62,026 bases of DNA from Lachnospiraceae bacterium (GTDB lineage: Bacteria; Bacillota; Clostridia; Lachnospirales; Lachnospiraceae): positions 1 to 62,026 of the forward strand of contig JAEEQL010000002.1 of the NCBI GenBank assembly GCA_016285265.1. Direction: 5' to 3'. The translations under genes and the position numbers were made by a program. The notes beneath the pieces are model-generated. The model did not search any database. It was not told where the DNA came from and saw only the letters and a program-made list of their open reading frames with translations. Numbering within the stretch: the stretch's first letter is position 1; each line of letters opens with the position of its first letter. Below are positions 1 through 62,026 of this stretch, in pieces.

Positions 1-1
1 C

Positions 2-664
2 GTTCTGCCGAATGGTGAAAAGGGAACGATGTGCGAGGGTGCGTCGATGGATGCGCAGATCCTGTATGAACTTTTCGGCGGACTCATTGAGACGGGAATG
101 CTGAGCGATGATGAGAAGAACCGCTACGCGGCTATTCTGGAGAAGCTTCCGAAGCCCGTGATCTCAAGTTTAGGAACGATTCAGGAATGGGCGAAGCCCT
201 ATGAGGAAGTCGAGATAGGACACAGACATATATCGCATCTGTTTGCACTTTATCCCGGCAAGCAGTTCTTTGACAGTGATGAAAAAGAAGAACTACTCAA
301 GGCGGCACGTGCAACGATCGAAAGAAGACTTTCGGGCGGCGGCGGACACACGGGATGGTCGAGAGCATGGATCATCAATATGTGGGCAAGACTCGGAGAC
401 GGTGACAAATGCTACGAGAACATAGTTGCGCTGCTCCGTAAATCGATGCTCCCGAATCTCTTCGACAATCACCCGCCCTTCCAGATAGACGGAAACTTTG
501 GACTTGTCTCAGGCATCGCAGAGATGCTGCTCCAGAGCCACGAAGGCGAGGATAAACTCCTGCCCGCACTTCCCGCGGCATGGCCAAACGGCAAGGTCAC
601 CGGCCTGTGCTCCCGCTCCGGTAAGGTATACGACATTGAATGGAAGGACGGAAAGATAATATAG
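2..664 (+). CDS. GH95-type alpha-L-fucosidase/galactosidase, C-terminal part
   Basis: This is the 3' part of a glycoside hydrolase whose 5' end lies outside the window; the frame is open from base 2 and ends at TAG. Visible motifs [31 protein letters not shown] and [16 protein letters not shown] match the end of the (alpha/alpha)6 barrel of family GH95, and [17 protein letters not shown] matches the start of the C-terminal beta domain. Family members release alpha-1,2-fucose or alpha-L-galactose from hemicellulose side chains or host glycans. The C-terminal domain looks short. The catalytic acid region lies upstream and cannot be checked. It points the same way as the GH3 gene downstream but is separated from it by several unrelated genes. 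Confidence 0.9.
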
Positions 665-676
665 CCGCCGAAGGCA

Positions 677-991
677 CTATTCTTTCCATAGTTTTATGGT
701 TTCCAGCAGTTTTTCTTTTTCTTTTTTGCTGAGTTTATGTATTTCCGCAAACAACGCATTGTCCAATGCGTTGTTTTTGTATTCAGGTTCCAGATTGCCT
801 ACGAGTGAATCGAGAGTTACACCCATCATTTTGGCATAAAATATTAGAATTCGCAGAGACATGGCGGTGCGTCCGTTCTCAACATTACTGATGTATCCCG
901 GAGTGACTTCCAGTTCTTCTGCAACCTGGCCTTGAGTGAGTCCGAGGTTTATTCTGTATGATTTTATCTTCTCTCCATAGTTATCATCCAT
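677..991 (-). CDS. XRE-family helix-turn-helix transcriptional regulator
   Basis: A 104-residue protein with an HTH_3 domain at about residues 8-62 (IKSYRINLGLTQGQVAEELEVTPGYISNVENGRTAMS), followed by a short charged C-terminal helix rich in Lys and Glu. The recognition helix segment PGYISNVENGR is typical of Cro/CI-type regulators. A strong ribosome binding site (GGAGG) precedes the ATG. The gene converges on the GH95 gene and diverges from the brnTA pair, so it may regulate itself or brnTA. That link is inferred from position only. Confidence 0.85.
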   Translation of the reverse strand: MDDNYGEKIKSYRINLGLTQGQVAEELEVTPGYISNVENGRTAMSLRILIFYAKMMGVTLDSLVGNLEPEYKNNALDNALFAEIHKLSKKEKEKLLETIKLWKE

Positions 992-1026
992 ATTAATTTC
1001 CTCCGTAAATGCTTATTGTATATAAA

Positions 1027-1037
1027 CTATACTATAG
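1027..1037. promoter_or_regulatory. small palindrome between the XRE regulator and brnT
   Basis: An 11-bp perfect odd palindrome, CTATACTATAG, lies in the AT-rich divergent region about 40 bp upstream of the XRE start. It could be an operator for the XRE regulator. The evidence is symmetry and position only, and AT-rich palindromes of this size occur by chance. Confidence 0.25.
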
Positions 1038-1144
1038 ATATTGACAGCAAACCGATTTAAACATAGTATAAAAAACATACAATAAATATACAAGTGAGTT
1101 TTTGATGAATACAGAGTAATTATATTGTAATTACGGGGGCGTAT

Positions 1145-1435
1145 ATGATAGTATTTGAATGGGATGACAACAAAAACAGGATTAATATTGTTAAGCATGG
1201 AGTTTCTTTTGAAGAGTCGCAAACGGTGTTCTTTGATGATAATGCGCTTTTGGAATTCGATGAGGAGCATTCGACTGTTGAAGAACGGTTCAGGATTCTT
1301 GGAACGAGTTTCAGGGGCAATGTTCTTATAGTTGTTCATTGTGTTCGTGAAAATGATGTTATTCGGATCATTTCTTCGAGAAAAGCAACAAATAAAGAAA
1401 CCAAAGCTTACAAGAGGAGACTAAAAAATGAGTGA
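1145..1435 (+). CDS. brnT: BrnT-family ribonuclease toxin
   Basis: A 96-residue protein matching BrnT along its whole length. The N-terminal pattern FEWDDNKNRINIVKHGVSFEESQTVF and the C-terminal pattern RIISSRKATNKETKAY are characteristic of this RelE-fold mRNA interferase, which stops growth by cleaving RNA when released from its antitoxin. Its last eight bases overlap the next gene, so toxin and antitoxin are translationally coupled, with the toxin first as is normal for brnTA. The core residues appear intact. Activity is inferred from the family. Confidence 0.9.
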   Translation: MIVFEWDDNKNRINIVKHGVSFEESQTVFFDDNALLEFDEEHSTVEERFRILGTSFRGNVLIVVHCVRENDVIRIISSRKATNKETKAYKRRLKNE

Positions 1436-1652
1436 TAAATATCTTGAAAAAGAATTTGATTTTAGCAAAGCGGTTAAAAATCCGTATGCCAAAAAATTAA
1501 AACAGCAGGTTACTATCAAACTCTCCTCAGAAACTGTAGAATATTTTAAAAATACAGCAGCTGAGGTTGGAATTCCTTATCAGACTTTGATAAATATGTA
1601 TTTGGATCAATGTGTAAAAGAAGGAAAAAAACCTGAGATGAATTGGGTTTAA
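1428..1652 (+). CDS. brnA: BrnA-family antitoxin
   Basis: A 74-residue protein directly after and overlapping brnT. The segment KQQVTIKLSSETVEYFKNTAAEVGIPYQTLINMYLDQCV fits a ribbon-helix-helix fold: a beta strand that contacts DNA, then two helices. The N-terminal tail (EKEFDFSKAVKNPYAKKLK) matches the BrnA region that contacts the toxin. BrnA-type antitoxins bind the toxin and repress their own operon. Base composition is more AT-rich than in the housekeeping genes, which is compatible with acquisition by transfer. Confidence 0.85.
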   Translation: MSDKYLEKEFDFSKAVKNPYAKKLKQQVTIKLSSETVEYFKNTAAEVGIPYQTLINMYLDQCVKEGKKPEMNWV

Positions 1653-1662
1653 AGATTATATT

Positions 1663-2592
1663 ATGAAAAAGAAATCGATCAAGAAACGAATACTTATTGC
1701 ACTGATAATTTTGCTGGCAGTCTTTTTCATTGTGCTTATGCCGGTGGTCTCCTTGCTGACATACGGCACGGTATTTGGGATCAGATATCAGACTCCCGAA
1801 GAGAGAATGCTTTATCCCGAGGATTTTCCCGGACTTATCATGGACAGTGAAAGCTTTACTTCGAATGAGGGACAGACACTTGCCGGATACTTCTATCACC
1901 GCGATGGCATCGATCCGAAGGGTGTTGTGATCATGGCTCACGGCATCGGAGGAGGCGGACACAATCCGTACATGGTCTCTGCGAATTATTTTACGGAGCA
2001 CGGCTATTACGTATTCGCGTATGATGCGACGGGTAATGATAACAGCGAGGGGGATTCGGTTAGAGGATTACCTCAGGGAGTTATAGATCTGGACTACGCT
2101 ATCTCCTATGTTGAAGGAAGTGAAAAGTTTGCAGGCCTTCCCGTTTTCCTTTTCGGACACAGCTGGGGAGGATACTCCGTAACGTCCGTACTGAATGAGC
2201 ATCCGGAAGTTGCCGCTGTATGCTCGGTATCGGGTTTTAATAAATCCCTCGATCTCATACAGGCACAGGGAGAGGAAATGATCGGACCTGCGATCAACCT
2301 GATGCTGCCATATCTGAACCTGTACGAGAGGATCAAATTCGGTAAATACGCAACCCAGACCGGAATGGACGGATTCAATAATTCCGACGCTGCCGTGATG
2401 GTTGTTCACAGCGCGGACGACACGACCGTACCGATCATATACGGATACGATATCTATTATGCGACGTATTCTGACGATCCCGATTTCAACTTCGTAAGAT
2501 ATGAAGATCAGGGACACAACCATATCCTGTCCATGGATTCAAATCCGGAACTTATGGATCTGATAGTAGAGTTCTACGATAAGCACGTTTAA
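1663..2592 (+). CDS. membrane-anchored alpha/beta hydrolase
   Basis: A 309-residue protein. Residues 9-31 form one hydrophobic segment (signal anchor), which places the catalytic domain outside the membrane. The rest is an alpha/beta hydrolase: the oxyanion region MAHGIGGGGH, the nucleophile elbow GHSWGG, an acidic residue in HSADDTTVP and a histidine in QGHNHILSM form a plausible triad. This resembles the peptidase S9/lysophospholipase-like (Hydrolase_4) group. The substrate cannot be told from the sequence. The ATG lies 11 bp after the brnA stop with only a weak Shine-Dalgarno sequence. Confidence 0.8.
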   Translation: MKKKSIKKRILIALIILLAVFFIVLMPVVSLLTYGTVFGIRYQTPEERMLYPEDFPGLIMDSESFTSNEGQTLAGYFYHRDGIDPKGVVIMAHGIGGGGHNPYMVSANYFTEHGYYVFAYDATGNDNSEGDSVRGLPQGVIDLDYAISYVEGSEKFAGLPVFLFGHSWGGYSVTSVLNEHPEVAAVCSVSGFNKSLDLIQAQGEEMIGPAINLMLPYLNLYERIKFGKYATQTGMDGFNNSDAAVMVVHSADDTTVPIIYGYDIYYATYSDDPDFNFVRYEDQGHNHILSMDSNPELMDLIVEFYDKHV

Positions 2593-2629
2593 ACAGCACA
2601 GGGGGGACAACTGATAAGGAGGTATCTTA

Positions 2630-2809
2630 ATGAAAGAAAAGAAGATTGCAACAGTGTTATATGCTCTGTGTCTTATTGGGTTGATCCTTTTGGGAGCGTA
2701 TATTAAAAATCTTCCCGGTTTTGTTGCGATAGTCTGTGTTGTTCTTTTATTTGTATTATTGGCATTAGGAGTGGGATACACTGTGAAAGCAAAAAATAAG
2801 TTGCGATAA
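2630..2809 (+). CDS. small two-helix membrane protein (59 aa), not in the ORF track
   Basis: This short ORF begins MKEKKIATVLYALCLIGLILLG and ends KAKNKLR. It is preceded at ideal spacing by a strong Shine-Dalgarno sequence (AAGGAGG), the best reason to call it real. It has two hydrophobic stretches, about residues 6-22 and 30-51, separated by a short KNLPG turn, with lysines at both ends. It follows the hydrolase gene by 37 bp and may be co-transcribed with it. No family is recognised. Confidence 0.65.
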   Translation: MKEKKIATVLYALCLIGLILLGAYIKNLPGFVAIVCVVLLFVLLALGVGYTVKAKNKLR

Positions 2810-2842
2810 ATTGAAAAACTTAGAACAAACTTAGAACTGAGA

Positions 2843-2879
2843 TAAAAAATGAGGGTTTTGATTTCTTCGAAACCCTCAT
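2843..2879 (-). terminator. Rho-independent terminator of tRNA-Pro
   Basis: A perfect 10-bp stem (ATGAGGGTTT with AAACCCTCAT) and an 11-base loop. On the minus strand it is followed by a run of U (the plus strand reads AAAAAA just left of the stem). It lies directly downstream of the minus-strand tRNA. Confidence 0.85.
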
Positions 2880-2889
2880 GGTTACTGAA

Positions 2890-2963
<74 letters not shown>

Positions 2964-3107
2964 TAATTAACAAATAAATATTTTAATGAATCTGCTTATT
3001 GCAGGTCGACCTGATTTCTGCAAAAATAAGGTATACGTTGCTCTCAGGCGACTTATGAATAATACACTTTTTGAAAAATCGTGTCAATCACACACAGGAG
3101 AATGCTT

Positions 3108-5240
3108 ATGGCAGCAAAGAAAGCAAAACACATGACCGTTAATGAGATAAAGAAGATCGTAGCAGGTCTTTCACTTCAGCAGAAGGCATACCTTACGACC
3201 GGCGTCGGAAGCTGGGAGACCGCGGAATTTCCCAAGAAGGGGGTTCCTAAGGAGTGGATGTGCGATGGCCCTCACGGACTCAGAAAGCAGATCAATGACG
3301 TGCATGCCGATATCAACGATTCCATCGATGCCGTAAGCTTCCCCGCGGAGTGTGCGGTAGCTGCAAGCTGGGACAGGGAGCTTATTTATGAAGCTGCAAA
3401 GGCTATAGGAAACGAAGCCCAGGCCAATGACGTCCAGATGGTCCTCGGACCCGGCGTCAACATGAAGAGAAGCCCCCTTTGCGGACGTAATTTCGAGTAC
3501 ATGTCGGAGGATCCTTATCTTGCCGGCGAACTCGGTGCGGCCTATGTAAACGGTCTTCAGAGCACCGGTGTATCCGCATGTGTTAAGCATTTCTTCGCTA
3601 ATTCTCAGGAGACCGACCGCTTCACCTCTTCGAGTGAAATGGACGAGACCACGGAGCGCCAGATCTATCTTCCCGCGTTTGAGACCGTCGTTAAGAAGGC
3701 TCATCCCGGTTCGGTCATGGCCGCATACAACAAGGTAAACGGAACCTACATGACTGAGAACAAGAAGTACCTCACCGACATCCTCAGAAAAGAGTGGGGC
3801 TTCAAAGGAATGGTCGTAAGTGACTGGGGTGCAACCCATAACAGGGCAGGTGCCATCGAAGCCGGATGTGACCTCACGATGTGGCAGCAGCACGAGACCG
3901 ATAAGGACATCATCAAGGCCGTAAAGAGCGGAAAGCTTGCAGAGTCCAGACTGGATGAAGCTTGCGTCAATATCCTCAGGCATGTGTTCGGAACCGTTGA
4001 AGAGCACAGGGATGTTAAGATCGACCTTAACGAGAACCACGAGATCGCCAGAAAACTCTTCGAAAGCTCCATCGTCCTTCTCAAGAATGACGGAAACATC
4101 CTTCCTCTCAGCAAAAAGAAGAAGGTTCTCATTCTCGGAGACTTTGCGAAGAACCCCAGATACCAGGGCGGCGGAAGTTCACACGTTTCAACCTGCAGGG
4201 CAACCAACGTGGTCGATGCGACCAAGGATATGCCCAATGTATCATATAAGCAGGGCTACGGTCCCGGACCCAAGGCTCCCACTCTTACCGATCCCAAGTT
4301 CTGGACCACCCGCATCACGCCTTCGGACTATAAGCCCGATAAGAAGCTGATCGCAGATGCGGTAAAGGCAGCAAAGCAGGCTGATGTTGTTGTTATCTTC
4401 GCCGGACTTCCCGAGGCTCTCGAATCTGAAGGCGCGGACCGCGTAGATATGAGAATGCCGGATTCCCACAACGCTCTCATCGAAGAGGTTGCGAAGGTCA
4501 ACAAGAATGTTGTGGTCGTACTTCAGAACGGTGCACCCGTGGAGATGCCCTGGATCGATGATGTTAAGGGTATACTCGAGACCTATCTCGGCGGTGAGGC
4601 AAGCGGCGAAGCCGTAAGGGACGTCCTTTTCGGAGATGTTAACCCTTCCGGACGCCTTCCCGAGACCTTCCCGTTCATCCTCGAGGACAATCCTTCATAT
4701 CTGTTCTACTTCGGATGTGATGATGTGGTAAAATACAGCGAAGGTGAGTTCATCGGCTACAGATATTACACCACCAAGATGATGCCCGTGCTCTTCCCGT
4801 TCGGATACGGACTTTCCTATACGAAGTTTGATTATTCGAATCTTAAGATCGATGCAAAGGGATTCATCGGCGATGAGAAGACCGGCGGCATCAGTGTATC
4901 CGTCAAGGTCACCAATACCGGTAAGAAGGCGGGCAGGGAAGTTGTCCAGCTCTACATCGGCGTTAACAAGTGTGCTCTTCAGAGACCCGTCAGGGAACTT
5001 AAGGGCTTTGCCAAGACGAAGCTCCTTGCACCCGGAGAAAGCGAGACAGTTACTTTTGAGCTTACCTCCAGGGATTTTGCTCACTGGAACGAAGAGGCTC
5101 ACGCATACGTCCACTACACCGGAGAGTATGAGATCCAGATCGCAAGGAATGCCGAAGAGATCGAGCTTGCCGCACCCGTGGACATCGAGGGAGCATATCC
5201 CCGCAAGACCGTTAATAACAACAATCCCGAAATAAATTGA
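3108..5240 (+). CDS. glycoside hydrolase family 3 beta-glucosidase/beta-xylosidase
   Basis: A 710-residue cytoplasmic enzyme with no signal peptide. Domain order is the GH3 N-terminal barrel (about 10-300) with KHFFANSQETDR and the nucleophile motif VVSDWGA (Asp 239), then the GH3 C-terminal domain (about 325-540), then a fibronectin-III-like domain (about 600-690). It removes terminal beta-linked sugars from oligosaccharides; glucose versus xylose preference is not readable. The ATG at 3108 is chosen because AGGAG lies 7 bases upstream; the GTG at 3081 in the ORF track has no ribosome site. A plausible promoter TTGCTC-16-TAATAC sits at 3038-3065. The next gene is a sugar-binding-domain/GGDEF protein. 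Confidence 0.95.
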   Translation: MAAKKAKHMTVNEIKKIVAGLSLQQKAYLTTGVGSWETAEFPKKGVPKEWMCDGPHGLRKQINDVHADINDSIDAVSFPAECAVAASWDRELIYEAAKAIGNEAQANDVQMVLGPGVNMKRSPLCGRNFEYMSEDPYLAGELGAAYVNGLQSTGVSACVKHFFANSQETDRFTSSSEMDETTERQIYLPAFETVVKKAHPGSVMAAYNKVNGTYMTENKKYLTDILRKEWGFKGMVVSDWGATHNRAGAIEAGCDLTMWQQHETDKDIIKAVKSGKLAESRLDEACVNILRHVFGTVEEHRDVKIDLNENHEIARKLFESSIVLLKNDGNILPLSKKKKVLILGDFAKNPRYQGGGSSHVSTCRATNVVDATKDMPNVSYKQGYGPGPKAPTLTDPKFWTTRITPSDYKPDKKLIADAVKAAKQADVVVIFAGLPEALESEGADRVDMRMPDSHNALIEEVAKVNKNVVVVLQNGAPVEMPWIDDVKGILETYLGGEASGEAVRDVLFGDVNPSGRLPETFPFILEDNPSYLFYFGCDDVVKYSEGEFIGYRYYTTKMMPVLFPFGYGLSYTKFDYSNLKIDAKGFIGDEKTGGISVSVKVTNTGKKAGREVVQLYIGVNKCALQRPVRELKGFAKTKLLAPGESETVTFELTSRDFAHWNEEAHAYVHYTGEYEIQIARNAEEIELAAPVDIEGAYPRKTVNNNNPEIN

Positions 5241-5249
5241 TAGTTAAGA

Positions 5250-5274
5250 CACCGGGGATGCCAACACCCCGGTG
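5250..5274 (+). other. intergenic GC-rich hairpin between the GH3 and GGDEF genes
   Basis: A perfect 8-bp inverted repeat, CACCGGGG and CCCCGGTG, with a 9-base loop begins 9 bases after the GH3 stop. No U-tract follows, so it is not a classical terminator. It could stabilise the GH3 message or lower expression of the downstream gene. Its right arm covers the GTG start proposed by the ORF track. Confidence 0.55.
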
Positions 5275-5286
5275 CAAAACCGTGAT

Positions 5287-7176
5287 ATGAAGAAAAGAAA
5301 GAGACTGGCGTTCTTCGGAAGCAGCCTTTCAAGCAGATACAAGAGAATACTGTGCAGGTCGTTTGCCATTGCGGCGGAAGAACTGGATGTGGATCTGGTC
5401 ATTTTCAATGCGTACGGAAAGCTCCGCAATGTCAATTTCGTGTCTGCGGACAATGAATCCGGTCTCATCGACTATGTTGATCTCGACCAGTTCGACGGTA
5501 TTGCTTTTGACGGTGAAGGCTATACCGTAAACGGTATGTCGGACAAGGTGGAGCGCAAGCTCCGCGGCGCTAAATGTCCCGTTGTATCCGTCAGCAGCCA
5601 TATCGACGGATTCCACAATATCGAGTTTGACGATGAAGGCGGTCTCAGGCAGATGGTCGAACATTTCCTCGATCATCACCACTTTACCAAGATAGGCTTT
5701 ATGTCCGGATATCTGACCCATCCCGATGCCGTAAAGAGATTGAATGAATTCCGTTCGGTCATGAAAGAGCGCGGCCTTCCCGAGGACGGAGCCGGCATGT
5801 TTGAGGGTGACTTCTGGTATGAAAAGGGACCGGAGGCAGCCAGATATTTCCTTTCACTTCCCGAACGTCCCGAAGCCATTGTCTGTGCGAATGACTTTAT
5901 GGCCATGTCACTGATCAATTCCCTTAGACTGGCCGGAATAAAGGTTCCTCAGGATATTGCGGTTTCCGGATACGACGGAACGCCCGAGGGCAAGGATTAT
6001 CTGCCCCATCTGACCACGGTCACCAGGGAGCAGCTTGATGTTGCGCGCAAAGCATTGAATCTTCTCGTTACGCTTTCGGACAACCCGGATGTTAAGGATT
6101 TCGATCTGAAGGTTACTCCGAAGCCCATCTTTTCCCAGTCCTGCGGATGCGATACATTCGAATACGAGCATGTTCTCGATATAGTGGACCGCGTTCATGA
6201 CGAGATGAGGAACATGAACGAGAGCCTTTATGAGTCGGAGTCCGCCATGGTCAAGCTCAACAAGGCTGACAGCGTGCGTACGATGGAGACCATATTTGAG
6301 GAGGATGCCGTCAATTTCGGTGAGTATTCTTCATTTTTCCTGATGGCGCATACGGACTCGGAGGGAAGGACTTCCTTTGACAGTGAGTTCACCATGCCCT
6401 CCGGTGAATACAAACCCATCATGTGGATCGACAAAAAGAATGAATACACGGAAAGCTCCCACGATCTGAGCAGCTCCATGATCATTCCCGAGTCAAATGC
6501 CGACAGAAGCCATGTTTACTATGTGATGGCGGTGCATTACGGAGAGGTGATATTCGGTTATTCCGTACTTGAACTTACCGGCAGGGATATTTTCAACGAA
6601 TTCTACAATGTTTGGATGCATACGATAGGTCTTTCGCTAGATACGCTTAAAAAGAGGGACCATATCGAAAAGCTCATAACCAGGCTCGAGGGCCTCAGCG
6701 TAACGGACGAGCTTACCGGGCTTTACAACAGACGCGGATTTGATGACAAGGCCCGTTCGGCGCTTGCGGGATACACGGAAGCCAAGACGGTCTGCTCCAT
6801 GGTCATCGACATGGACGGTCTGAAGTCGATCAATGATAAGTTCGGTCACTATGAGGGCGACCGTGCGATCAGGGCGCTTGCGGACTGCATTAAAAAGTGC
6901 AGCGATTTCGGTGAGATCGCTGGAAGAGCGGGCGGAGACGAGTTCTATGTATTTGCGCCGGACTATTCCGAGGCGCGCCTTAACCGTTTTGTTGAGCGCA
7001 TGAAGGATTTTGTTGACGGGTACAACAAGGCCAACAGGCTGAATTACAAGCTCGATTTCAGCATCGGAACCTACCTTACCGAGGCGGATTCCTACGGCAG
7101 GATCGAGGATTATTTCAAGATCAGCGATGCCAGGATGTACGAGCAGAAAACGTCCAAACCGGGGCGAAGAAAGTAG
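5287..7176 (+). CDS. LacI-type sugar-binding domain fused to GGDEF diguanylate cyclase
   Basis: A 629-residue protein with no N-terminal HTH and no membrane segment. Residues 4-290 are a periplasmic-binding-like (LacI/GalR sensor) domain, with VVSVSSHIDGF, KIGFMSGYLTHPD and AIVCANDFMAMSL. A GAF-like linker domain spans about 310-470, and a GGDEF domain about 490-625 includes DELTGLYNRRGF and an intact GGDEF (549-553). The usual RxxD inhibitory site appears to be replaced by DxxE, suggesting no c-di-GMP feedback. The likely role is a soluble sugar-responsive c-di-GMP synthase. The ATG at 5287 is preferred because the GTG at 5272 lies in a hairpin; neither has a clear ribosome site. Confidence 0.85.
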   Translation: MKKRKRLAFFGSSLSSRYKRILCRSFAIAAEELDVDLVIFNAYGKLRNVNFVSADNESGLIDYVDLDQFDGIAFDGEGYTVNGMSDKVERKLRGAKCPVVSVSSHIDGFHNIEFDDEGGLRQMVEHFLDHHHFTKIGFMSGYLTHPDAVKRLNEFRSVMKERGLPEDGAGMFEGDFWYEKGPEAARYFLSLPERPEAIVCANDFMAMSLINSLRLAGIKVPQDIAVSGYDGTPEGKDYLPHLTTVTREQLDVARKALNLLVTLSDNPDVKDFDLKVTPKPIFSQSCGCDTFEYEHVLDIVDRVHDEMRNMNESLYESESAMVKLNKADSVRTMETIFEEDAVNFGEYSSFFLMAHTDSEGRTSFDSEFTMPSGEYKPIMWIDKKNEYTESSHDLSSSMIIPESNADRSHVYYVMAVHYGEVIFGYSVLELTGRDIFNEFYNVWMHTIGLSLDTLKKRDHIEKLITRLEGLSVTDELTGLYNRRGFDDKARSALAGYTEAKTVCSMVIDMDGLKSINDKFGHYEGDRAIRALADCIKKCSDFGEIAGRAGGDEFYVFAPDYSEARLNRFVERMKDFVDGYNKANRLNYKLDFSIGTYLTEADSYGRIEDYFKISDARMYEQKTSKPGRRK

Positions 7177-7213
7177 ACTTTCATTAAAAAATTGAAAAAA
7201 ATAAAATTTTTTG

Positions 7214-7242
7214 TTGATTTTCTTTTTGATAGGTGCTAATAT
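7214..7242 (+). promoter_or_regulatory. promoter for tRNA-Lys
   Basis: -35 TTGATT, a 17-bp spacer and -10 TAATAT, ending 19 bp before the tRNA. The surrounding DNA is very AT-rich. Confidence 0.7.
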
Positions 7243-7261
7243 CCCATTGTTGCACTAAAAA

Positions 7262-7334
7262 GGACCGCTAGCTCAGTTGGTAGAGCACCTGACTCTTAAT
7301 CAGGGTGTCCAGGGTTCGAGCCCCTGGCGGTCCA
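7262..7334 (+). tRNA. tRNA-Lys (anticodon CTT)
   Basis: A standard cloverleaf: acceptor GGACCGC/GCGGTCC with discriminator A, D arm GCTCAGTTGGTAGAGC, anticodon stem CCTGA/TCAGG with loop CTCTTAA, and T arm CCAGG-GTTCGAGC-CCTGG. CCA is not encoded. It reads AAG, the Lys codon preferred in this window. No terminator is seen before tatD, so tRNA and tatD may share a transcript. Confidence 0.97.
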
Positions 7335-7409
7335 CGCGAGGTCGCAGGCTTGCTTTGAAGCGGGTTTGTGGCCTTTTCCTTATTCATAAAAATATTTTGA
7401 GAGGTATAT

Positions 7410-8192
7410 ATGCTCCGGATATTCGACACACATGCGCATTATGATGACGAAGCCTTCGATGCGGACCGGGATGAGGTACTGCAGGGCCTTGCCGCGCAGG
7501 GAATTGCGAGGGTCACGGATATCGGGGCGGGAATAGAGTCTTCGAAGGCCGCTCTTGAGCTTTCGAAGCGCTACGAGTGGATGTACTGCGCACTCGGCGT
7601 GATACCCGGAAAATGCTCGGAGATCACGGATGAAACCTGGAAATGGCTCTGCGAATCCGCCGAAAAGGAAGAAAAATGCGTCGCGATCGGTGAGATCGGC
7701 CTTGATTACCACTGGGACGACGATCCGAGGGATGTTCAGGCGCTCTGGTTCGGAAATCAGATAGAGCTTGCCAAAAAAATCGGAAAACCCATCGTCGTAC
7801 ACTCAAGGGATGCGGCAAAAGATACGATAGATATTATGAAGGCACATTCCGCAGGGGATGCGGGCGGAGTCATCCACTGCTACTCCTACACGGCGGAGAG
7901 TGCAAGGGAATTCCTGGATATGGGTTTCTTTTTCGGGATCGGAGGGGTCGTGACCTTCCAAAACGCGAAGAAGCTCGCAGAGGCAGTGCGTTTCATCCCT
8001 CTTTCGAACATTGTCCTGGAGACGGATTGCCCTTATCTGGCACCGGTTCCGCACAGGGGAGAGAGGAATCATTCGGGGTATCTGAACCTCGTCGCGGACC
8101 GCATTGCCGAGATCAAGGAAATGCCCGTCGAAACGGTGATTGAGGAGACTTTCCGCAACGCCTGCAGACTATACAAACCGGCGGAAATATGA
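7410..8192 (+). CDS. tatD: TatD-family metal-dependent hydrolase
   Basis: A 260-residue amidohydrolase-fold protein. The metal ligands and signatures are in place: DTHAHYDDEAF near the N-terminus, GEIGLDYHWD at about 90-99, VVHSRDA at about 127, HCYSYT at about 153 and LETDCPYLAPVPHRGERN at about 206. TatD proteins are 3'-5' exonucleases or D-aminoacyl-type hydrolases linked to DNA repair and turnover. Length is normal. The ATG follows a GAGAGG ribosome site at 7400. Confidence 0.93.
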   Translation: MLRIFDTHAHYDDEAFDADRDEVLQGLAAQGIARVTDIGAGIESSKAALELSKRYEWMYCALGVIPGKCSEITDETWKWLCESAEKEEKCVAIGEIGLDYHWDDDPRDVQALWFGNQIELAKKIGKPIVVHSRDAAKDTIDIMKAHSAGDAGGVIHCYSYTAESAREFLDMGFFFGIGGVVTFQNAKKLAEAVRFIPLSNIVLETDCPYLAPVPHRGERNHSGYLNLVADRIAEIKEMPVETVIEETFRNACRLYKPAEI

Positions 8193-8259
8193 TAGAATTT
8201 ACCCAAATAAATTAAAGTAGATTCATTCTTATGGTACCGGGGGGAAACGAGGTACTTAT

Positions 8260-8997
8260 ATGAAGATAGAGAGAGTAGATGACAAAACTATAAAGTGCTA
8301 TCTCTCCAAGGATGAACTGGCTTATTACCAGGTTGATTACAGTGATTTCATTTCCAGGACCGAGAATGCCCAGAGGCTCCTGAGAGAGATAATAGAAACA
8401 GCTAAGACCGAGGTGGGTTATCACCCTCCGAAGATCGCTTTTGAGATGCAGATAATGATGGTTCCCGAGCAGGGAATGGTTCTTACCTTCTCCGAGAAGG
8501 ACCCCGCACTCGGTGTGGATCCTTCCAAACTCGGCGGATTCATCGACACTCTCAAACAGCTCCTTGAGCATGTAAAGGAAGAATCCGGCGGAACGACCGG
8601 TGCACTCGGCGCGCTTCCCGGACTCGGACAGGGCGGCCTTTCGCTTCCCGCTCCGTCTGCCGTACCTTCGGTTCACGGCGGCGAAAAGCAGCAGAGTGCT
8701 CCCGCGATCGATGTCAACGATGCGATATTCATGTTTACATATCTGGCGGATTTTATGGATTATGCCCAGGGTCTTCCCAGGGGGATCCGCATTGACTCGA
8801 CCCTTTACAAGATGGGTCAGGAGTATTACCTGCATATCTCAAGAGGAAAGGCTTCCTACGACCGCTTCAGCAGAAGCTGCGTACAGGCTTTGGAATTTTC
8901 ACAGCTCTACAGTGCCGGCCCCGGATGTGATGAAGTCCTCAAGGAACATGGTGAGGTTATGATCGCAACGAAGGCCGTGAACAGATTCCGTAAGTAA
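8260..8997 (+). CDS. mecA: MecA-type adaptor protein
   Basis: A 245-residue protein whose N-terminus (MKIERVDDKTIKCYLSKDELAYYQVDYSDF) matches the substrate-binding domain of MecA/YpbH. A proline/glycine-rich linker covers about 108-145, and the C-terminal domain (DAIFMFTYLADFMDYAQ onward) matches the part that docks on ClpC. In Bacillus, MecA delivers ComK and other substrates to ClpCP. The role here is inferred. It is followed by a strong terminator and forms its own unit or ends the tatD unit. Confidence 0.85.
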   Translation: MKIERVDDKTIKCYLSKDELAYYQVDYSDFISRTENAQRLLREIIETAKTEVGYHPPKIAFEMQIMMVPEQGMVLTFSEKDPALGVDPSKLGGFIDTLKQLLEHVKEESGGTTGALGALPGLGQGGLSLPAPSAVPSVHGGEKQQSAPAIDVNDAIFMFTYLADFMDYAQGLPRGIRIDSTLYKMGQEYYLHISRGKASYDRFSRSCVQALEFSQLYSAGPGCDEVLKEHGEVMIATKAVNRFRK

Positions 8998-9010
8998 TGT
9001 TTGTTTTAAC

Positions 9011-9052
9011 AGGCGGCCCCTTTCTGACGGGGGCCGCCTTAAATTGTTTTTA
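9011..9052 (+). terminator. Rho-independent terminator after mecA
   Basis: The stem AGGCGGCCCC with GGGGCCGCCT (10 bp, about 9-base loop) is followed by a T-rich stretch (TTAAATTGTTTTT). Confidence 0.85.
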
Positions 9053-9081
9053 GAGGAAATCAGGGTTAAGGAGGAAAAAGG

Positions 9082-10734
9082 ATGTTTGTATGTCCCAACT
9101 GCGGGGCCAATATCAATTTTGATCCCGGCAAGCAGCTGCTCCATTGTGATTTCTGTGATACGGATCTATCACCGGATTCCGTGATCCAGAAAGATGATGC
9201 GGTAGAGAGCACTTACACCGAGTCCGAAGCCGATGCGAATTCCGAAACAGGTTATAAGGAGTACACCACTACGATCTATACCTGTAAGGAGTGCGGAGGT
9301 GAGATCCTTGCTTACGACAACACAGTCGCAACCTTCTGCAGCTACTGCGGGGCATCTACCGTTCTTTCCAGCCGTATAGGTAAGGAAAGGGCACCCGAAT
9401 ACATCATTCCTTTTAAGATAACCAAGGAGCAGAGCGCCGAGCTTTACAGGAAGGCTGTTAAAAAGGCTCTCTTTGCACCCGCGTACATGAAGGAAGATAC
9501 CGTCATCGAGAAGTTCCGCGGTATCTATATGCCTTACTGGATCTATGACTTCAAGGAGAACCGTCCCGCTTCACTCCGCGGTCAGGAGGATCACAGGAGC
9601 GGCGATTACATCATCCACACACATTACGATATCAATACCAATGTGGATGCCGAGTACAACGGTCTCGCATACGATGCTTCCTCACAGTTTAACGATAATC
9701 TGAGCGAAGCGATCGCACCCTTTGATTTCAATACCGCCGTTCCGTTCAACACCACTTACATGAGCGGATTCTATGCGGATGCGGCGGATACCGATGCAAA
9801 GCTTTATGCCGATCAGGCCCGCATGATCGTCACCGCCGATATTTACAATAATATCGCCAGGGACCCTGCGGTAAAGAAGATCACGTTAAAAACGGACAGC
9901 ATGTCGAACCTTGCTCCCGAGAAAACGGAGAGCAGGCTCGGATATTTCCCCGTATGGTTCCTTTCATGCAAGAACAAGGACCGCATTACCTATGCGGTCA
10001 TTAACGGACAGACCGGTGAGGTTGCGACGGATATTCCCATTGATTTCAAAAAGTACCTGATCTCATCGCTGATAGTGACGATCCCGCTTTTTGCACTTCT
10101 GTATCTGGTGCCCGTGATAAAACCCACGACCCTGATCGTATTTGCTCTTATCTTCTCGATCATAAGCATGATCATCGTATGTTCGCAGAAGAACAAGATC
10201 TATGTGAGGACCTTTAATCTTGATGACAAGGGTCTCCGCTACAGACAGGAGCAGGCTGCCAAGGCCAAAGGGCCGGATGCCGGAACAAATCCGCAGCCGC
10301 AGCCTCAGGCAAGGCCGAAGATCAAATCGGGTGCAGGTAACGATGCGTTCTTCTCGATACTTGCCGTGATCGGTTTCCTGCTCAGTATGTGTGCAGGCGG
10401 CGTGGGAGTCGTTCTTTACTTATGTGTCATCGTCCCCCTCATTACCAATGCCAGGAAGAACAAGAGCAAGAAGGTGGTTGTGGACGATTCCAAGGTTAAG
10501 GCAAAGGCACCCGGCGGAGAGAAGTTCCTGCTCTGCTTAAAGCCCCTCATCGGTGCGGTGATCGCCATTGCCATTTGGCTGATCGCTCCCATTTCGGATG
10601 AATACTATTACATTGCTGCACTCATATGCATGGTCGGAGTTCTTCTTTCCTTCTTCGACATGATCAAGCAGCACAACGAGCTTTCGACAAGAAAGCCGCC
10701 TCAGTTCGATAAGAGAGGAGGTGACGAAGCATGA
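9082..10734 (+). CDS. TFIIB-type zinc-ribbon membrane protein
   Basis: A 550-residue protein. Two zinc ribbons come first: CPNCGANINF...CDFCDTDL (residues 4-29) and CKECGGEIL...FCSYCGAST (about 73-95). A soluble domain with YMPYWIYDF follows. The C-terminal half has two pairs of hydrophobic segments (about 325-375 and 420-455, then about 485-530). A proline/glutamine-rich linker (NPQPQPQARPK) separates the first pair from the rest. Proteins of this kind often sit beside TPM-domain proteins, as here, where the stop overlaps the next start by four bases. The biochemical function is unknown. Confidence 0.75.
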   Translation: MFVCPNCGANINFDPGKQLLHCDFCDTDLSPDSVIQKDDAVESTYTESEADANSETGYKEYTTTIYTCKECGGEILAYDNTVATFCSYCGASTVLSSRIGKERAPEYIIPFKITKEQSAELYRKAVKKALFAPAYMKEDTVIEKFRGIYMPYWIYDFKENRPASLRGQEDHRSGDYIIHTHYDINTNVDAEYNGLAYDASSQFNDNLSEAIAPFDFNTAVPFNTTYMSGFYADAADTDAKLYADQARMIVTADIYNNIARDPAVKKITLKTDSMSNLAPEKTESRLGYFPVWFLSCKNKDRITYAVINGQTGEVATDIPIDFKKYLISSLIVTIPLFALLYLVPVIKPTTLIVFALIFSIISMIIVCSQKNKIYVRTFNLDDKGLRYRQEQAAKAKGPDAGTNPQPQPQARPKIKSGAGNDAFFSILAVIGFLLSMCAGGVGVVLYLCVIVPLITNARKNKSKKVVVDDSKVKAKAPGGEKFLLCLKPLIGAVIAIAIWLIAPISDEYYYIAALICMVGVLLSFFDMIKQHNELSTRKPPQFDKRGGDEA

Positions 10735-11558
10735 AGAGATCATTAAGAAATCTCCTCCTCATACTTTCGCTTTCCGTTCTTTTTGCGGCTGCGTGCATAG
10801 TCCCTTCCGTAACGGCGAAGGCTGACGATGCCTTTGATTATTATGATGATCCCGATGTTGACAAGTACAATCCGGATACCGATTACCGTATAGTCATCAT
10901 CGATGCGGCAGATCTGTTTACAAACGAAGAGATAAAGCAGCTTGCAAATGAGATGGCTCCCATCACCACATACGGACATGTCTGTCTCATCACTACCGAT
11001 GAGAACGGCTACGGCGATACACAGTACTATGCCGAAGAACTTTACGACAGGATGTTCGGTTATGACAGCGGAACCATGTTCGTCATCGATATGGACGAGA
11101 GATTGCTCTGGATCCAGTCTGACGGAGCTGTCCTTAAGACCGTCAACAGGTCATATGCGAACGATATAACGGATAACTCTTACCGTTATGCATCCGACGG
11201 AGATTATTACCGTTGTGCATCCAAGGTATTCAGCCAGATCAATACGATCCTGAGCGGAGGCAAGATCGCACGTCCCATGAAGGTTGTCTGCTCGCTGTTC
11301 ATGGCACTGCTGATCTCATTCCTTTTGAATTACTTTATAGTTAACGGTGCTTCCAAGATCCAGAACACCTCAAGCAACGAGATGCTCACGGGAGCAGCCA
11401 AGACGTTCAGATACACCACGCCCAACATTGTCCAGACCGGCCAGACGAGAACATATTCGCCCCAGTCCTCGGGAAGCAGCGGCGGAGGCGGCGGCGGACA
11501 CAGAAGCGGCGGTGGCGGCGGAGGCCATCACGGCGGCGGCGGAGGTCACAGATTCTGA
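10731..11558 (+). CDS. TPM-domain membrane protein with Gly/His-rich tail
   Basis: A 275-residue protein. Residues 7-30 are a signal peptide or signal anchor (LLLILSLSVLFAAACIVPSVTAKA). A TPM domain (about 48-165) carries VIIDAADLFTNEEIKQLANEMAPI, and one transmembrane segment lies at about 188-205. The last 30 residues are almost only Gly and His with a few Ser and Arg. TPM domains occur in YgcG and in a photosystem repair factor. The His-rich tail could bind metal, which would fit the zinc-ribbon partner, but this is inference. It is translationally coupled to that partner by an ATGA overlap. Confidence 0.78.
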   Translation: MKRSLRNLLLILSLSVLFAAACIVPSVTAKADDAFDYYDDPDVDKYNPDTDYRIVIIDAADLFTNEEIKQLANEMAPITTYGHVCLITTDENGYGDTQYYAEELYDRMFGYDSGTMFVIDMDERLLWIQSDGAVLKTVNRSYANDITDNSYRYASDGDYYRCASKVFSQINTILSGGKIARPMKVVCSLFMALLISFLLNYFIVNGASKIQNTSSNEMLTGAAKTFRYTTPNIVQTGQTRTYSPQSSGSSGGGGGGHRSGGGGGGHHGGGGGHRF

Positions 11559-11559
11559 T

Positions 11560-12213
11560 ATGGCTTACAGACTTGCCGTATTCGATATGGACGGCACCAT
11601 ACTCAATACGATAGATGACCTGACGGATGCAACAAACCACGCGCTCGAAGCCTGCGGATATCCCACCCATACGGTGGATGAAGTAAGGTTCTTCGTCGGA
11701 AACGGTATCGCAAAGCTCATCGAAAGGGCAACGCCCGCGGGCACGTCCGAAGAAGAGCGGGAGAAGGTAAGAGCGGAATTCATGGCTTATTACAGGATCC
11801 ACAGTGCCGACAGGACGGGACCGTATGACGGTGTTAAGGATCTTCTCGAAAAGCTCAGGGCAGCAGGCGTAAGGACAGCGGTCGTATCCAACAAGCCCGA
11901 TGTCGCGGTAAGGGATCTGGTCGTAAAGTATTTCGACGGTCTCTTCGATGCCGCGGTGGGCGATATGGAAGGTCAGAGGACCAAGCCCGCACCCGATATG
12001 TGCATGAAGGTTTTCGAAGGGCTCGGCACAGGTCCCGAAGATGCCGTCTACATCGGGGATTCCGATACCGATATTCAGACGGCGAGAAACGCGGGCACGG
12101 ATGAGATACTCGTTTCCTGGGGTTTCAGGGGAAGGGAGTTTCTCGAAGAGCACGGAGCAAAGATCATCTGCGATACGACGGATGAGGTTTATGACATTAT
12201 TGTCGGAAAATAA
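11560..12213 (+). CDS. gph: HAD-family phosphoglycolate phosphatase-like hydrolase
   Basis: A 217-residue HAD hydrolase. Motif I is VFDMDGTILNTIDD (residues 6-19), motif II TAVVSNKP (about 105-112), motif III lysine in QRTKPAPDM (about 143) and motif IV YIGDSDTDIQTARNAG (about 163-178). A helical cap lies between motifs I and II, as in Gph/PGPase. The ATG is one base after the TPM stop (TGATATG), whereas the ORF track extends the frame into the upstream gene. Phosphoglycolate is the usual substrate of the closest family, but other phosphosugars are possible. Confidence 0.85.
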   Translation: MAYRLAVFDMDGTILNTIDDLTDATNHALEACGYPTHTVDEVRFFVGNGIAKLIERATPAGTSEEEREKVRAEFMAYYRIHSADRTGPYDGVKDLLEKLRAAGVRTAVVSNKPDVAVRDLVVKYFDGLFDAAVGDMEGQRTKPAPDMCMKVFEGLGTGPEDAVYIGDSDTDIQTARNAGTDEILVSWGFRGREFLEEHGAKIICDTTDEVYDIIVGK

Positions 12214-12258
12214 AACAGACTCCCGAGCGGAGATGAAAATATTTAAGAGGTAAGTAAA

Positions 12259-13692
12259 ATGGCAGACAAGAAACTGGTTGAAGAGATCACATCAATGGAC
12301 GAAGATTTCGCCCAGTGGTATACGGATATCGTCCGTAAGGCTGAGCTGATCGAGTACACATCCGTCAAGGGATGCATGGCTATCAAGCCCGACGGCTACG
12401 CTATCTGGGAAAACATTCAGGCCGAGCTGGACAAGAGGTTCAAGGCTACCGGAGTCCGCAATGTATATATGCCCATGTTCATCCCCGAGTCTCTTCTTGA
12501 GAAGGAGAAGGATCATGTAGAGGGCTTTGCTCCCGAGGTTGCATGGGTAACCCACGGAGGACTCGAACCCCTCCAGGAGAGAATGTGCGTACGTCCCACA
12601 TCCGAGACTCTTTTCTGCGATTTCTACAAGAATGATGTTCATTCCTACAGGGATCTTCCCAAGGTTTATAATCAGTGGTGCTCTGTCGTCAGATGGGAAA
12701 AGGAGACCAGACCCTTCCTCCGTTCCAGGGAATTCCTCTGGCAGGAGGGACATACCGCTCACGCTACCGCCGAGGAAGCGGAAGCAAGAACCGTACAGAT
12801 GCTGAATGTCTATGCGGATTTCCTTGAGGAGGTACTCGCTATCCCCGTCATCAAGGGACAGAAGACCGAGAAGGAGAAGTTCGCGGGTGCCGAGGCTACG
12901 TATACCGTAGAAGCTCTCATGCATGACGGAAAGGCTCTCCAGTCCGGAACCAGCCACAATTTCGGCGACGGCTTCGCCAAGGCATTCGACATACAGTTTG
13001 CCGACAAGGACAACACATTAAAGTACGTACACCAGACCTCATGGGGTGTTACCACCAGACTCATCGGTGCGCTCATCATGGTACACGGAGACAACGAGGG
13101 ACTTGTGCTTCCTCCCAGGGTTGCTCCCATCCAGCTCTGCATCATCCCCATCCAGCAGAAGAAGGAAGGCGTACTCGACAAGGCTTACGAACTCAGGGAT
13201 AAGCTGTCGGGCGTTGCAAGAGTAAAGGTGGACGATACCGACAAGACACCCGGATGGAAATTCTCCGAGGCTGAGATGAGAGGATATCCCCTTCGTCTCG
13301 AGATCGGTCCCAAGGACATCGAAGCCGGCAAGTGCGTTCTCGTCCGCAGGGATACAAGGGAGAAGATCGAGATCTCGCTTGATGAGGTTGAGAGCAAAGT
13401 AAGCGAACTCCTTGAGACGATTCAGAAGGAGATGCTCGAAAGAGCAAGAGCTCATCGTGATGCACATACCTACAGTGCAGTCACCTATGATGAGTTCAAG
13501 AAGATATTTAACGAAAAGTCCGGCTTCGTAAAGGCTATGTGGTGCGGCTGCAGGGAGTGTGAGGATCAGATCAAGGCAGATCTTTCCGTTACCAGCAGAT
13601 GCATGCCTTTCGAGCAGGAGAAGCTTTCCGACACATGTGTATGCTGCGGAAAGCCTGCAACCAAGATGGTCTATTGGGGAAGAGCATATTAA
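12259..13692 (+). CDS. proS: prolyl-tRNA synthetase, archaeal/eukaryotic-like short form
   Basis: A 477-residue class II aminoacyl-tRNA synthetase. It lacks the editing insertion of the standard bacterial enzyme and has the C-terminal zinc-binding extension of the archaeal/eukaryotic type ([11 protein letters not shown] ... [18 protein letters not shown], ending in Tyr). Motif 2 is visible as [29 protein letters not shown] and motif 3 as [23 protein letters not shown]. It charges tRNA-Pro. A GAGG ribosome site precedes the ATG. This type is common in Clostridia and is thought to reflect ancient transfer. Confidence 0.97.
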
Positions 13693-13710
13693 TACCCACA
13701 ATGATATTGC

Positions 13711-14733
13711 ATGAACATGATCGTCATCGACCTTGAGTGGAACCAGTCCTCTACAGGGACAGAAGATACCGCCCCCGGACTCCCCTTCGAAATAATCGAG
13801 ATCGGAGCCGTGAAGTACGGTGAGGGCGGAAAGCTCGTCTCGGAATTCAGCGAACTCATCAGACCCAGGGTCTACAAGAAAATGCATAACTACACCAGCA
13901 AGCTCGTTCATCTTCAGATGGAGGAGCTTGAAAAAGGTGATTATTTCGAGAAGGTTGCGGAAAGATTCTTTGAGTGGTGCGGTCCGGATGTCCTGTTCGT
14001 GACCTGGGGGCCCGGAGACATTACCGTGCTCCAGCAGAATCTGAAGTATTTCGAAGTTCCGCTGATCAATGACGGTCCCGTCGCATATCTGGATGCGCAG
14101 AAGCTCTTCAACCTCAGTGAGGAAAAGCAGACCAAGAACAGACGCGGGCTCGAGTATGCCGTCGATCATTTCGGCATCACGAAGGACATTCCCTTCCACA
14201 GGGCGTTCAGCGATGCGTATTACACCGCACAGGTTTTAAGAAGGCTCCTTGAGAAGGACCCGGAGCTGATCAGGTTTGAATCCTTCGATACCACTTTCCC
14301 TCCTCTTGATAAAGAGCATGAGGTCAGGGTCATATTCCCGACGTATGAGAAATTCATATCCAGGGTATATGAAAACCGCGACAAGGCTTTTAAGGACAGG
14401 GAGATACTTTCCACAAGATGCTATGTCTGCGGAAAGCGTGCAAAGCGCCGGATCAGGTGGTTTTCGATGGGAGACAGGAGATACTACTGCCTCTGCGAAT
14501 GCGAAGAGCACGGACTGCTCAAGGGCAAGATCGTGATGCATCCTGTGGCCGATCCCGAGGGCGTATATCTGATCAAGATCCTGCGCCTCGTTAATGACAA
14601 GGAAGCCGCGGTTGTGGAAAAGAGGTTCAACAAGGTCCGCGAGTTCAGAAAGAACAACACGAACGGACGCAAGCCCAGGAAGCCCGGCAAGAACACTTCG
14701 GGTCTGATCCCCGAGGATACCGGAGAAGACTGA
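13711..14733 (+). CDS. DEDDh 3'-5' exonuclease with C-terminal Cys-rich region
   Basis: A 340-residue protein. The exonuclease domain (1-180) shows VIDLEWNQ (Exo I, D-E), TWGPGD (Exo II) and [11 protein letters not shown] (Exo III, H-D), so the catalytic set is complete. Residues 230-285 hold [32 protein letters not shown], which looks like a zinc-binding ribbon. The tail is basic ([11 protein letters not shown]). The closest described relatives are KapD/ERI-like exonucleases, so RNA or DNA 3' trimming is likely. No strong ribosome site precedes the ATG; a second ATG two codons downstream is possible. The stop lies one base before the proposed uvrC start. Confidence 0.85.
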
Positions 14734-14734
14734 T

Positions 14735-16606
14735 ATCAAAGATTTTTCCGAGGAATTAAAGAAGCTGCCGGATAAGCCCGGAGTTTACATCATGCGTGAT
14801 GCGGATGATGTTATTCTGTACGTCGGAAAAGCGATAAACCTCCGGAACCGTGTAAGAAGCTACTTCAGGAAGAACATAGGACGCGGACCCGCCATCGACA
14901 ATATGGTGGAGAAGATCGACCGCTTCGAGTTCATCGTCACGGGTTCCGAACTTGAGGCACTGGTCCTTGAGAATAACCTGATCAAGGAGCATTCACCCAA
15001 ATACAACACCCTTCTCAAGGATGACAAGACATACCCTTACATCAAGGTGACGGTGGGTGAGAAATACCCGAGGATCCTTTTTTCGAGGATCATGAAAAGG
15101 GACAAGTCCAGATACTTCGGACCCTACAGTTCGGCGGCGGCCGTCAAGGACACCATTGAGCTTCTGAACAGGCTCTTTAAGCTGCGCACGTGCAACAGGC
15201 ATCTTCCCGAGGACATCGGACTCGAAAGGCCCTGCCTGAACTATCACATAAACAGGTGCAGCGGACCCTGCCAGGGATATGTTTCCGAGGAAGAGTATGC
15301 TGCCCAGGTTGCGGGTGCGCTGGAATTTTTAAACGGCAATTACGGTCCGATAATTAAGAACCTTGAAAATAAGATGAGGGCTGCCTCCGAAGAAATGAAA
15401 TTCGAGGAAGCGGCCGAGTACAGGGATCTGGCGGAGTCCGTAAGGAGCGTTGCCCAGAAGCAGAAGATCACCGGAAATGTCGGAACCGACAGGGATGTCA
15501 TAGGTATGAGCCGCGACGGTGAAGATATCGTAATGCAGATCTTCTTCGTAAGGGACGGAAAGCTGATCGGACGCGAGCACTACCACATGACGGATTCACT
15601 CCTGGAATCGGACAGCGAGGTCACGGGCGAATTCCTGAAGCAGTTCTATTCCGGAACAAGCTTCATCCCGAGGGAGATAATGATAAGGAATGCTCCCGAG
15701 GACTCGGAGCTCATAGAAGGATGGCTTTCGGAAAAGAGTTCGCACAAGGTCGTTCTTTTCACTCCGAAGATAGGCACTAAGGAAAAGCTTCTTGAGATGA
15801 GCGAGGAAAATGCACGTATCATCCTCCATAACGATGCCGAGAAGCTCAAGGCAGAGGAAGCACGCACATCGGGTGCGGTACGTGAGATAGAGGACATACT
15901 GGGGATTGAAGGCCTGGACAGAATGGAGGCGTTCGATATCTCCAATACCAACGGATTCGAGAATGTCGCTTCGATGGTCGTATACGAAAACGGAAGTCCT
16001 AAGAGAAGCGATTACAGGAAGTTCAGGATAAAGTCGGTCGAAGGTCCCGATGATTACGCCTGCATGAGGGAGGCACTGACCAGACGCTTTACCCACGGAA
16101 TGGAGGAAGCGGAAAGGCTTAAAGCAAGTGAAGAGGGAGCAAGTGTTTCCTTTTCGCATATGCCCGATCTCCTTCTCATGGACGGCGGAAGAGGACAGGT
16201 CAACATCGCGCTGGAAGTTCTCGGAGAGCTGGGGCTTGAGATACCCGTATGCGGAATGGTCAAGGATGACAGGCACCGTACGAGGGGACTGTACTTTAAC
16301 AATGTCGAGCTCCCGATAGATACCCACTCCGAAGGCTTCAAGCTGATCACGAGGATCCAGGATGAAGCGCACAGATTCGCGATAGAGTATCACAGGTCGC
16401 TCAGGGCCAAGACCCAGACCAGGTCGCTTCTGGATGATATCCCGGGAGTCGGACCGTCAAGGAAGAAAGCTCTTATGAAGAAGTTCAGGAGCATTTCGGA
16501 GATCGCGGATGCGACGGCGGAGGATCTTTCCGCAATGCCGGAGATACCTGCGGATGTCGCGGAGCAGATAGTTTCGTTTTTCAGGGATTTCAGAGAGAAA
16601 AATTAA
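14735..16606 (+). CDS. uvrC: excinuclease ABC subunit C, probable non-standard start codon
   Basis: UvrC makes the two incisions in nucleotide excision repair. Domains are GIY-YIG ([23 protein letters not shown]), a Cys-rich loop ([17 protein letters not shown]), UvrB-binding UVR (about 205-240), the RNase H-like catalytic half ([24 protein letters not shown]) and C-terminal helix-hairpin-helix ([16 protein letters not shown]). The first ATG (14792) would remove the GVY of GIY-YIG. The frame runs up to a TGA at 14705 with no ATG, GTG or TTG. ATC at 14735, one base after the exonuclease stop and 9 bases after GGAG, is the best candidate start and gives 623 residues, a normal length. Confidence 0.9.
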
Positions 16607-16636
16607 GATTATATATCTTTCATATATGGAGGCAAC

Positions 16637-18115
16637 ATGCAAAAGATTGGTTTTGATTCCGCTAAATACTTAGAGCTTCAGTCGGCTCACATAAGAGAGA
16701 GGATCTCGAGATTCGGAAAGCTCTATCTCGAATTCGGCGGAAAGCTTTACGACGATTATCACGCATCAAGGGTTCTTCCCGGATTTGCGCCCAACAATAA
16801 GCTCCTTATGCTCGAGCAGCTCAAGGATCAGGCGGAGATCGTCATCGTTATAAGCGCGGATGCGATCGAGCAGAACAAGGTAAGAGGCGATCTCGGCATC
16901 ACCTATGACCAGGATGTCCTCCGTCTCGTTAAGGTATTCAGGGAACTCGGATTCCTTGTTTCAAGCATCGTCATAACCAAGTATTCGGGACAGCCCGCTG
17001 CCGACCGTTTCAGACAGCTTCTTGATTCCCACGGGCTCAAGAGCTATCTTCACTATCCCATCGACGGCTATCCTTCGAACATTCCCCTCATCGTATCCGA
17101 CGAGGGTTACGGCAAGAATGATTTCGTTGAGACCACAAGGCCTCTCGTTGTCGTCACCGCACCCGGACCCGGAAGCGGCAAGATGGCTACCTGTCTTTCC
17201 CAGCTCTATCACGAGCACAAGAGGGGCGTGAATGCGGGTTATGCGAAGTTCGAGACCTTCCCCATCTGGAACCTTCCGCTCCGCCATCCCGTCAACATCG
17301 CATACGAAGCGGCTACCGCAGACCTTGACGATGTCAACATGATCGATCCCTTCCATCTCGAAGCTTACGGTGAGACGACCGTTAACTATAACCGTGATGT
17401 TGAGATCTTCCCTGTTCTTACCGCTCTTTTCGATGCGATATTCGGTGAGTGCCCTTACAAGAGCCCCACTGACATGGGTGTCAACATGGCGGGCAACGCG
17501 ATCACCGACGATGAAGCATGCCGTGAGGCTTCATGCCAGGAGATCCTGAGAAGATATTACGCATCGGCGGTTGCCGTTAAAAAGGGTGATGCTCCCAAGG
17601 CAGAGCTTTTCAAGCAGGAACTCCTTTTAAAGCAGGCCGGCATCACACCCGAGGACAGAAGGGTAGTCGGCGCAGCGCTGGAAAGAGCGGCAGAGAGCGG
17701 AACTCCCGCAGCGGCGATCGAGCTCCCTGACGGACAGATCGTCACAGGACGTACCAATCCCCTCCTCGGAGCGGCAGCGTCCGCACTCCTCAATACCATC
17801 AAGGTACTTGCGGGCATCCCTCATGAAGTAAAGGTCATGAGTGAGGAGACCCTTATTCCCATAACCACTCTGAAGACGAGCTATATGGGAGCACACAACC
17901 CCAGGCTTCATACCGATGAGATGCTCATCGCTCTTTCGAGCTCCGCATCGACCAACCCTCTTGCAAAGGCGGCACTTGAGAGCCTTCCCGGACTTAAGGG
18001 CGCAGAGGCTCATTCCTCCGTTATCCTTTCAAGGGTTGACGAGAACGTATACCGCAAGCTCGGCATCAGGCTTACCTGCACACCCGAGTATGAGAGAGGC
18101 AAGGATTTCGTATAA
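16637..18115 (+). CDS. DUF1846 (UPF0371) family protein
   Basis: A 492-residue protein matching the DUF1846 family over its full length (start MQKIGFDSAKYLELQSAHIRERISRFGKLYLEFGGKLYDDYHASRVLPGF). The N-terminal half contains a glycine-rich nucleotide-binding-like segment, TAPGPGSGKMATCLSQLYHE (about 178-197). No activity is established for the family that I can name with confidence. A good ribosome site (GGAGG) lies 5 bases before the ATG. It follows uvrC by 30 bp. Confidence 0.88.
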   Translation: MQKIGFDSAKYLELQSAHIRERISRFGKLYLEFGGKLYDDYHASRVLPGFAPNNKLLMLEQLKDQAEIVIVISADAIEQNKVRGDLGITYDQDVLRLVKVFRELGFLVSSIVITKYSGQPAADRFRQLLDSHGLKSYLHYPIDGYPSNIPLIVSDEGYGKNDFVETTRPLVVVTAPGPGSGKMATCLSQLYHEHKRGVNAGYAKFETFPIWNLPLRHPVNIAYEAATADLDDVNMIDPFHLEAYGETTVNYNRDVEIFPVLTALFDAIFGECPYKSPTDMGVNMAGNAITDDEACREASCQEILRRYYASAVAVKKGDAPKAELFKQELLLKQAGITPEDRRVVGAALERAAESGTPAAAIELPDGQIVTGRTNPLLGAAASALLNTIKVLAGIPHEVKVMSEETLIPITTLKTSYMGAHNPRLHTDEMLIALSSSASTNPLAKAALESLPGLKGAEAHSSVILSRVDENVYRKLGIRLTCTPEYERGKDFV

Positions 18116-18149
18116 GGTTATGTTTCCTTAAGCCTTTCTTAAGCATATT

Positions 18150-18187
18150 TACGGTATTTTTACTTGTGATGTACGGTATGTTATAGT
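18150..18187 (+). promoter_or_regulatory. putative ftsH promoter with direct repeat
   Basis: -35-like TTTACT at 18159, a 17-bp spacer and -10 TATAGT at 18182. The octamer TACGGTAT occurs at 18150 and again at 18172, 22 bp apart, flanking the -35 element. This could be a two-site operator. It does not match the CtsR or CIRCE heat-shock elements. Confidence 0.45.
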
Positions 18188-18250
18188 AAAAGATAGTGTA
18201 AATACAGTGTTTATAGGCTGTCGCGGGCACGCGGCACGGAGATTTTTACT

Positions 18251-20425
18251 TTGGAAAACAATCAGCAGAATCAGAATAACAAGAGACCCACAGGCGGCAG
18301 GAACAATTCGTGGATGATGATCCTCGCCGCACTTTGTACCGTTGTTGTGATCTTTCTTTTCTACAACATGATCTTCGGAAACAACGGTTCGACACAGACC
18401 AAGGAATACACCGAGTTCCTTGAAGATCTCGAGCAGGACAGGGTAGAGGCGGTCGAACTTGATGCGGAGAATGCGGAACTCACCGTAACGCTCAAGATGG
18501 ATGCCATCCTCCAGGATTCGGATACCGAAAGCCCCGGAGCGGACACCTCCAAGCTCGAGCAGTATGCATACCTTATCCAGATCCAGAACGAGAGAGTCTA
18601 CACCACAAGACTCATGGAATCCATGGATAACCTTATGGAAAGACTCGAAGCGCACGGTGTATCGGGTCAGAGAGTCGTAAGTTCATCGTCGGGACTTCTT
18701 ACCGAGATATTCGTCGGAGTCGTTCTTCCCGTTATCTTACTCTGGCTCCTCGCATCATTCCTCATGAGAAGGATGGGCGGAAGCGGCGGACCCATGGGCG
18801 TCGGAAAGAGCAATGCGAAGGTTTATGTACAGAAGGAGACCGGAGTCACATTCAAGGATGTGGCGGGTGAGGATGAAGCGAAGGAATCCCTCGTTGAGGT
18901 CGTTGATTTCCTCCACAATCCCGGCAAGTATTCGGGCATCGGTGCAAGACTTCCCAAGGGCGCACTTCTCGTAGGCCCTCCCGGAACAGGTAAGACACTT
19001 CTTGCCAAGGCTGTTGCGGGCGAAGCACATGTTCCCTTCTTTTCACTGACCGGTTCCGATTTCATCGAGCTTTACGTCGGTGTCGGTGCATCGAGAGTAA
19101 GGGACCTTTTCAAGGAAGCGACCAAGAACGCACCCTGCATCATCTTCATCGATGAGATCGATGCGATAGGAAGAAGCCGTGATTCCAAGTACGGCGGCGG
19201 AAACGAAGAAAGAGAACAGACCCTGAACCAGCTTCTGTCCGAGATGGACGGATTCGATTCATCAAAGGGTATCCTTATACTCGGTGCGACAAACCGTCCC
19301 GAGATACTTGATAAGGCACTCCTTAGGCCCGGACGTTTCGACAGGCGTATCATCGTCGACAAGCCCGATCTTAAGGGAAGAGTCGAGATCCTCAAGGTTC
19401 ATGCCAAGGACGTCAAGATGGATGAGAGCGTAGATCTCGATGCCATCGCGCTTGCGACCAGCGGTGCCGTAGGTTCGGACCTTGCGAACATGATCAACGA
19501 AGCCGCTATCAATGCGGTCAAGGAAGGCAGGGAATATGTCTGCCAGAAGGATCTTTTCAATGCCGTCGAGCAGGTTCTCGTAGGTAAGGAAAAGAAGGAC
19601 CGTATCATGAGCGCCGAGGAAAGGAAGATCGTTTCCTATCACGAGGTCGGTCATGCGCTCATCACCGCGCTCCAGAAAAACTCGGAGCCCGTCCAGAAGA
19701 TCACCATCGTACCCAGGACCATGGGTGCACTCGGATATGTAATGCAGGTTCCCGAGGAAGAGAAGTACTTAAATTCCAAGGAAGAGCTTGAGAACATGAT
19801 AGTATCCGCGCTCGGCGGACGTGCGGCTGAGGAGATAGTATTCGGCAATGTAACGACCGGCGCTGCCAACGATATCGAGAAGGCAACCTCGATCGCGAAG
19901 AACATGATCACCCGTTTCGGTATGAGCGAAAGATTCGGGCTTGCGGGATTTGCCACCGTTGAGAGCCAGTATCTCGAGGGACGCACATCGCTCAACTGCT
20001 CCGACCAGACCGCTGCTGCGATAGACGAAGAAGTCGTCAAGATGCTCAAAAAGGCTTATGACAAGGCCAAGGAGATGCTCCGGGGCGACCGCGAGCTGAT
20101 GGATAAGCTTGCAGCTTACCTCATCGAAAAAGAGACCATCACCGGCAAGGAGTTCATGCAGATCTTCCGCAAGGAGAAGGGAATTCCCGAGCCCGCAGAG
20201 GAAGAAAAGAAGCCTGCTTCGGGGGAGGCTTCCGAAAAGGCTGAAGAGAAGGATGCGGATTCCGGCAATTCCGCTGACGAAGCCGGTTCATCCGAAAAGA
20301 AAGATGATGCCGGCGAAGAGACTGCAGACGGCGATGTCACAGCTGAGGATGCCGCAAAGGGTATCGATGAGCTTACGCCCGACGGAGGTCCCGACATAGG
20401 AATCTTTTCAAATCATTCAATCTGA
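18251..20425 (+). CDS. ftsH: ATP-dependent zinc metalloprotease FtsH
   Basis: A 724-residue membrane protease that extracts and degrades membrane and short-lived cytosolic proteins. Two transmembrane segments lie at about 21-40 and 155-173 with an extracytoplasmic domain between them. The AAA+ domain shows Walker A GPPGTGKT, Walker [12 protein letters not shown] and second-region [20 protein letters not shown]. The peptidase zinc site HEVGH starts at residue 464. The last 70 or so residues are an acidic/lysine low-complexity tail, longer than in many FtsH proteins. Start is TTG, supported by GGAG 9 bases upstream. Confidence 0.97.
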
Positions 20426-20428
20426 TAA

Positions 20429-21865
20429 ATGCAGAGGAAGAACAGCTTCTACAGTAAAATAAGAAAAATAGGGGGCGGGGTATTTACTCTGCCTCTTGTT
20501 ATTATCCTGCTGCTTTCTTATCCCATGCAGGTAATGGCAGGTGAAGCGGTTCCGTCCGAATATACGGTAAACTGGCCCAAGGCGCCGGAGACGAGCGGCA
20601 GATCCGTGATACTCATGGAAGAGTCGACAGGTGTTGTGCTGTATGCGAAGAACATTCACGAAAAATGCTATCCCGCAGCACTTACCGCTGTAATGACGAG
20701 CATGCTCGCCGCGGAAAACTGTGACCTTGACGAGCGTGTTGAGTTTTCGACCGCTGCCGTAAGGGATGTTCCTTCGGGTGTCGTCAACATCGCGATAGAT
20801 CCCGGTGAGTCCCTTACCGTGAGCGAATGCCTTCAGGCGGTGCTGATAAGAGGAGCGGCCGAGTGCGGATTTGCTCTTGCCGAGCACGTGGGCGGAGGAT
20901 CGAGGGATTCGTTCGTTGCAATGATGAATTCGAGGGCTGCGGCGCTCGGATGTAAAGAGACCTCCTTTGCCAATCCCGTGGGACTCCACTCCGAGGACCA
21001 CTACACGACCGCATATGACATGGCTCTGATCGGAAGGGACTTTTTCGATAACGAGCTTTTATGCAAATACTCGCTCCAGAAGAACCTCCATCTTTATCCC
21101 ACGGAATTCCAGAAGGATGAGATCATAGAGCACAACGGAAACAGGATGGCAATCGGCGGTTCCTATGAGTATCCGTATCTGATAGGTGCGAGAACGGGAT
21201 ATACCGAGGAAGCCGGATACTGTCTCATCGCCGGTGCGGAAAAGGACGGAATGAAGCTGATCGTCGTCATACTCGATGACGGAAGCGACGAAAGATACGA
21301 GGATGCGATCAATCTTTTCAATTACGGATTTTCCGATTTTGCGCTTGTGAACGCATCCGAAAACGAGAAGTCATACAATGTCGGCTCGGGTGTCGGATCC
21401 TACGGAACCACCGATATCATGGGCGATTCGAGGCCCATGCTCTCTCTGGACAAGAAGGATTACGTGGTTCTTCCTCTGACTGTGGAATTTACGGACCTTC
21501 AGAGCAGGATCACCTATGAGAACGTTCCCGAAAGCGAAGCCGCAAGGATAATCTATTCATACCAGGGCGTTTATCTCGGGAAATGCTCGATCCTTTTCGG
21601 AGAGCCTTCGGATGTGTATGATTTCGGAACGGCGGCTCCCGAGGAAGTACCCGCCGAGGAAAAGCAGGGCAAGACCTTTGTCTTCATCAACATAGCCAAG
21701 GTCGCGAAGATAAGTGCCGTTATCGCCGCGGTACTTGGGCTGTTATATCTGATCGTAAAGCAGTACAAAAAATACAGAAAGGTACACCCTAACTGGAGAA
21801 GACAGTACAGAAAAGAACGTAAGAAGAGTATCTTCGCCGGAAGGAGTTTCAGAAAACCGAAATGA
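20429..21865 (+). CDS. D-alanyl-D-alanine carboxypeptidase (S11) homologue lacking catalytic residues
   Basis: A 478-residue protein with an N-terminal signal segment (about 14-36), a DacF/PBP5-like domain and a C-terminal membrane segment (about 427-447) followed by a basic tail. Alignment by eye shows all three active-site motifs changed: SxxK is replaced in YPAALTAVMT (usual PASTTKIMT), S-x-N is replaced in IRGAAECGFALAEH, and KTG is RTG in GARTGYTEEAGY. Structural parts such as NPVGLHSEDHYTTAYDMAL are well kept, so the fold is under selection. It is probably a non-catalytic wall-binding or scaffolding protein. The gene lies 3 bp after ftsH and overlaps trmB by four bases. Confidence 0.85.
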   Translation: MQRKNSFYSKIRKIGGGVFTLPLVIILLLSYPMQVMAGEAVPSEYTVNWPKAPETSGRSVILMEESTGVVLYAKNIHEKCYPAALTAVMTSMLAAENCDLDERVEFSTAAVRDVPSGVVNIAIDPGESLTVSECLQAVLIRGAAECGFALAEHVGGGSRDSFVAMMNSRAAALGCKETSFANPVGLHSEDHYTTAYDMALIGRDFFDNELLCKYSLQKNLHLYPTEFQKDEIIEHNGNRMAIGGSYEYPYLIGARTGYTEEAGYCLIAGAEKDGMKLIVVILDDGSDERYEDAINLFNYGFSDFALVNASENEKSYNVGSGVGSYGTTDIMGDSRPMLSLDKKDYVVLPLTVEFTDLQSRITYENVPESEAARIIYSYQGVYLGKCSILFGEPSDVYDFGTAAPEEVPAEEKQGKTFVFINIAKVAKISAVIAAVLGLLYLIVKQYKKYRKVHPNWRRQYRKERKKSIFAGRSFRKPK

Positions 21866-22509
21866 GACTTAAGAATGTTCCCGGATGCAGGGAAAGGATT
21901 GCAGAAAGCGAATACGTGATCCCCGAGGAGGAGCTTGTTCAGACCGCGGGAAAGTGGAACGAAAGGTTTGAAAAGCCCGCTCCCATACGTATCGAGATAG
22001 GCATGGGAAAGGGACGTTTCCTGCACGAGCTGGCGCTGCTCAATCCGGACATCAATTACATCGGAATAGAGAAATACTCCGCAGTCCTTCTTCGCGCGGT
22101 TCAGAAGATGGAGGAGGATCCGAAGCCCAACCTCCGCTTTGTAAGGATGGATGCCGAAACGATCGCGGATGTTTTCGCACCCGGTGAGGTCGACAGGATA
22201 TATCTTAATTTTTCGGATCCCTGGCCCAAGGACAGACATGCAAAAAGACGTCTTCCTTCTCGCGAATTCCTGGCAAGATATGATAAGATATTAGTTGACG
22301 GCGGAAGGATAGAATTCAAGACCGACAACCGTATTCTTTTTGACTGGGCAGTCGAACAGCTGGAGGATACAAAGTGGAAAGCGGATCTTATAACCTATGA
22401 TCTTCACGCCGATCCCGCCCTTCTCGAGGGCAACGTGATGACCGAATACGAAGAGAGATTCTCTTCGATGGGTAACCCGATATGTAAATATATTATCAGC
22501 AGGAAATGA
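21862..22509 (+). CDS. trmB: tRNA (guanine-N7-)-methyltransferase
   Basis: A 215-residue SAM-dependent enzyme that makes m7G46 in tRNA. Motif I is IEIGMGKGRFLHELA (about 44-58). The family signature LNFSDPWPKDRHAKRRL (about 115-131) and FKTDNRILFDW (about 152-162) follow. The start overlaps the upstream stop (ATGA), so translation is coupled. Length is normal. Confidence 0.95.
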   Translation: MRLKNVPGCRERIAESEYVIPEEELVQTAGKWNERFEKPAPIRIEIGMGKGRFLHELALLNPDINYIGIEKYSAVLLRAVQKMEEDPKPNLRFVRMDAETIADVFAPGEVDRIYLNFSDPWPKDRHAKRRLPSREFLARYDKILVDGGRIEFKTDNRILFDWAVEQLEDTKWKADLITYDLHADPALLEGNVMTEYEERFSSMGNPICKYIISRK

Positions 22510-22520
22510 AAGGAGAGACT

Positions 22521-22838
22521 ATGGCACTCGTAGTAAACCTTGAGAATTTTGAAAAAGAAGTACTTGAATCCTCACTCCCCGTACTCGTTGACTTTTTCGC
22601 GGACTGGTGCGGTCCCTGCAAGATGATGTCACCCGTCGTCGATCAGATCGGCGATGAGATGAGCGCGCAGATCAAGGTCTGCAAGTGCAATATTGATGAT
22701 AACGATGCCATTGCTGAAAAGTATGACATCATGAGCATTCCGAATTTCATTCTTTTCAAGGACAGAAAGCCCGCAGCAAACCAGGTCGGAGCAGTCAGCC
22801 CCGATCAGTTTAAAAAATGGATCGAGGAGAATATCTGA
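22521..22838 (+). CDS. trxA: thioredoxin
   Basis: A 105-residue thioredoxin with the active site DWCGPCKMM (about 28-36) and the cis-proline segment SIPNFILFK (about 73-81). It reduces protein disulfides in the cytoplasm. The ATG at 22521 is chosen over 22506 because AGGAG sits 5 bases before it and homologues start at this position. Its stop overlaps the hprK start (TGATG). Confidence 0.95.
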   Translation: MALVVNLENFEKEVLESSLPVLVDFFADWCGPCKMMSPVVDQIGDEMSAQIKVCKCNIDDNDAIAEKYDIMSIPNFILFKDRKPAANQVGAVSPDQFKKWIEENI

Positions 22839-23791
22839 TGGCAAGTGTCAAACTGACCAAAGTTATCGAGAGGATGAATCTTACGAATCTCACTCCCGAA
22901 GTAGACGTAACAAGGATCCGGATCACGCAGCCCGATATCAACAGACCCGCACTTCAGATCGCGGGATACTTCGAATATTTCGACCCCTCGCGTATCCAGA
23001 TCATCGGATACGTCGAGTATTCCTATATGGAAAGTGCGCTGGATGACGAGCAGAAATTCGAGGCATACGATAAGTTCCTCGAGCATCCCATGCCCGCGAT
23101 CATCTTCTGCAGGGGACTTAAGCCCAACGAGATCTTCATGGAGCTTGCGAAGAAGTACAGGATCCCCGTACTCCTTACCAATGAAGCAACATCGGGATTT
23201 ACCGCCGATCTTATCAGATGGCTCAACGAACAGCTGGCGCCCATGATCAGCGTTCACGGCGTTCTTGTGGACTGTTACGGTGAAGGCGTCCTGATAACGG
23301 GCGAGAGCGGAATCGGTAAATCCGAGGCAGCTCTGGAACTCATCAAGAGAGGACACCGTCTGGTCACGGACGATGCGGTGGAACTCAGGAAGCTTTCGGA
23401 TACGCTCCTTGTGGGAAGTGCTCCGGATATAACCAAGCATTTCATAGAGCTCAGGGGTATCGGTATCGTTGATGTAAAGGCACTGTTCGGTGCATCGAGC
23501 GTCAAGGACCAGCAGCAGGTCGATCTGGTCATCAGGCTTGAGGACTGGAACAAGGACAAGGATTACGACAGGCTCGGACTTGAAGAGAACTACATCGAGT
23601 ATCTCGGAGTCAGGGTGGTGTGCCATAACATTCCCGTAAGACCCGGCCGTAACCTTGCCGTCATATGCGAGACCGCAGCGGTCAACTACCGTCAGAAGCA
23701 GATGGGTTACAATGCTACTGAGGAACTTTATAAGAGAGTCCAGGCTTCCCTTGCGAAGAAACATGCAGAGGAAGAGGAGGGAGAAGAATAA
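22838..23791 (+). CDS. hprK: HPr kinase/phosphorylase
   Basis: A 317-residue bifunctional enzyme that phosphorylates HPr or Crh on Ser46 and removes that phosphate, controlling carbon catabolite repression in Gram-positive bacteria. The N-terminal domain (1-130) is followed by the kinase domain with Walker A GESGIGKSEAALELIKRGHRLVTDDAVEL and the signature IELRGIGIVDVKALFG. The ATG at 22838 overlaps the trxA stop and has GAGGAG upstream. Both HPr-like proteins of this window (27612 and 43677) keep the target serine but lack His15. Confidence 0.96.
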   Translation: MASVKLTKVIERMNLTNLTPEVDVTRIRITQPDINRPALQIAGYFEYFDPSRIQIIGYVEYSYMESALDDEQKFEAYDKFLEHPMPAIIFCRGLKPNEIFMELAKKYRIPVLLTNEATSGFTADLIRWLNEQLAPMISVHGVLVDCYGEGVLITGESGIGKSEAALELIKRGHRLVTDDAVELRKLSDTLLVGSAPDITKHFIELRGIGIVDVKALFGASSVKDQQQVDLVIRLEDWNKDKDYDRLGLEENYIEYLGVRVVCHNIPVRPGRNLAVICETAAVNYRQKQMGYNATEELYKRVQASLAKKHAEEEEGEE

Positions 23792-23796
23792 GCATC

Positions 23797-24744
23797 ATGA
23801 AATACGTATTTGGAGCAGACATAGGCGGAACTACCGTAAAACTCGGACTGTTTGACGATCAGATCAACCTGATCGATAAGTGGGAGATCCCCACCGATAA
23901 GACCGAAAAGGGTAAGAACATTGTAGGAGATGTATGCGCAAGCATTCTTGCCAAGATGCAGGAAAAGGGCATCGATAAGTCGGACTGCATCGGTGTCGGA
24001 GTGGGCGCTCCCGGAGCGGTTGACGAAGACGGTGTCATGACCGGAGGTGCGGTAAACCTCGGATGGGAAGTTTTCAATCTCAGGACCGCAATGGAAGAAA
24101 AACTCGGCGGTATCAGGGTCATCGCAGGAAATGACGCGAATGTCGCAGCTTACGGTGAGATGATGAAGGGCGGCGGAAAGGGACACAAGAATGTCGTAGC
24201 CGTAACCCTCGGAACAGGCGTAGGCGGCGGTGTCATAATCGGCGGAAAGCTTATCACGGGAGCTACCGGAGCAGCCGGAGAGATAGGCCATATCAGGGTT
24301 GCCGACGGCGAGGAAGAAAAGTGTAACTGCGGACACACAGGGTGCCTTGAGCAGTATGCATCCGCAACAGGTATCGCACGTCTTGCAAGAAGAAGACTGG
24401 CCAAGGACGACAAGGCCACCTCACTCAGAAGCGCAGAAAACCTCGATGCTAAGGCTGTATTTGATGCGGTCAAGGCGGGAGATGAGGTTGCGATCGAGAT
24501 CGCCGAAGAGTTCGGAAGCTATCTCGGAAAGGGACTCGCATCGGTTGCCGATGTCGTCAATCCCGAGATCTTCGTTATCGGCGGCGGTGTATCCAAGGCC
24601 GGAGAGATCCTTCTTTCCTTTGTCGCACCCGAATTCGTAAAATATGTATTCCCTCCCTGCAAGGGCGCTCAGTTTGCTCTCGCAACTCTCGGAAACGATG
24701 CGGGCATCTACGGATGTGCCGGAATGTTATTATCCGATATTTAA
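23797..24744 (+). CDS. glcK: ROK-family glucokinase
   Basis: A 315-residue sugar kinase. The ATP site is GADIGGTTVKLGLFD (5-19). The sugar site and catalytic aspartate lie in VIAGNDANVAAYGE, the GTGVGGGVIIGGKL loop is present, and the ROK zinc motif is CNCGHTGCLEQYAS. It converts free glucose, for example from the GH3 enzyme, to glucose-6-phosphate. The gene starts 5 bp after hprK and is probably co-transcribed, which couples glucose use and carbon control. Confidence 0.93.
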   Translation: MKYVFGADIGGTTVKLGLFDDQINLIDKWEIPTDKTEKGKNIVGDVCASILAKMQEKGIDKSDCIGVGVGAPGAVDEDGVMTGGAVNLGWEVFNLRTAMEEKLGGIRVIAGNDANVAAYGEMMKGGGKGHKNVVAVTLGTGVGGGVIIGGKLITGATGAAGEIGHIRVADGEEEKCNCGHTGCLEQYASATGIARLARRRLAKDDKATSLRSAENLDAKAVFDAVKAGDEVAIEIAEEFGSYLGKGLASVADVVNPEIFVIGGGVSKAGEILLSFVAPEFVKYVFPPCKGAQFALATLGNDAGIYGCAGMLLSDI

Positions 24745-24787
24745 GAAAAACTAAGTTTATAGTATAGTATTAGGGAGAAAACCTGTT

Positions 24788-24803
24788 GCACCGTTACCGG
24801 TGC
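24788..24803 (+). other. small hairpin upstream of the murB ribosome site
   Basis: The inverted repeat GCACCG-TTAC-CGGTGC ends immediately before the GGAGAGGAG ribosome site of murB. In mRNA it could affect ribosome access; in DNA it could be an operator. No T-tract follows. Confidence 0.45.
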
Positions 24804-24818
24804 GGAGAGGAGAGTTTT

Positions 24819-25742
24819 ATGACCGGAAAGGAAATAGCGGCACTGTTAGCCGAACATCTCGATGAAAGATATATCCATCCGGATTCTCCGATGTCCGATT
24901 GTTGTTCCTTCAGGACCGGAGGAAATGCACTCTGTATCGTAGAGGTTCACAATGTTGAGGAGCTCAGAAAGGTCCTCACCTGTGTCAGGAAGAAATTCCT
25001 TCCCTATTCAATACTCGGAAACGGAACCAATATCCTTGTCGAAGACGAAGGATATTCGGGCGTTTGTATAATGCTCCAGGGTGAATTCACCAAGGTGGAT
25101 GTCACCGGATACGAAGTTACCGCAGGCGGCGGTGCATCACTTGCTGCGGCAGGACGTATGGCAGCCGATATGTGGCTCACCGGGATGGAGTGGGCTTGCG
25201 GAATCCCCGGAACCGTCGGCGGTTCGATCAAGATGAATGCCGGTGCTTTCGGAAGCGAGATGAGTACTATCGTAAAGAGAGTCAAGGCTCTCACCACCGC
25301 AGGCGAGGAAGTTTTCCTCCGCCCTTACGAGTGCCATTTCGGATACAGGACATCGCTTTTCTGTGAAAAGAAATACATCGTTCTTGAGGCTGTTTTCGAG
25401 CTCAGGAAGGGTGACAAGAACGAGATCAACGCAACCATCGAAAAGTACGCTAAGGAGCGCAGGGACAAGCAGCCCCTCGATCTTCCCAGCGCAGGCTGCA
25501 TCTTCAAGAATCCCAAGGATAATTTCGCCGCAAAGCTTATCGAAGAAGCGGGACTCGGAGGAGCACACGAAGGCGGTGCGATGGTATCCAAGAAGCATCA
25601 CGGCTTTATCGTCAATACCGGTAATGCCACCGCTGCCGATATCATCAACCTCATGAACAGGGTTAGGAACGAAGTATATAAAAACAGCGGGGTACGTCTT
25701 GAGCCCGAACTCGTCGTGCTCGGAAGACCCGGAAGGTATTGA
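24819..25742 (+). CDS. murB: UDP-N-acetylenolpyruvoylglucosamine reductase
   Basis: A 307-residue flavoenzyme that makes UDP-N-acetylmuramate, the second committed step of peptidoglycan synthesis. FAD-binding features are SFRTGGNA, YSILGNGTNILV and GIPGTVGGSIKMNAGAFG. The active-site loop is PSAGCIFKNP, where many MurB proteins have Ser in place of Cys as proton donor. The ATG at 24819 is chosen because of the strong GGAGAGGAG site; the ORF track starts 11 codons earlier. It lies in the hprK-glcK-murB-rapZ-whiA cluster. Confidence 0.95.
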   Translation: MTGKEIAALLAEHLDERYIHPDSPMSDCCSFRTGGNALCIVEVHNVEELRKVLTCVRKKFLPYSILGNGTNILVEDEGYSGVCIMLQGEFTKVDVTGYEVTAGGGASLAAAGRMAADMWLTGMEWACGIPGTVGGSIKMNAGAFGSEMSTIVKRVKALTTAGEEVFLRPYECHFGYRTSLFCEKKYIVLEAVFELRKGDKNEINATIEKYAKERRDKQPLDLPSAGCIFKNPKDNFAAKLIEEAGLGGAHEGGAMVSKKHHGFIVNTGNATAADIINLMNRVRNEVYKNSGVRLEPELVVLGRPGRY

Positions 25743-25747
25743 TCCAG

Positions 25748-26608
25748 ATGCGTATCGTAATAATAACCGGAATGAGTGGAAGCGGTAAGAGAACCGGCAT
25801 GAAAATGCTGGAGGATATCGGCTTTTACTGCATCGATAATCTTCCCGCTTCACTTGTCGACAAGTTCGTTGAGCTCCTTGCCCAGCCCGGAAATGAATAT
25901 GACAAGGTTGCCCTCGGTATCGACATCCGTACCGCGGGTTCCATGAAAAATCTTGCCCAGGTCATAAAGAGTCTCAAGTCATCCGGACATGAGACGGAAA
26001 TTCTGTTCCTCGAAGCCTCCGACAAGACCCTTATCCGCAGGTACAAGGAGACCAGAAGACTCCACCCCCTTGCGGGCGAAGGCACAATTGAAGACGGCAT
26101 TAAGAAGGAAAGAGCCGAGCTCCAGCCCATCAGGAAGCAGGCTACTTATATCATCGACACCTCGAACCTTCTCGTAAGGGATTTCAAGGCCGAGGTCGAT
26201 TCTATTTTCCGTAAGAACGAAAAATACAGCAATCTCAACATCAATATAGTTTCATTCGGATTCAAATACGGTATCCCCGCGGATGCCGATCTTGTGCTGG
26301 ATGTAAGATTCCTTCCGAATCCCTTTTACATTGATGAGCTTAAGAATAAAACGGGCCTCGATAAGGAAGTCAGGGACTATGTATGCCAGTTTGAAGAGAC
26401 CGGCAAGTTCCTTGATAAACTCGAGGACATGCTGGATTTCCTGATCCCCAATTACGTCAAGGAAGGAAAATCCAATCTTGTCGTTGCGATCGGCTGTACG
26501 GGCGGAAAGCACAGATCTGTCACCCTGGCCTCGTCCCTTTACGACAGGATGAAAAAGAGAACGGATATAGGCTTTAAACTGACCCACAGGGATGTAACTG
26601 CAGGCTGA
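25748..26608 (+). CDS. rapZ: RapZ/YvcJ-family nucleotide-binding protein
   Basis: A 286-residue protein. Walker A GMSGSGKRTG lies at residues 8-17 and the C-terminal signature CTGGKHRSVTLA at about 258-269. In E. coli RapZ controls GlmS through small RNAs; in Bacillus YvcJ is a nucleotide-binding protein affecting competence. The ATG at 25748 gives the normal family start MRIVIITG. The TTG at 25739 in the ORF track is too close to the upstream GGAAGG. Confidence 0.92.
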   Translation: MRIVIITGMSGSGKRTGMKMLEDIGFYCIDNLPASLVDKFVELLAQPGNEYDKVALGIDIRTAGSMKNLAQVIKSLKSSGHETEILFLEASDKTLIRRYKETRRLHPLAGEGTIEDGIKKERAELQPIRKQATYIIDTSNLLVRDFKAEVDSIFRKNEKYSNLNINIVSFGFKYGIPADADLVLDVRFLPNPFYIDELKNKTGLDKEVRDYVCQFEETGKFLDKLEDMLDFLIPNYVKEGKSNLVVAIGCTGGKHRSVTLASSLYDRMKKRTDIGFKLTHRDVTAG

Positions 26609-26630
26609 CAGACTTAAAAGGAGAGGCTGT

Positions 26631-27497
26631 ATGTCTTTTTCCTCGGATGTTAAAGAAGAACTGGCGGAGGTCATCCCGCAGGCCAGGCACTGCAGGATAG
26701 CCGAGATCACGGCCATAATGCATTTCGCCGGCCAGATCGGAGTGGAAGAGGGCGGCGATATAACCGTCGGATTTAATACCTCGGGTTCCGCTCTCATAAA
26801 AAAGGGCTTTACTTTACTTGAAATAACATTTAAGATAGGTAAGTCGTTGAAAAGTACCGATCCGGAATTTGAGGCGCTTTTGGATCTCGTAGGAGACGGC
26901 AGCGACCCGGTTTCCGGACTTATCCTCAAGAATGCCTGCTGTAAAAGGGCTTTCCTGAGAGGAGCGTTTCTTGCATCGGGGTCACTCAGCGACCCGGATA
27001 AGGGATATCATCTCGAGTTCATCTGTCCGTCGGAAGCACTTGCGGACCAGATAACGCAGGTATGTGCGGATTTCGAGATCAATGCCCGCAAGACGGAAAG
27101 ACGCGGCGAACTTATCGTCTACGTCAAGGAAGGCGAGATGATCGGCGAGCTCCTGAGCGTTATGGGAGCCATGAATTCCTACATGGAATTCGAAAACTGC
27201 CGTATCTATAAGGATGTCAGCAATACCGTTAACCGAAGGGTCAACTGTGAGACATCCAATATAAGGAAGACTGTGACCGCTGCATCAAGGCAGCTGGATG
27301 ATATCAGATATCTGGAAGAGCACGGGTTACTGGCCTGCCTGCCCGACACCTTAAGGGAAGCGGCTTACGGAAGACTCGAAAACCCGGATGCGACATTGCA
27401 GGAACTCGGAGAGATGATGGATCCTCCGGTCGGAAAATCGGGTATCAATCACAGACTTGCAAGACTGAGCAAGCTCGCTCAGGAGAAAAGAAAGTAA
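26631..27497 (+). CDS. whiA: sporulation/division regulator WhiA
   Basis: A 288-residue protein with an N-terminal LAGLIDADG-like fold (about 1-190) and C-terminal helix-turn-helix (about 215-288, ending GKSGINHRLARLSKLAQEKRK). Signatures include FSSDVKEELAEV, KRAFLRGAFLASGSLSDPDKGYHLEF and NTVNRRVNCETSNIRKTV. WhiA binds DNA and affects cell division and chromosome segregation. The yvcK gene usually found between rapZ and whiA is absent. A GGAG ribosome site precedes the ATG. Confidence 0.94.
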   Translation: MSFSSDVKEELAEVIPQARHCRIAEITAIMHFAGQIGVEEGGDITVGFNTSGSALIKKGFTLLEITFKIGKSLKSTDPEFEALLDLVGDGSDPVSGLILKNACCKRAFLRGAFLASGSLSDPDKGYHLEFICPSEALADQITQVCADFEINARKTERRGELIVYVKEGEMIGELLSVMGAMNSYMEFENCRIYKDVSNTVNRRVNCETSNIRKTVTAASRQLDDIRYLEEHGLLACLPDTLREAAYGRLENPDATLQELGEMMDPPVGKSGINHRLARLSKLAQEKRK

Positions 27498-27516
27498 ACG
27501 GCTTGGGGTGCCGTTT
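27496..27516 (+). other. hairpin at the whiA stop codon
   Basis: The stem AAACGGC/GCCGTTT with a 7-base loop begins in the whiA stop codon. No U-tract follows, so full termination is unlikely. It may separate expression of whiA from the Crh-like gene 95 bp downstream. Confidence 0.4.
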
Positions 27517-27611
27517 GATGTTTACGGGGGAATAACGAATCAAAGGCCTTATGAGGAGAAGGCTGCCGACGTCCGAGGGGAAGGATGCGGTATTGAAGGG
27601 AGTATTTTTTT

Positions 27612-27872
27612 ATGATCACAAGAACCGTTAACGTTAAACTGCCCAAGAATCTTTCAGCAAGCCCTGTCGCACTTCTTGTACAGAAAGCAAGCAAGTTCGA
27701 CAGCATCATCTATATCGAGTCCGGCGAAAGAAAGGTAAATGCCAAGTCCATCATGGGAATGATGAGCATCGCTCTCGATGAGGGAGATGAACTCATGATC
27801 AGATGCGACGGAGATGATGAGAGTGACGCTCTCAGCACCGTAGAGGGTTTCCTTACCGGCGTACAGGCATAA
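27612..27872 (+). CDS. Crh-like HPr paralogue (Ser15 in place of His15)
   Basis: An 86-residue HPr-fold protein. The active-site segment is KNLSASPVALLVQ where HPr has GLHARPAALLVQ, so His15 is Ser15 and Arg17 is Ser17. The regulatory site is intact: VNAKSIMGMMSIAL places Ser exactly at position 46. It should therefore not accept phosphate from enzyme I but can be a substrate of HprK, like Bacillus Crh, which has Gln15. Position after whiA matches crh in Bacillus. The likely role is corepressor or metabolic regulator in catabolite control. GAAGGGAG precedes the start. Confidence 0.92.
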   Translation: MITRTVNVKLPKNLSASPVALLVQKASKFDSIIYIESGERKVNAKSIMGMMSIALDEGDELMIRCDGDDESDALSTVEGFLTGVQA

Positions 27873-27888
27873 GGTTTATGTATATGAG

Positions 27889-27919
27889 ATCACGGAATCT
27901 TAAGATTCCGTGATTTTTT
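27889..27919 (+). terminator. Rho-independent terminator after the Crh-like gene
   Basis: A perfect palindrome of 26 bases (arm ATCACGGAATCTT) is followed by a T-run (TTTTT). It ends the hprK-to-crh cluster. Confidence 0.9.
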
Positions 27920-27974
27920 GTTGTTTTGATATCTTGTATATTGCTTTGAATTATCCGTATGGTATTATCGACTT

Positions 27975-28865
27975 ATGAAAAAGATGCTTTTTATCTACAA
28001 TCCCAAAGCAGGAAGAGGACGTATCCGTGAGGAGCTTGCGGATATTCTCGATATATTTGCGTCCGCAGGTTACGAGATAACGATCTATCCGACGCGCAGG
28101 AACGGCGATGCCGAGAAGGTTGCCGCCGAGCGTGAGTCCGACTTTAACATAGTTGCGTGCTGCGGAGGTGACGGAACCCTTGATGAGACCGTACGCGGCA
28201 TGATGAAGAACGAATACCGCACACCTCTGGGTTATATCCCCGCGGGTTCAACCAATGATTTCGGCGGTTCCCTCGCACTTCCCAAGGACATGCTCAAGTC
28301 CGCGGATATAATAATCCACGGCAAGAACAAGGCGGTCGATGTCGGACTCTTCAATAACGAAGCATTCGTGTACGTTGCGGCATTCGGAGCATTCACCGAG
28401 GTAAGCTACAGCACCGACCAGGATATGAAGAATGCGATAGGGCATTCCGCATACATCCTTGAGGGAATGAAGAGCTTCACCAAGATCAAGCCTTACCATG
28501 TGACCGTTGAGCACGACGGTGAGACAATAGACGGCAACTTCATTTACGGAATGGTCACCAATTCCGTCAGTGTCGGCGGTATCAAGGGTATCACGGGAGA
28601 GAATGTGGATCTTGCGGACGGACTCTTTGAGGTCAACCTCATAAAGGAGATCACCACACCGCTTGAATTCCAGAAGCTTTTAAATGCGCTTGCAACCGGC
28701 AATTACGGATTATCCGAGAATATCGTATCCTTCACATCGGGCAATATAAAGTTTTCATCCGAGAAGAAGATCGCGTGGACGCTGGACGGAGAGAACGGCG
28801 GCAAGCATAGCGAAGTCGAGATCGTCAACGTAAAGCAGGCGATCGATATCAGAGTCGCAGAGTAA
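27975..28865 (+). CDS. diacylglycerol kinase catalytic-domain (YegS/DgkB-like) lipid kinase
   Basis: A 296-residue protein. The DAGK domain motif is CCGGDGTLDETVRG (about 55-68), with IYNPKAGRG near the N-terminus and GYIPAGSTNDFGGSL (about 86-100). It phosphorylates a membrane lipid, probably diacylglycerol recycled from lipoteichoic acid or phospholipid turnover; the exact lipid is not known. It sits between two terminators and is likely a single-gene unit. Confidence 0.88.
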   Translation: MKKMLFIYNPKAGRGRIREELADILDIFASAGYEITIYPTRRNGDAEKVAAERESDFNIVACCGGDGTLDETVRGMMKNEYRTPLGYIPAGSTNDFGGSLALPKDMLKSADIIIHGKNKAVDVGLFNNEAFVYVAAFGAFTEVSYSTDQDMKNAIGHSAYILEGMKSFTKIKPYHVTVEHDGETIDGNFIYGMVTNSVSVGGIKGITGENVDLADGLFEVNLIKEITTPLEFQKLLNALATGNYGLSENIVSFTSGNIKFSSEKKIAWTLDGENGGKHSEVEIVNVKQAIDIRVAE

Positions 28866-28874
28866 AAACAAGGA

Positions 28875-28890
28875 AAACAAGGGGACGGTT
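28875..28890 (+). repeat. dispersed gene-end repeat, copy 1
   Basis: AAACAAGGGGACGGTT begins 10 bases after the lipid kinase stop. Related copies occur at 30652-30669 and 59005-59021. See findings. Confidence 0.5.
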
Positions 28891-28914
28891 GTAAATACCC
28901 CCATAAAAGGGAGG

Positions 28915-28948
28915 ATCCCGGGTATCATCAGATACCCGGGATTATTAT
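28915..28948 (+). terminator. probable terminator after the lipid kinase gene
   Basis: A perfect 12-bp stem, ATCCCGGGTATC with GATACCCGGGAT, and a 4-base loop are followed by TATTAT. The U-tract is weak but the stem is very stable. The remaining AT-rich bases up to 29113 hold no gene that I can support. Confidence 0.7.
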
Positions 28949-29113
28949 GAAAAAGATTATTATATATCACGAAGGGGTGGTAGTTCTTTTCTCGTTCTAT
29001 GGTTATATTCTACTTTGTAAAGATGTATAGACAATGTTTTTGGATTTAACAATAAGAAAATAAATTGTTAACAATCTATGAATAACAGGTATTTTTTTAT
29101 GCCCCGTAACGCC

Positions 29114-29959
29114 CTATTTTACGGCAAAATCAAATCTGACATACTCTGAAGTGCCGATGGATACAGGGTTTCCTTCCGAAAAGCCCAGTTTTTTAAGTAA
29201 ATTAACCGCTTTTGCGTTCTCCTTTTCGGTGAGACTCATTATTTCGTGTATATCATTTTCGGCTGCCCATGCAAGGATAGCACTGCAGACTTCATACGCA
29301 TAACCCTGATTCTGCCGGGGTTTTCCTATGACAAATCCGAGCTCGGGAGTGTCGAACCCTGCTCTTTCATCGAGCCCCGCACGTCCTATTATCTCACCCG
29401 TATCCTTTTTGACGACGGTCCAGATGCCGTGTCCGTAGATCTCATAGATAAGGTCGCGGTAATTATCGGTGTATTTTTCTTCCTCGCTTCTTTCCATCAG
29501 ATCCTCGGTAAAGCGCGTGATGTCAGGATCTGCGTAGATCCTGTAGAATTCGTCCAGGTCATCTGCGGATGTTTCTTTTATGACACACCTGTCGGTTTCT
29601 AATATATCCCAGGGGATCTTCTTAAGTCTTCTGTAGATCTTCTCCAGTTCTTCGGGATCGAAGTCCTCGGGATCAAAAGCACCTTCACCTTCGAGTACGT
29701 ATTTAGCGCCGTCGAAGAAGGTGCTGCCGCTGTAATATAGTGTGTCGACATAGACGACAAAAGGAACGCCTCTTTCCGCGAGCGCCTTAAGGTCCGTATC
29801 AGGCGAAGCGATATAAAGAATCCCCTCATCCGCCGGCTGTGGCTTTCCTTCAGCGGTGGGTGCTCCTGCCAAAGCTGTGACGGCTGCGTCTTCTTTTGCG
29901 CCGGGAGCGGCGCTGCTCAGTACTGTTATATTTTTGAGATAGTGAATGCGCTGTTTCAT
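29114..29959 (-). CDS. GNAT-family N-acetyltransferase with extra N-terminal domain
   Basis: A 281-residue protein. Residues 118-280 form an Acetyltransf_3-type GNAT domain: TDRCVIKETSADDLDEFYRIYADPDITRF, then DTGEIIGRAGLDE, the acetyl-CoA loop VIGKPRQNQGYAYEV and KAVNLLKKLGF. Residues 1-110 contain an Ala/Pro-rich stretch (about 16-44) and a short segment ILYIASPDTDLKALAERGVPFVVYV that I do not recognise. The substrate is unknown; this subgroup includes ribosomal-protein (RimJ-like) acetyltransferases. It is divergent from the cyclophilin gene. Confidence 0.8.
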   Translation of the reverse strand: MKQRIHYLKNITVLSSAAPGAKEDAAVTALAGAPTAEGKPQPADEGILYIASPDTDLKALAERGVPFVVYVDTLYYSGSTFFDGAKYVLEGEGAFDPEDFDPEELEKIYRRLKKIPWDILETDRCVIKETSADDLDEFYRIYADPDITRFTEDLMERSEEEKYTDNYRDLIYEIYGHGIWTVVKKDTGEIIGRAGLDERAGFDTPELGFVIGKPRQNQGYAYEVCSAILAWAAENDIHEIMSLTEKENAKAVNLLKKLGFSEGNPVSIGTSEYVRFDFAVK

Positions 29960-29967
29960 GTTATAAT
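29959..29967 (+). promoter_or_regulatory. extended -10 promoter for the cyclophilin gene
   Basis: TGTTATAAT fits an extended -10 (TG-N-TATAAT). It lies 40 bp before the cyclophilin ATG and overlaps the start of the divergent acetyltransferase gene. No good -35 is seen at the right spacing. Confidence 0.6.
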
Positions 29968-30006
29968 ACAGAAGTCTTTTTAAAATGCATTTAGAAAGGA
30001 AATATT

Positions 30007-30543
30007 ATGTCAGAGAATAAAAATCCCCTTGTAACATTTACCATGGAGGACGGCTCGGTGATGAAGGCTGAGCTTTATCCCGATATCGCTCCACAGTCAG
30101 TTTACAATTTTATCAGCCTTATATCAAAAGGATTCTACAACGGACTTACCTTCCACCGTGTCATCCCCGGATTCATGATCCAGGGCGGCGATCCCGACGG
30201 CATCGGAACAGGCGGCCCCGGATACAGCATCAAGGGCGAGTTTGCAAGCAACGGCTTTGAGAACAACCTTAAGCACACCGAGGGAGTTCTTTCCATGGCT
30301 CGTTCCATGTTCCCGGATTCCGCGGGAAGCCAGTTCTTCCTCATGCACAAGACCTCACCCCATCTTGACGGTGATTATGCCGCATTCGGCAAGGTCATCG
30401 AGGGACTTGAGATCGTTGACAAGATCGCACAGACTCCCACCGATTTCAGGGACAAGCCCCTCACTCCCCAGGTAATGAAGACCGTTACCGTTGAAACCTT
30501 CGGAGTGGACTATCCCGAACCCGACAAGCTTCCCGATATGTGA
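30007..30543 (+). CDS. cyclophilin-type peptidyl-prolyl cis-trans isomerase
   Basis: A 178-residue cytoplasmic cyclophilin. Catalytic and binding residues are visible in FHRVIPGFMIQGGDPDGIGTGGPGYSIKGEF, LSMARSMFPDSAGSQFFLMH and LDGDYAAFGKVIEGLEIVDKI. It assists protein folding by isomerising X-Pro bonds. A strong AAAGGA ribosome site lies 6 bases before the ATG. It forms its own transcription unit between an extended -10 promoter and a terminator. Confidence 0.95.
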   Translation: MSENKNPLVTFTMEDGSVMKAELYPDIAPQSVYNFISLISKGFYNGLTFHRVIPGFMIQGGDPDGIGTGGPGYSIKGEFASNGFENNLKHTEGVLSMARSMFPDSAGSQFFLMHKTSPHLDGDYAAFGKVIEGLEIVDKIAQTPTDFRDKPLTPQVMKTVTVETFGVDYPEPDKLPDM

Positions 30544-30592
30544 TGAACCATATCCGCGGTAAGACGCCGCGACAGTCGATCTGAAATAATTA

Positions 30593-30624
30593 ACGGAGCG
30601 CCTTTTTACGGTCGCTCCGTTTTT
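30593..30624 (+). terminator. Rho-independent terminator after the cyclophilin gene
   Basis: The stem ACGGAGCG/CGCTCCGT with a 12-base loop is followed by TTTT. It may also serve the convergent esterase gene, with a weaker U-tract on that strand. Confidence 0.85.
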
Positions 30625-30651
30625 GCATTCATATCATTTGGGTGAACGGAG

Positions 30652-30669
30652 GAACCGTCCCCCTGTTTA
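30652..30669 (-). repeat. dispersed gene-end repeat, copy 2
   Basis: On the minus strand TAAACAGGGGGACGGTTC begins with the esterase stop codon itself. It matches copies 1 and 3 at most positions. Confidence 0.5.
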
Positions 30670-32262
30670 GAGGGAGAACTGCGACACGAACTTCCATGCG
30701 TTCTCGCAGCTGTGCTGTCTGCACTCGTGCTGCTGGCCGCTGACGGAAGCGAATACGGTCCTGCATACACCGTCTTCGGATTCGTAGAAGCGTTCGGTAA
30801 GGTAGCTGTCTTTTGATTCGTTGTAGACCTTTTCGGTCTTTTCGGCGGGTATTCCGTAGTATTTATCTTCCCAGGAATCTTTCTTTTCGAAATCTACATC
30901 AAACTTGACTTTCAGCTTGTTGACTTCCGCTACATACTGTACTCTGTCGAGACAGGTCTCGGCCTGATTCGGAAGCTCGGGAAGGGGTGAATCCTCACCG
31001 CCTGAGTAGAAGACGGGCTTTGCGACGGTCATATTGAGCCTCTCATCGCCGAGTGAAAGTCCCCAGGGATTTTCCTTGATGGGGAAGAGAGCGCTGCAGG
31101 GCATGAATCCGGCGAAGCTTTCGGGGTACTCCTGATACAGATCCCAGGTCTTGCCGCTTCCCATGGAGAAGCCTGTTGCGTAGATCCTCTTTTCATCGAT
31201 ATTGTATTTCTTTTTCAGATCAGCGATGACATCCATTACCTCGGTTGCGGTAACGGAGAGGTGATCGTCGATCGATACGAAAAGGAAACCGTACTTATGG
31301 CAGATCTCCCACCATCCGGCTACGAATGTAAGATACATGGAAGTGTCTCCGCCGCCGTGGAAGCCCATTACAAGGGGAACGGGTCCCTTATCCATTATGC
31401 CGTTATTGTAATATGCGAAGTAGCCGACCTTGTGGGAGGGAACATCCTTGTACTTCCACTTGTTGTCAGGGGAGGTCTTGACCTCTGTGCAGCCGGGCTC
31501 CTCGGTCATGCCCAGCTCTTCAAAGTCGGGCTCGATCTCGATATGGCCGCACCACATCTTGAACTTCCTTACGAAGTTCTTAAAGTCAGCCTTGTAGTCT
31601 GCGGTTTCCTTTACCAGGAGGTTCTCGCAGCCCTCGAATGCCTTGTTGACCTCGGCGCTGTTGCCTACGCTTAAGATCGCAATGTCCTTCCTTTCAACGG
31701 TGGGAACGAAGCTGAGTCTTTCCATGGAGCACATTGCGGGAGTGATCTCACCGGGTCCCCAGAGATACTGGCCCTCGACTGTCTTAAGGAGATTTCTTGC
31801 AACATAGTCTGCGGACTTTCCGTAGCTGTAGATGTCCGCCCTGAAGATCGCGCCCCTTATGTAGTAGCCCTTGAACTCATGGGTGAAGAAATCGTTGAGT
31901 TCTACGAGGCCGTCATTGTACTCGGGATGCATCCTGCCGTGGGAGATGATCTCCTTATAGAGCTCGATGTCGGCACTGTCCCATCCTCCATCGCAGGTGG
32001 GATATACGAAAAGGACCATCGAATCTGCTGCGGCGGCTATATCCGCAAGTCCGGTTTCCTTTGCAAAAGAAACAGCGCTCTCGATGCTCATTCTCTCCTC
32101 TTCGAAGACAAGCATATAGGGCGCCCTGAATGTATAATTATTGACCTGTGAATCGATATCGTTATCGGGAAGATAGGCCTTGAGATAGAAATTATCGTAG
32201 GTCTGCTCCCAGTATTTTCCTCCTGAAACGGTCTTTACTTCCGGTCTGGTCATTACTGTCAT
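30667..32262 (-). CDS. PHB-depolymerase/CE1-like alpha/beta hydrolase esterase
   Basis: A 531-residue protein with no signal peptide. The C-terminal part (about 285-525) is an alpha/beta hydrolase: oxyanion region [15 protein letters not shown], nucleophile [11 protein letters not shown], a likely Asp in SGGEDSPLP and a likely His in [10 protein letters not shown]. The N-terminal 250 residues are not recognised. Related proteins are annotated as polyhydroxybutyrate-depolymerase-family or feruloyl/acetyl esterases, so removal of ester groups from plant oligosaccharides is possible but unproven. The ATG at 32262 is chosen for its AGGAGG 6 bases upstream; the ORF track starts 17 codons earlier. 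Confidence 0.78.
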
Positions 32263-32321
32263 GATGTTCCTCCTGAGAATTGTTTTGGATCCGTCCGGGA
32301 CCTTCCGCACCACTGCGGAGA

Positions 32322-32864
32322 TCAGCTGTCCTGCGTATCTTCCGGCTGTGATGATTCTTCTGCGAGGGCTTCGGCCTCACGCTTTGCCGCCATTTTGGCC
32401 GCTTTGGTCTCGGCTCTCATCCTGACGAAAAATTCGGTAAGCAGCGCGCTGCACTGTTCGGCGAGCACTCCCGTCACGGTCTCGCATGTGTGTGTGAAAG
32501 CCTCGTTGTTAAGGATGTTGGTCACGGTACCGCAGCTTCCCGATTTGGGGCTTGTGGTTCCGATGACAACCTTGGGGATCCGGGCCTGGACACATGCACC
32601 CGCACACATCTGGCAGGGTTCCAGCGTCACATACATCGTGCAGTCCTCGAGTCTCCAGTCGTGAAGTTTTGCACAGGCCTTTTTGATGGCAATCATCTCG
32701 GCATGCGAAAGCGTGGAATGATCGGTATTTCGCCTGTTGTAACCGCGTCCTATGATCTTCCCTTCGTGAACTATGATGCAGCCTATGGGCACTTCACCGG
32801 CTTCGAAGGCTTTTTCGGCCAGTTTCAGTGCCTTTTTCATGTATTTTTCGTCTTCTGTAAGCAT
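32322..32864 (-). CDS. tadA: tRNA-specific adenosine deaminase
   Basis: A 180-residue deaminase converting A34 to inosine in tRNA-Arg. The zinc and catalytic residues are in [11 protein letters not shown] and [14 protein letters not shown]. The domain occupies residues 5-150, and the last 30 residues are an Ala/Glu-rich tail not found in the short forms. It lies 59 bp upstream of the esterase on the same strand and may share a transcript. Confidence 0.94.
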
Positions 32865-32909
32865 ACTTATACTGTATTCGCGGGCGACGGTTTTGTAAAG
32901 TAAGAAATC

Positions 32910-32938
32910 TTGTAAACACTGAGCTTTTAAGCTATCAT
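32910..32938 (+). promoter_or_regulatory. promoter for cysE
   Basis: -35 TTGTAA, a 17-bp spacer and -10 TATCAT, 37 bp before the cysE start. Confidence 0.65.
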
Positions 32939-32975
32939 AAGAGACAGGTTTTTGCCGTGATCGGAGGAACTTTTT

Positions 32976-33872
32976 ATGGAAAAAGAAAAGAAAAATCTTG
33001 AACTTGAAAATATAGTATCGACCATACTTGCGGATTACAAAGAAGACAGGATAATCAACAGAACGGATATATCCGACCAGCCCGACAGGGATACTGTCAT
33101 CGACATTCTCGGCAAGGTCATCAAGATGATCTTCCCGGGATATATCCGCGAAAAGAGTTATAAATTCTATAATCTCTCAAGCCGTCTCACAGTGCTTACC
33201 GAGGATATAATATATAACCTCAAGAAGCAGATCGCCATTTCCCTTATCCAGAAGCCCGAATATTCCGGAGCGTCATATGAGGAAAGATCTGTTGTTGCCG
33301 GGGAGCTTACCGATAAGTTCATGCTAAGGATCCCCGTTATCAGGGAGTATGTCGAGACGGATGTACAGGCCTTCTACGAGGGAGATCCCGCCGCATATAA
33401 CCATAGCGAGATAATCCTCTGCTATCCCGGACTCAGAGCGATCGTGACCGCGAGGATCGCTCATGAGCTTTTCGTTCTCGGCGTTCCCCTTATCCCCAGG
33501 ATGATGACGGAGCATGCACATTCCCGCACGGGAATCGATATCCATCCCGGCGCAACTATAGGAAAGTATTTCTTTATCGACCACGGAACAGGTATCGTTG
33601 TCGGTGAGACGACCATCATAGGTGATTACGTCAAGATCTATCAGGGCGTTACCATCGGTGCTCTTTCGACAAGGGGAGGCCAGACTCTCAAGGGTAAGAA
33701 GCGCCATCCCACCATCGAGGACAGGGTTACCATCTATGCCGGAGCTTCGATACTCGGCGGCGAGACGGTCATCGGTCACGATGCGATCATCGGTTCGAAC
33801 ACCTTCATCACATCGTCGGTGGAAGCCGGTGCAAGGGTAAGCTTCCAGGATAAGAATAAGTGCTCGGATTGA
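32976..33872 (+). CDS. cysE: serine O-acetyltransferase (EpsC/CysE type)
   Basis: A 298-residue enzyme making O-acetylserine for cysteine synthesis. The N-terminal helical domain (1-180) is followed by a left-handed beta helix of hexapeptide repeats with the catalytic signature HAHSRTGIDIHPGATIGKYFFIDHGTGIVVGET and GAGASI-like turns in IYAGASILGGETVIGHDAIIGSN. The C-terminal tail ends in DKNKCSD. A GGAGG ribosome site precedes the ATG. The cysteine desulfurase and thiI genes lie 7-11 kb downstream. Confidence 0.93.
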   Translation: MEKEKKNLELENIVSTILADYKEDRIINRTDISDQPDRDTVIDILGKVIKMIFPGYIREKSYKFYNLSSRLTVLTEDIIYNLKKQIAISLIQKPEYSGASYEERSVVAGELTDKFMLRIPVIREYVETDVQAFYEGDPAAYNHSEIILCYPGLRAIVTARIAHELFVLGVPLIPRMMTEHAHSRTGIDIHPGATIGKYFFIDHGTGIVVGETTIIGDYVKIYQGVTIGALSTRGGQTLKGKKRHPTIEDRVTIYAGASILGGETVIGHDAIIGSNTFITSSVEAGARVSFQDKNKCSD

Positions 33873-33894
33873 TACGAAGCGGAAAAGAAAAGCA

Positions 33895-34932
33895 ATGAAG
33901 TGGGTCAGATTCAGGATCAAAACAAATACGGATGCGGAAGATATCATTATCAGCGATCTGTATGACATAGGACTTGAGGGAGCACAGATCGAGGACAAGG
34001 TTCCTCTTTCACCCCTCGACAAGGAGCAGATGTTCGTCGACATCCTTCCCGATTTCGGGGATGACGACGGAACGGCGGTGCTCAATTTCTTTGTGGAGAT
34101 GGACGACGACGGTCTTCTCATCATGGGCGGAGAACCCGAAGCGGGAACCATGACCATCGGAGCGGCAAATACCGCAGGCGATATCAGGAAGGTTTCCAAG
34201 GAAGAGGTTCTCGCAGGTATTAACGAAGTCCTCGATGATATAAGGTCGTACATGGACATAGGAGAAGGGACCGTTGAGGTAAGCGAGACCGAGGATATCG
34301 ACTGGCTCAACAACTGGAAGAATTTCTTCCACTCTTTTGAAGTGGATGACATACTTGTTATTCCTTCCTGGGAGGATGTTCCCGAAGGAGATACGCATAA
34401 GTTTGTTCTTCATATCGATCCCGGCACCGCTTTCGGAACCGGAATGCATGATACGACACAGCTCTGCATCAGGAATATCAGAAAGCATGTAAAGGAAGGC
34501 GACAGGCTCCTTGATATAGGTACGGGAAGCGGAATACTTGCGATCCTGGGTCTTATGTTCGGCGCCGGCTTCGCTTACGGAACCGACCTTGATCCCTGCG
34601 CGGAAGAGGCTGTCAGGGAAAACTGTGAGAACAACGGTATCGCTCAGGAAAGCTTCAGGCTTGTAATCGGAAATATCGCATCTGATGAGGACATACAAAA
34701 TGACGCGGGTGTCGGAACATACGACATAGTCGTTGCCAACATTCTTGCCGAGGTTCTCGAGGTGATCACACCCTGCGTTCCGAAGATGCTCAAGGAAGGC
34801 GGTATCTATATCACTTCCGGTATCCTGAATGAGAAGGAAAGCATTGTCACCGCCGCAATGGAAAAGGCGGGACTGAAGGTCCTTGATATAACAAGGCAGG
34901 GAGAGTGGAGCTCCGTTACGGCTGTCAAATGA
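33895..34932 (+). CDS. prmA: ribosomal protein L11 methyltransferase
   Basis: A 345-residue SAM enzyme. The N-terminal substrate-recognition domain includes MKWVRFRIKTNTDAEDIISDLYDIGLEGAQIED-like sequence, with an acidic insertion at about 40-115. The C-terminal methyltransferase domain has HIDPGTAFGTGMHDTTQLC, LLDIGTGSGILAI and VVANILAEV. Length is somewhat above the usual 300 because of that insertion. The stop overlaps the rsmE start by four bases; the prmA-rsmE pair is conserved in Firmicutes. Confidence 0.94.
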   Translation: MKWVRFRIKTNTDAEDIIISDLYDIGLEGAQIEDKVPLSPLDKEQMFVDILPDFGDDDGTAVLNFFVEMDDDGLLIMGGEPEAGTMTIGAANTAGDIRKVSKEEVLAGINEVLDDIRSYMDIGEGTVEVSETEDIDWLNNWKNFFHSFEVDDILVIPSWEDVPEGDTHKFVLHIDPGTAFGTGMHDTTQLCIRNIRKHVKEGDRLLDIGTGSGILAILGLMFGAGFAYGTDLDPCAEEAVRENCENNGIAQESFRLVIGNIASDEDIQNDAGVGTYDIVVANILAEVLEVITPCVPKMLKEGGIYITSGILNEKESIVTAAMEKAGLKVLDITRQGEWSSVTAVK

Positions 34933-35675
34933 CTCAGGTATTTGCAGATCAGTCACAGATAAATACGGATACGCACCGGGTCATCATATCCGGTCCGGAC
35001 CATAACCATATCAAAAACGTTCTCCGTATGAAGCCGGGTGAAGAGATCAGTGTAAGATGTGACGGCGTTCCTAAGGAGTACAGATGCGGGATACTGGAAT
35101 ATACCGATTCGGAGGTCATCTGCGAGATAAGATTCGTCAAGGAAGATGACACAGAGCTTCCCGTTAAGGTTACGGTCTACCAGGCGCTCTGCAAGGGCGA
35201 CAAGATGGAGACCGTGATACAGAAGTGCGTTGAGCTCGGAGCGGTAAGATTTGTTCCCGTAGCGACATCGAGATGCGTTGTAAAGCTCGATGACAAAAAG
35301 GCCGGGAGCAAGGTCGCAAGATGGCAGCAGATAGCGGAGAGTGCAGCGGAGCAGAGTAAGCGCGGTATCATTCCAAATGTCGGCCCCGTCATGAACTTTG
35401 ATGCGGCGATCGCGGATGCGAAAGCCCTTGATCATATCTTCATTCCGTACGAGCTTGCCGAGGATATGACGAAGACCAGGGAACTCTTTTCCGGGATAAA
35501 GCCGGGAAGCAGCGTAGGGATTTTCATCGGTCCCGAGGGCGGCTTTGATGAAAAGGAAGTCGCGAAAGCGCAAAGTTCCGGAGTGCTTCCGGTAACGCTC
35601 GGACGAAGGATCCTGCGGACCGAAACCGCAGCGATGTGCATAATGAGCTGGTTCGTTTATATGTTTGAATCCTGA
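34929..35675 (+). CDS. rsmE: 16S rRNA (uracil1498-N3)-methyltransferase
   Basis: A 248-residue SPOUT-class enzyme. The N-terminal PUA-like domain has HNHIKNVLRMKPGEEISVRCDG. The knot region has IGPEGGFDEKEVAKA and LGRRILRTETAAM, which bind SAM. The ATG at 34929 is chosen because it overlaps the prmA stop (ATGA); the ORF track starts eight codons earlier inside prmA. A terminator begins at the stop codon. Confidence 0.94.
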   Translation: MTQVFADQSQINTDTHRVIISGPDHNHIKNVLRMKPGEEISVRCDGVPKEYRCGILEYTDSEVICEIRFVKEDDTELPVKVTVYQALCKGDKMETVIQKCVELGAVRFVPVATSRCVVKLDDKKAGSKVARWQQIAESAAEQSKRGIIPNVGPVMNFDAAIADAKALDHIFIPYELAEDMTKTRELFSGIKPGSSVGIFIGPEGGFDEKEVAKAQSSGVLPVTLGRRILRTETAAMCIMSWFVYMFES

Positions 35676-35702
35676 GAGGATGCCTGATGGCATCCTCTTT
35701 TT
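35676..35702 (+). terminator. Rho-independent terminator after rsmE
   Basis: The stem GAGGATGCC/GGCATCCTC with a 4-base loop is followed by TTTTT, immediately after the stop codon. Confidence 0.92.
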
Positions 35703-35704
35703 GT

Positions 35705-35735
35705 GCAACTTATGCAGGAGGTGTGGCAACTTACG
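35705..35735 (+). promoter_or_regulatory. direct-repeat operator, probable LytTR binding sites
   Basis: GCAACTTATG at 35705 and GCAACTTACG at 35726 match at 9 of 10 positions and are exactly 21 bp apart, two turns of the helix. LytTR-domain regulators bind such paired direct repeats, and a LytTR gene is the third gene of the operon starting 70 bp downstream. Autoregulation is inferred. Confidence 0.65.
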
Positions 35736-35804
35736 TCTTAAGGCATTGTTCCTTCTTTTTACGTCTGATAGTTTATGGTCACAGACAAGAAAGGAGACGT
35801 AAGT

Positions 35805-36650
35805 ATGATCAGATGCAGGGGAATAGAAAAGAGCTTTTCGGATAAAAAGGTATTATCGGGAATAGATCTCGATATAAAGGACGGACAGATATTCGGACTG
35901 CTCGGACCATCCGGTGCAGGCAAGACAACGCTCATTAAGATAATCACGGGACAGATTCGCTGCGACGGCGGATCCGCGATCATCATGGACAAGGAAGCAG
36001 GGGACCTTACGAGAGTGGATAACAGACGCATCGGTATCATGATGGACAACTTCGGGGTTTATGACAGATTCTCATGTACGGACAACCTGAAGGTATTCGC
36101 GGATATATACGGAACACCTTACGCGAAGATCGCAGAGAGTCTCGAACTTGTGGGACTTAAAGATGCCGCGAAAAAGAGTGCATCGGACCTTTCCAAGGGA
36201 ATGAGGGCAAGGCTTCAGCTTGCAAGGGTGTTCATGCATTCACCGGAGATCCTTTTCCTGGATGAGCCCACAAGCGGTCTCGATCCCCGTTCATCGAAGG
36301 CGATACACAATCTGATCCGTGACAGGAAAAAGGAAGGACGCACGATCTTCCTTACAACCCATAACATGGAAGAGGCATACGAACTCTGTGATACGGTCGC
36401 ACTGTTAAATGAAGGCCGCATCGTCGATGTGGGAGCGCCGGATGAGCTCTGCAGGAAATACGACAGCAGGAAGACGATAAGGGTGCACTTAATAACCGGT
36501 GAAGATATCGAACTTCCCTGCGGTGAAGACAGCGGAAAGAAGATCGGTGAGATGATAAGCGCGGGGAAGGTCATGACGATACATTCGTCGGAGCCCGACC
36601 TTGAAACGGTCTTTCTTGAACTTACCGGTAAGAAGCTGGAGGAGGATTAA
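35805..36650 (+). CDS. ABC transporter ATP-binding protein
   Basis: A 281-residue ATPase. Walker A is GPSGAGKTT, the signature is SDLSKGMRARLQLARVF, Walker B is ILFLDEPTSGLD and the switch histidine is in TTHNMEEAYELCD. The C-terminal 70 residues form the usual DrrA/NatA-like extension. It pairs with the ABC-2 permease that starts at the next base. AAGGAG lies 8 bases before the ATG at 35805, so the ORF-track start at 35775 is not used. The substrate is unknown. Operons of this layout with LytTR regulators may export peptides or antimicrobials. Confidence 0.88.
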   Translation: MIRCRGIEKSFSDKKVLSGIDLDIKDGQIFGLLGPSGAGKTTLIKIITGQIRCDGGSAIIMDKEAGDLTRVDNRRIGIMMDNFGVYDRFSCTDNLKVFADIYGTPYAKIAESLELVGLKDAAKKSASDLSKGMRARLQLARVFMHSPEILFLDEPTSGLDPRSSKAIHNLIRDRKKEGRTIFLTTHNMEEAYELCDTVALLNEGRIVDVGAPDELCRKYDSRKTIRVHLITGEDIELPCGEDSGKKIGEMISAGKVMTIHSSEPDLETVFLELTGKKLEED

Positions 36651-37334
36651 ATGAAGAATATACTTACGATTATCAAAAAGCAGATAAGGGATACCGTGAA
36701 GAATAAGCCCGTGCTGATCCAGTTTCTGATGTTTCCCATGATGACTCTTATATTTGAAAATGCGATCGATGTGGATATGCCCGAATTCTTTTTCGTGAAG
36801 ATGTTCTCGTCGATGTTTGTCGGCATGGCTCCCCTTGTTGCGACGGCATCGATCATTTCCGAGGAAAAAGAGAAAAACACGTTAAGGGTTCTGATGATGG
36901 CGGGCGTAAGACCCTTTGAATATCTCATCGGTGTCTCCGTGTATATATGGGTCCTTTGCATGGCGGGGTCCGCGGTGATGGGGACGGCTCTTCCTTCCGG
37001 GGATATACCGTTCTTCATGACGATGATGGGTGCGGGATGCATCATCTCGATATTCATCGGGGCATGCATCGGGATCTTTGCGAAGAATCAGATGGTTACG
37101 ACTTCGCTCATGATGCCTGTCATGATGGTTCTTTCTTTTTCTCCCATGCTCGCTTCGTTTAATGATAAAATAGAGAAAGCGGCGAGATTCATATTTACGC
37201 AGCAGATCAAGGTTGCCGTGGACGGTATGGGCTTTGAAAGTGCCGGAAGGTTCGGCGTGTGCGTGCTTATTGCAAATGCTGCACTTGCCCTTGTACTCTT
37301 TTTCGCGGCATTCAGAAAAAAAGGACTTGAGTAG
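36651..37334 (+). CDS. ABC-2 type transporter permease
   Basis: A 227-residue membrane protein with about six hydrophobic segments (near 20-36, 49-66, 88-106, 115-142, 150-165 and 197-217). The segment SIISEEKEKNTLRVLMMAGVRPFEYLIG is characteristic of ABC-2 permeases of the NatB/DrrB class. The start immediately follows the ATPase stop and the stop immediately precedes the LytTR gene, so all are one operon. The substrate is unknown. Confidence 0.85.
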   Translation: MKNILTIIKKQIRDTVKNKPVLIQFLMFPMMTLIFENAIDVDMPEFFFVKMFSSMFVGMAPLVATASIISEEKEKNTLRVLMMAGVRPFEYLIGVSVYIWVLCMAGSAVMGTALPSGDIPFFMTMMGAGCIISIFIGACIGIFAKNQMVTTSLMMPVMMVLSFSPMLASFNDKIEKAARFIFTQQIKVAVDGMGFESAGRFGVCVLIANAALALVLFFAAFRKKGLE

Positions 37335-37775
37335 ATGAAGATCGAGATCGACATTAATGAAAAATATGAGGAAACGGGCGTTAAGATATGCGCTCCTTCC
37401 CTGACGCGGGATGTTGAGAAGGTCATCGCGATGATGAGGATGATCAACATGCAGATCGGCGTTAAGAAGGGGGACGAGACCTATCTGCTCGACACCGACA
37501 GGATCCTCTATATAGATGCCGTGGACCGCAGGACATTTGTTTACACGGAGGATGAGACCTATGAATCGGAGCTTAAGCTCTACGAGATGGAGCAGGAGCT
37601 TTTAAAGCAGGATTTCCTCAGGGTCAGCAAGCAGAGCATCGTTAACCTTCGGAAGATCAAGAGCCTCAAGGCCGATATCAACCGTAAGGTCAGGCTCACG
37701 CTGGTGAACGGCGAACAGATCGTTGTGTCGAGAATGTATTCCGAAGAACTCAGAAGAAAGTTGGGACTTAAGTGA
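37335..37775 (+). CDS. LytTR-domain DNA-binding regulator
   Basis: A 146-residue protein with no receiver domain. Residues 45-145 form a LytTR domain: ILYIDAVDRRTFVYTEDETYESELKLYEMEQEL, FLRVSKQSIVNLRKIKSLKA and LTLVNGEQIVVSRMY. The N-terminal 45 residues are a short extension. LytTR proteins without a receiver, paired with a small membrane protein, form the 'LytTR regulatory systems' known from HdrRM and BrsRM in streptococci, where the membrane partner inhibits the regulator. The next gene encodes such a protein. Confidence 0.88.
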   Translation: MKIEIDINEKYEETGVKICAPSLTRDVEKVIAMMRMINMQIGVKKGDETYLLDTDRILYIDAVDRRTFVYTEDETYESELKLYEMEQELLKQDFLRVSKQSIVNLRKIKSLKADINRKVRLTLVNGEQIVVSRMYSEELRRKLGLK

Positions 37776-38293
37776 TGGGCAGAGAGATCATAGAAGAAAA
37801 AACGGATAATGCTTTTGAAGACAGGAAATCCGTATTCGGTTACATCGCACAGCTCCTTGCGACATACGGTGCGATGGTCATTATCTTCATAGTGTTTGGT
37901 TTATGCATAGGAACAACGACGGAAGGATATTCAACCCTCTTTGAACTGGGAAACAGGGGACTTACGATGGGTACGCTCCTTCAGCTTTTGTTTCTTGCGG
38001 TTCTGGTAACGATTGCACAGGTGGTATTCCTTACCGATGCGCTCATAAAGAATATGAACATGATCGCAAGGAACCTTCTTTTCATTATCGCGATATTCGT
38101 ATCCATCGTTGTGTTTGCGGTCTCGTTCGGGTGGTTCCCCGTTGATGACCTTGCGGCGTGGGCAGGATTCCTCGTTTCATTCTCGCTCAGCATGGCGGCG
38201 AGCCTTTTCGTAACCAGGTTCATCGAGAAGTCGGAAAATAAGAAGATGCAGGAAGCGCTTGATAAGTATATGGAGAAGCGAAACGAAAAGTGA
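37775..38293 (+). CDS. DUF3021-like four-helix membrane protein
   Basis: A 172-residue protein with four hydrophobic segments (about 26-46, 67-89, 97-118 and 126-146), a cytoplasmic N-terminal tail and a charged C-terminal tail (ENKKMQEALDKYMEKRNEK). Size, topology and position after a LytTR gene match DUF3021 proteins. It probably senses a membrane or external signal and inhibits the LytTR partner; this is inferred from related systems. The ATG overlaps the upstream stop (TGATG). Confidence 0.78.
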   Translation: MGREIIEEKTDNAFEDRKSVFGYIAQLLATYGAMVIIFIVFGLCIGTTTEGYSTLFELGNRGLTMGTLLQLLFLAVLVTIAQVVFLTDALIKNMNMIARNLLFIIAIFVSIVVFAVSFGWFPVDDLAAWAGFLVSFSLSMAASLFVTRFIEKSENKKMQEALDKYMEKRNEK

Positions 38294-38332
38294 TCCGGAA
38301 ACGGACCGGCAGCATAGTGAAATTATATGGGC

Positions 38333-38367
38333 AAAAAAAAGCGGGACATCTGTTGATGTCCCGCTTT
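38333..38367. terminator. bidirectional terminator between the LytTR operon and pilT
   Basis: A perfect 13-bp stem, AAAGCGGGACATC/GATGTCCCGCTTT, with a 4-base loop. On the minus strand an eight-base U-run follows, so it is strongest for pilT. On the plus strand only TTTCGTT follows. Confidence 0.88.
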
Positions 38368-38384
38368 CGTTATGTGTAATTTTA

Positions 38385-39440
38385 TCAGCACATCTTGTCG
38401 AGTGCGGTGGGATCGTTGCTGACCCACATAGCATCTTCCTTGGAGATCCTTCCGCGTCCTACGAGGGAAGCAAGGTCGTCGTTGAGAAGGTGCATTCCTG
38501 AGTTGCGTCCTGCCTGAATGAGCGAAGGGATCTGGATGGTCTTCTTATCACGGATGAGGTTTCCGATAGCGGGAGTACCGAGCATGATCTCGGTAGCAAC
38601 CACACGGCCGTCCATATCTGCGGTAGGAACGAGAGTCTGGGTGATGACACCTCTGATGACGTTGGAGAACTGGGTTCTGATCTGATCCTGTCCGTCGAGA
38701 GGAGTTGCGTCGATGATTCTTTCTACGGTCTGTGCGGCACTCGTTGTATGGAGTGTCGAAAGGACGAGGTGTCCGGTCTCTGCTGCGGTGATTGCTGCGG
38801 AGATGGTCTCATAGTCACGCATTTCTCCTACGAGGATGATATCGGGATCTTCACGGAGTGCGGAACGGAGTGCCGTTGCGAAAGTGGGAACGTCCTTTCC
38901 GACTTCTCTCTGGTGGATCATTGCCTTATCGTGGGGATATACGTACTCGATGGGGTCTTCGATGGTGATGACGTGTCTTGAAGTGGTCCTGTTGATGTAA
39001 TCGACCATGGATGCAAGGGTGGTTGATTTACCCGAACCGGTAGGTCCGGTTACGAGAACAAGTCCTCTGGGCATTTCTGCAAGGTCCTTACATACGGGAG
39101 GAAGAAGGAGCTCTTCAAAGGAAGGAACAGTCTGATTAAGAATACGGATACTTGCCGCAAGGTTATTTCTCTGGTGATAGATATTGGCTCTGATTCTGGT
39201 TCCGTCCCAGAGCATAACACCGGCATCAAGGTCCATGCCGCCGGATACTCTCTCGATCTGATCCTGCTCAAGGAATGAGTAGATCATGTTTCTGGATTCT
39301 TCTGCTGAAGGAGCGGGCTCGAGGATCTTGAGTTCGCCGTATCTTCTGATCGCTACATTTGTTCCTACGGTGATGTGGATGTCGGAGCAGTTATTGGACT
39401 TGGCATATTCCATCAGCTCTCTGAAATCATTGTGAATCAT
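38385..39440 (-). CDS. pilT: PilT-type retraction ATPase
   Basis: A 351-residue secretion ATPase of the PilT family. Residues show Walker A GPTGSGKSTT, the Asp box ITIEDPIEYVY, Walker B DIILVGEMRD, the His box GHLVLSTLHTT and the PilT-like C-terminus IQAGRNSGMHLLNDDLASLV. PilT drives pilus retraction and twitching. No other pilus gene is in the window, so it stands alone. GGAGG lies 9 bases before the ATG. The upstream region is shared with the divergent cysteine desulfurase gene. Confidence 0.93.
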   Translation of the reverse strand: MIHNDFRELMEYAKSNNCSDIHITVGTNVAIRRYGELKILEPAPSAEESRNMIYSFLEQDQIERVSGGMDLDAGVMLWDGTRIRANIYHQRNNLAASIRILNQTVPSFEELLLPPVCKDLAEMPRGLVLVTGPTGSGKSTTLASMVDYINRTTSRHVITIEDPIEYVYPHDKAMIHQREVGKDVPTFATALRSALREDPDIILVGEMRDYETISAAITAAETGHLVLSTLHTTSAAQTVERIIDATPLDGQDQIRTQFSNVIRGVITQTLVPTADMDGRVVATEIMLGTPAIGNLIRDKKTIQIPSLIQAGRNSGMHLLNDDLASLVGRGRISKEDAMWVSNDPTALDKMC

Positions 39441-39602
39441 GAATGTAATCCTCCCCTTACATTTCTTACTTCAAAACGACGTTGGACGATGTACCCGACT
39501 TGATGTATCATATTTGAAGTGTGATTATTAAGTGCCGTTAAGCACGGGATTTTATGCACAATTTGTATTATAACAGAACAATTCCGCGGTGACTATCAAA
39601 AT

Positions 39603-40778
39603 ATGAAAGAAATATATCTGGATAACTCAGCAACCACAAAGGCTTTTCCCGATGTCATTGACCTGATCGCCAAGGTCATGGGAGAGGACTACGGAAACCC
39701 TTCGAGCATGCATCACATGGGTGTTACGGCGGAGGGACGCCTCAAGGAGAGCACGAAGATTCTTTCGGGGATCCTCGGCTGCAGCGAAAAGAACATCTAT
39801 TACACCTCCGGAGGTACGGAGTCTGACAATATCGCGATCCTGGGCGCTGCCAAGGCGCTGGAGAGAAGGGGAAAGCATATCATCACTACGAAGATAGAGC
39901 ACCCGGCCGTTCTGAATACGGTGAAACATCTGGAGGATGAGGGTTTCGAGATCACATATCTCGGGACGGACGAAAGCGGACGGATATCGCTTGACGAGCT
40001 CGGATCGGCCCTTACCCCCGGAACGATACTTGTTTCGATGATGCATACCAATAACGAGATCGGATCCGTGCAGCCCATAGCCGAGGCCGGCATCCTGATA
40101 AAGGAAAAATGTCCCGAATGCCTTTTCCATGTCGATGCCGTTCAGGGCTTCGGAAAGGCACATATTAATCCGGGAAGGATGAAGATAGATCTTCTCAGTG
40201 CAAGCTCGCACAAGATCCACGGACCCAAGGGCTGCGGTCTTCTTTATATCGGTGACGGCGTAAGGATCGTTTCACCCGTTTACGGAGGCGGACAGCAGAA
40301 GGGCATAAGGTCCGGCACGGAAAATGTTCCGGGAATATCCGGAATGGCACTTGCCGCGAAGATGCTCTATGAAAAGCTGGACGAGGATACAGCCTCTCTT
40401 TATGAGCTGAAAAAGTACTTTATCGAAAATGCACTTAAGATAGACGGAGTCAGCATAAACGGACTTACCGGGGAAGGCGCGGAGGGCGCTGCCGGAACGG
40501 CACCCCACATCATTTCCGTTTCGGTCAGGGACGTAAGAGCGGAGGTCCTGCTCCATTCCCTCGAGGATAAGGGAATATATGTTTCCGCGGGAAGCGCATG
40601 CTCAACTCATAAGAGAGCGCCGTCCGCAACTCTTACATCGATAGGTCTGGATAAGGGGCTTCTCGAATCGACGATAAGGATCTCGATGTCAGTGCTCACC
40701 ACGCGTGAAGAGATAGATGAGACGCTGAAGGCTCTGGGCGAGATCGTGCCCATGCTCAGAAGATTTACCAGAAAATAG
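39603..40778 (+). CDS. cysteine desulfurase (IscS/NifS type)
   Basis: A 391-residue PLP enzyme that takes sulfur from cysteine. The start YLDNSATTKAFPDVIDLI, PLP lysine in SASSHKIHGPKGCGLLY, and catalytic loop cysteine in SAGSACSTHKRAPSATL are present. It probably supplies sulfur to ThiI for s4U in tRNA, since thiI lies 3 kb downstream, and perhaps to iron-sulfur clusters. The ribosome site is weak. The gene is followed by the xylanase gene with its own promoter. Confidence 0.93.
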   Translation: MKEIYLDNSATTKAFPDVIDLIAKVMGEDYGNPSSMHHMGVTAEGRLKESTKILSGILGCSEKNIYYTSGGTESDNIAILGAAKALERRGKHIITTKIEHPAVLNTVKHLEDEGFEITYLGTDESGRISLDELGSALTPGTILVSMMHTNNEIGSVQPIAEAGILIKEKCPECLFHVDAVQGFGKAHINPGRMKIDLLSASSHKIHGPKGCGLLYIGDGVRIVSPVYGGGQQKGIRSGTENVPGISGMALAAKMLYEKLDEDTASLYELKKYFIENALKIDGVSINGLTGEGAEGAAGTAPHIISVSVRDVRAEVLLHSLEDKGIYVSAGSACSTHKRAPSATLTSIGLDKGLLESTIRISMSVLTTREEIDETLKALGEIVPMLRRFTRK

Positions 40779-40856
40779 CCTTAGAACACTCCGGAACTTA
40801 TAGCAAAAAATAAGAAGTAAGAAAGCAAAATATCGAGATACTTGTAAATTTGCCCA

Positions 40857-40865
40857 TGATATAAT
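40857..40865 (+). promoter_or_regulatory. extended -10 promoter for the xylanase gene
   Basis: TGATATAAT is an exact extended -10 (TG-N-TATAAT), 31 bp before the xylanase start. The -35 region is poor, as expected for this promoter class. Confidence 0.65.
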
Positions 40866-40896
40866 CGTTGAAAACCGATCAAACGGAGGACCGGAT

Positions 40897-42111
40897 ATGA
40901 GCAATTATGAGCACAGAAAAGCAACACAGCGTATCAAGTTCACGGATGCAAACGGACAGCCCGCATCCGGCAAGGACGTTCATGTAAAACTTGTAAATCA
41001 CAAATTCCTCTTCGGATGCGGAGCAAGTGATTTCGTTCCTCCCGAGGAACTTACCGAGGAAGAGAGAGCAAAGCTTCCCATTTCGGCAGAGCAGCAGGCT
41101 GTTGCCAACGAGATCAACCGCAAATGGCTGGATCTCAACAATTACGGCACCATGCATTTTTACTGGGGAATGTACGAACCCGTTGAGGGTCAGCCCAAAT
41201 ATGACCAGTATATGCGCACAGCAAAGTATCTTACTTCCAAGGGTGTAACCCTTAAGGGCCACCCTCTCTGCTGGCACACCGTATGTGCGGACTGGCTTAT
41301 GAAGTATGACAATGCGACCATCCTTCAGAAGCAGCTCGACCGCATCAACCGCGATGTCACCGCATTCAAGGGCGTCATCGATTACTGGGATGTCATCAAC
41401 GAAGTTGTTATCATGCAGGTTTATGACAGATATGACAATGCGGTCACCAGGATCTGCAAGGATCTCGGAAGGGTAAAGCTCGTAAAGGAAGTATTCGATG
41501 CCGCAAAAGCAGCAAATCCCGATGCTACACTTCTTATCAACGATTTCAATCTTTCCGAAAGCTACCGCATACTGATCGACGGACTTCTGAATGCCGGCGT
41601 TCCCATCTCTGCGATCGGAATACAGACCCATCAGCATCAGGGCTACATGGGAAAAGAAAAACTTATGGATATCCTCGACAGATATTCATTCTTCGGACTT
41701 CCCCTTCACTTTACCGAGAACACCTTCGTATCAGGACATCTTATGCCTCCGGAGATCGTTGACCTCAACGATTATGTGATTGATGAGTGGCCCACAACTC
41801 CCGAGGGTGAGGAGAGACAGTGCAGGGAATGGAAAGAGTTCTATGAGACTCTCTTTGCTCATCCCTCTGTAGAGGCAATCACCGGTTGGGATTTCACCGA
41901 CGGAGCATGGCTCGGAGCACCCAGCGGACTTCTTAGAAAAGACGGAACCGCCAAGCCCGCATACAACGAGCTGAAGAGACTTGTTAAGGAAGAGTGGACC
42001 ACCGACTATACCGTTCACACCGATACTGAGGGCTTTGCAGAGGTTACCGGATTCAAGGGTGAGTACGAAGCAACCGTAGACGGAAACACTCAGAAGTTTA
42101 CACTCGGATAA
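40897..42111 (+). CDS. intracellular GH10 endo-1,4-beta-xylanase
   Basis: A 404-residue GH10 enzyme without a signal peptide. Motifs are LKGHPLCWHT, the acid/base glutamate in DYWDVINEVV, AIGIQTHQHQG, the nucleophile glutamate in LHFTENTF and GWDFTDGAWLGAPSGLL. Lack of a signal peptide suggests it cleaves imported xylo-oligosaccharides. The N-terminal 30 residues and C-terminal 50 residues form short beta-rich extensions (TVHTDTEGFAEVTGFKGEYEATV). GGAGG precedes the ATG. Extended -10 promoter upstream and terminator downstream make it a single-gene unit. Confidence 0.94.
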   Translation: MSNYEHRKATQRIKFTDANGQPASGKDVHVKLVNHKFLFGCGASDFVPPEELTEEERAKLPISAEQQAVANEINRKWLDLNNYGTMHFYWGMYEPVEGQPKYDQYMRTAKYLTSKGVTLKGHPLCWHTVCADWLMKYDNATILQKQLDRINRDVTAFKGVIDYWDVINEVVIMQVYDRYDNAVTRICKDLGRVKLVKEVFDAAKAANPDATLLINDFNLSESYRILIDGLLNAGVPISAIGIQTHQHQGYMGKEKLMDILDRYSFFGLPLHFTENTFVSGHLMPPEIVDLNDYVIDEWPTTPEGEERQCREWKEFYETLFAHPSVEAITGWDFTDGAWLGAPSGLLRKDGTAKPAYNELKRLVKEEWTTDYTVHTDTEGFAEVTGFKGEYEATVDGNTQKFTLG

Positions 42112-42129
42112 ACACGTTACAACAAAAAG

Positions 42130-42165
42130 AAAACGTAAGCGGCAAAAGCTGCTTACGTTTTTTTA
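42130..42165. terminator. bidirectional terminator after the xylanase gene
   Basis: The stem AAACGTAAGC/GCTTACGTTT with a 10-base loop is followed by T's on the plus strand and, on the minus strand, by a T-rich tract (TTCTTTTTG). It can also end the convergent mtaB transcript. Confidence 0.9.
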
Positions 42166-42205
42166 TGTTCTGTTTGCCTGTAGCCTGTGATGCCCGGATC
42201 TTCGC

Positions 42206-43558
42206 TCACCTTTCCGCGGACATTATCTCCTCGGTAAGTATTCCCGAGAGCTTAAGGTCGACCGCATCGCCGGGTGACAGACTCAGATCTGACACCGCTG
42301 TCATAATATAGTCGGGCGTGTGTCCGATCATGTATTTCTTTCCGAAGATGACCTGCTGCTCCTCGATAAGAACCTTTTCGGTCCTTCCGATGTGGCGCTT
42401 CATATATTCGCGAGTCATCTCTATCTGGGTATCGATGAGCTTTGCGCTTCTTTCGGTCTTTACCTCTTCGGATACCTTGTCGGACATCTGAGCCGCCTTG
42501 GTATTCTTTCTCGGAGAGAACTTGAATATGTGCATATCCGCAAAACCGACCTTCTTTACAAAGGCGAGAGTCTCTTCGAATTCCTCGTCCGTCTCTCCGG
42601 GAAAGCCTGCAATGACATCCGTGGTTATCGCCGGATCGTCGAAATATTTCCGTAAGCAGAGAACGCTCCGGTAATACTCGTCCGTGGTATAGTGCCTGTT
42701 CATTCTCTTCAGTGTCGCATCGCATCCGCTCTGAAGGGACAGATGGAAGTGCGGGCAGAGGTTCTTAAGCTTTGAAAGGCGCTCGGCATTTTCCTCTGTG
42801 ATGATCCTGGGCTCGACGGAGCTTAAGCGGATCCTTTCGAGACCGGGGATCTTCGCAATCTCCTCGACAAGGTCTATGAGTTTGCTCTTTCCGCCGTAAT
42901 CCCCCGATGTGCTTCCGTTTTCATCAAGGTCGATACCGTAGGATCCGACATGGATTCCGGTAAGGACTATCTCGGAGCAGCCCTTTTCTATGAGGCCGCG
43001 GATCTCTTCACATATGTCTTCCTTTGCGCGGGAGCGCACCCTTCCTCTTGCAAGGGGGATAGCGCAGTAGGTGCAGAACTGGTTGCAGCCGTCCTGGATC
43101 TTGACGAAGGTGCGGACACGGTCGGTTAAACTGCTTAAGGTCATATCCTCATAGGAGGAGGGGACGCCGAGGTCATCCATTACGATCTTCTTTTTGCTGC
43201 GGCCGGCGGCGTAGTCCTCGATGATGGGGATAAGCTCGGCCTTATGGTTGTTGCCGATGCATATGTCAACGAGCGGATCCTTCAAAAGTGCGTCGCTTCC
43301 GGTCTGTACATAGCAGCCGACCGCAACTACGATGGAGTCCGGGTTCAGCTTCTTGGCACGGTGGAGCATCTGCCTGCTCTTCCTGTCGGCGATATTTGTT
43401 ACCGTGCATGTATTGATGACATATACGTCCGAAATCTGTGAAAACTGCACAATTTCATAACCTGCTGATTGTGCATTTTGAAGCATTATTTCGGTTTCGT
43501 ATGCATTCACCTTACAACCGAGGTTGTGGAATGCTATAGTTTTGGGCATTTTTCTCAT
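42206..43558 (-). CDS. mtaB: tRNA t6A37 methylthiotransferase
   Basis: A 450-residue radical-SAM enzyme that adds the methylthio group to t6A37 in tRNA. The N-terminal UPF0004 domain has NLGCKVNAYETEIM, NTCTVTNIADRKSRQML and VVAVGCYVQTG (three cluster cysteines). The radical SAM domain has QDGCNQFCTYCAIPLARGRVRSR. The C-terminal TRAM-like region is about 380-445. No clear ribosome site is visible before the ATG at 43558 or the alternative ATG three codons later. It diverges from the HPr-like gene. Confidence 0.94.
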   Translation of the reverse strand: MRKMPKTIAFHNLGCKVNAYETEIMLQNAQSAGYEIVQFSQISDVYVINTCTVTNIADRKSRQMLHRAKKLNPDSIVVAVGCYVQTGSDALLKDPLVDICIGNNHKAELIPIIEDYAAGRSKKKIVMDDLGVPSSYEDMTLSSLTDRVRTFVKIQDGCNQFCTYCAIPLARGRVRSRAKEDICEEIRGLIEKGCSEIVLTGIHVGSYGIDLDENGSTSGDYGGKSKLIDLVEEIAKIPGLERIRLSSVEPRIITEENAERLSKLKNLCPHFHLSLQSGCDATLKRMNRHYTTDEYYRSVLCLRKYFDDPAITTDVIAGFPGETDEEFEETLAFVKKVGFADMHIFKFSPRKNTKAAQMSDKVSEEVKTERSAKLIDTQIEMTREYMKRHIGRTEKVLIEEQQVIFGKKYMIGHTPDYIMTAVSDLSLSPGDAVDLKLSGILTEEIMSAER

Positions 43559-43591
43559 AAAAGTTTGGTTCTCTTTAAGGCTCCGCCAGTC

Positions 43592-43620
43592 TTGACAATT
43601 CTTTAACAGTCAATTACTAT
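43592..43620 (+). promoter_or_regulatory. strong promoter for the HPr-like gene
   Basis: -35 TTGACA (consensus), a 17-bp spacer and -10 TACTAT. This is the best sigma-A-type match seen in the window. Transcription would start near 43627 and give a 50-base leader. Confidence 0.8.
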
Positions 43621-43622
43621 TA

Positions 43623-43638
43623 CCTCGTAGCAACGAGG
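43623..43638 (+). other. leader hairpin of the HPr-like mRNA
   Basis: CCTCGT-AGCA-ACGAGG forms a 6-bp hairpin at the predicted 5' end of the transcript. It may protect the message from 5' decay. The ribosome site AAGGAGG (43662-43668) lies outside it. Confidence 0.5.
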
Positions 43639-43676
43639 AAAAGAAAAAATATCAGAGAAATAAGGAGGTAACTCAA

Positions 43677-43907
43677 ATGAAAACAGTAAAGATTTCTCTT
43701 AATTCTATTGACAAGGTAAAGAGTTTTGTAAATGACATCACCAAGTTCGAATATGATTTCGATCTTGTATCCGGAAGATACGTAATCGACGCTAAGTCCA
43801 TCATGGGTATCTTCAGCCTCGATCTTTCCAAGCCCATCGACCTCAACATCCACACCGAGGGCGGAGCTGATGATGTTCTCGAGGTTCTTAAGCAGTATCA
43901 GGTATAA
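43677..43907 (+). CDS. HPr-like protein without the phosphocarrier histidine
   Basis: A 76-residue HPr-fold protein. The region that should hold GxHARPA reads LNSIDKVKSFVNDI, with no His or Arg, so transfer from enzyme I is impossible. The regulatory segment IDAKSIMGIFSLDLS keeps the HprK target serine (Ser41 here). The N-terminus is about five residues shorter than in normal HPr. It has a consensus promoter and an AAGGAGG ribosome site, so high expression is likely. It probably acts as a regulatory partner of CcpA or of enzymes rather than in sugar transport. Confidence 0.9.
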   Translation: MKTVKISLNSIDKVKSFVNDITKFEYDFDLVSGRYVIDAKSIMGIFSLDLSKPIDLNIHTEGGADDVLEVLKQYQV

Positions 43908-43926
43908 TTATCCCCGTTGCTTCAAA

Positions 43927-43958
43927 GACCGAAGGATGATCCCTTCGGTCTTTTTTTT
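43927..43958 (+). terminator. Rho-independent terminator after the HPr-like gene
   Basis: The stem GACCGAAGG/CCTTCGGTC is followed by TTTTTTTT. The T-run overlaps the last bases of the convergent thiI gene. Confidence 0.93.
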
Positions 43959-45174
43959 ATTTTCCTATCACGATGATCTCGTCGGTCTCATAAGCCTTTG
44001 CCAGCAGGCCTTCAATGATGTCGTCCAGCTTGTGCTCGTGCTTCTGGATCACGGTCCTGCTCGGGTTGGTGACGGGGTGCTTGGCCACGAATATGGTACA
44101 GCAGTCCTCGTAAGGAAGGATGGAGGTTTCGTAGGTTCCGATCTTCTCGGATATCTCGACGATCTCCTGCTTATCGAACGCGATGAGGGGCCTGAGGACC
44201 GGAAGGGTGCATACCTCGTTGGTGGAAACGAGGGAGGCGAAGGTCTGTGATGCGACCTGGCCGACGCTCTCGCCGGTAACGAGCCCGTGGCATCCGTTCT
44301 CATAGGCGAGATGCTCTGCGATCCTCATCATGTATCTGCGCATTATTATGGTCAGCTCGTCATGCGGGCAGTTCTCATAGATGGCAAGCTGGATATCGGT
44401 AAAGTTGATGACGTGGAGATTGATGGGGCCCGTGTATGCGGAGATGATCTTCGCAAGGTCCACGACCTTCTGCTTTGCCCTTTCGGAGGTATAGGGAGGT
44501 GCGTTGAAATAGACCGCATCGAGCGATACACCGCGCTTGGAGATCATATAGCCCGCAACGGGGGAATCGATTCCTCCGGAAAGAAGGAGCATTCCTTTTC
44601 CGTTTGTTCCCACGGGCATTCCGCCGGGTCCGGGAATTGACTCGGAGTAGATGTATGTCTTGTCGCGAAGCTCCACATTAAGGAAGATATCGGGCTTTCT
44701 TACATCGACCTTAAGTGAGGGGAATGCATCAAGGATGGCTTCTCCGAGGTCTGCCGCAACCTCCATGGAATCGAGGGGATATCCCTTGTTGCCTCTTCTG
44801 CAGACGACCTTGAAGGTCCTGTCCGTATCGCCGTACATATCGCCCCAGTATTTAACGGACTGTTCGCGGAGCTGCTCCTGGCCTTCGGTCTTGTACACGA
44901 TGACCGGGCAGATGTAGACGATCCCGAAGATGTGCTTAAGCTTTTCGACAACCTCGTCGAAATCAAAGGAAGCCCCGTTTTTGTCTTCGGAGCACTCAAG
45001 GTAGATCCTTCCGGGCGTTTTCCTTGTGAGGAATCTGCCGGAAATGGTCTTCATTGCGGCGTTTATGTGAGCGACAAGGGCGTCCTCGAAAAGATACCTG
45101 TTATTGCCCTTGATGCCTATTTCCGCGTACTTGATCAAAAATGTGTTGAATATCTGTTTGTTCATGTCCGACAT
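43957..45174 (-). CDS. thiI: tRNA 4-thiouridine synthase ThiI, short form
   Basis: A 405-residue protein. A ferredoxin-like and THUMP region (about 1-165) starts FLIKYAEIGIKGNNRYLFE. The PP-loop domain has LLSGGIDSPVAGYM and a Cys-containing segment EDCCTIFVAKHP. The C-terminal rhodanese domain of the E. coli protein is absent, as in most Firmicutes, so sulfur should come directly from a cysteine desulfurase, probably the one at 39603. No ribosome site is clear. ATG at 45174 or 45165 are both possible; TTG at 45189 in the ORF track is less likely. Confidence 0.93.
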   Translation of the reverse strand: MSDMNKQIFNTFLIKYAEIGIKGNNRYLFEDALVAHINAAMKTISGRFLTRKTPGRIYLECSEDKNGASFDFDEVVEKLKHIFGIVYICPVIVYKTEGQEQLREQSVKYWGDMYGDTDRTFKVVCRRGNKGYPLDSMEVAADLGEAILDAFPSLKVDVRKPDIFLNVELRDKTYIYSESIPGPGGMPVGTNGKGMLLLSGGIDSPVAGYMISKRGVSLDAVYFNAPPYTSERAKQKVVDLAKIISAYTGPINLHVINFTDIQLAIYENCPHDELTIIMRRYMMRIAEHLAYENGCHGLVTGESVGQVASQTFASLVSTNEVCTLPVLRPLIAFDKQEIVEISEKIGTYETSILPYEDCCTIFVAKHPVTNPSRTVIQKHEHKLDDIIEGLLAKAYETDEIIVIGK

Positions 45175-45213
45175 TACATACTGGTACAAGATAAAGATTG
45201 CCGATACACCCGA

Positions 45214-45271
45214 CTAATGAACGCAAAATACGAAATTATAAGTGTATCTATTAGTTAATTGCGTTCATTAG
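45214..45271. promoter_or_regulatory. 13-bp perfect inverted repeat in the thiI/ireB divergent region
   Basis: CTAATGAACGCAA (45214-45226) and its exact reverse complement TTGCGTTCATTAG (45259-45271) are separated by 32 bases. A minus-strand TATAAT (45240-45235) lies between the arms, and a plus-strand TATAAC lies next to the right arm. This could be a paired operator for a dimeric regulator, a long hairpin in the thiI leader, or a remnant of a small inverted-repeat element. No target duplication is seen. Confidence 0.6.
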
Positions 45272-45331
45272 TATAACACAGTTTTGCCGATTCACATTAA
45301 GAAAAAGCGTGTTTCATGCGGGCGACATAAC

Positions 45332-45360
45332 TTGAAAAGTATACATGGATGCGGTAAAAT
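45332..45360 (+). promoter_or_regulatory. promoter for the ireB-ruvX operon
   Basis: -35 TTGAAA, a 17-bp spacer and -10 TAAAAT, 40 bp before the ireB start. Confidence 0.72.
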
Positions 45361-45400
45361 CCAAAGAGGTATATATTTGAGGGATACGGGAGGTGATCTG

Positions 45401-45664
45401 ATGGCAAAAGAAATTTCCGAAACACAGTTTTTTGAGGTGCCCACCGATGATTCGGGGGCTGCTTCCGTTCTTGAGGAAGTATACGAGGCGCTTCAGGAAA
45501 AGGGCTATAATCCCGTCAATCAGATCGTCGGATATATCATGAGCGGAGACCCCACATACATCACCAGCCACAAGGGCGCAAGATCCCTTATCATGAAGGC
45601 GGAGCGTGATGAACTGGTCGAAGAGCTGCTTCTTGAATACATTGCCAGCAAGGGCTGGAACTGA
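45401..45664 (+). CDS. ireB: IreB-family regulatory phosphoprotein (UPF0297)
   Basis: An 87-residue protein matching the UPF0297/YrzL family throughout: [11 protein letters not shown] near the N-terminus, [36 protein letters not shown] in the middle and a Trp-Asn end. In Enterococcus, IreB is phosphorylated on N-terminal threonines by the Ser/Thr kinase IreK and affects cephalosporin resistance. The ATG at 45401 is supported by GGGAGGTGAT; the ORF track adds 39 spurious residues. ireB, ruvX and DUF1292 are a conserved trio. Confidence 0.92.
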
Positions 45665-45673
45665 TATTTGGTA

Positions 45674-46117
45674 ATGGAAAAAGAAAGAAAAAGATTAATG
45701 GGTCTTGATTTCGGGTCGAAGACGGTAGGTGTTGCGGTCAGCGACCCGCTTTTTCTTGCAGCGGAGCCTGTTGAGATAATACGCAGGGAACAGGCGAACA
45801 AGCTGCGCAGGACCTATGCCCGCATCGAGGAACTCGTCGTGCAGTACGATATCGGGACGATAGTGATCGGAAAACCCCTTATGCCGTCCGGGGACGAGGG
45901 TGAAAGGGTCAGGCTTACGGAAGAATTTGCCGAAGCCGTAAAAAGAAGAACGGGACTTCCCGTTATCATGGAGGACGAAAGGCTCACCACGGTCGAGGCG
46001 GATGAGATCATGGATGAAGCCGGTGTCGCCAAAAAGGACCACAAGAAATATGTTGATATGATAGCCGCACAACTCATACTGCAGAGCTATATGAACAGGG
46101 AAACATATGAACACTGA
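45674..46117 (+). CDS. ruvX: RuvX/YqgF pre-16S rRNA nuclease (Holliday-junction-resolvase-like)
   Basis: A 147-residue RNase H-fold protein. LMGLDFGSKTVGVAVSDPL carries the first acidic residue, VIGKPLMPSGDEGERV follows, the second acidic residue is in EDERLTTVEA and the last in KKYVDMIAAQLILQSYM. The E. coli member trims the 5' end of 16S rRNA. The ATG at 45674 is preferred over TTG at 45668. It overlaps the next gene by 11 bases. Confidence 0.92.
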   Translation: MEKERKRLMGLDFGSKTVGVAVSDPLFLAAEPVEIIRREQANKLRRTYARIEELVVQYDIGTIVIGKPLMPSGDEGERVRLTEEFAEAVKRRTGLPVIMEDERLTTVEADEIMDEAGVAKKDHKKYVDMIAAQLILQSYMNRETYEH

Positions 46118-46397
46118 AGAAAACGAAAAGAAACTTGAAAAGATAATCTTTAAACCCGAAGGAGCGGATCCCGTTGAATTCTTCGTACTCGAGCAGACAA
46201 GGCTGGGCGGACATGACTACATCCTTGTCACCGATTTCGAGGAAGGCGACGGAGAAGCTCTTATCCTCAAGGACATCTCCGAAGAGGGCGAAGAGGAGAG
46301 CAGATACGTGATCGTATCTGACGACGACGAGCTCGATGCCCTGGCACCTGTCTTTGAGGACCTTCTCGATGATGTCTCACTTGAGCGTGAGGACTGA
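46107..46397 (+). CDS. DUF1292 (YrzB-like) small acidic protein
   Basis: A 96-residue, strongly acidic protein. The core KIIFKPEGADPVEFFVLEQTRLGGHDYILVTDFEEGDGEALILKDIS matches DUF1292/YrzB. Function is unknown. Its place directly after ireB and ruvX is conserved in Firmicutes, and the overlap with ruvX indicates translational coupling. Confidence 0.88.
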   Translation: MNTEENEKKLEKIIFKPEGADPVEFFVLEQTRLGGHDYILVTDFEEGDGEALILKDISEEGEEESRYVIVSDDDELDALAPVFEDLLDDVSLERED

Positions 46398-46415
46398 GAA
46401 AGCGCCGGGCAGGGT

Positions 46416-46437
46416 TTTCTTTTCATATGAAAAGAAA
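46416..46437. promoter_or_regulatory. perfect 22-bp palindrome upstream of the RNase J start
   Basis: TTTCTTTTCAT and ATGAAAAGAAA form a gapless 11+11 palindrome. Its right arm overlaps the A's of the AAAGGA ribosome site 8 bases before the TTG start of the RNase J gene. It may be an operator or a weak leader hairpin controlling RNase J translation. Confidence 0.6.
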
Positions 46438-46448
46438 GGACAATATAT

Positions 46449-48146
46449 TTGAGTAACACTAATAAAGAGATTCCGGCTTCCAGGCTTAAGATAATCCCTC
46501 TGGGCGGGCTTGAGCAGATCGGAATGAACATCACTGCCTTCGAATACGAAGACAGTATTATCGTTGTGGATTGCGGACTTGCATTTCCGCAGGACGACAT
46601 GCTGGGTATCGACCTTGTAATACCCGACGTAACTTACCTTAAGGATAACTACGACAAGCTCAAGGGCTTTGTCATTACCCACGGACACGAGGATCATATA
46701 GGCTCGATCGCATATGTTCTCTCGCAGGTTCCCGCCCCCGTTTATGCGACCAGGCTGACCATGGGTCTTATCGAGCACAAGTTCGAGGAATATGACAAGG
46801 AGCATTCTGCGCAGGGCACGAAGCTCATGGACAGCATACGCCGTAAAGTAGTGACTTTCGGCCAGTCCATCAACCTCGGAGCATTCAGGGTTGAGTTCAT
46901 CTGTACCAACCACAGTATCGTTGATGCTGCGGCACTTGCGATCTATTCGCCCGTCGGCTGCGTTGTGCATACCGGAGACTTCAAGGTTGATTACACTCCC
47001 GTATACGGAGATTCGATCGATCTTCAGAGATTCGCCGAGATCGGCAAAAAGGGCGTGCTCGCACTCCTTTGCGATTCTACCAATGCGGAAAGACCCGGAT
47101 TCACCCCTTCGGAGAAGACTCTGGCACCCATCTTCGATGATATTTTCGAGGAAAATAAGAACGCCAGGATATTCGTTGCGACATTCGCTTCGAACGTCGA
47201 CAGGGTGCGCCAGATAATCAATACCGCTTACAAATTCGGAAGACGCGTTGCGGTCGAGGGCCGCAGCATGGTCAATATCATCGATACCGCGCAGCGGCTT
47301 GAGCGCATCGATATTCCCGAGAACACTCTGGCTACGCTTGATGAGCTGAAGGACCTGCCCGCAGACAGACAGGTCATAATCACGACCGGAAGCCAGGGCG
47401 AGAGCATGGCAGCTCTGTCGAGGATGGCGGACGGAACACACAGAAAGATCACGATCGGCGCGGGCGATACGGTTATCTTTTCATCTCATCCGATCCCGGG
47501 AAATGAAAAGCCGGTCACGAGGGTCATCAATTCCCTCCTTCAGAAGGGAGTAAATGTCGTATTCCAGGATGTCCACGTATCGGGACATGCATGCCGTGAA
47601 GAGATCAAGCTGATCTATACGCTGTTACAGCCCAAGTTCAGCGTTCCCGTGCACGGAGAATACAAGCACCTGATGGCTCAGGCGCAGATTGCCAAGGAGC
47701 TCGGATTTACCAAGGACAGGATAAAGATCCTTTCAAGCGGTGATGTTCTTGAACTTGACGGTGAGACCGCAGAGATCACGGGTAAGGTTCCCGTAGGAGA
47801 TATACTGGTCGACGGATCCGGTGTCGGTGATGTCGGTAACGTTGTACTTCGTGACAGGCAGCGCCTTGCCGCAGATGGTATAATCGTTGTATGCATGTGC
47901 ATCTCGTCGGAAGGAGAACTCATTGCGGGTCCCGATGTCGTATCGAGAGGCTTCGTGTACATCAAGGAGTCCGAGGATCTTCTGACGGAGGCTTCGGCCG
48001 TTGCACAGTCCGCGGTTGAAAAGTGCCTGGATGAGGGCGCCGACTGGAATGCCATCAAGACCGCCGTGAGGGATGCGATGAGCGATTTCGTCTGGAGAAA
48101 CCTCAAGAGAAAGCCGATGATACTTCCCATAATCGAGGAAGCGTAA
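46449..48146 (+). CDS. rnj: ribonuclease J
   Basis: A 565-residue metallo-beta-lactamase/beta-CASP ribonuclease with 5'-3' exonuclease and endonuclease activity in mRNA decay and rRNA maturation. Motifs are PLGGLEQIGMN, the zinc site THGHEDHIGS, HTGDFKVD, the beta-CASP segments ATFASNVDRVRQI and TTGSQGESMAALSRMA, and VHVSGHACREE with PVHGEYKHL. The C-terminal domain is present. TTG start with AAAGGA 8 bases upstream. The ylbF gene, whose Bacillus product acts in RNA processing, follows by 10 bp. Confidence 0.95.
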   Translation: MSNTNKEIPASRLKIIPLGGLEQIGMNITAFEYEDSIIVVDCGLAFPQDDMLGIDLVIPDVTYLKDNYDKLKGFVITHGHEDHIGSIAYVLSQVPAPVYATRLTMGLIEHKFEEYDKEHSAQGTKLMDSIRRKVVTFGQSINLGAFRVEFICTNHSIVDAAALAIYSPVGCVVHTGDFKVDYTPVYGDSIDLQRFAEIGKKGVLALLCDSTNAERPGFTPSEKTLAPIFDDIFEENKNARIFVATFASNVDRVRQIINTAYKFGRRVAVEGRSMVNIIDTAQRLERIDIPENTLATLDELKDLPADRQVIITTGSQGESMAALSRMADGTHRKITIGAGDTVIFSSHPIPGNEKPVTRVINSLLQKGVNVVFQDVHVSGHACREEIKLIYTLLQPKFSVPVHGEYKHLMAQAQIAKELGFTKDRIKILSSGDVLELDGETAEITGKVPVGDILVDGSGVGDVGNVVLRDRQRLAADGIIVVCMCISSEGELIAGPDVVSRGFVYIKESEDLLTEASAVAQSAVEKCLDEGADWNAIKTAVRDAMSDFVWRNLKRKPMILPIIEEA

Positions 48147-48156
48147 GGAGAACGCA

Positions 48157-48480
48157 TTGGATACTTACGAAGAAGCAATGCAAAATTTCATCGCCTCCAT
48201 CAGGGATACGGATATCTACGCGGAGTACAGGGAAGCGCTTGAGGAGCTGAAGAAAGACCCCGATCTTAAGCGCAGGGTTGATGATTTCCGTAAGAGGAAT
48301 TATAATTTTCAGCAGTCCGATGACATAGATCTGGCGGAATATGACAGATTCAGAACTGAGATAGTGGGATTCAGGGCGGCCGAGCCCAGGGCGGATGCTT
48401 TTTTCGAAGCGGAGCTCGCTTTCTGCAGGATGATGCAGGATATGACTTACCGGATAACGGAAGCACTGGATTTCGAATAA
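48157..48480 (+). CDS. YlbF-family regulator
   Basis: A 107-residue helical protein of the YlbF/YmcA (Com_YlbF) family; typical segments are FIASIRDTDIYAEYREALEELKKDPDLKRRVDDFRKRNY and DAFFEAELAFCRMMQDMTYRITEAL. In Bacillus YlbF, YmcA and YaaT form the Y-complex, which modulates RNase Y and carries iron-sulfur clusters. TTG start with GGAG 7 bases upstream. Immediate linkage to RNase J supports a role in RNA processing here. Confidence 0.82.
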   Translation: MDTYEEAMQNFIASIRDTDIYAEYREALEELKKDPDLKRRVDDFRKRNYNFQQSDDIDLAEYDRFRTEIVGFRAAEPRADAFFEAELAFCRMMQDMTYRITEALDFE

Positions 48481-48489
48481 GGTTTATTT

Positions 48490-48993
48490 ATGAGCAGGAA
48501 AAAGACATTGTTTTTGACCCTTTCGGTCCTGGACGTGGTTTTCAGGATCGCAATATGGGTGATAATCATATATTTCGTGATCAAGGGTGCGACAAGGTGC
48601 TATAACCTCGGCTACAGGGTCTTCACCGAAGAGCCCATGGCTTCGGAAGGTTACGGCAGGGAAGTTGTCGTTGAGATCCCCGTTGATTTCAATGCCAGGG
48701 AACTCGGCGAGCTTTTCGAATCGAAGGGACTTTCCAGGGATTCGATCCTCTTTGCCCTTCAGTATTACGCATCCGAGTATCGTGAAGGTGTAAAGGGAGG
48801 AACTTACACCCTGAGCACCGAAATGACCGCAGAGGAAATGTTTGAGCGTATATCTGCCGAGAACGAGGTTAAGGAGATCGAGGAGGAAGAACCCGAGATC
48901 CTTGAAGATGCGGAGGCAGTTCCGGATTCTGAGCTCGAAGCTACCGAAGGAGCGGAGGGAGCCGGGGAACTCACAGAGACCGTAAATCCATAA
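48490..48993 (+). CDS. MltG/YceG-like membrane protein without the catalytic domain
   Basis: A 167-residue protein. One membrane segment (about 15-35) is followed by a LysM-like region similar to the N-terminal part of endolytic transglycosylase MltG: VVVEIPVDFNARELGELFESKGLSRDSILFALQYY ... GTYTLSTEMTAEEMFERIS. The catalytic part of MltG, about 200 residues, is missing, and the C-terminus is an acidic tail. Position between DUF1292 and trmR matches Bacillus yrrL (mltG). It may bind glycan ends or partner proteins without cutting. Confidence 0.75.
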   Translation: MSRKKTLFLTLSVLDVVFRIAIWVIIIYFVIKGATRCYNLGYRVFTEEPMASEGYGREVVVEIPVDFNARELGELFESKGLSRDSILFALQYYASEYREGVKGGTYTLSTEMTAEEMFERISAENEVKEIEEEEPEILEDAEAVPDSELEATEGAEGAGELTETVNP

Positions 48994-49005
48994 CTTAAAA
49001 CAGGG

Positions 49006-49026
49006 GGGCGTCCGTTATGGGCGCCC
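49006..49026 (+). other. GC-rich hairpin before trmR
   Basis: GGGCG pairs with CGCCC across an 11-base loop and is followed by TTTACAG, directly upstream of trmR. It may be a weak terminator or attenuator inside the operon. Confidence 0.4.
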
Positions 49027-49038
49027 TTTACAGATTAT

Positions 49039-49683
49039 ATGAACATTGACCGCACGGAAAAGTACATAGAGCTTACTCAGAGGCCGCTCGAAGGATACCT
49101 CGAGGATATCCGTGAGCAGGCCCTTTCGGACGGGATACCGATAATAAGGCCTTCCGTTCAGGGGCTGCTTCGCTTTCTGATGGGCTATGTCCGGCCGAAA
49201 AACATCCTCGAGATCGGTACGGCTGTCGGTTTTTCCGCACTGCTCATGCATGAATATGCACCTGACGCGCGTGTCACAACTATAGAAAACTACGAACCGA
49301 GGCTCATTAAGGCGAGGGAGAATTTTGGGAATTTCGCCGGGGATTCGAGGATAGAACTGCTCGAAGGAGATGCGGCCGGGATCCTTCCGGGGCTTGAAAG
49401 CGGCGCATATGACTTTATCTTCCTTGATTCGGCCAAGGGACAGTATATAACCTTTCTGGATGACATCATAAGACTTCTTGCTCCCGGCGGAATGCTCGTT
49501 TCAGACAATGTGATGCAGGACGGGGATGTCATTGAGTCCAGATACGCCGTAAGGCGCAGGGACAGGACCATCCATGAGAGGATGAGGGAGTACATAAGGG
49601 AGGTCAGTGATTCACCCTATCTTGAATCCGCTGTTCTTCCGATGGCGGATGGTGTGACTGTAAGCTACAGGAAAAGGGATTAA
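49039..49683 (+). CDS. trmR: O-methyltransferase, TrmR-like (tRNA 5-hydroxyuridine methyltransferase)
   Basis: A 214-residue class I SAM enzyme. Motif I is ILEIGTAVGFSALLMHEYAP and the metal/SAM motif is YDFIFLDSAKGQY, with LAPGGMLVSDNVMQDG after it, as in cation-dependent O-methyltransferases. In Bacillus, TrmR (YrrM) makes mo5U34 in tRNA from ho5U produced by the U32-type proteins YrrN/YrrO. A U32 gene follows by 11 bp, which supports this assignment. No strong ribosome site; the preceding hairpin may matter. Confidence 0.85.
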   Translation: MNIDRTEKYIELTQRPLEGYLEDIREQALSDGIPIIRPSVQGLLRFLMGYVRPKNILEIGTAVGFSALLMHEYAPDARVTTIENYEPRLIKARENFGNFAGDSRIELLEGDAAGILPGLESGAYDFIFLDSAKGQYITFLDDIIRLLAPGGMLVSDNVMQDGDVIESRYAVRRRDRTIHERMREYIREVSDSPYLESAVLPMADGVTVSYRKRD

Positions 49684-49694
49684 AGGGGTCAGGC

Positions 49695-50963
49695 ATGGAT
49701 AAGAGAAAAAAGCCCGAGCTTCTCGTTCCCGCGGGAGGACCGGATACATTTGAAGCGGCTCTTCATTACGGTGCCGATGCAGTATATATGGGAGGGGAAT
49801 TCTTTTCCCTCAGGGCAAAGGCACGCAATTTTTCCATAGAAGAGATGTCACGCTGCATAGAAAAAGCCCATGCGGCGGGAGTTAAGGTATATGTCACCGC
49901 CAATATCATGGCACATAATCATGACCTCGGGGACGCTGCACAGTATTTCAGGGAGCTTCGCGAAATGAAGGAATCGCCCGATGCGATCCTTATCGCCGAT
50001 CCCGGAATGTATGACATATGTGTCAGAAACTTTCCGGAGGCCGTGATCCATATCTCGACACAGGCCAACAACACAAACCATGCGACATGCAATTTCTGGT
50101 ACAGACAGGGCGCTAGAAGGATAGTCGTGGGAAGGGAACTTTCCCTTAAGGAGATCCGTGAGATAAGGGAGAATATCCCGAATGATATGGAGATAGAGGC
50201 ATTCGTGCACGGGGCAATGTGTATCTCGTATTCCGGAAGATGCCTTCTTTCCGCATATATGACCGGCAGAGATTCCAACAGGGGAGCATGCACCCATCCC
50301 TGCAGATGGAAGTACTATGTGACGGAGGAGACCAGACCCGGCGAGTATATGCCTGTCGAGGAGACCGAGAGGGGAACCTTTGTGTTCAGCTCAAGGGATC
50401 TGTGCATGATAGACCATCTTCCCGATATGATAGATGCCGGAATCGATTCCCTCAAGATCGAGGGACGAATGAAGAATCCGCTCTATGTCGCATCCGTTAC
50501 GAGGACTTACAGAAAGGCGATCGACGATTACTTCGAAGATCCCGCGCTGTATGAGAAGAATATAGAGATGTACAGAGAGCAGATCTCAATGACCACGTTC
50601 AGACCGTACGGAACGGGATTCTTCTACGGAAATCCGGGAACTGACGGCCAGATATATGACGGCAGGACTTATGAGAGCAATGCGGTTTATCTGGGAAGCA
50701 TAGAGACAGCAGTGTCGGAAGGCGATGACACAGTTGTCACATTTATGCAGAAGAACAAATTCTCCGTCGGCGAAGAGATAGAGATCATGAAGCCGGACGG
50801 AAGAAATCTTAAGGCCCGGGCTGTTAAGATGTATGACTCCGAGGGTAATGAAACAGACAGCTGTCCCCACGCCAGCATGATGATCAGGGCTCTCATCAGA
50901 AGTGACGAGGGCTCAGCTCCCGAACCCGGGGATGTCATGAGAATGTTAGGATCGAGGAATTAA
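49695..50963 (+). CDS. peptidase U32-family protein, probable tRNA hydroxylation (TrhP-like)
   Basis: A 422-residue protein. The U32 signature EAFVHGAMCISYSGRCLLSAYMTGRDSNRGACTHPCRWKY (quoted in parts here) supplies the cluster cysteines. The N-terminal barrel begins ELLVPAGGPDTFEAALHYGADAVY, and LKIEGRMKNPLYVASVTRTYRKAIDDY follows. U32 proteins named TrhP make 5-hydroxyuridine at tRNA position 34. The Bacillus order is yrrM-yrrN-yrrO with two U32 genes; only one is present here. Protease activity is doubtful. Confidence 0.88.
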   Translation: MDKRKKPELLVPAGGPDTFEAALHYGADAVYMGGEFFSLRAKARNFSIEEMSRCIEKAHAAGVKVYVTANIMAHNHDLGDAAQYFRELREMKESPDAILIADPGMYDICVRNFPEAVIHISTQANNTNHATCNFWYRQGARRIVVGRELSLKEIREIRENIPNDMEIEAFVHGAMCISYSGRCLLSAYMTGRDSNRGACTHPCRWKYYVTEETRPGEYMPVEETERGTFVFSSRDLCMIDHLPDMIDAGIDSLKIEGRMKNPLYVASVTRTYRKAIDDYFEDPALYEKNIEMYREQISMTTFRPYGTGFFYGNPGTDGQIYDGRTYESNAVYLGSIETAVSEGDDTVVTFMQKNKFSVGEEIEIMKPDGRNLKARAVKMYDSEGNETDSCPHASMMIRALIRSDEGSAPEPGDVMRMLGSRN

Positions 50964-50968
50964 AGGTT

Positions 50969-52468
50969 TTGAGTAACGAGTACAGAAATGACAGAGATGT
51001 CGTAAACAGACGAAGCAGAACTACGGAAAGACCCGTAAGATACAGAGAAGAAGATTACTACAACTACGATGAAGCTCCGAGGCCACGTGCTTCCCGACAG
51101 GTAAGACCCGCAGGCCCGGGAAGCGAACAGCCAAGGCGCGGAGCCGGAAGACCGGGTCCCGGTCCGCAGGGCAGACCTTCCGCAAGACCCGGATATTCGC
51201 AGCAGGGTAGACCCAGAAACCCGCAGCAGGGCAGGCCTGCAGGAAGACCCGCAGCAAGCAGGGATCCGTACGCACCGGGTCCGCAGCCGGATGCAAGACT
51301 CAGAAGACCGGTACAGGGATATGCACAGCCCGGTCCTGCGTGTGAACCTCCCCGCAGCAGCGGAAACGGCGGAAGGAATACGCCGCCGCCACGTGGAAGA
51401 AACGCTCAGCCGCCCCGCGGCAGAGACACCGGATCACGTGGAAGGAGTGTTCAGCCTCCCCGCGGTGGGAAGGCCCCACGGAAAAAGAATCCGTTCAAGT
51501 CCTTTATAAAGACCGTATTTATCACGCTTTTGATACTGCTCGTCATTGGCCTCGGTCTTTCTTTTGTCATGACGAAGAAGGCATACTCGCTCATGACCTA
51601 TGAGGAGGCGGGAGATCTCGATAAGGAGAAACTGACTGCGGACGGAGTCACCAACATCCTCCTTATAGGAAACGACTCGAGAACAAACGGTGAGGACGGA
51701 CGAAGCGATGCGATGATACTCGTTTCGATATCTTCCAAAACCGGTAAGATCCTGATGACCTCCGTGCTCAGGGATATCTATGTTGAGATACCCGGATACG
51801 GCTCCAACAGGCTCAATGCCGCATATTCATGGGGCGGTCCCGAGCTTTTGATGAAGACGATCGAGCAGAATTTTGACATTCCCGTCAGCAGATATGTTCT
51901 GGTCAACTTCGAGGCGTTCGCAAATGTCGTCGATGCAGTGGGCGGCATAGATCTTGAGCTTACTCCCGACGAGGTCATCTGGCTGAATGCTTACCTTAAC
52001 GAATATAACGAGCTTCGCGGCAAGGAATTCGGATACGACTATATCTATCAGCTTGAGGGCGGAATGCTGCACTTAAACGGTGCTCAGGCTCTCGCATATT
52101 CCAGGAACAGATATATCGGCATGGATTTCGGACGTACCGAGCGCCAGAGAAAGGTGATGGAGGAGATCATTAAAAAGCTCCCCGGAACCGTGATCAGGGA
52201 CTTTGGCGGATTTGTCGAGGCACTCTGTCCGAACCTTACGACCAACCTTACCTTCACCGAGTGCTACACGCTTCTTCTCAGGGCTCCCTTTGCGCTCAGA
52301 TATGAAAGAGTCAGCGGAAGCCTTCCTCTCGAGAATACCTGGTGGAATGAGAACATCGATTCAATGGCGGTCCTGGGCGTTGATTTCGAGGCCAACAAGG
52401 CATATCTTAAGGAGAATCTCTACTACGCTCCGAAAAAGGAGACGGAAGAAGCCGAAAGTGTGGAATAA
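50969..52468 (+). CDS. LytR-CpsA-Psr (LCP) family cell-wall glycopolymer ligase
   Basis: A 499-residue protein. Residues 1-180 are a cytoplasmic low-complexity region rich in Arg, Pro, Gly and Gln (repeats such as QQGRPRNPQQGRPAGRPA). One membrane segment lies at about 187-207. The extracellular LCP domain (about 225-460) shows NILLIGNDSR, GRSDAMILVSISSKTGKILMTSVLRDIYVEIPGYG and ALAYSRNRY with the conserved Arg/Asp residues. LCP enzymes attach teichoic acids or capsule to peptidoglycan. TTG start with AAAGG very close. The long N-terminal tail is unusual for the family. Confidence 0.9.
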   Translation: MSNEYRNDRDVVNRRSRTTERPVRYREEDYYNYDEAPRPRASRQVRPAGPGSEQPRRGAGRPGPGPQGRPSARPGYSQQGRPRNPQQGRPAGRPAASRDPYAPGPQPDARLRRPVQGYAQPGPACEPPRSSGNGGRNTPPPRGRNAQPPRGRDTGSRGRSVQPPRGGKAPRKKNPFKSFIKTVFITLLILLVIGLGLSFVMTKKAYSLMTYEEAGDLDKEKLTADGVTNILLIGNDSRTNGEDGRSDAMILVSISSKTGKILMTSVLRDIYVEIPGYGSNRLNAAYSWGGPELLMKTIEQNFDIPVSRYVLVNFEAFANVVDAVGGIDLELTPDEVIWLNAYLNEYNELRGKEFGYDYIYQLEGGMLHLNGAQALAYSRNRYIGMDFGRTERQRKVMEEIIKKLPGTVIRDFGGFVEALCPNLTTNLTFTECYTLLLRAPFALRYERVSGSLPLENTWWNENIDSMAVLGVDFEANKAYLKENLYYAPKKETEEAESVE

Positions 52469-52472
52469 GGGC

Positions 52473-52502
52473 TTCTTTTCGCACGCCCTGCGGGCAAAAG
52501 AA
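52473..52502 (+). other. hairpin after the LCP gene
   Basis: TTCTTTT pairs with AAAAGAA, and inside it GCCC-TGC-GGGC pairs. It lies right after the LCP stop and may be a weak terminator or 3' stabiliser. A possible promoter for the next gene (TTCATA-16-GATAAT) follows at 52517-52544. Confidence 0.4.
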
Positions 52503-52567
52503 TAATTGAAAAATCGTTCATACGTGTTAAACTGTATAGATAATCATTAATCAAAGGAGCTATCCTG

Positions 52568-54694
52568 ATGTCTGAAATCGCAGCAAACGAAAACGTAAAT
52601 ATTGAGGAGATCTTCGGATCGAAAGTCTTTACCCTCGGTAAAATGAAGGAAAGACTTCCCGAAGGAGTATATAAAGAGGTCTCCGGCATAATGCAGAAGG
52701 GCGGGGAACTTTCCAAGAAATCCGCCGATATCGTTGCCGGAGCCATGAAGGACTGGGCGGTCGAGAACGGTGCCACCCATTATACCCACTGGTTCCATCC
52801 TCTGACCGGCATCACCGCCGAAAAGCACGATTCCTTCGTCACACATCCCGATAACATGGGCAGGATGATCATGGAATTCTCCGGAAAAGAGCTCATCAAG
52901 GGCGAGCCGGACGCTTCATCATTCCCTTCGGGCGGACTCAGGGCAACCTTCGAGGCAAGAGGATATACGGTATGGGACATCACCTCACCCGCATTCCTTA
53001 AGGAAGATGCGACCGGCGTCATCCTTTGCATTCCCACCGCATTCTGTTCATATACCGGTGAGGCTCTCGATAAAAAGACACCTCTCCTTCGTTCGATGGA
53101 AGCAGTTTCCGAACAGGCCCTGCGTATCGTGAGGCTTTTCGGTGACGAAAAAGCGACAAAGGTAACTCCCTCGGTAGGACCCGAGCAGGAATATTTCCTT
53201 GTCGACAGGGCAAAGTACTTAAAGCGTCCCGATATGGTATTTGCGGGAAGGACCCTTTTCGGAGCACCCGCACCCAAGGGACAGGAAATGGACGACCACT
53301 ATTTCGGTGCGATCAGGGAAAGAGTCGGAGCCTTCATGAAGGATCTGAATCTCGAGCTCTGGAAGCTCGGAGTAACCGCGAAGACCCAGCACAACGAGGT
53401 TGCACCCGCGCAGCATGAGCTTGCGCCCATCTATGAGACCGCCAATATCGCGGTGGACCATAACCAGATAATAATGGAGACCATGAAGAAGGTTGCGGAA
53501 CGCAGAGGCCTTCACTGTCTTCTTAATGAAAAGCCTTATAACTGTGTAAACGGAAGCGGCAAGCACAATAACTGGTCGCTCACAACCGACACGGGTGTCA
53601 ACCTTCTCGATCCCGGATACACTCCCGAGGCCAATGTACAGTTCCTTCTCGTCCTTGCCTGCATCCTTAAGGCTGTTGACGAGCATGCCGATCTGCTCAG
53701 ACAGAGCGCGGCAAATGTCGGAAACGAGCACAGACTCGGCGCGGATGAAGCACCTCCGGCAATCATCAGCGTATTCCTCGGAGAACAGCTGGAGGATGTC
53801 GTAAGACAGCTCATAGAGACGGGAACCGCAGATCATTCGATCCACGGCGGAAAACTCGTCACGGGTGTTTCGACTCTTACCGATATTGAGAAGGATGCGA
53901 CCGACAGAAACCGTACCTCACCCTTTGCATTTACCGGAAACAAGTTCGAGTTCCGTATGGTAGGAAGCTCGGATTCCATCGCCGATGCCAATACAGCCAT
54001 TAACACCATCGTTGCGGAGAGCTTCTGCGATGCCGCTGACGTTCTCGAAAAGGCAGATTATTTCGAACTTGCCTGCCACGATCTTATCAAGAAATATCTT
54101 GCTGAGCATGTAAGGATCATCTTCTCAGGTGACGGCTACTCCGAGGCTTGGCTTGAGGAGGCCGAAAAGAGAGGGCTTCCCAATATCCGTTCAATGGTGG
54201 ATGCGGCAAGTGCGCTTACCACCGACGAGTCCGTTGCCCTTTTCGAAAGATTCGGAATCTATACAAGAGTTGAGCTTGAATCCCGTGAAGAGATCGTTTA
54301 CGAGACCTACGCCAAGAGCATCAATATCGAAGCAAAGACCATGATCGGAATGGCAAGAAAGCTCTATATCCCCGCTGTTGTAAAGTACGAGCGTACACTT
54401 GCCGAGACAATAAATAACGTTAAGGCAGCAGGCTCCGACGCCGCAGCCGTATCCAGGATACTTTCGGAAGTTTCCGTTCTTCTTGCGGAAACGCTTGATG
54501 CCGTTGAGAATCTCGAGAAGATCTCCGGCGAAGCAAAGTCAATGAGCTACGGCAAGGAACAGGCAGTTTTCTACAGGGATAAGGTTGTTCCCGCAATGGC
54601 GCTTCTCAGAACTCCCGTCGATAAGCTCGAGACACTTGTCGATAAGAGAATGTGGCCTGTTCCCACTTATGAAGATCTGATGTTTGAGGTATAA
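52568..54694 (+). CDS. glnN: glutamine synthetase type III
   Basis: A 708-residue enzyme of the GSIII class, about 250 residues longer than GSI. The N-terminus has [16 protein letters not shown]. The catalytic part has [66 protein letters not shown] and [21 protein letters not shown]. It assimilates ammonium into glutamine. GSIII is typical of Bacteroidetes and rumen/gut Clostridia. AAAGGAG lies upstream. The DUF815 ATPase gene starts 5 bp after the stop. Confidence 0.96.
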
Positions 54695-54699
54695 ACACT

Positions 54700-56004
54700 A
54701 TGGATAGGATCACGTCCAGATTTCTTATATACGGAGGTCTTCCCGAAGACTCTGTCCTCATGCAGCTTGCGGAAGTCTGCAGGACACTTCGTGCGGGCGA
54801 ATACGATATGGGCGAGGTCACATCATGCGTTTATGCCCAGATCAAGAAGATCCTTGTTATTTCAACCGATTACAATTTTGACGGAAATCTCTGGCAGAAC
54901 TATCTCACATATCTTCTTGTGACCGCAGAGAATCCCTTTACGCTGACTGCGGAGAAGACGGGCGGAAGCGACGGAACCGTCAACCATTTCGCAAAGAGTG
55001 ATTTTACCGCGTTCATAGAGCTGTTCCATTATGACTTTTCATGGATAGAAGAGCTCCTTCAGACCGATGTCTTCAGCTGTATCACGAATTACAAGGCCAT
55101 AGAAAAGCCCGCTCTTATGTATAACGGAAGCGTAAGCGAGAAGGTAAGGGCACTTTCGGACAGGCTCTCTGCCGCAAAGGATGCGGAAGAGTTCTTCCGT
55201 ATAATGACGGGATTTTATAAGGATTACGGCGTGGGAATGTTCGGACTGAACAAGGCATTCAGGATCACGGATGCTCCTGACGGAAGTGTCATATTTAAGC
55301 CCGTTGCCAATATGGAGCATGTCGTATTGTCCGATCTTCACGGGTATGAGATCCAGAAAGCAAAGCTTATAGAAAATACCGAGGCATTTGTCGAGGGAAG
55401 GAAGGCGAATAACGTTCTTCTTTTCGGTGACAGCGGAACCGGTAAATCAACGAGCATCAAGGCCATAGTCAACGAGTATTATGACAGGGGCCTCAGGATG
55501 ATAGAGATCTACAAGTATCAGTTCAGGTTCTTAAGCCAGCTGATCTCGCAGATCAAGAACAGGAATTACAAGTTCATCATTTATATGGATGATCTTTCCT
55601 TTGAAGAGGATGAGTCGGAATATAAGTTCCTGAAGGCCGTCATCGAGGGCGGACTTGAGACAAGGCCCGACAATATCCTTATATATGCGACTTCAAACAG
55701 ACGCCACCTTATCCGTGAGATGTGGACGGACAGGGACGATATGGAGCAGAATGCGGATATCCACAGATCCGATACGATGGAAGAGAAGCTTTCGCTTGCT
55801 AACCGTTTCGGCGTGACCATAGGCTATTACAAACCCGACAGGCAGCTTTTCCACGACATTGTAAAGGCTCTTGCAGACAGGAACGGTATAGTTATGGATG
55901 AAAAGGAGCTTTTCCTTCTGAGCGACAGATGGGAGATGAGTCACGGCGGTCTTTCGGGCAGATGTGCCGGTCAGTTTATCAATCATCTGCTTTCGGAAAA
56001 ATAG
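54700..56004 (+). CDS. DUF815-family AAA+ ATPase
   Basis: A 434-residue protein. The C-terminal part (about 200-434) is a P-loop ATPase of the DUF815 family: Walker A LLFGDSGTGKSTS, Walker B KFIIYMDDLSFEEDESEY and sensor region IYATSNRRHLIREMW. The N-terminal 200 residues are helical and not recognised. Function is unknown. The 5-bp link to the glutamine synthetase gene suggests co-expression, so a chaperone-like or regulatory role is conceivable but speculative. The tRNA-Gln promoter begins just after its stop. Confidence 0.87.
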   Translation: MDRITSRFLIYGGLPEDSVLMQLAEVCRTLRAGEYDMGEVTSCVYAQIKKILVISTDYNFDGNLWQNYLTYLLVTAENPFTLTAEKTGGSDGTVNHFAKSDFTAFIELFHYDFSWIEELLQTDVFSCITNYKAIEKPALMYNGSVSEKVRALSDRLSAAKDAEEFFRIMTGFYKDYGVGMFGLNKAFRITDAPDGSVIFKPVANMEHVVLSDLHGYEIQKAKLIENTEAFVEGRKANNVLLFGDSGTGKSTSIKAIVNEYYDRGLRMIEIYKYQFRFLSQLISQIKNRNYKFIIYMDDLSFEEDESEYKFLKAVIEGGLETRPDNILIYATSNRRHLIREMWTDRDDMEQNADIHRSDTMEEKLSLANRFGVTIGYYKPDRQLFHDIVKALADRNGIVMDEKELFLLSDRWEMSHGGLSGRCAGQFINHLLSEK

Positions 56005-56007
56005 GAC

Positions 56008-56036
56008 TTGCATTTTGCGGACACTTTCATTATAAT
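56008..56036 (+). promoter_or_regulatory. promoter for tRNA-Gln
   Basis: -35 TTGCAT, a 17-bp spacer and a consensus -10 TATAAT, 21 bp before the tRNA. Confidence 0.8.
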
Positions 56037-56056
56037 GTGTTTTCGTAACGCATATA

Positions 56057-56127
56057 GGGCTATAGCCAAATGGTAAGGCAGCGGATTCTGATTCCGTCAT
56101 TTTCAAGGTTCGAGTCCTTGTAGCCCT
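56057..56127 (+). tRNA. tRNA-Gln (anticodon CTG)
   Basis: A cloverleaf of 71 bases: acceptor GGGCTAT/GTAGCCC with discriminator T, a short D arm (AGCCAAATGGTAAGGCA), anticodon stem GCGGA/TCCGT with loop TTCTGAT, and T loop GTTCGAGTC. Bases 34-36 are CTG, reading CAG. CCA is not encoded. Confidence 0.96.
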
Positions 56128-56133
56128 GCTCGA

Positions 56134-56164
56134 GGCCGAGGACACAGTCCTCGGTCTTATTTTA
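56134..56164 (+). terminator. Rho-independent terminator after tRNA-Gln
   Basis: The stem CCGAGGAC/GTCCTCGG with a 3-base loop is followed by TCTTATTTTATT. Confidence 0.85.
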
Positions 56165-56183
56165 TTCATTTTTAGGAGAATAA

Positions 56184-57446
56184 ATGGACGGCAATAATCA
56201 GCAGTTTTCTCAGCAGATAAATCCCCGGGCACAGTTCACTCAGCAGCCTCAGGGACAGTTCACGCAGCAGCCCCAGGGACAGTTCACGCAGCAGCCTCAG
56301 ACACAGTTCACTCAGCAGCCCCAGGGTCAGTTCGCGCAGCAGCCCCAGGGTCAGCCTCAGTATTATCAGCAGCCCGGAAAGGCATTCGATCCCTTTGCGA
56401 TGCCTAATTATGCGCAGGGGTATCCTTATGTTCAGCAGCCCGCTCCTTTTGACAAGAAGGGTGCGAAAAGGCATTTCAGCCGCGTCGGACTCAGTTATTT
56501 CATTTTCGGCGTAGCCGCGGTTCTGGTACAGGTCATCGTGTCCGTTGCGGTTGATATTATAAATCCCGACCTGTGGGACAATTATATGTTCAACATACTG
56601 GCCGGCATCCTTCCCATGTACCTTGTCGGCGCTCCGATATGCTTTATGCTCATGAAAGGGCTCCCCTCCGAAAAACCCGAAACCGGCAAGTGGGGATTCG
56701 GAAAGTTTATTGCGGCGCTTTTGATCGCGCTGGGCGTGATGTATATAGGAAACTATATCGGAACTGCCATAGGCCTTGTGATCGAAAGCTTTTCTCCCGA
56801 AGCAACCGCATCTACCAATGCGGTGCAGGAGATGGTCTTAACGGGAGATATGCTGGTAAACATCGTTTTCATGGTCTTCATCGGACCTGTTGTTGAGGAA
56901 CTGCTTTTCAGAAAACTGCTCTGTGACAGGCTCAGGATCTATGGCGAAGGAATTACCGTAGCGGTTGCGGGATTTATGTTCGGTCTCTTCCACGGAAACC
57001 TTACCCAGTTTGTATATGCCTTCCTTCTCGGATGCATTCTTACATACGTATACCTGAAGTCCGGAAGGGTCACGATCACGATAGCATATCACATCATAAT
57101 CAATTTCATCGGAAGCGTTGTTCCTATTTTGGCGCTGAGATCCGCTGATATTGACGGCTTACAGGAGATAATGGCCACCGGAGACAACGATCTTCTGGTA
57201 GAGTTCATCACCGACAATGTTGAGGCCTTTGCGGTCTATATCCTGTATGCGGTGAGCATTATCGCCGTTATGATCGTAGGTCTTATCCTCCTTGTCGTTT
57301 TCCTTGCGAGCGGCAAGGTTAAGTTCAGACCCGGACGTTACACGATCCCCTCTGGAAAGAAGTTTGGGGTTGTCATCATCAATACCGGAATGATCCTGTT
57401 CATCCTCATGGAAATAGGAGAGATCCTTATAAATATGTTTGCGTAG
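56184..57446 (+). CDS. CPBP (CAAX/Abi) intramembrane protease with Gln-rich N-terminal repeats
   Basis: A 420-residue membrane protein. Residues 17-56 are five octapeptide repeats of the type QFTQQPQG. At least seven hydrophobic segments follow from about residue 100. The CPBP motifs are EELLFRK, FGLFHGN and YHIIINF, supplying the catalytic Glu, Arg and His residues. Such proteases cleave in the membrane and have been tied to bacteriocin maturation and immunity; the target here is unknown. AGGAG lies 7 bases before the ATG. A terminator just upstream means it must have its own promoter or depend on readthrough. Confidence 0.87.
   Translation: MDGNNQQFSQQINPRAQFTQQPQGQFTQQPQGQFTQQPQTQFTQQPQGQFAQQPQGQPQYYQQPGKAFDPFAMPNYAQGYPYVQQPAPFDKKGAKRHFSRVGLSYFIFGVAAVLVQVIVSVAVDIINPDLWDNYMFNILAGILPMYLVGAPICFMLMKGLPSEKPETGKWGFGKFIAALLIALGVMYIGNYIGTAIGLVIESFSPEATASTNAVQEMVLTGDMLVNIVFMVFIGPVVEELLFRKLLCDRLRIYGEGITVAVAGFMFGLFHGNLTQFVYAFLLGCILTYVYLKSGRVTITIAYHIIINFIGSVVPILALRSADIDGLQEIMATGDNDLLVEFITDNVEAFAVYILYAVSIIAVMIVGLILLVVFLASGKVKFRPGRYTIPSGKKFGVVIINTGMILFILMEIGEILINMFA
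56232..56351 (+). repeat. 24-bp tandem coding repeat, five copies
   Basis: Five in-frame copies of a 24-bp unit of the form CAGTTCACNCAGCAGCCNCA encode QFTQQPQG-like octapeptides in the CPBP protease N-terminus. Copies differ mainly at third codon positions. Confidence 0.9.
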
Positions 57447-57455
57447 GATAAGAAA

Positions 57456-58157
57456 ATGTACGAATATGACATCCGTATCGGATACAGCCGTGTGGATGAG
57501 GAGCGCAGGCTCAGCATCCCGTCACTTATAGATATTATGCAGGATGCTTCGACTTTCCAATCGGAGGACCTGGGACTCGGAATCTCCTACTGCAGGGAAA
57601 AGAACGTATTCTGGGTTCTCAACAGCTGGCAGGTTGAGATAGACCGTCTTCCCGAGCTTTGCGAAAAGGTTACTGTATTTACTTTCCCCGTGGATTTCAA
57701 CCGCTTTCTCGGAACGAGATGCTTCGGTATCCGCTCCGGAAATGACACCATTGTCAGGGCTTACAGCGTCTGGGCGCTTCTCGATACCGATACATATAAG
57801 CCCTCTCCCATGACGGAGGATATGATCGAGCGGTATAAGACCGAAGAAGCACTTCCCATGGGCAAGATCTCCCGTAAGATCCGTGTTCCCGAGGGCGGTG
57901 TCCAGGAAAGCCCCATGAAGATAGAAGCGATCCACCTTGATGCCAACCATCATGTGAACAACGGCAAGTTCGTTCAGATAGCCGCATCGTATGTTCCGGG
58001 AGGCAGATCGTTTACGGGCTTCAGGGCACAGTACCTGTCACAGGCATTCCTCGGCGACAGCATCTATCCGAGAGTGTTCGATCTCGGTGAGGAAGGCTAC
58101 ATTGTTTCTCTTGAAAACGGAGACGGCGCACCCTATGCCGTAATGGAATTCAAATGA
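57456..58157 (+). CDS. acyl-ACP thioesterase
   Basis: A 233-residue double hot-dog protein of the FatA/FatB family. The N-terminal half has YDIRIGYSRVDEERRLSIPSLIDIMQDAS and WVLNSWQVEIDRLP. The second half has the catalytic-type segment LDANHHVNNGKFVQIA. It releases free fatty acids from acyl carrier protein. It starts 9 bp after the CPBP gene and its stop overlaps the cvfB start by four bases. Confidence 0.9.
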   Translation: MYEYDIRIGYSRVDEERRLSIPSLIDIMQDASTFQSEDLGLGISYCREKNVFWVLNSWQVEIDRLPELCEKVTVFTFPVDFNRFLGTRCFGIRSGNDTIVRAYSVWALLDTDTYKPSPMTEDMIERYKTEEALPMGKISRKIRVPEGGVQESPMKIEAIHLDANHHVNNGKFVQIAASYVPGGRSFTGFRAQYLSQAFLGDSIYPRVFDLGEEGYIVSLENGDGAPYAVMEFK

Positions 58158-59005
58158 TAAAAACCGGTTACAGACAGAAATTAAAAGTAGTTAAGAAGGT
58201 TGAGTTCGGAGTCTATCTTTCCGGGGAAGGTGCCGGAGAGAAGGCGGAGGAGAGAGTCCTCCTTCCCGCATCGAGAGTGCCCGAGGGTACTGCCGTTGGA
58301 GACGAGCTTGATGTATTCGTATACCGTGATTCCGAGGACAGGCAGATAGCGACCCTTGAAACACCCCGTGTGACCATAGGTACGCTCGCAAGGCTCAAGG
58401 TCGTCCAGGTCACTAAGATAGGAGCATTCCTTGACTGGGGACTTGAGAAGGACCTTTTCCTTCCCTATGCCCAGCAGACCTATAAGGTTTCCGAAGGCGA
58501 CGAGATACTTGTCACGATGTATGCCGACAAATCCGACAGACTCTGTGCGAAGATGGATGTTTACAAGAGTCTCGAGGACAGATCCGGATACAAGAAAGAT
58601 GACACGGTTGTCGGAACTGTTTACCTCATAAGCAATAACTTCGGCGCATTCGTTGCCGTTGACGATAAATACTCCGCGCTTATCCCCAAAAAGGAGATGT
58701 TCGGTGCTGCGGAGAAGATCGAAGCCGGCAGTAAGATCACCGCAAGGGTGGCCAGGGTGCTTGAAGACGGAAGGCTCGAGCTTGCCGTCCGCGACAAGGG
58801 ATATGTCCAGAGAAACGAAGATGCGGACAAGATCTTCGAAATGATAAAGGCAGCCGGCGGAACGATCTGTTTCTATGACAAGAGCGATCCGGAGCTTATC
58901 CGTGAAAAGACCGGAATGAGCAAGAATGAGTTCAAGCGCGCCGTCGGAAAGCTTCTCAAAGAAGACAAGATCACGATAGGCGAAGGAAGCATAAGCCTGA
59001 GATAA
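58154..59005 (+). CDS. cvfB: CvfB-like S1-domain RNA-binding protein
   Basis: A 283-residue protein matching CvfB/YitL. Three S1-type beta-barrel regions (about 5-68, 72-135 and 148-212, e.g. LARLKVVQVTKIGAFLDWGLEKDLFLP and VGTVYLISNNFGAFVAVDDKYSALIP) are followed by a winged-helix domain (about 225-283, MSKNEFKRAVGKLLKEDKITIGEGSISLR). In Staphylococcus CvfB affects virulence gene expression through RNA. It is coupled to the thioesterase gene by an ATGA overlap. Confidence 0.9.
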   Translation: MIKTGYRQKLKVVKKVEFGVYLSGEGAGEKAEERVLLPASRVPEGTAVGDELDVFVYRDSEDRQIATLETPRVTIGTLARLKVVQVTKIGAFLDWGLEKDLFLPYAQQTYKVSEGDEILVTMYADKSDRLCAKMDVYKSLEDRSGYKKDDTVVGTVYLISNNFGAFVAVDDKYSALIPKKEMFGAAEKIEAGSKITARVARVLEDGRLELAVRDKGYVQRNEDADKIFEMIKAAGGTICFYDKSDPELIREKTGMSKNEFKRAVGKLLKEDKITIGEGSISLR

Positions 59006-59021
59006 GAACCGTCTCCCTGTT
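59005..59021 (+). repeat. dispersed gene-end repeat, copy 3
   Basis: AGAACCGTCTCCCTGTT lies at the cvfB stop codon. Its reverse complement matches copies 1 and 2 apart from a few substitutions. Confidence 0.5.
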
Positions 59022-59031
59022 TTCTGATTGC

Positions 59032-59060
59032 TTGCCATTTGTTTACATAAGTAGTATAAT
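59032..59060 (+). promoter_or_regulatory. promoter for the YjfB-like gene
   Basis: -35 TTGCCA, a 17-bp spacer and a consensus -10 TATAAT, 45 bp before the start codon. It is a sigma-A-type, not a flagellar sigma-D-type, sequence. Confidence 0.8.
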
Positions 59061-59105
59061 ATCTGTACTTAAAGGGAATGAGTTATTTCTCCCGGGGGGA
59101 AACAT

Positions 59106-59303
59106 ATGGATATGGGTCTTGTTAATATGGCCGTAAATTTCAAACAGGCGACCACGATGTCTGACATCAGCACCGCGATCCTTGCCAAGGCTCTTGATAC
59201 AGGAAGAGATATGGGGCAGGGAATGGTCGAGCTTATAGACTCTGCCGCTATGGAGAGAAGCGTTAATCCCATGGTGGGCGGTAATATCGATATTTCGGTA
59301 TGA
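59106..59303 (+). CDS. YjfB-family putative motility protein
   Basis: A 65-residue protein resembling the YjfB family, annotated as putative motility proteins. It begins MDMGLVNMAVNFKQATTMSDISTAILAKALDTGRDMGQGMVELID and ends NPMVGGNIDISV. A GGGGGGA ribosome site precedes the ATG. It has its own consensus promoter and terminator, so it is a compact, probably well-expressed unit. The biochemical role is unknown and no flagellar gene is nearby. Confidence 0.75.
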   Translation: MDMGLVNMAVNFKQATTMSDISTAILAKALDTGRDMGQGMVELIDSAAMERSVNPMVGGNIDISV

Positions 59304-59332
59304 CCATGTAATTATCAAACTGAGCACTCCGG

Positions 59333-59366
59333 ATTTTTCGGGGTGCTTATTTTTTGCTAATTTTGA
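59333..59366 (+). terminator. Rho-independent terminator after the YjfB-like gene
   Basis: The stem AGCACTCCG/CGGGGTGCT (one T-G pair) with a 7-base loop is followed by TATTTTTT. Confidence 0.88.
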
Positions 59367-59474
59367 CCATATAATTATTGTTTTTTTGTACATTTTTGTG
59401 TATATTATCTATTGGAGGTTTATGTGCCTCTGTTTGGGTTCGTTACAGTTTCATAGTTTTTGACGGGGTAATTT

Positions 59475-60575
59475 ATGATATCTAATCAAATACTTCAGGC
59501 AACATTAGACGGGTTAAAGCAGATCGCAAGAGTCGATCTTGCCATTACGGATCCCGAAGGCAGATGCGTTGTATCCACAGGAGATATAGCGGGTCTTTCC
59601 AAGGATGCCGTTGAGTTTGCTTCATCGGGGGCTGATTCCCAGGAGATAAAGGGAAATCAGTATTTCAAGATCTACGATGACCAGACCCTTGAATATGTTC
59701 TGGCGGTGGCAGGTGCCGGAGAGGATGTTTATACCCTCGGCAAGATGGCCGCATTCCAGGTACAGAGTCTTTCGGTTGCCTACAGGGAAAGATTCGACAA
59801 GGATAATTTCTTCAAGAATCTCCTTCTCGATAACCTTCTTCTCGTAGACATCTACAGCAGATCGAAGAAGCTCCATATCGCGAACGATGTTCCCAGGGTT
59901 GTCATCCTCACCGAGGCATCCAACACCAAGGATATCAATATACTCGAGACCGTCAGGACCTTCTGCTTATCGAGACCCAGGGATTTCGTCACCGCAGTCG
60001 ATGAGACCGATGTCGTCGTTGTGATGGAATTCGAACAGCCCATGACCAGACCCGACATGCAGGAAGCAGAGATCGAAGAGACCACCGCAGGCCTCAGAAA
60101 CGCTCTTGCCGAAGCGGGCGCGGTTGGCATCAAGATAGCTTACGGAAGCGTTGCCTCCGAGATAAAGGAAGTAAGCCGTTCCTACAAGGAAGCCAGAATG
60201 GCGGCCGATGTAGGCAGGATCTTCTTTGAGGAAAGAGAGGTCATCTCTTACAGCGGACTCGGGATCGGAAGACTTATTTATCAGCTTCCCATTCCTCTCT
60301 GCCGTCTTTTCATCAAGGAGATCTTCGACGGCAAGGATATCGATGAATTCGATGATGAGATCCTTCCCACCATCGACAAGTTCTTCGAGAATTCACTTAA
60401 CGTTTCCGAGACTTCCAGACAGCTCTTCATACACAGGAACACTCTTGTCTACAGACTCGACAAGATCCAGAAGACCACAGGTCTTGACCTGAGGGTATTT
60501 GATGATGCGATCACCTTCAAGATCGCGCTCATGGTCGTCAAATACATGAAGTATATGAAGAAGAACGAATATTGA
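59475..60575 (+). CDS. PucR/CdaR-family transcriptional regulator
   Basis: A 366-residue protein. The N-terminal sensor (about 1-130) begins ILQATLDGLKQIARVDLAITDPEGRCVVSTGD and resembles the sugar-diacid recognition domain of CdaR. A GGDEF-like middle region (about 140-260) follows. The C-terminal PucR-type helix-turn-helix (about 295-362) has FFENSLNVSETSRQLFIHRNTLVYRLDKIQKTTGLDLR. The ligand is unknown. It lies 13 bp upstream of ftsE and may be co-transcribed, although a link with cell division is not established. Confidence 0.85.
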   Translation: MISNQILQATLDGLKQIARVDLAITDPEGRCVVSTGDIAGLSKDAVEFASSGADSQEIKGNQYFKIYDDQTLEYVLAVAGAGEDVYTLGKMAAFQVQSLSVAYRERFDKDNFFKNLLLDNLLLVDIYSRSKKLHIANDVPRVVILTEASNTKDINILETVRTFCLSRPRDFVTAVDETDVVVVMEFEQPMTRPDMQEAEIEETTAGLRNALAEAGAVGIKIAYGSVASEIKEVSRSYKEARMAADVGRIFFEEREVISYSGLGIGRLIYQLPIPLCRLFIKEIFDGKDIDEFDDEILPTIDKFFENSLNVSETSRQLFIHRNTLVYRLDKIQKTTGLDLRVFDDAITFKIALMVVKYMKYMKKNEY

Positions 60576-60588
60576 CAGGTAGATTTAA

Positions 60589-61335
60589 ATGACCAGAAGA
60601 GAAAAGATAAAAGCCGAACGTGACAAGTTCATAGAAGAGAACGGAATAATCTTCCTTGACGATGTCAGCATGAATTATCCCGAGAAAGGAAACCCTGCGG
60701 TCAAGAACGTTACACTCAGGATAGACAAGGGTGAGTTCGTATTCATCGTGGGAGACAGCGGATCGGGTAAATCGACACTCCTCAAGCTTCTCTTAAGAGA
60801 GATAGTTCCGACAGGCGGCGACGTTCATGTCATGGGACAGAACACCAGGAGGCTCCGCCATTCACAGATACCGAAGTTCCGCAGAAATCTCGGAGTTGTA
60901 TTCCAGGACTTCAGACTTCTCAAGGACAGAAACGTATACGAGAACGTTGCTTTTGCGCAGCGTATCATCGAGGTTCCTTCAAGGGAGATGAGAAGGAACG
61001 TTCCCAGCATCCTTTCAATGGTAGGACTTGCGGGAAAGTATAAGGCAAACGTTAAGAAGCTTTCCGGAGGAGAACAGCAGAGAGTTGCGCTTGCGAGAGC
61101 ACTTGTAAACAAGCCCTCAATACTCCTTGCCGACGAGCCCACCGGAAACCTCGATCCCAACAATGCATGGGACATCATGGATCTTCTTGCGGAGATCAAT
61201 GAGCAGGGAACGACCGTCATAGTCGTTACCCACTCCCCCACGATAGTCAACTCGATGAAGAAGAGAGTTGTTGCAATGAAGCTCGGAGAGATCATAAGCG
61301 ATGAGCAGGAAGGGGAGTATATAAATGAAGATTAG
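60589..61335 (+). CDS. ftsE: cell-division ATP-binding protein FtsE
   Basis: A 248-residue ABC ATPase. Walker A is GDSGSGKSTLLK, the Q-loop is VFQDFRLLKDRNVYENVAFA, the signature is KLSGGEQQRVALARAL, Walker B is ILLADEPTGNLDP and the switch is VTHSPTIVN. With FtsX it activates peptidoglycan hydrolases at the division site. The N-terminus has about 20 extra residues. Its last 11 bases overlap ftsX. Confidence 0.95.
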   Translation: MTRREKIKAERDKFIEENGIIFLDDVSMNYPEKGNPAVKNVTLRIDKGEFVFIVGDSGSGKSTLLKLLLREIVPTGGDVHVMGQNTRRLRHSQIPKFRRNLGVVFQDFRLLKDRNVYENVAFAQRIIEVPSREMRRNVPSILSMVGLAGKYKANVKKLSGGEQQRVALARALVNKPSILLADEPTGNLDPNNAWDIMDLLAEINEQGTTVIVVTHSPTIVNSMKKRVVAMKLGEIISDEQEGEYINED

Positions 61336-62026
61336 AACCTTTCTGTACACTTTATGGCAGGGCATCCGCAACATGTTCAAGAACGGATGGTACTCCCTCG
61401 CATCGGTAGCAACCATCGGAGCATGTCTTTTCCTTCTCGGATTGTTCTACTCGATAGTATCCAACGCACAGCACATCCTCTATACGGTTGAAGAGGGTGT
61501 TACCGTTACGGTATTTTTCAATGAAGATGTTTCCGATGCGGCTGTGGATGCATTCGGCCAGGAGCTTCTTCAGCGTCCCGAGGTAAGGGATGTTGTCTTC
61601 CACAGTGACGAGGAGATCTGGGCTACTTTTGGTCCCAGCTACTTCGGCGAGGATTATCAGGAAGGCTTCCCCGAGAATCCCATGAAGGGCGAGCACAATT
61701 ATGAGATCTATCTTACCAGCGTAAGCTTGCAGGGCCAGCTTGTTACATGGCTCCAGTCCAAACCCGAGGTAAGACTCGTAAGATATTCAGAGGTTACCGC
61801 ATCCACACTTTCCGGATTTAACGGAATGATCGTTTATGTATCCGCAGCGATCATCCTGATCCTGCTTGCGGTAAGTATATTCCTTATAAGCAATACGGTA
61901 CGTGTGGGTATTTCCGTAAGATCTGAGGAGATCGGTATCATGAAGTACATCGGTGCCACGGACTTCTTCGTAAGAGCACCCTTCGTACTCGAGGGTATGA
62001 TGATCGGACTCATCGGTGCACTTATT
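61325..62026 (+). CDS. ftsX: cell-division protein FtsX, 5' part
   Basis: The frame is open to the window end (234 codons), which explains its absence from the ORF track. An N-terminal cytoplasmic helix (MKIRTFLYTLWQGIRNMFKNGW) precedes membrane segment 1 (about 25-45). An extracellular domain of about 120 residues follows (TVTVFFNEDVSDAAVDAF ... LVRYSEVTAS). Segment 2 at about 175-192 and the cytoplasmic EEIGIMKYIGATDFFVRAPFVLEG motif of FtsX permeases come next. It couples FtsE ATP hydrolysis to extracellular wall hydrolases. Confidence 0.95.
   Translation, partial: MKIRTFLYTLWQGIRNMFKNGWYSLASVATIGACLFLLGLFYSIVSNAQHILYTVEEGVTVTVFFNEDVSDAAVDAFGQELLQRPEVRDVVFHSDEEIWATFGPSYFGEDYQEGFPENPMKGEHNYEIYLTSVSLQGQLVTWLQSKPEVRLVRYSEVTASTLSGFNGMIVYVSAAIILILLAVSIFLISNTVRVGISVRSEEIGIMKYIGATDFFVRAPFVLEGMMIGLIGALI

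Follow-up and report, generated by a model that had tools for sequence, protein, structure and literature searches.

The ORF at 20429–21865 on the forward strand of the window (the whole stretch of 62,026 nucleotides that was analysed) encodes a 478-residue homologue of the DacA/DacF-type DD-carboxypeptidases which, as judged from its sequence and those of its orthologues, is a conserved pseudoenzyme of peptidase family S11; it represents no isolated mutation, and it is not a pseudogene in decay. Taking the lines of evidence together, the explanation we favour, with moderate confidence, is that its activity was lost once, that the protein was retained, and that it makes non-catalytic contacts in the wall machinery.

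The family assignment is based on Pfam, the relatives 3mfd and 4k91 in the PDB and a fold match to 3mfd. Peptidase_S11 (PF00768) was found at residues 50–284 with 172.6 bits against a cut-off of 27.6 (E 1.3e-50), covering positions 5–237 of the 239 in the profile, and Pfam gave no other domain in the full 478-residue protein. The closest solved structures by sequence are those of Bacillus subtilis DacB (3mfd), Pseudomonas aeruginosa PBP5 (4k91) and a Vibrio cholerae carboxypeptidase (5tr7), while the best folds for the 478-residue protein are B. subtilis DacB and Escherichia coli PBP5/PBP6. An AlphaFold2 (AF2) model made from 30 orthologues has the DD-peptidase/beta-lactamase fold, matching 3mfd with an E value of 4e-26 and a TM-score of 0.85 (normalised by target), so the first-pass annotation was right that the S11 fold is retained. 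The catalytic-type domain, in which the catalytic residues are lost, spans residues 50–305 (20576–21343, forward strand, as are all features of the window given below), with pLDDT mostly above 90. It is preceded by a signal peptide (residues 1–37; 20429–20539), read by eye, with cleavage probably after VMA (...MQVMA/GEA) and an AF2 helix at residues 20–30, and followed by a beta-rich domain like domain II of PBP5 (residues 306–392; 21344–21604), which was recognised from the strands of the AF2 model and from its alignment with PBP5/PBP6 over the full length, and has no Pfam match. Residues 422–478 (21692–21862) form a transmembrane helix, predicted by AF2 at 422–452, and a basic cytoplasmic tail, YRKVHPNWRRQYRKER, with the HPNWR region; both the export signal and the C-terminal anchor claimed earlier thus appear to be retained. 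The tail motif YRKxHPNWRRQYRKER (21776–21820) hardly varies within the genus, in dead species (those whose catalytic motifs are replaced) as in intact ones, and is absent in other genera; HPNWR was accordingly rejected as a family-wide motif.

The DacA/DacF-type low-molecular-mass PBPs (E. coli PBP5/PBP6 and B. subtilis DacB, 3mfd) share with this protein the S11 domain and the following beta-rich domain, and apparently also an export signal (here read by eye) and C-terminal membrane anchoring (here predicted), and the modelled structure aligns with them over 340–370 columns at a probability of 1.00. The differences are that the window protein lacks all the catalytic motifs and that it has a transmembrane helix and a long basic tail in place of the amphipathic anchor of PBP5. 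Read against 3mfd, 4k91, 5tr7 and 15 intact orthologues, none of the motifs of an active DD-carboxypeptidase, SxxK, SxN and KTG, is present, and the replacements AxxA, GAA and RTG named in the first-pass annotation were all found in these alignments. Motif 1 reads A84-L-T-A87 for S-x-x-K (20678–20689), and A84 and A87 are invariant in the 16 dead copies, where they are written with 4 and 3 synonymous codons, respectively. By comparison with the orthologues, motif 2 reads G142-A-A144 for S-x-N (20852–20860) and motif 3 reads R255-T-G for K-T-G (21191–21199), the latter being K-G-G in the two earliest-branching species; in addition, the loop at residues 113–119 has DVPSGVV for the DTPRxSN of intact orthologues (20765–20785). 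A fourth active-site position is also lost, since V184 is N in intact orthologues and aligns with the His of the B. subtilis DacB segment NPHGL, the NPxGL segment being NPVGL in the window protein; the equivalent His of E. coli PBP5 faces the active site. In the alignment, V184-G-L-H187-S188 stands for N-G-L-P-D (20978–20992). The earlier statement that structural segments stay intact is thus only partly true, because the segment cited for it, NPVGLHSEDHYTTAYDMAL, has the clade-specific replacements N184V, P187H and D188S relative to intact orthologues, and the one at position 184 aligns with the active-site His of DacB.

It is known that the acyl-enzyme chemistry of serine DD-peptidases needs the Ser and Lys of motif 1. 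A protein with neither residue would therefore be expected to form no acyl-enzyme, and so neither to trim stem peptides nor to bind penicillin covalently. Moreover, polar positions of the groove are now apolar relative to intact orthologues (S84A, K87A, S142G, N144A, N184V, T114V and N119V). As we read the alignments with the solved structures, R198 of PBP5 falls at G237, which is uninformative on carboxylate binding because the intact orthologues likewise have no Arg there. The first-pass annotation had proposed binding of D-Ala-D-Ala stem peptides as one form of a non-catalytic role, and this is not supported, as the polar residues that would coordinate the peptide have given way to A, G, A, V and V, and the Thr of KTG is missing as well in two species. 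A more general version, in which the old substrate groove serves as a non-covalent, lectin-like binder of peptidoglycan or stem peptides, seems to us unlikely though worth keeping in view: the groove-lining segments are highly conserved, motif 3 still has the Thr-Gly of KTG in 14 of the 16 species and the modelled fold is intact, but the polar-to-apolar change and KGG in two species remove most of the canonical contacts to the D-Ala-D-Ala end. Scaffolding or protein contact would fit better than stem-peptide binding, because most of the polar positions that would hold the D-Ala-D-Ala end became Ala, Gly or Val, and because action by contacts is established for degenerate wall hydrolases (the LytM regulators, PMC10336132).

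The gene is present at the same locus in all 31 genomes of the genus, one per species examined, and SxxK, SANE and KTG are intact in 15 of these species and dead in the other 16 (G000, G001, G002, G010, G013–G017, G022, G023 and G026–G030). The pattern in the dead clade is A-x-T-A / G-A-(A or C) / RTG or KGG, with RTG in 14 of the 16 copies, including that of the window, and KGG in G022 and G030, the two that branch first and whose motif 2 also ends in C, not A. Among the carriers of a dead copy are two cultured isolates, AC2028 and P6A3, the former having been discussed as a fibre-associated rumen bacterium (PMC9562222). A degenerate DNA pattern for P-A-A-x-T-A, which is exact and would miss other substitutions, was run on 397 genomes of the family, representing 334 genera, and had no match in the 333 genera other than this one. 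When the genomes of 84,980 species were scanned and the best 80 loci retained, 8 of these were dead, all in the rumen lineage and including AC2028 and P6A3, and none of the other 72 was dead, the S and K of motif 1 being kept. An isolated mutation is rejected since 16 species share the dead motifs, and an assembly error by the same 16 species together with the two cultured isolates.

The window gene was shown to be the positional orthologue of the intact enzyme in sister species. It starts 4 bases past the stop of ftsH (18251–20425; PF01434 and PF00004) and its end overlaps by 4 bases the start of trmB (21862–22509; PF02390), so ORF positions and Pfam bear out the placement between these two genes given before; thioredoxin, hprK, ROK kinase and murB follow trmB. 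Whether the species is dead or intact, ftsH lies just upstream of dac, in some cases separated from it by a YitT-like gene, and hprK-ROK-murB lies downstream. dac also adjoins ftsH in the intact L019 and L028. trmB is near dac but inverted in some intact species; in L136, L137 and L142 it is encoded on the other strand and its position with respect to dac differs, which makes the dac-trmB overlap a trait of the gene order of the dead clade. The 15 intact ftsH-linked orthologues have the same architecture and the HPNWR tail, and are distinguished from the window protein, to which they are 43–54% identical, by keeping SxxK, SANE, KTG, NPNGLPD and DTPRxSN. In a tree of 72 S11 proteins from which the motif columns were left out, the dead copies form one clade with a support of 100, requiring one change of state, with the intact copy of G004 as sister. 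The branch to the clade is long, at 0.79, which is what a change of function would lead one to expect. According to the first-pass annotation, intact SxxK in close relatives would indicate a recent isolated mutation; such congeners do exist, but the loss is old and covers a whole clade.

Pairwise dN/dS within the dead clade (Nei-Gojobori, some pairs being near synonymous saturation) is 0.04–0.10 for the whole gene and 0.016–0.057 for the S11 domain, close to the values of intact pairs. The catalytic loss is thus conserved among species under purifying selection, which characterises a pseudoenzyme under selection. A decaying pseudogene is rejected by this selection and by the open reading frames in 16 species, and we give practically no weight to decay or assembly error together, for which the intact relatives within the genus could be cited, against 16 species with open frames, purifying selection and two cultured isolates. 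Furthermore, A84, A87, G142, V184, H187 and S188 are invariant in all 16 copies, although two to four codons are in use for each, so selection acts on the replacements themselves; the invariance of these residues over 16 species is far beyond chance. H187 and S188, being new and invariant in the clade, might be taken for part of a different catalytic activity, which we regard as very improbable because there is no recognisable new catalytic arrangement and a pocket replaced by Ala, Gly and Val argues for lost chemistry. The segments of the old active site have a mean entropy of 0.18–0.36 bits, against 0.45 for the domain, which suggests that this face still does something; the surroundings of motif 1 are somewhat relaxed relative to the domain (ratio 0.79, versus 0.26 in intact orthologues). 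By dN/dS no other large part of the protein is as constrained as the S11 domain. This bears on the alternative that the membrane helix with its basic HPNWR tail, or the C-terminal domain, is the essential part, for example as an FtsH-linked membrane adaptor, with the S11 domain as a passive carrier. Such an adaptor would agree with a tail nearly invariant in this genus and absent elsewhere, and with the position 4 bases after ftsH and beside ftsH also in L019 and L028, but a passive carrier should need neither the low dN/dS of the S11 domain nor old active-site segments that are among its most conserved, and we consider this improbable, more so than a groove binder. The core of the earlier proposal of a selected non-catalytic role therefore stands, on a single origin, 16 species, purifying selection and intact ORFs, whereas its D-Ala-D-Ala version does not.

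In the favoured reading of non-catalytic contacts, a D,D-carboxypeptidase of the DacA/DacF type turned into a pseudoenzyme a single time, in the common ancestor of a rumen Lachnospiraceae clade of at least 16 species, and has been kept since. After export the protein would be anchored on the outer side of the membrane, and its S11 domain could there contact other wall-synthesis proteins and regulate or position them; one candidate partner, suggested by gene content, is the active S11 enzyme retained in the mrdA-rodA-mgsA-dac cluster, and another would be a high-mass PBP. Pseudoenzymes are common, and the degenerate LytM proteins are a well-known class. Degenerate wall hydrolases acting as regulators have a precedent there (PMC10336132), and the mode could be likened to EnvC, NlpD and DipM, which regulate active wall hydrolases. 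These and ActS likewise have a peptidoglycan-hydrolase fold without catalytic residues and are kept in the envelope (PMC10336132), but their fold is unrelated, and regulation is demonstrated for them and only inferred for the window protein. No direct published precedent for an S11 or PBP pseudoenzyme was found in the open-access literature searched, which is not proof of absence. More tentatively, and with the chances somewhat against it, these proteins might represent a class of S11 pseudo-carboxypeptidases serving as an allosteric subunit or scaffold of wall synthesis, a penicillin-insensitive 'PBP', with catalysis passed to the mrdA-rodA-linked S11 enzyme and regulation following. The activity of DD-carboxypeptidases makes any non-catalytic role of theirs hard to test, and this lineage provides a natural separation-of-function experiment, since a single genus has both intact and dead orthologues at the same locus and culturable members on the dead side. 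It is also a warning, as automated annotation would label the window gene a DD-carboxypeptidase.

DacF of Bacillus has a role in sporulation. Such a role is unlikely for this DacF-like gene, since SpoIVA had no match in any of the 31 genomes of the genus. Compensation by VanY was rejected, VanY being common in both clades and not specific to the dead one. Two YkuD L,D-transpeptidases occur in 15 of the 16 dead-clade genomes (for example G000:C92:29711-30106), versus none or one in most intact-clade genomes; a link of the pair to the dead carboxypeptidase is unproven, as only one clade is concerned. One of the two dead-clade YkuD frames is shorter, mostly 324–357 residues. There are two S11 genes per dead-clade genome (one in two incomplete assemblies) and two to four per intact-clade genome, and fewer S11 paralogues in the dead lineage could also mean a generally reduced need for S11 enzymes. 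The second S11 gene of the dead-clade genomes, that of the window included, is intact and encodes a lipoprotein-like protein of 331 residues in the mrdA-rodA-mgsA-dac cluster, this enzyme (L002 / L134:133-1128, G000:C172) sitting with mgsA, rodA and mrdA. The branch to the dead-clade copies of this retained enzyme is also long (1.0), and the two S11 proteins may therefore have changed in concert.
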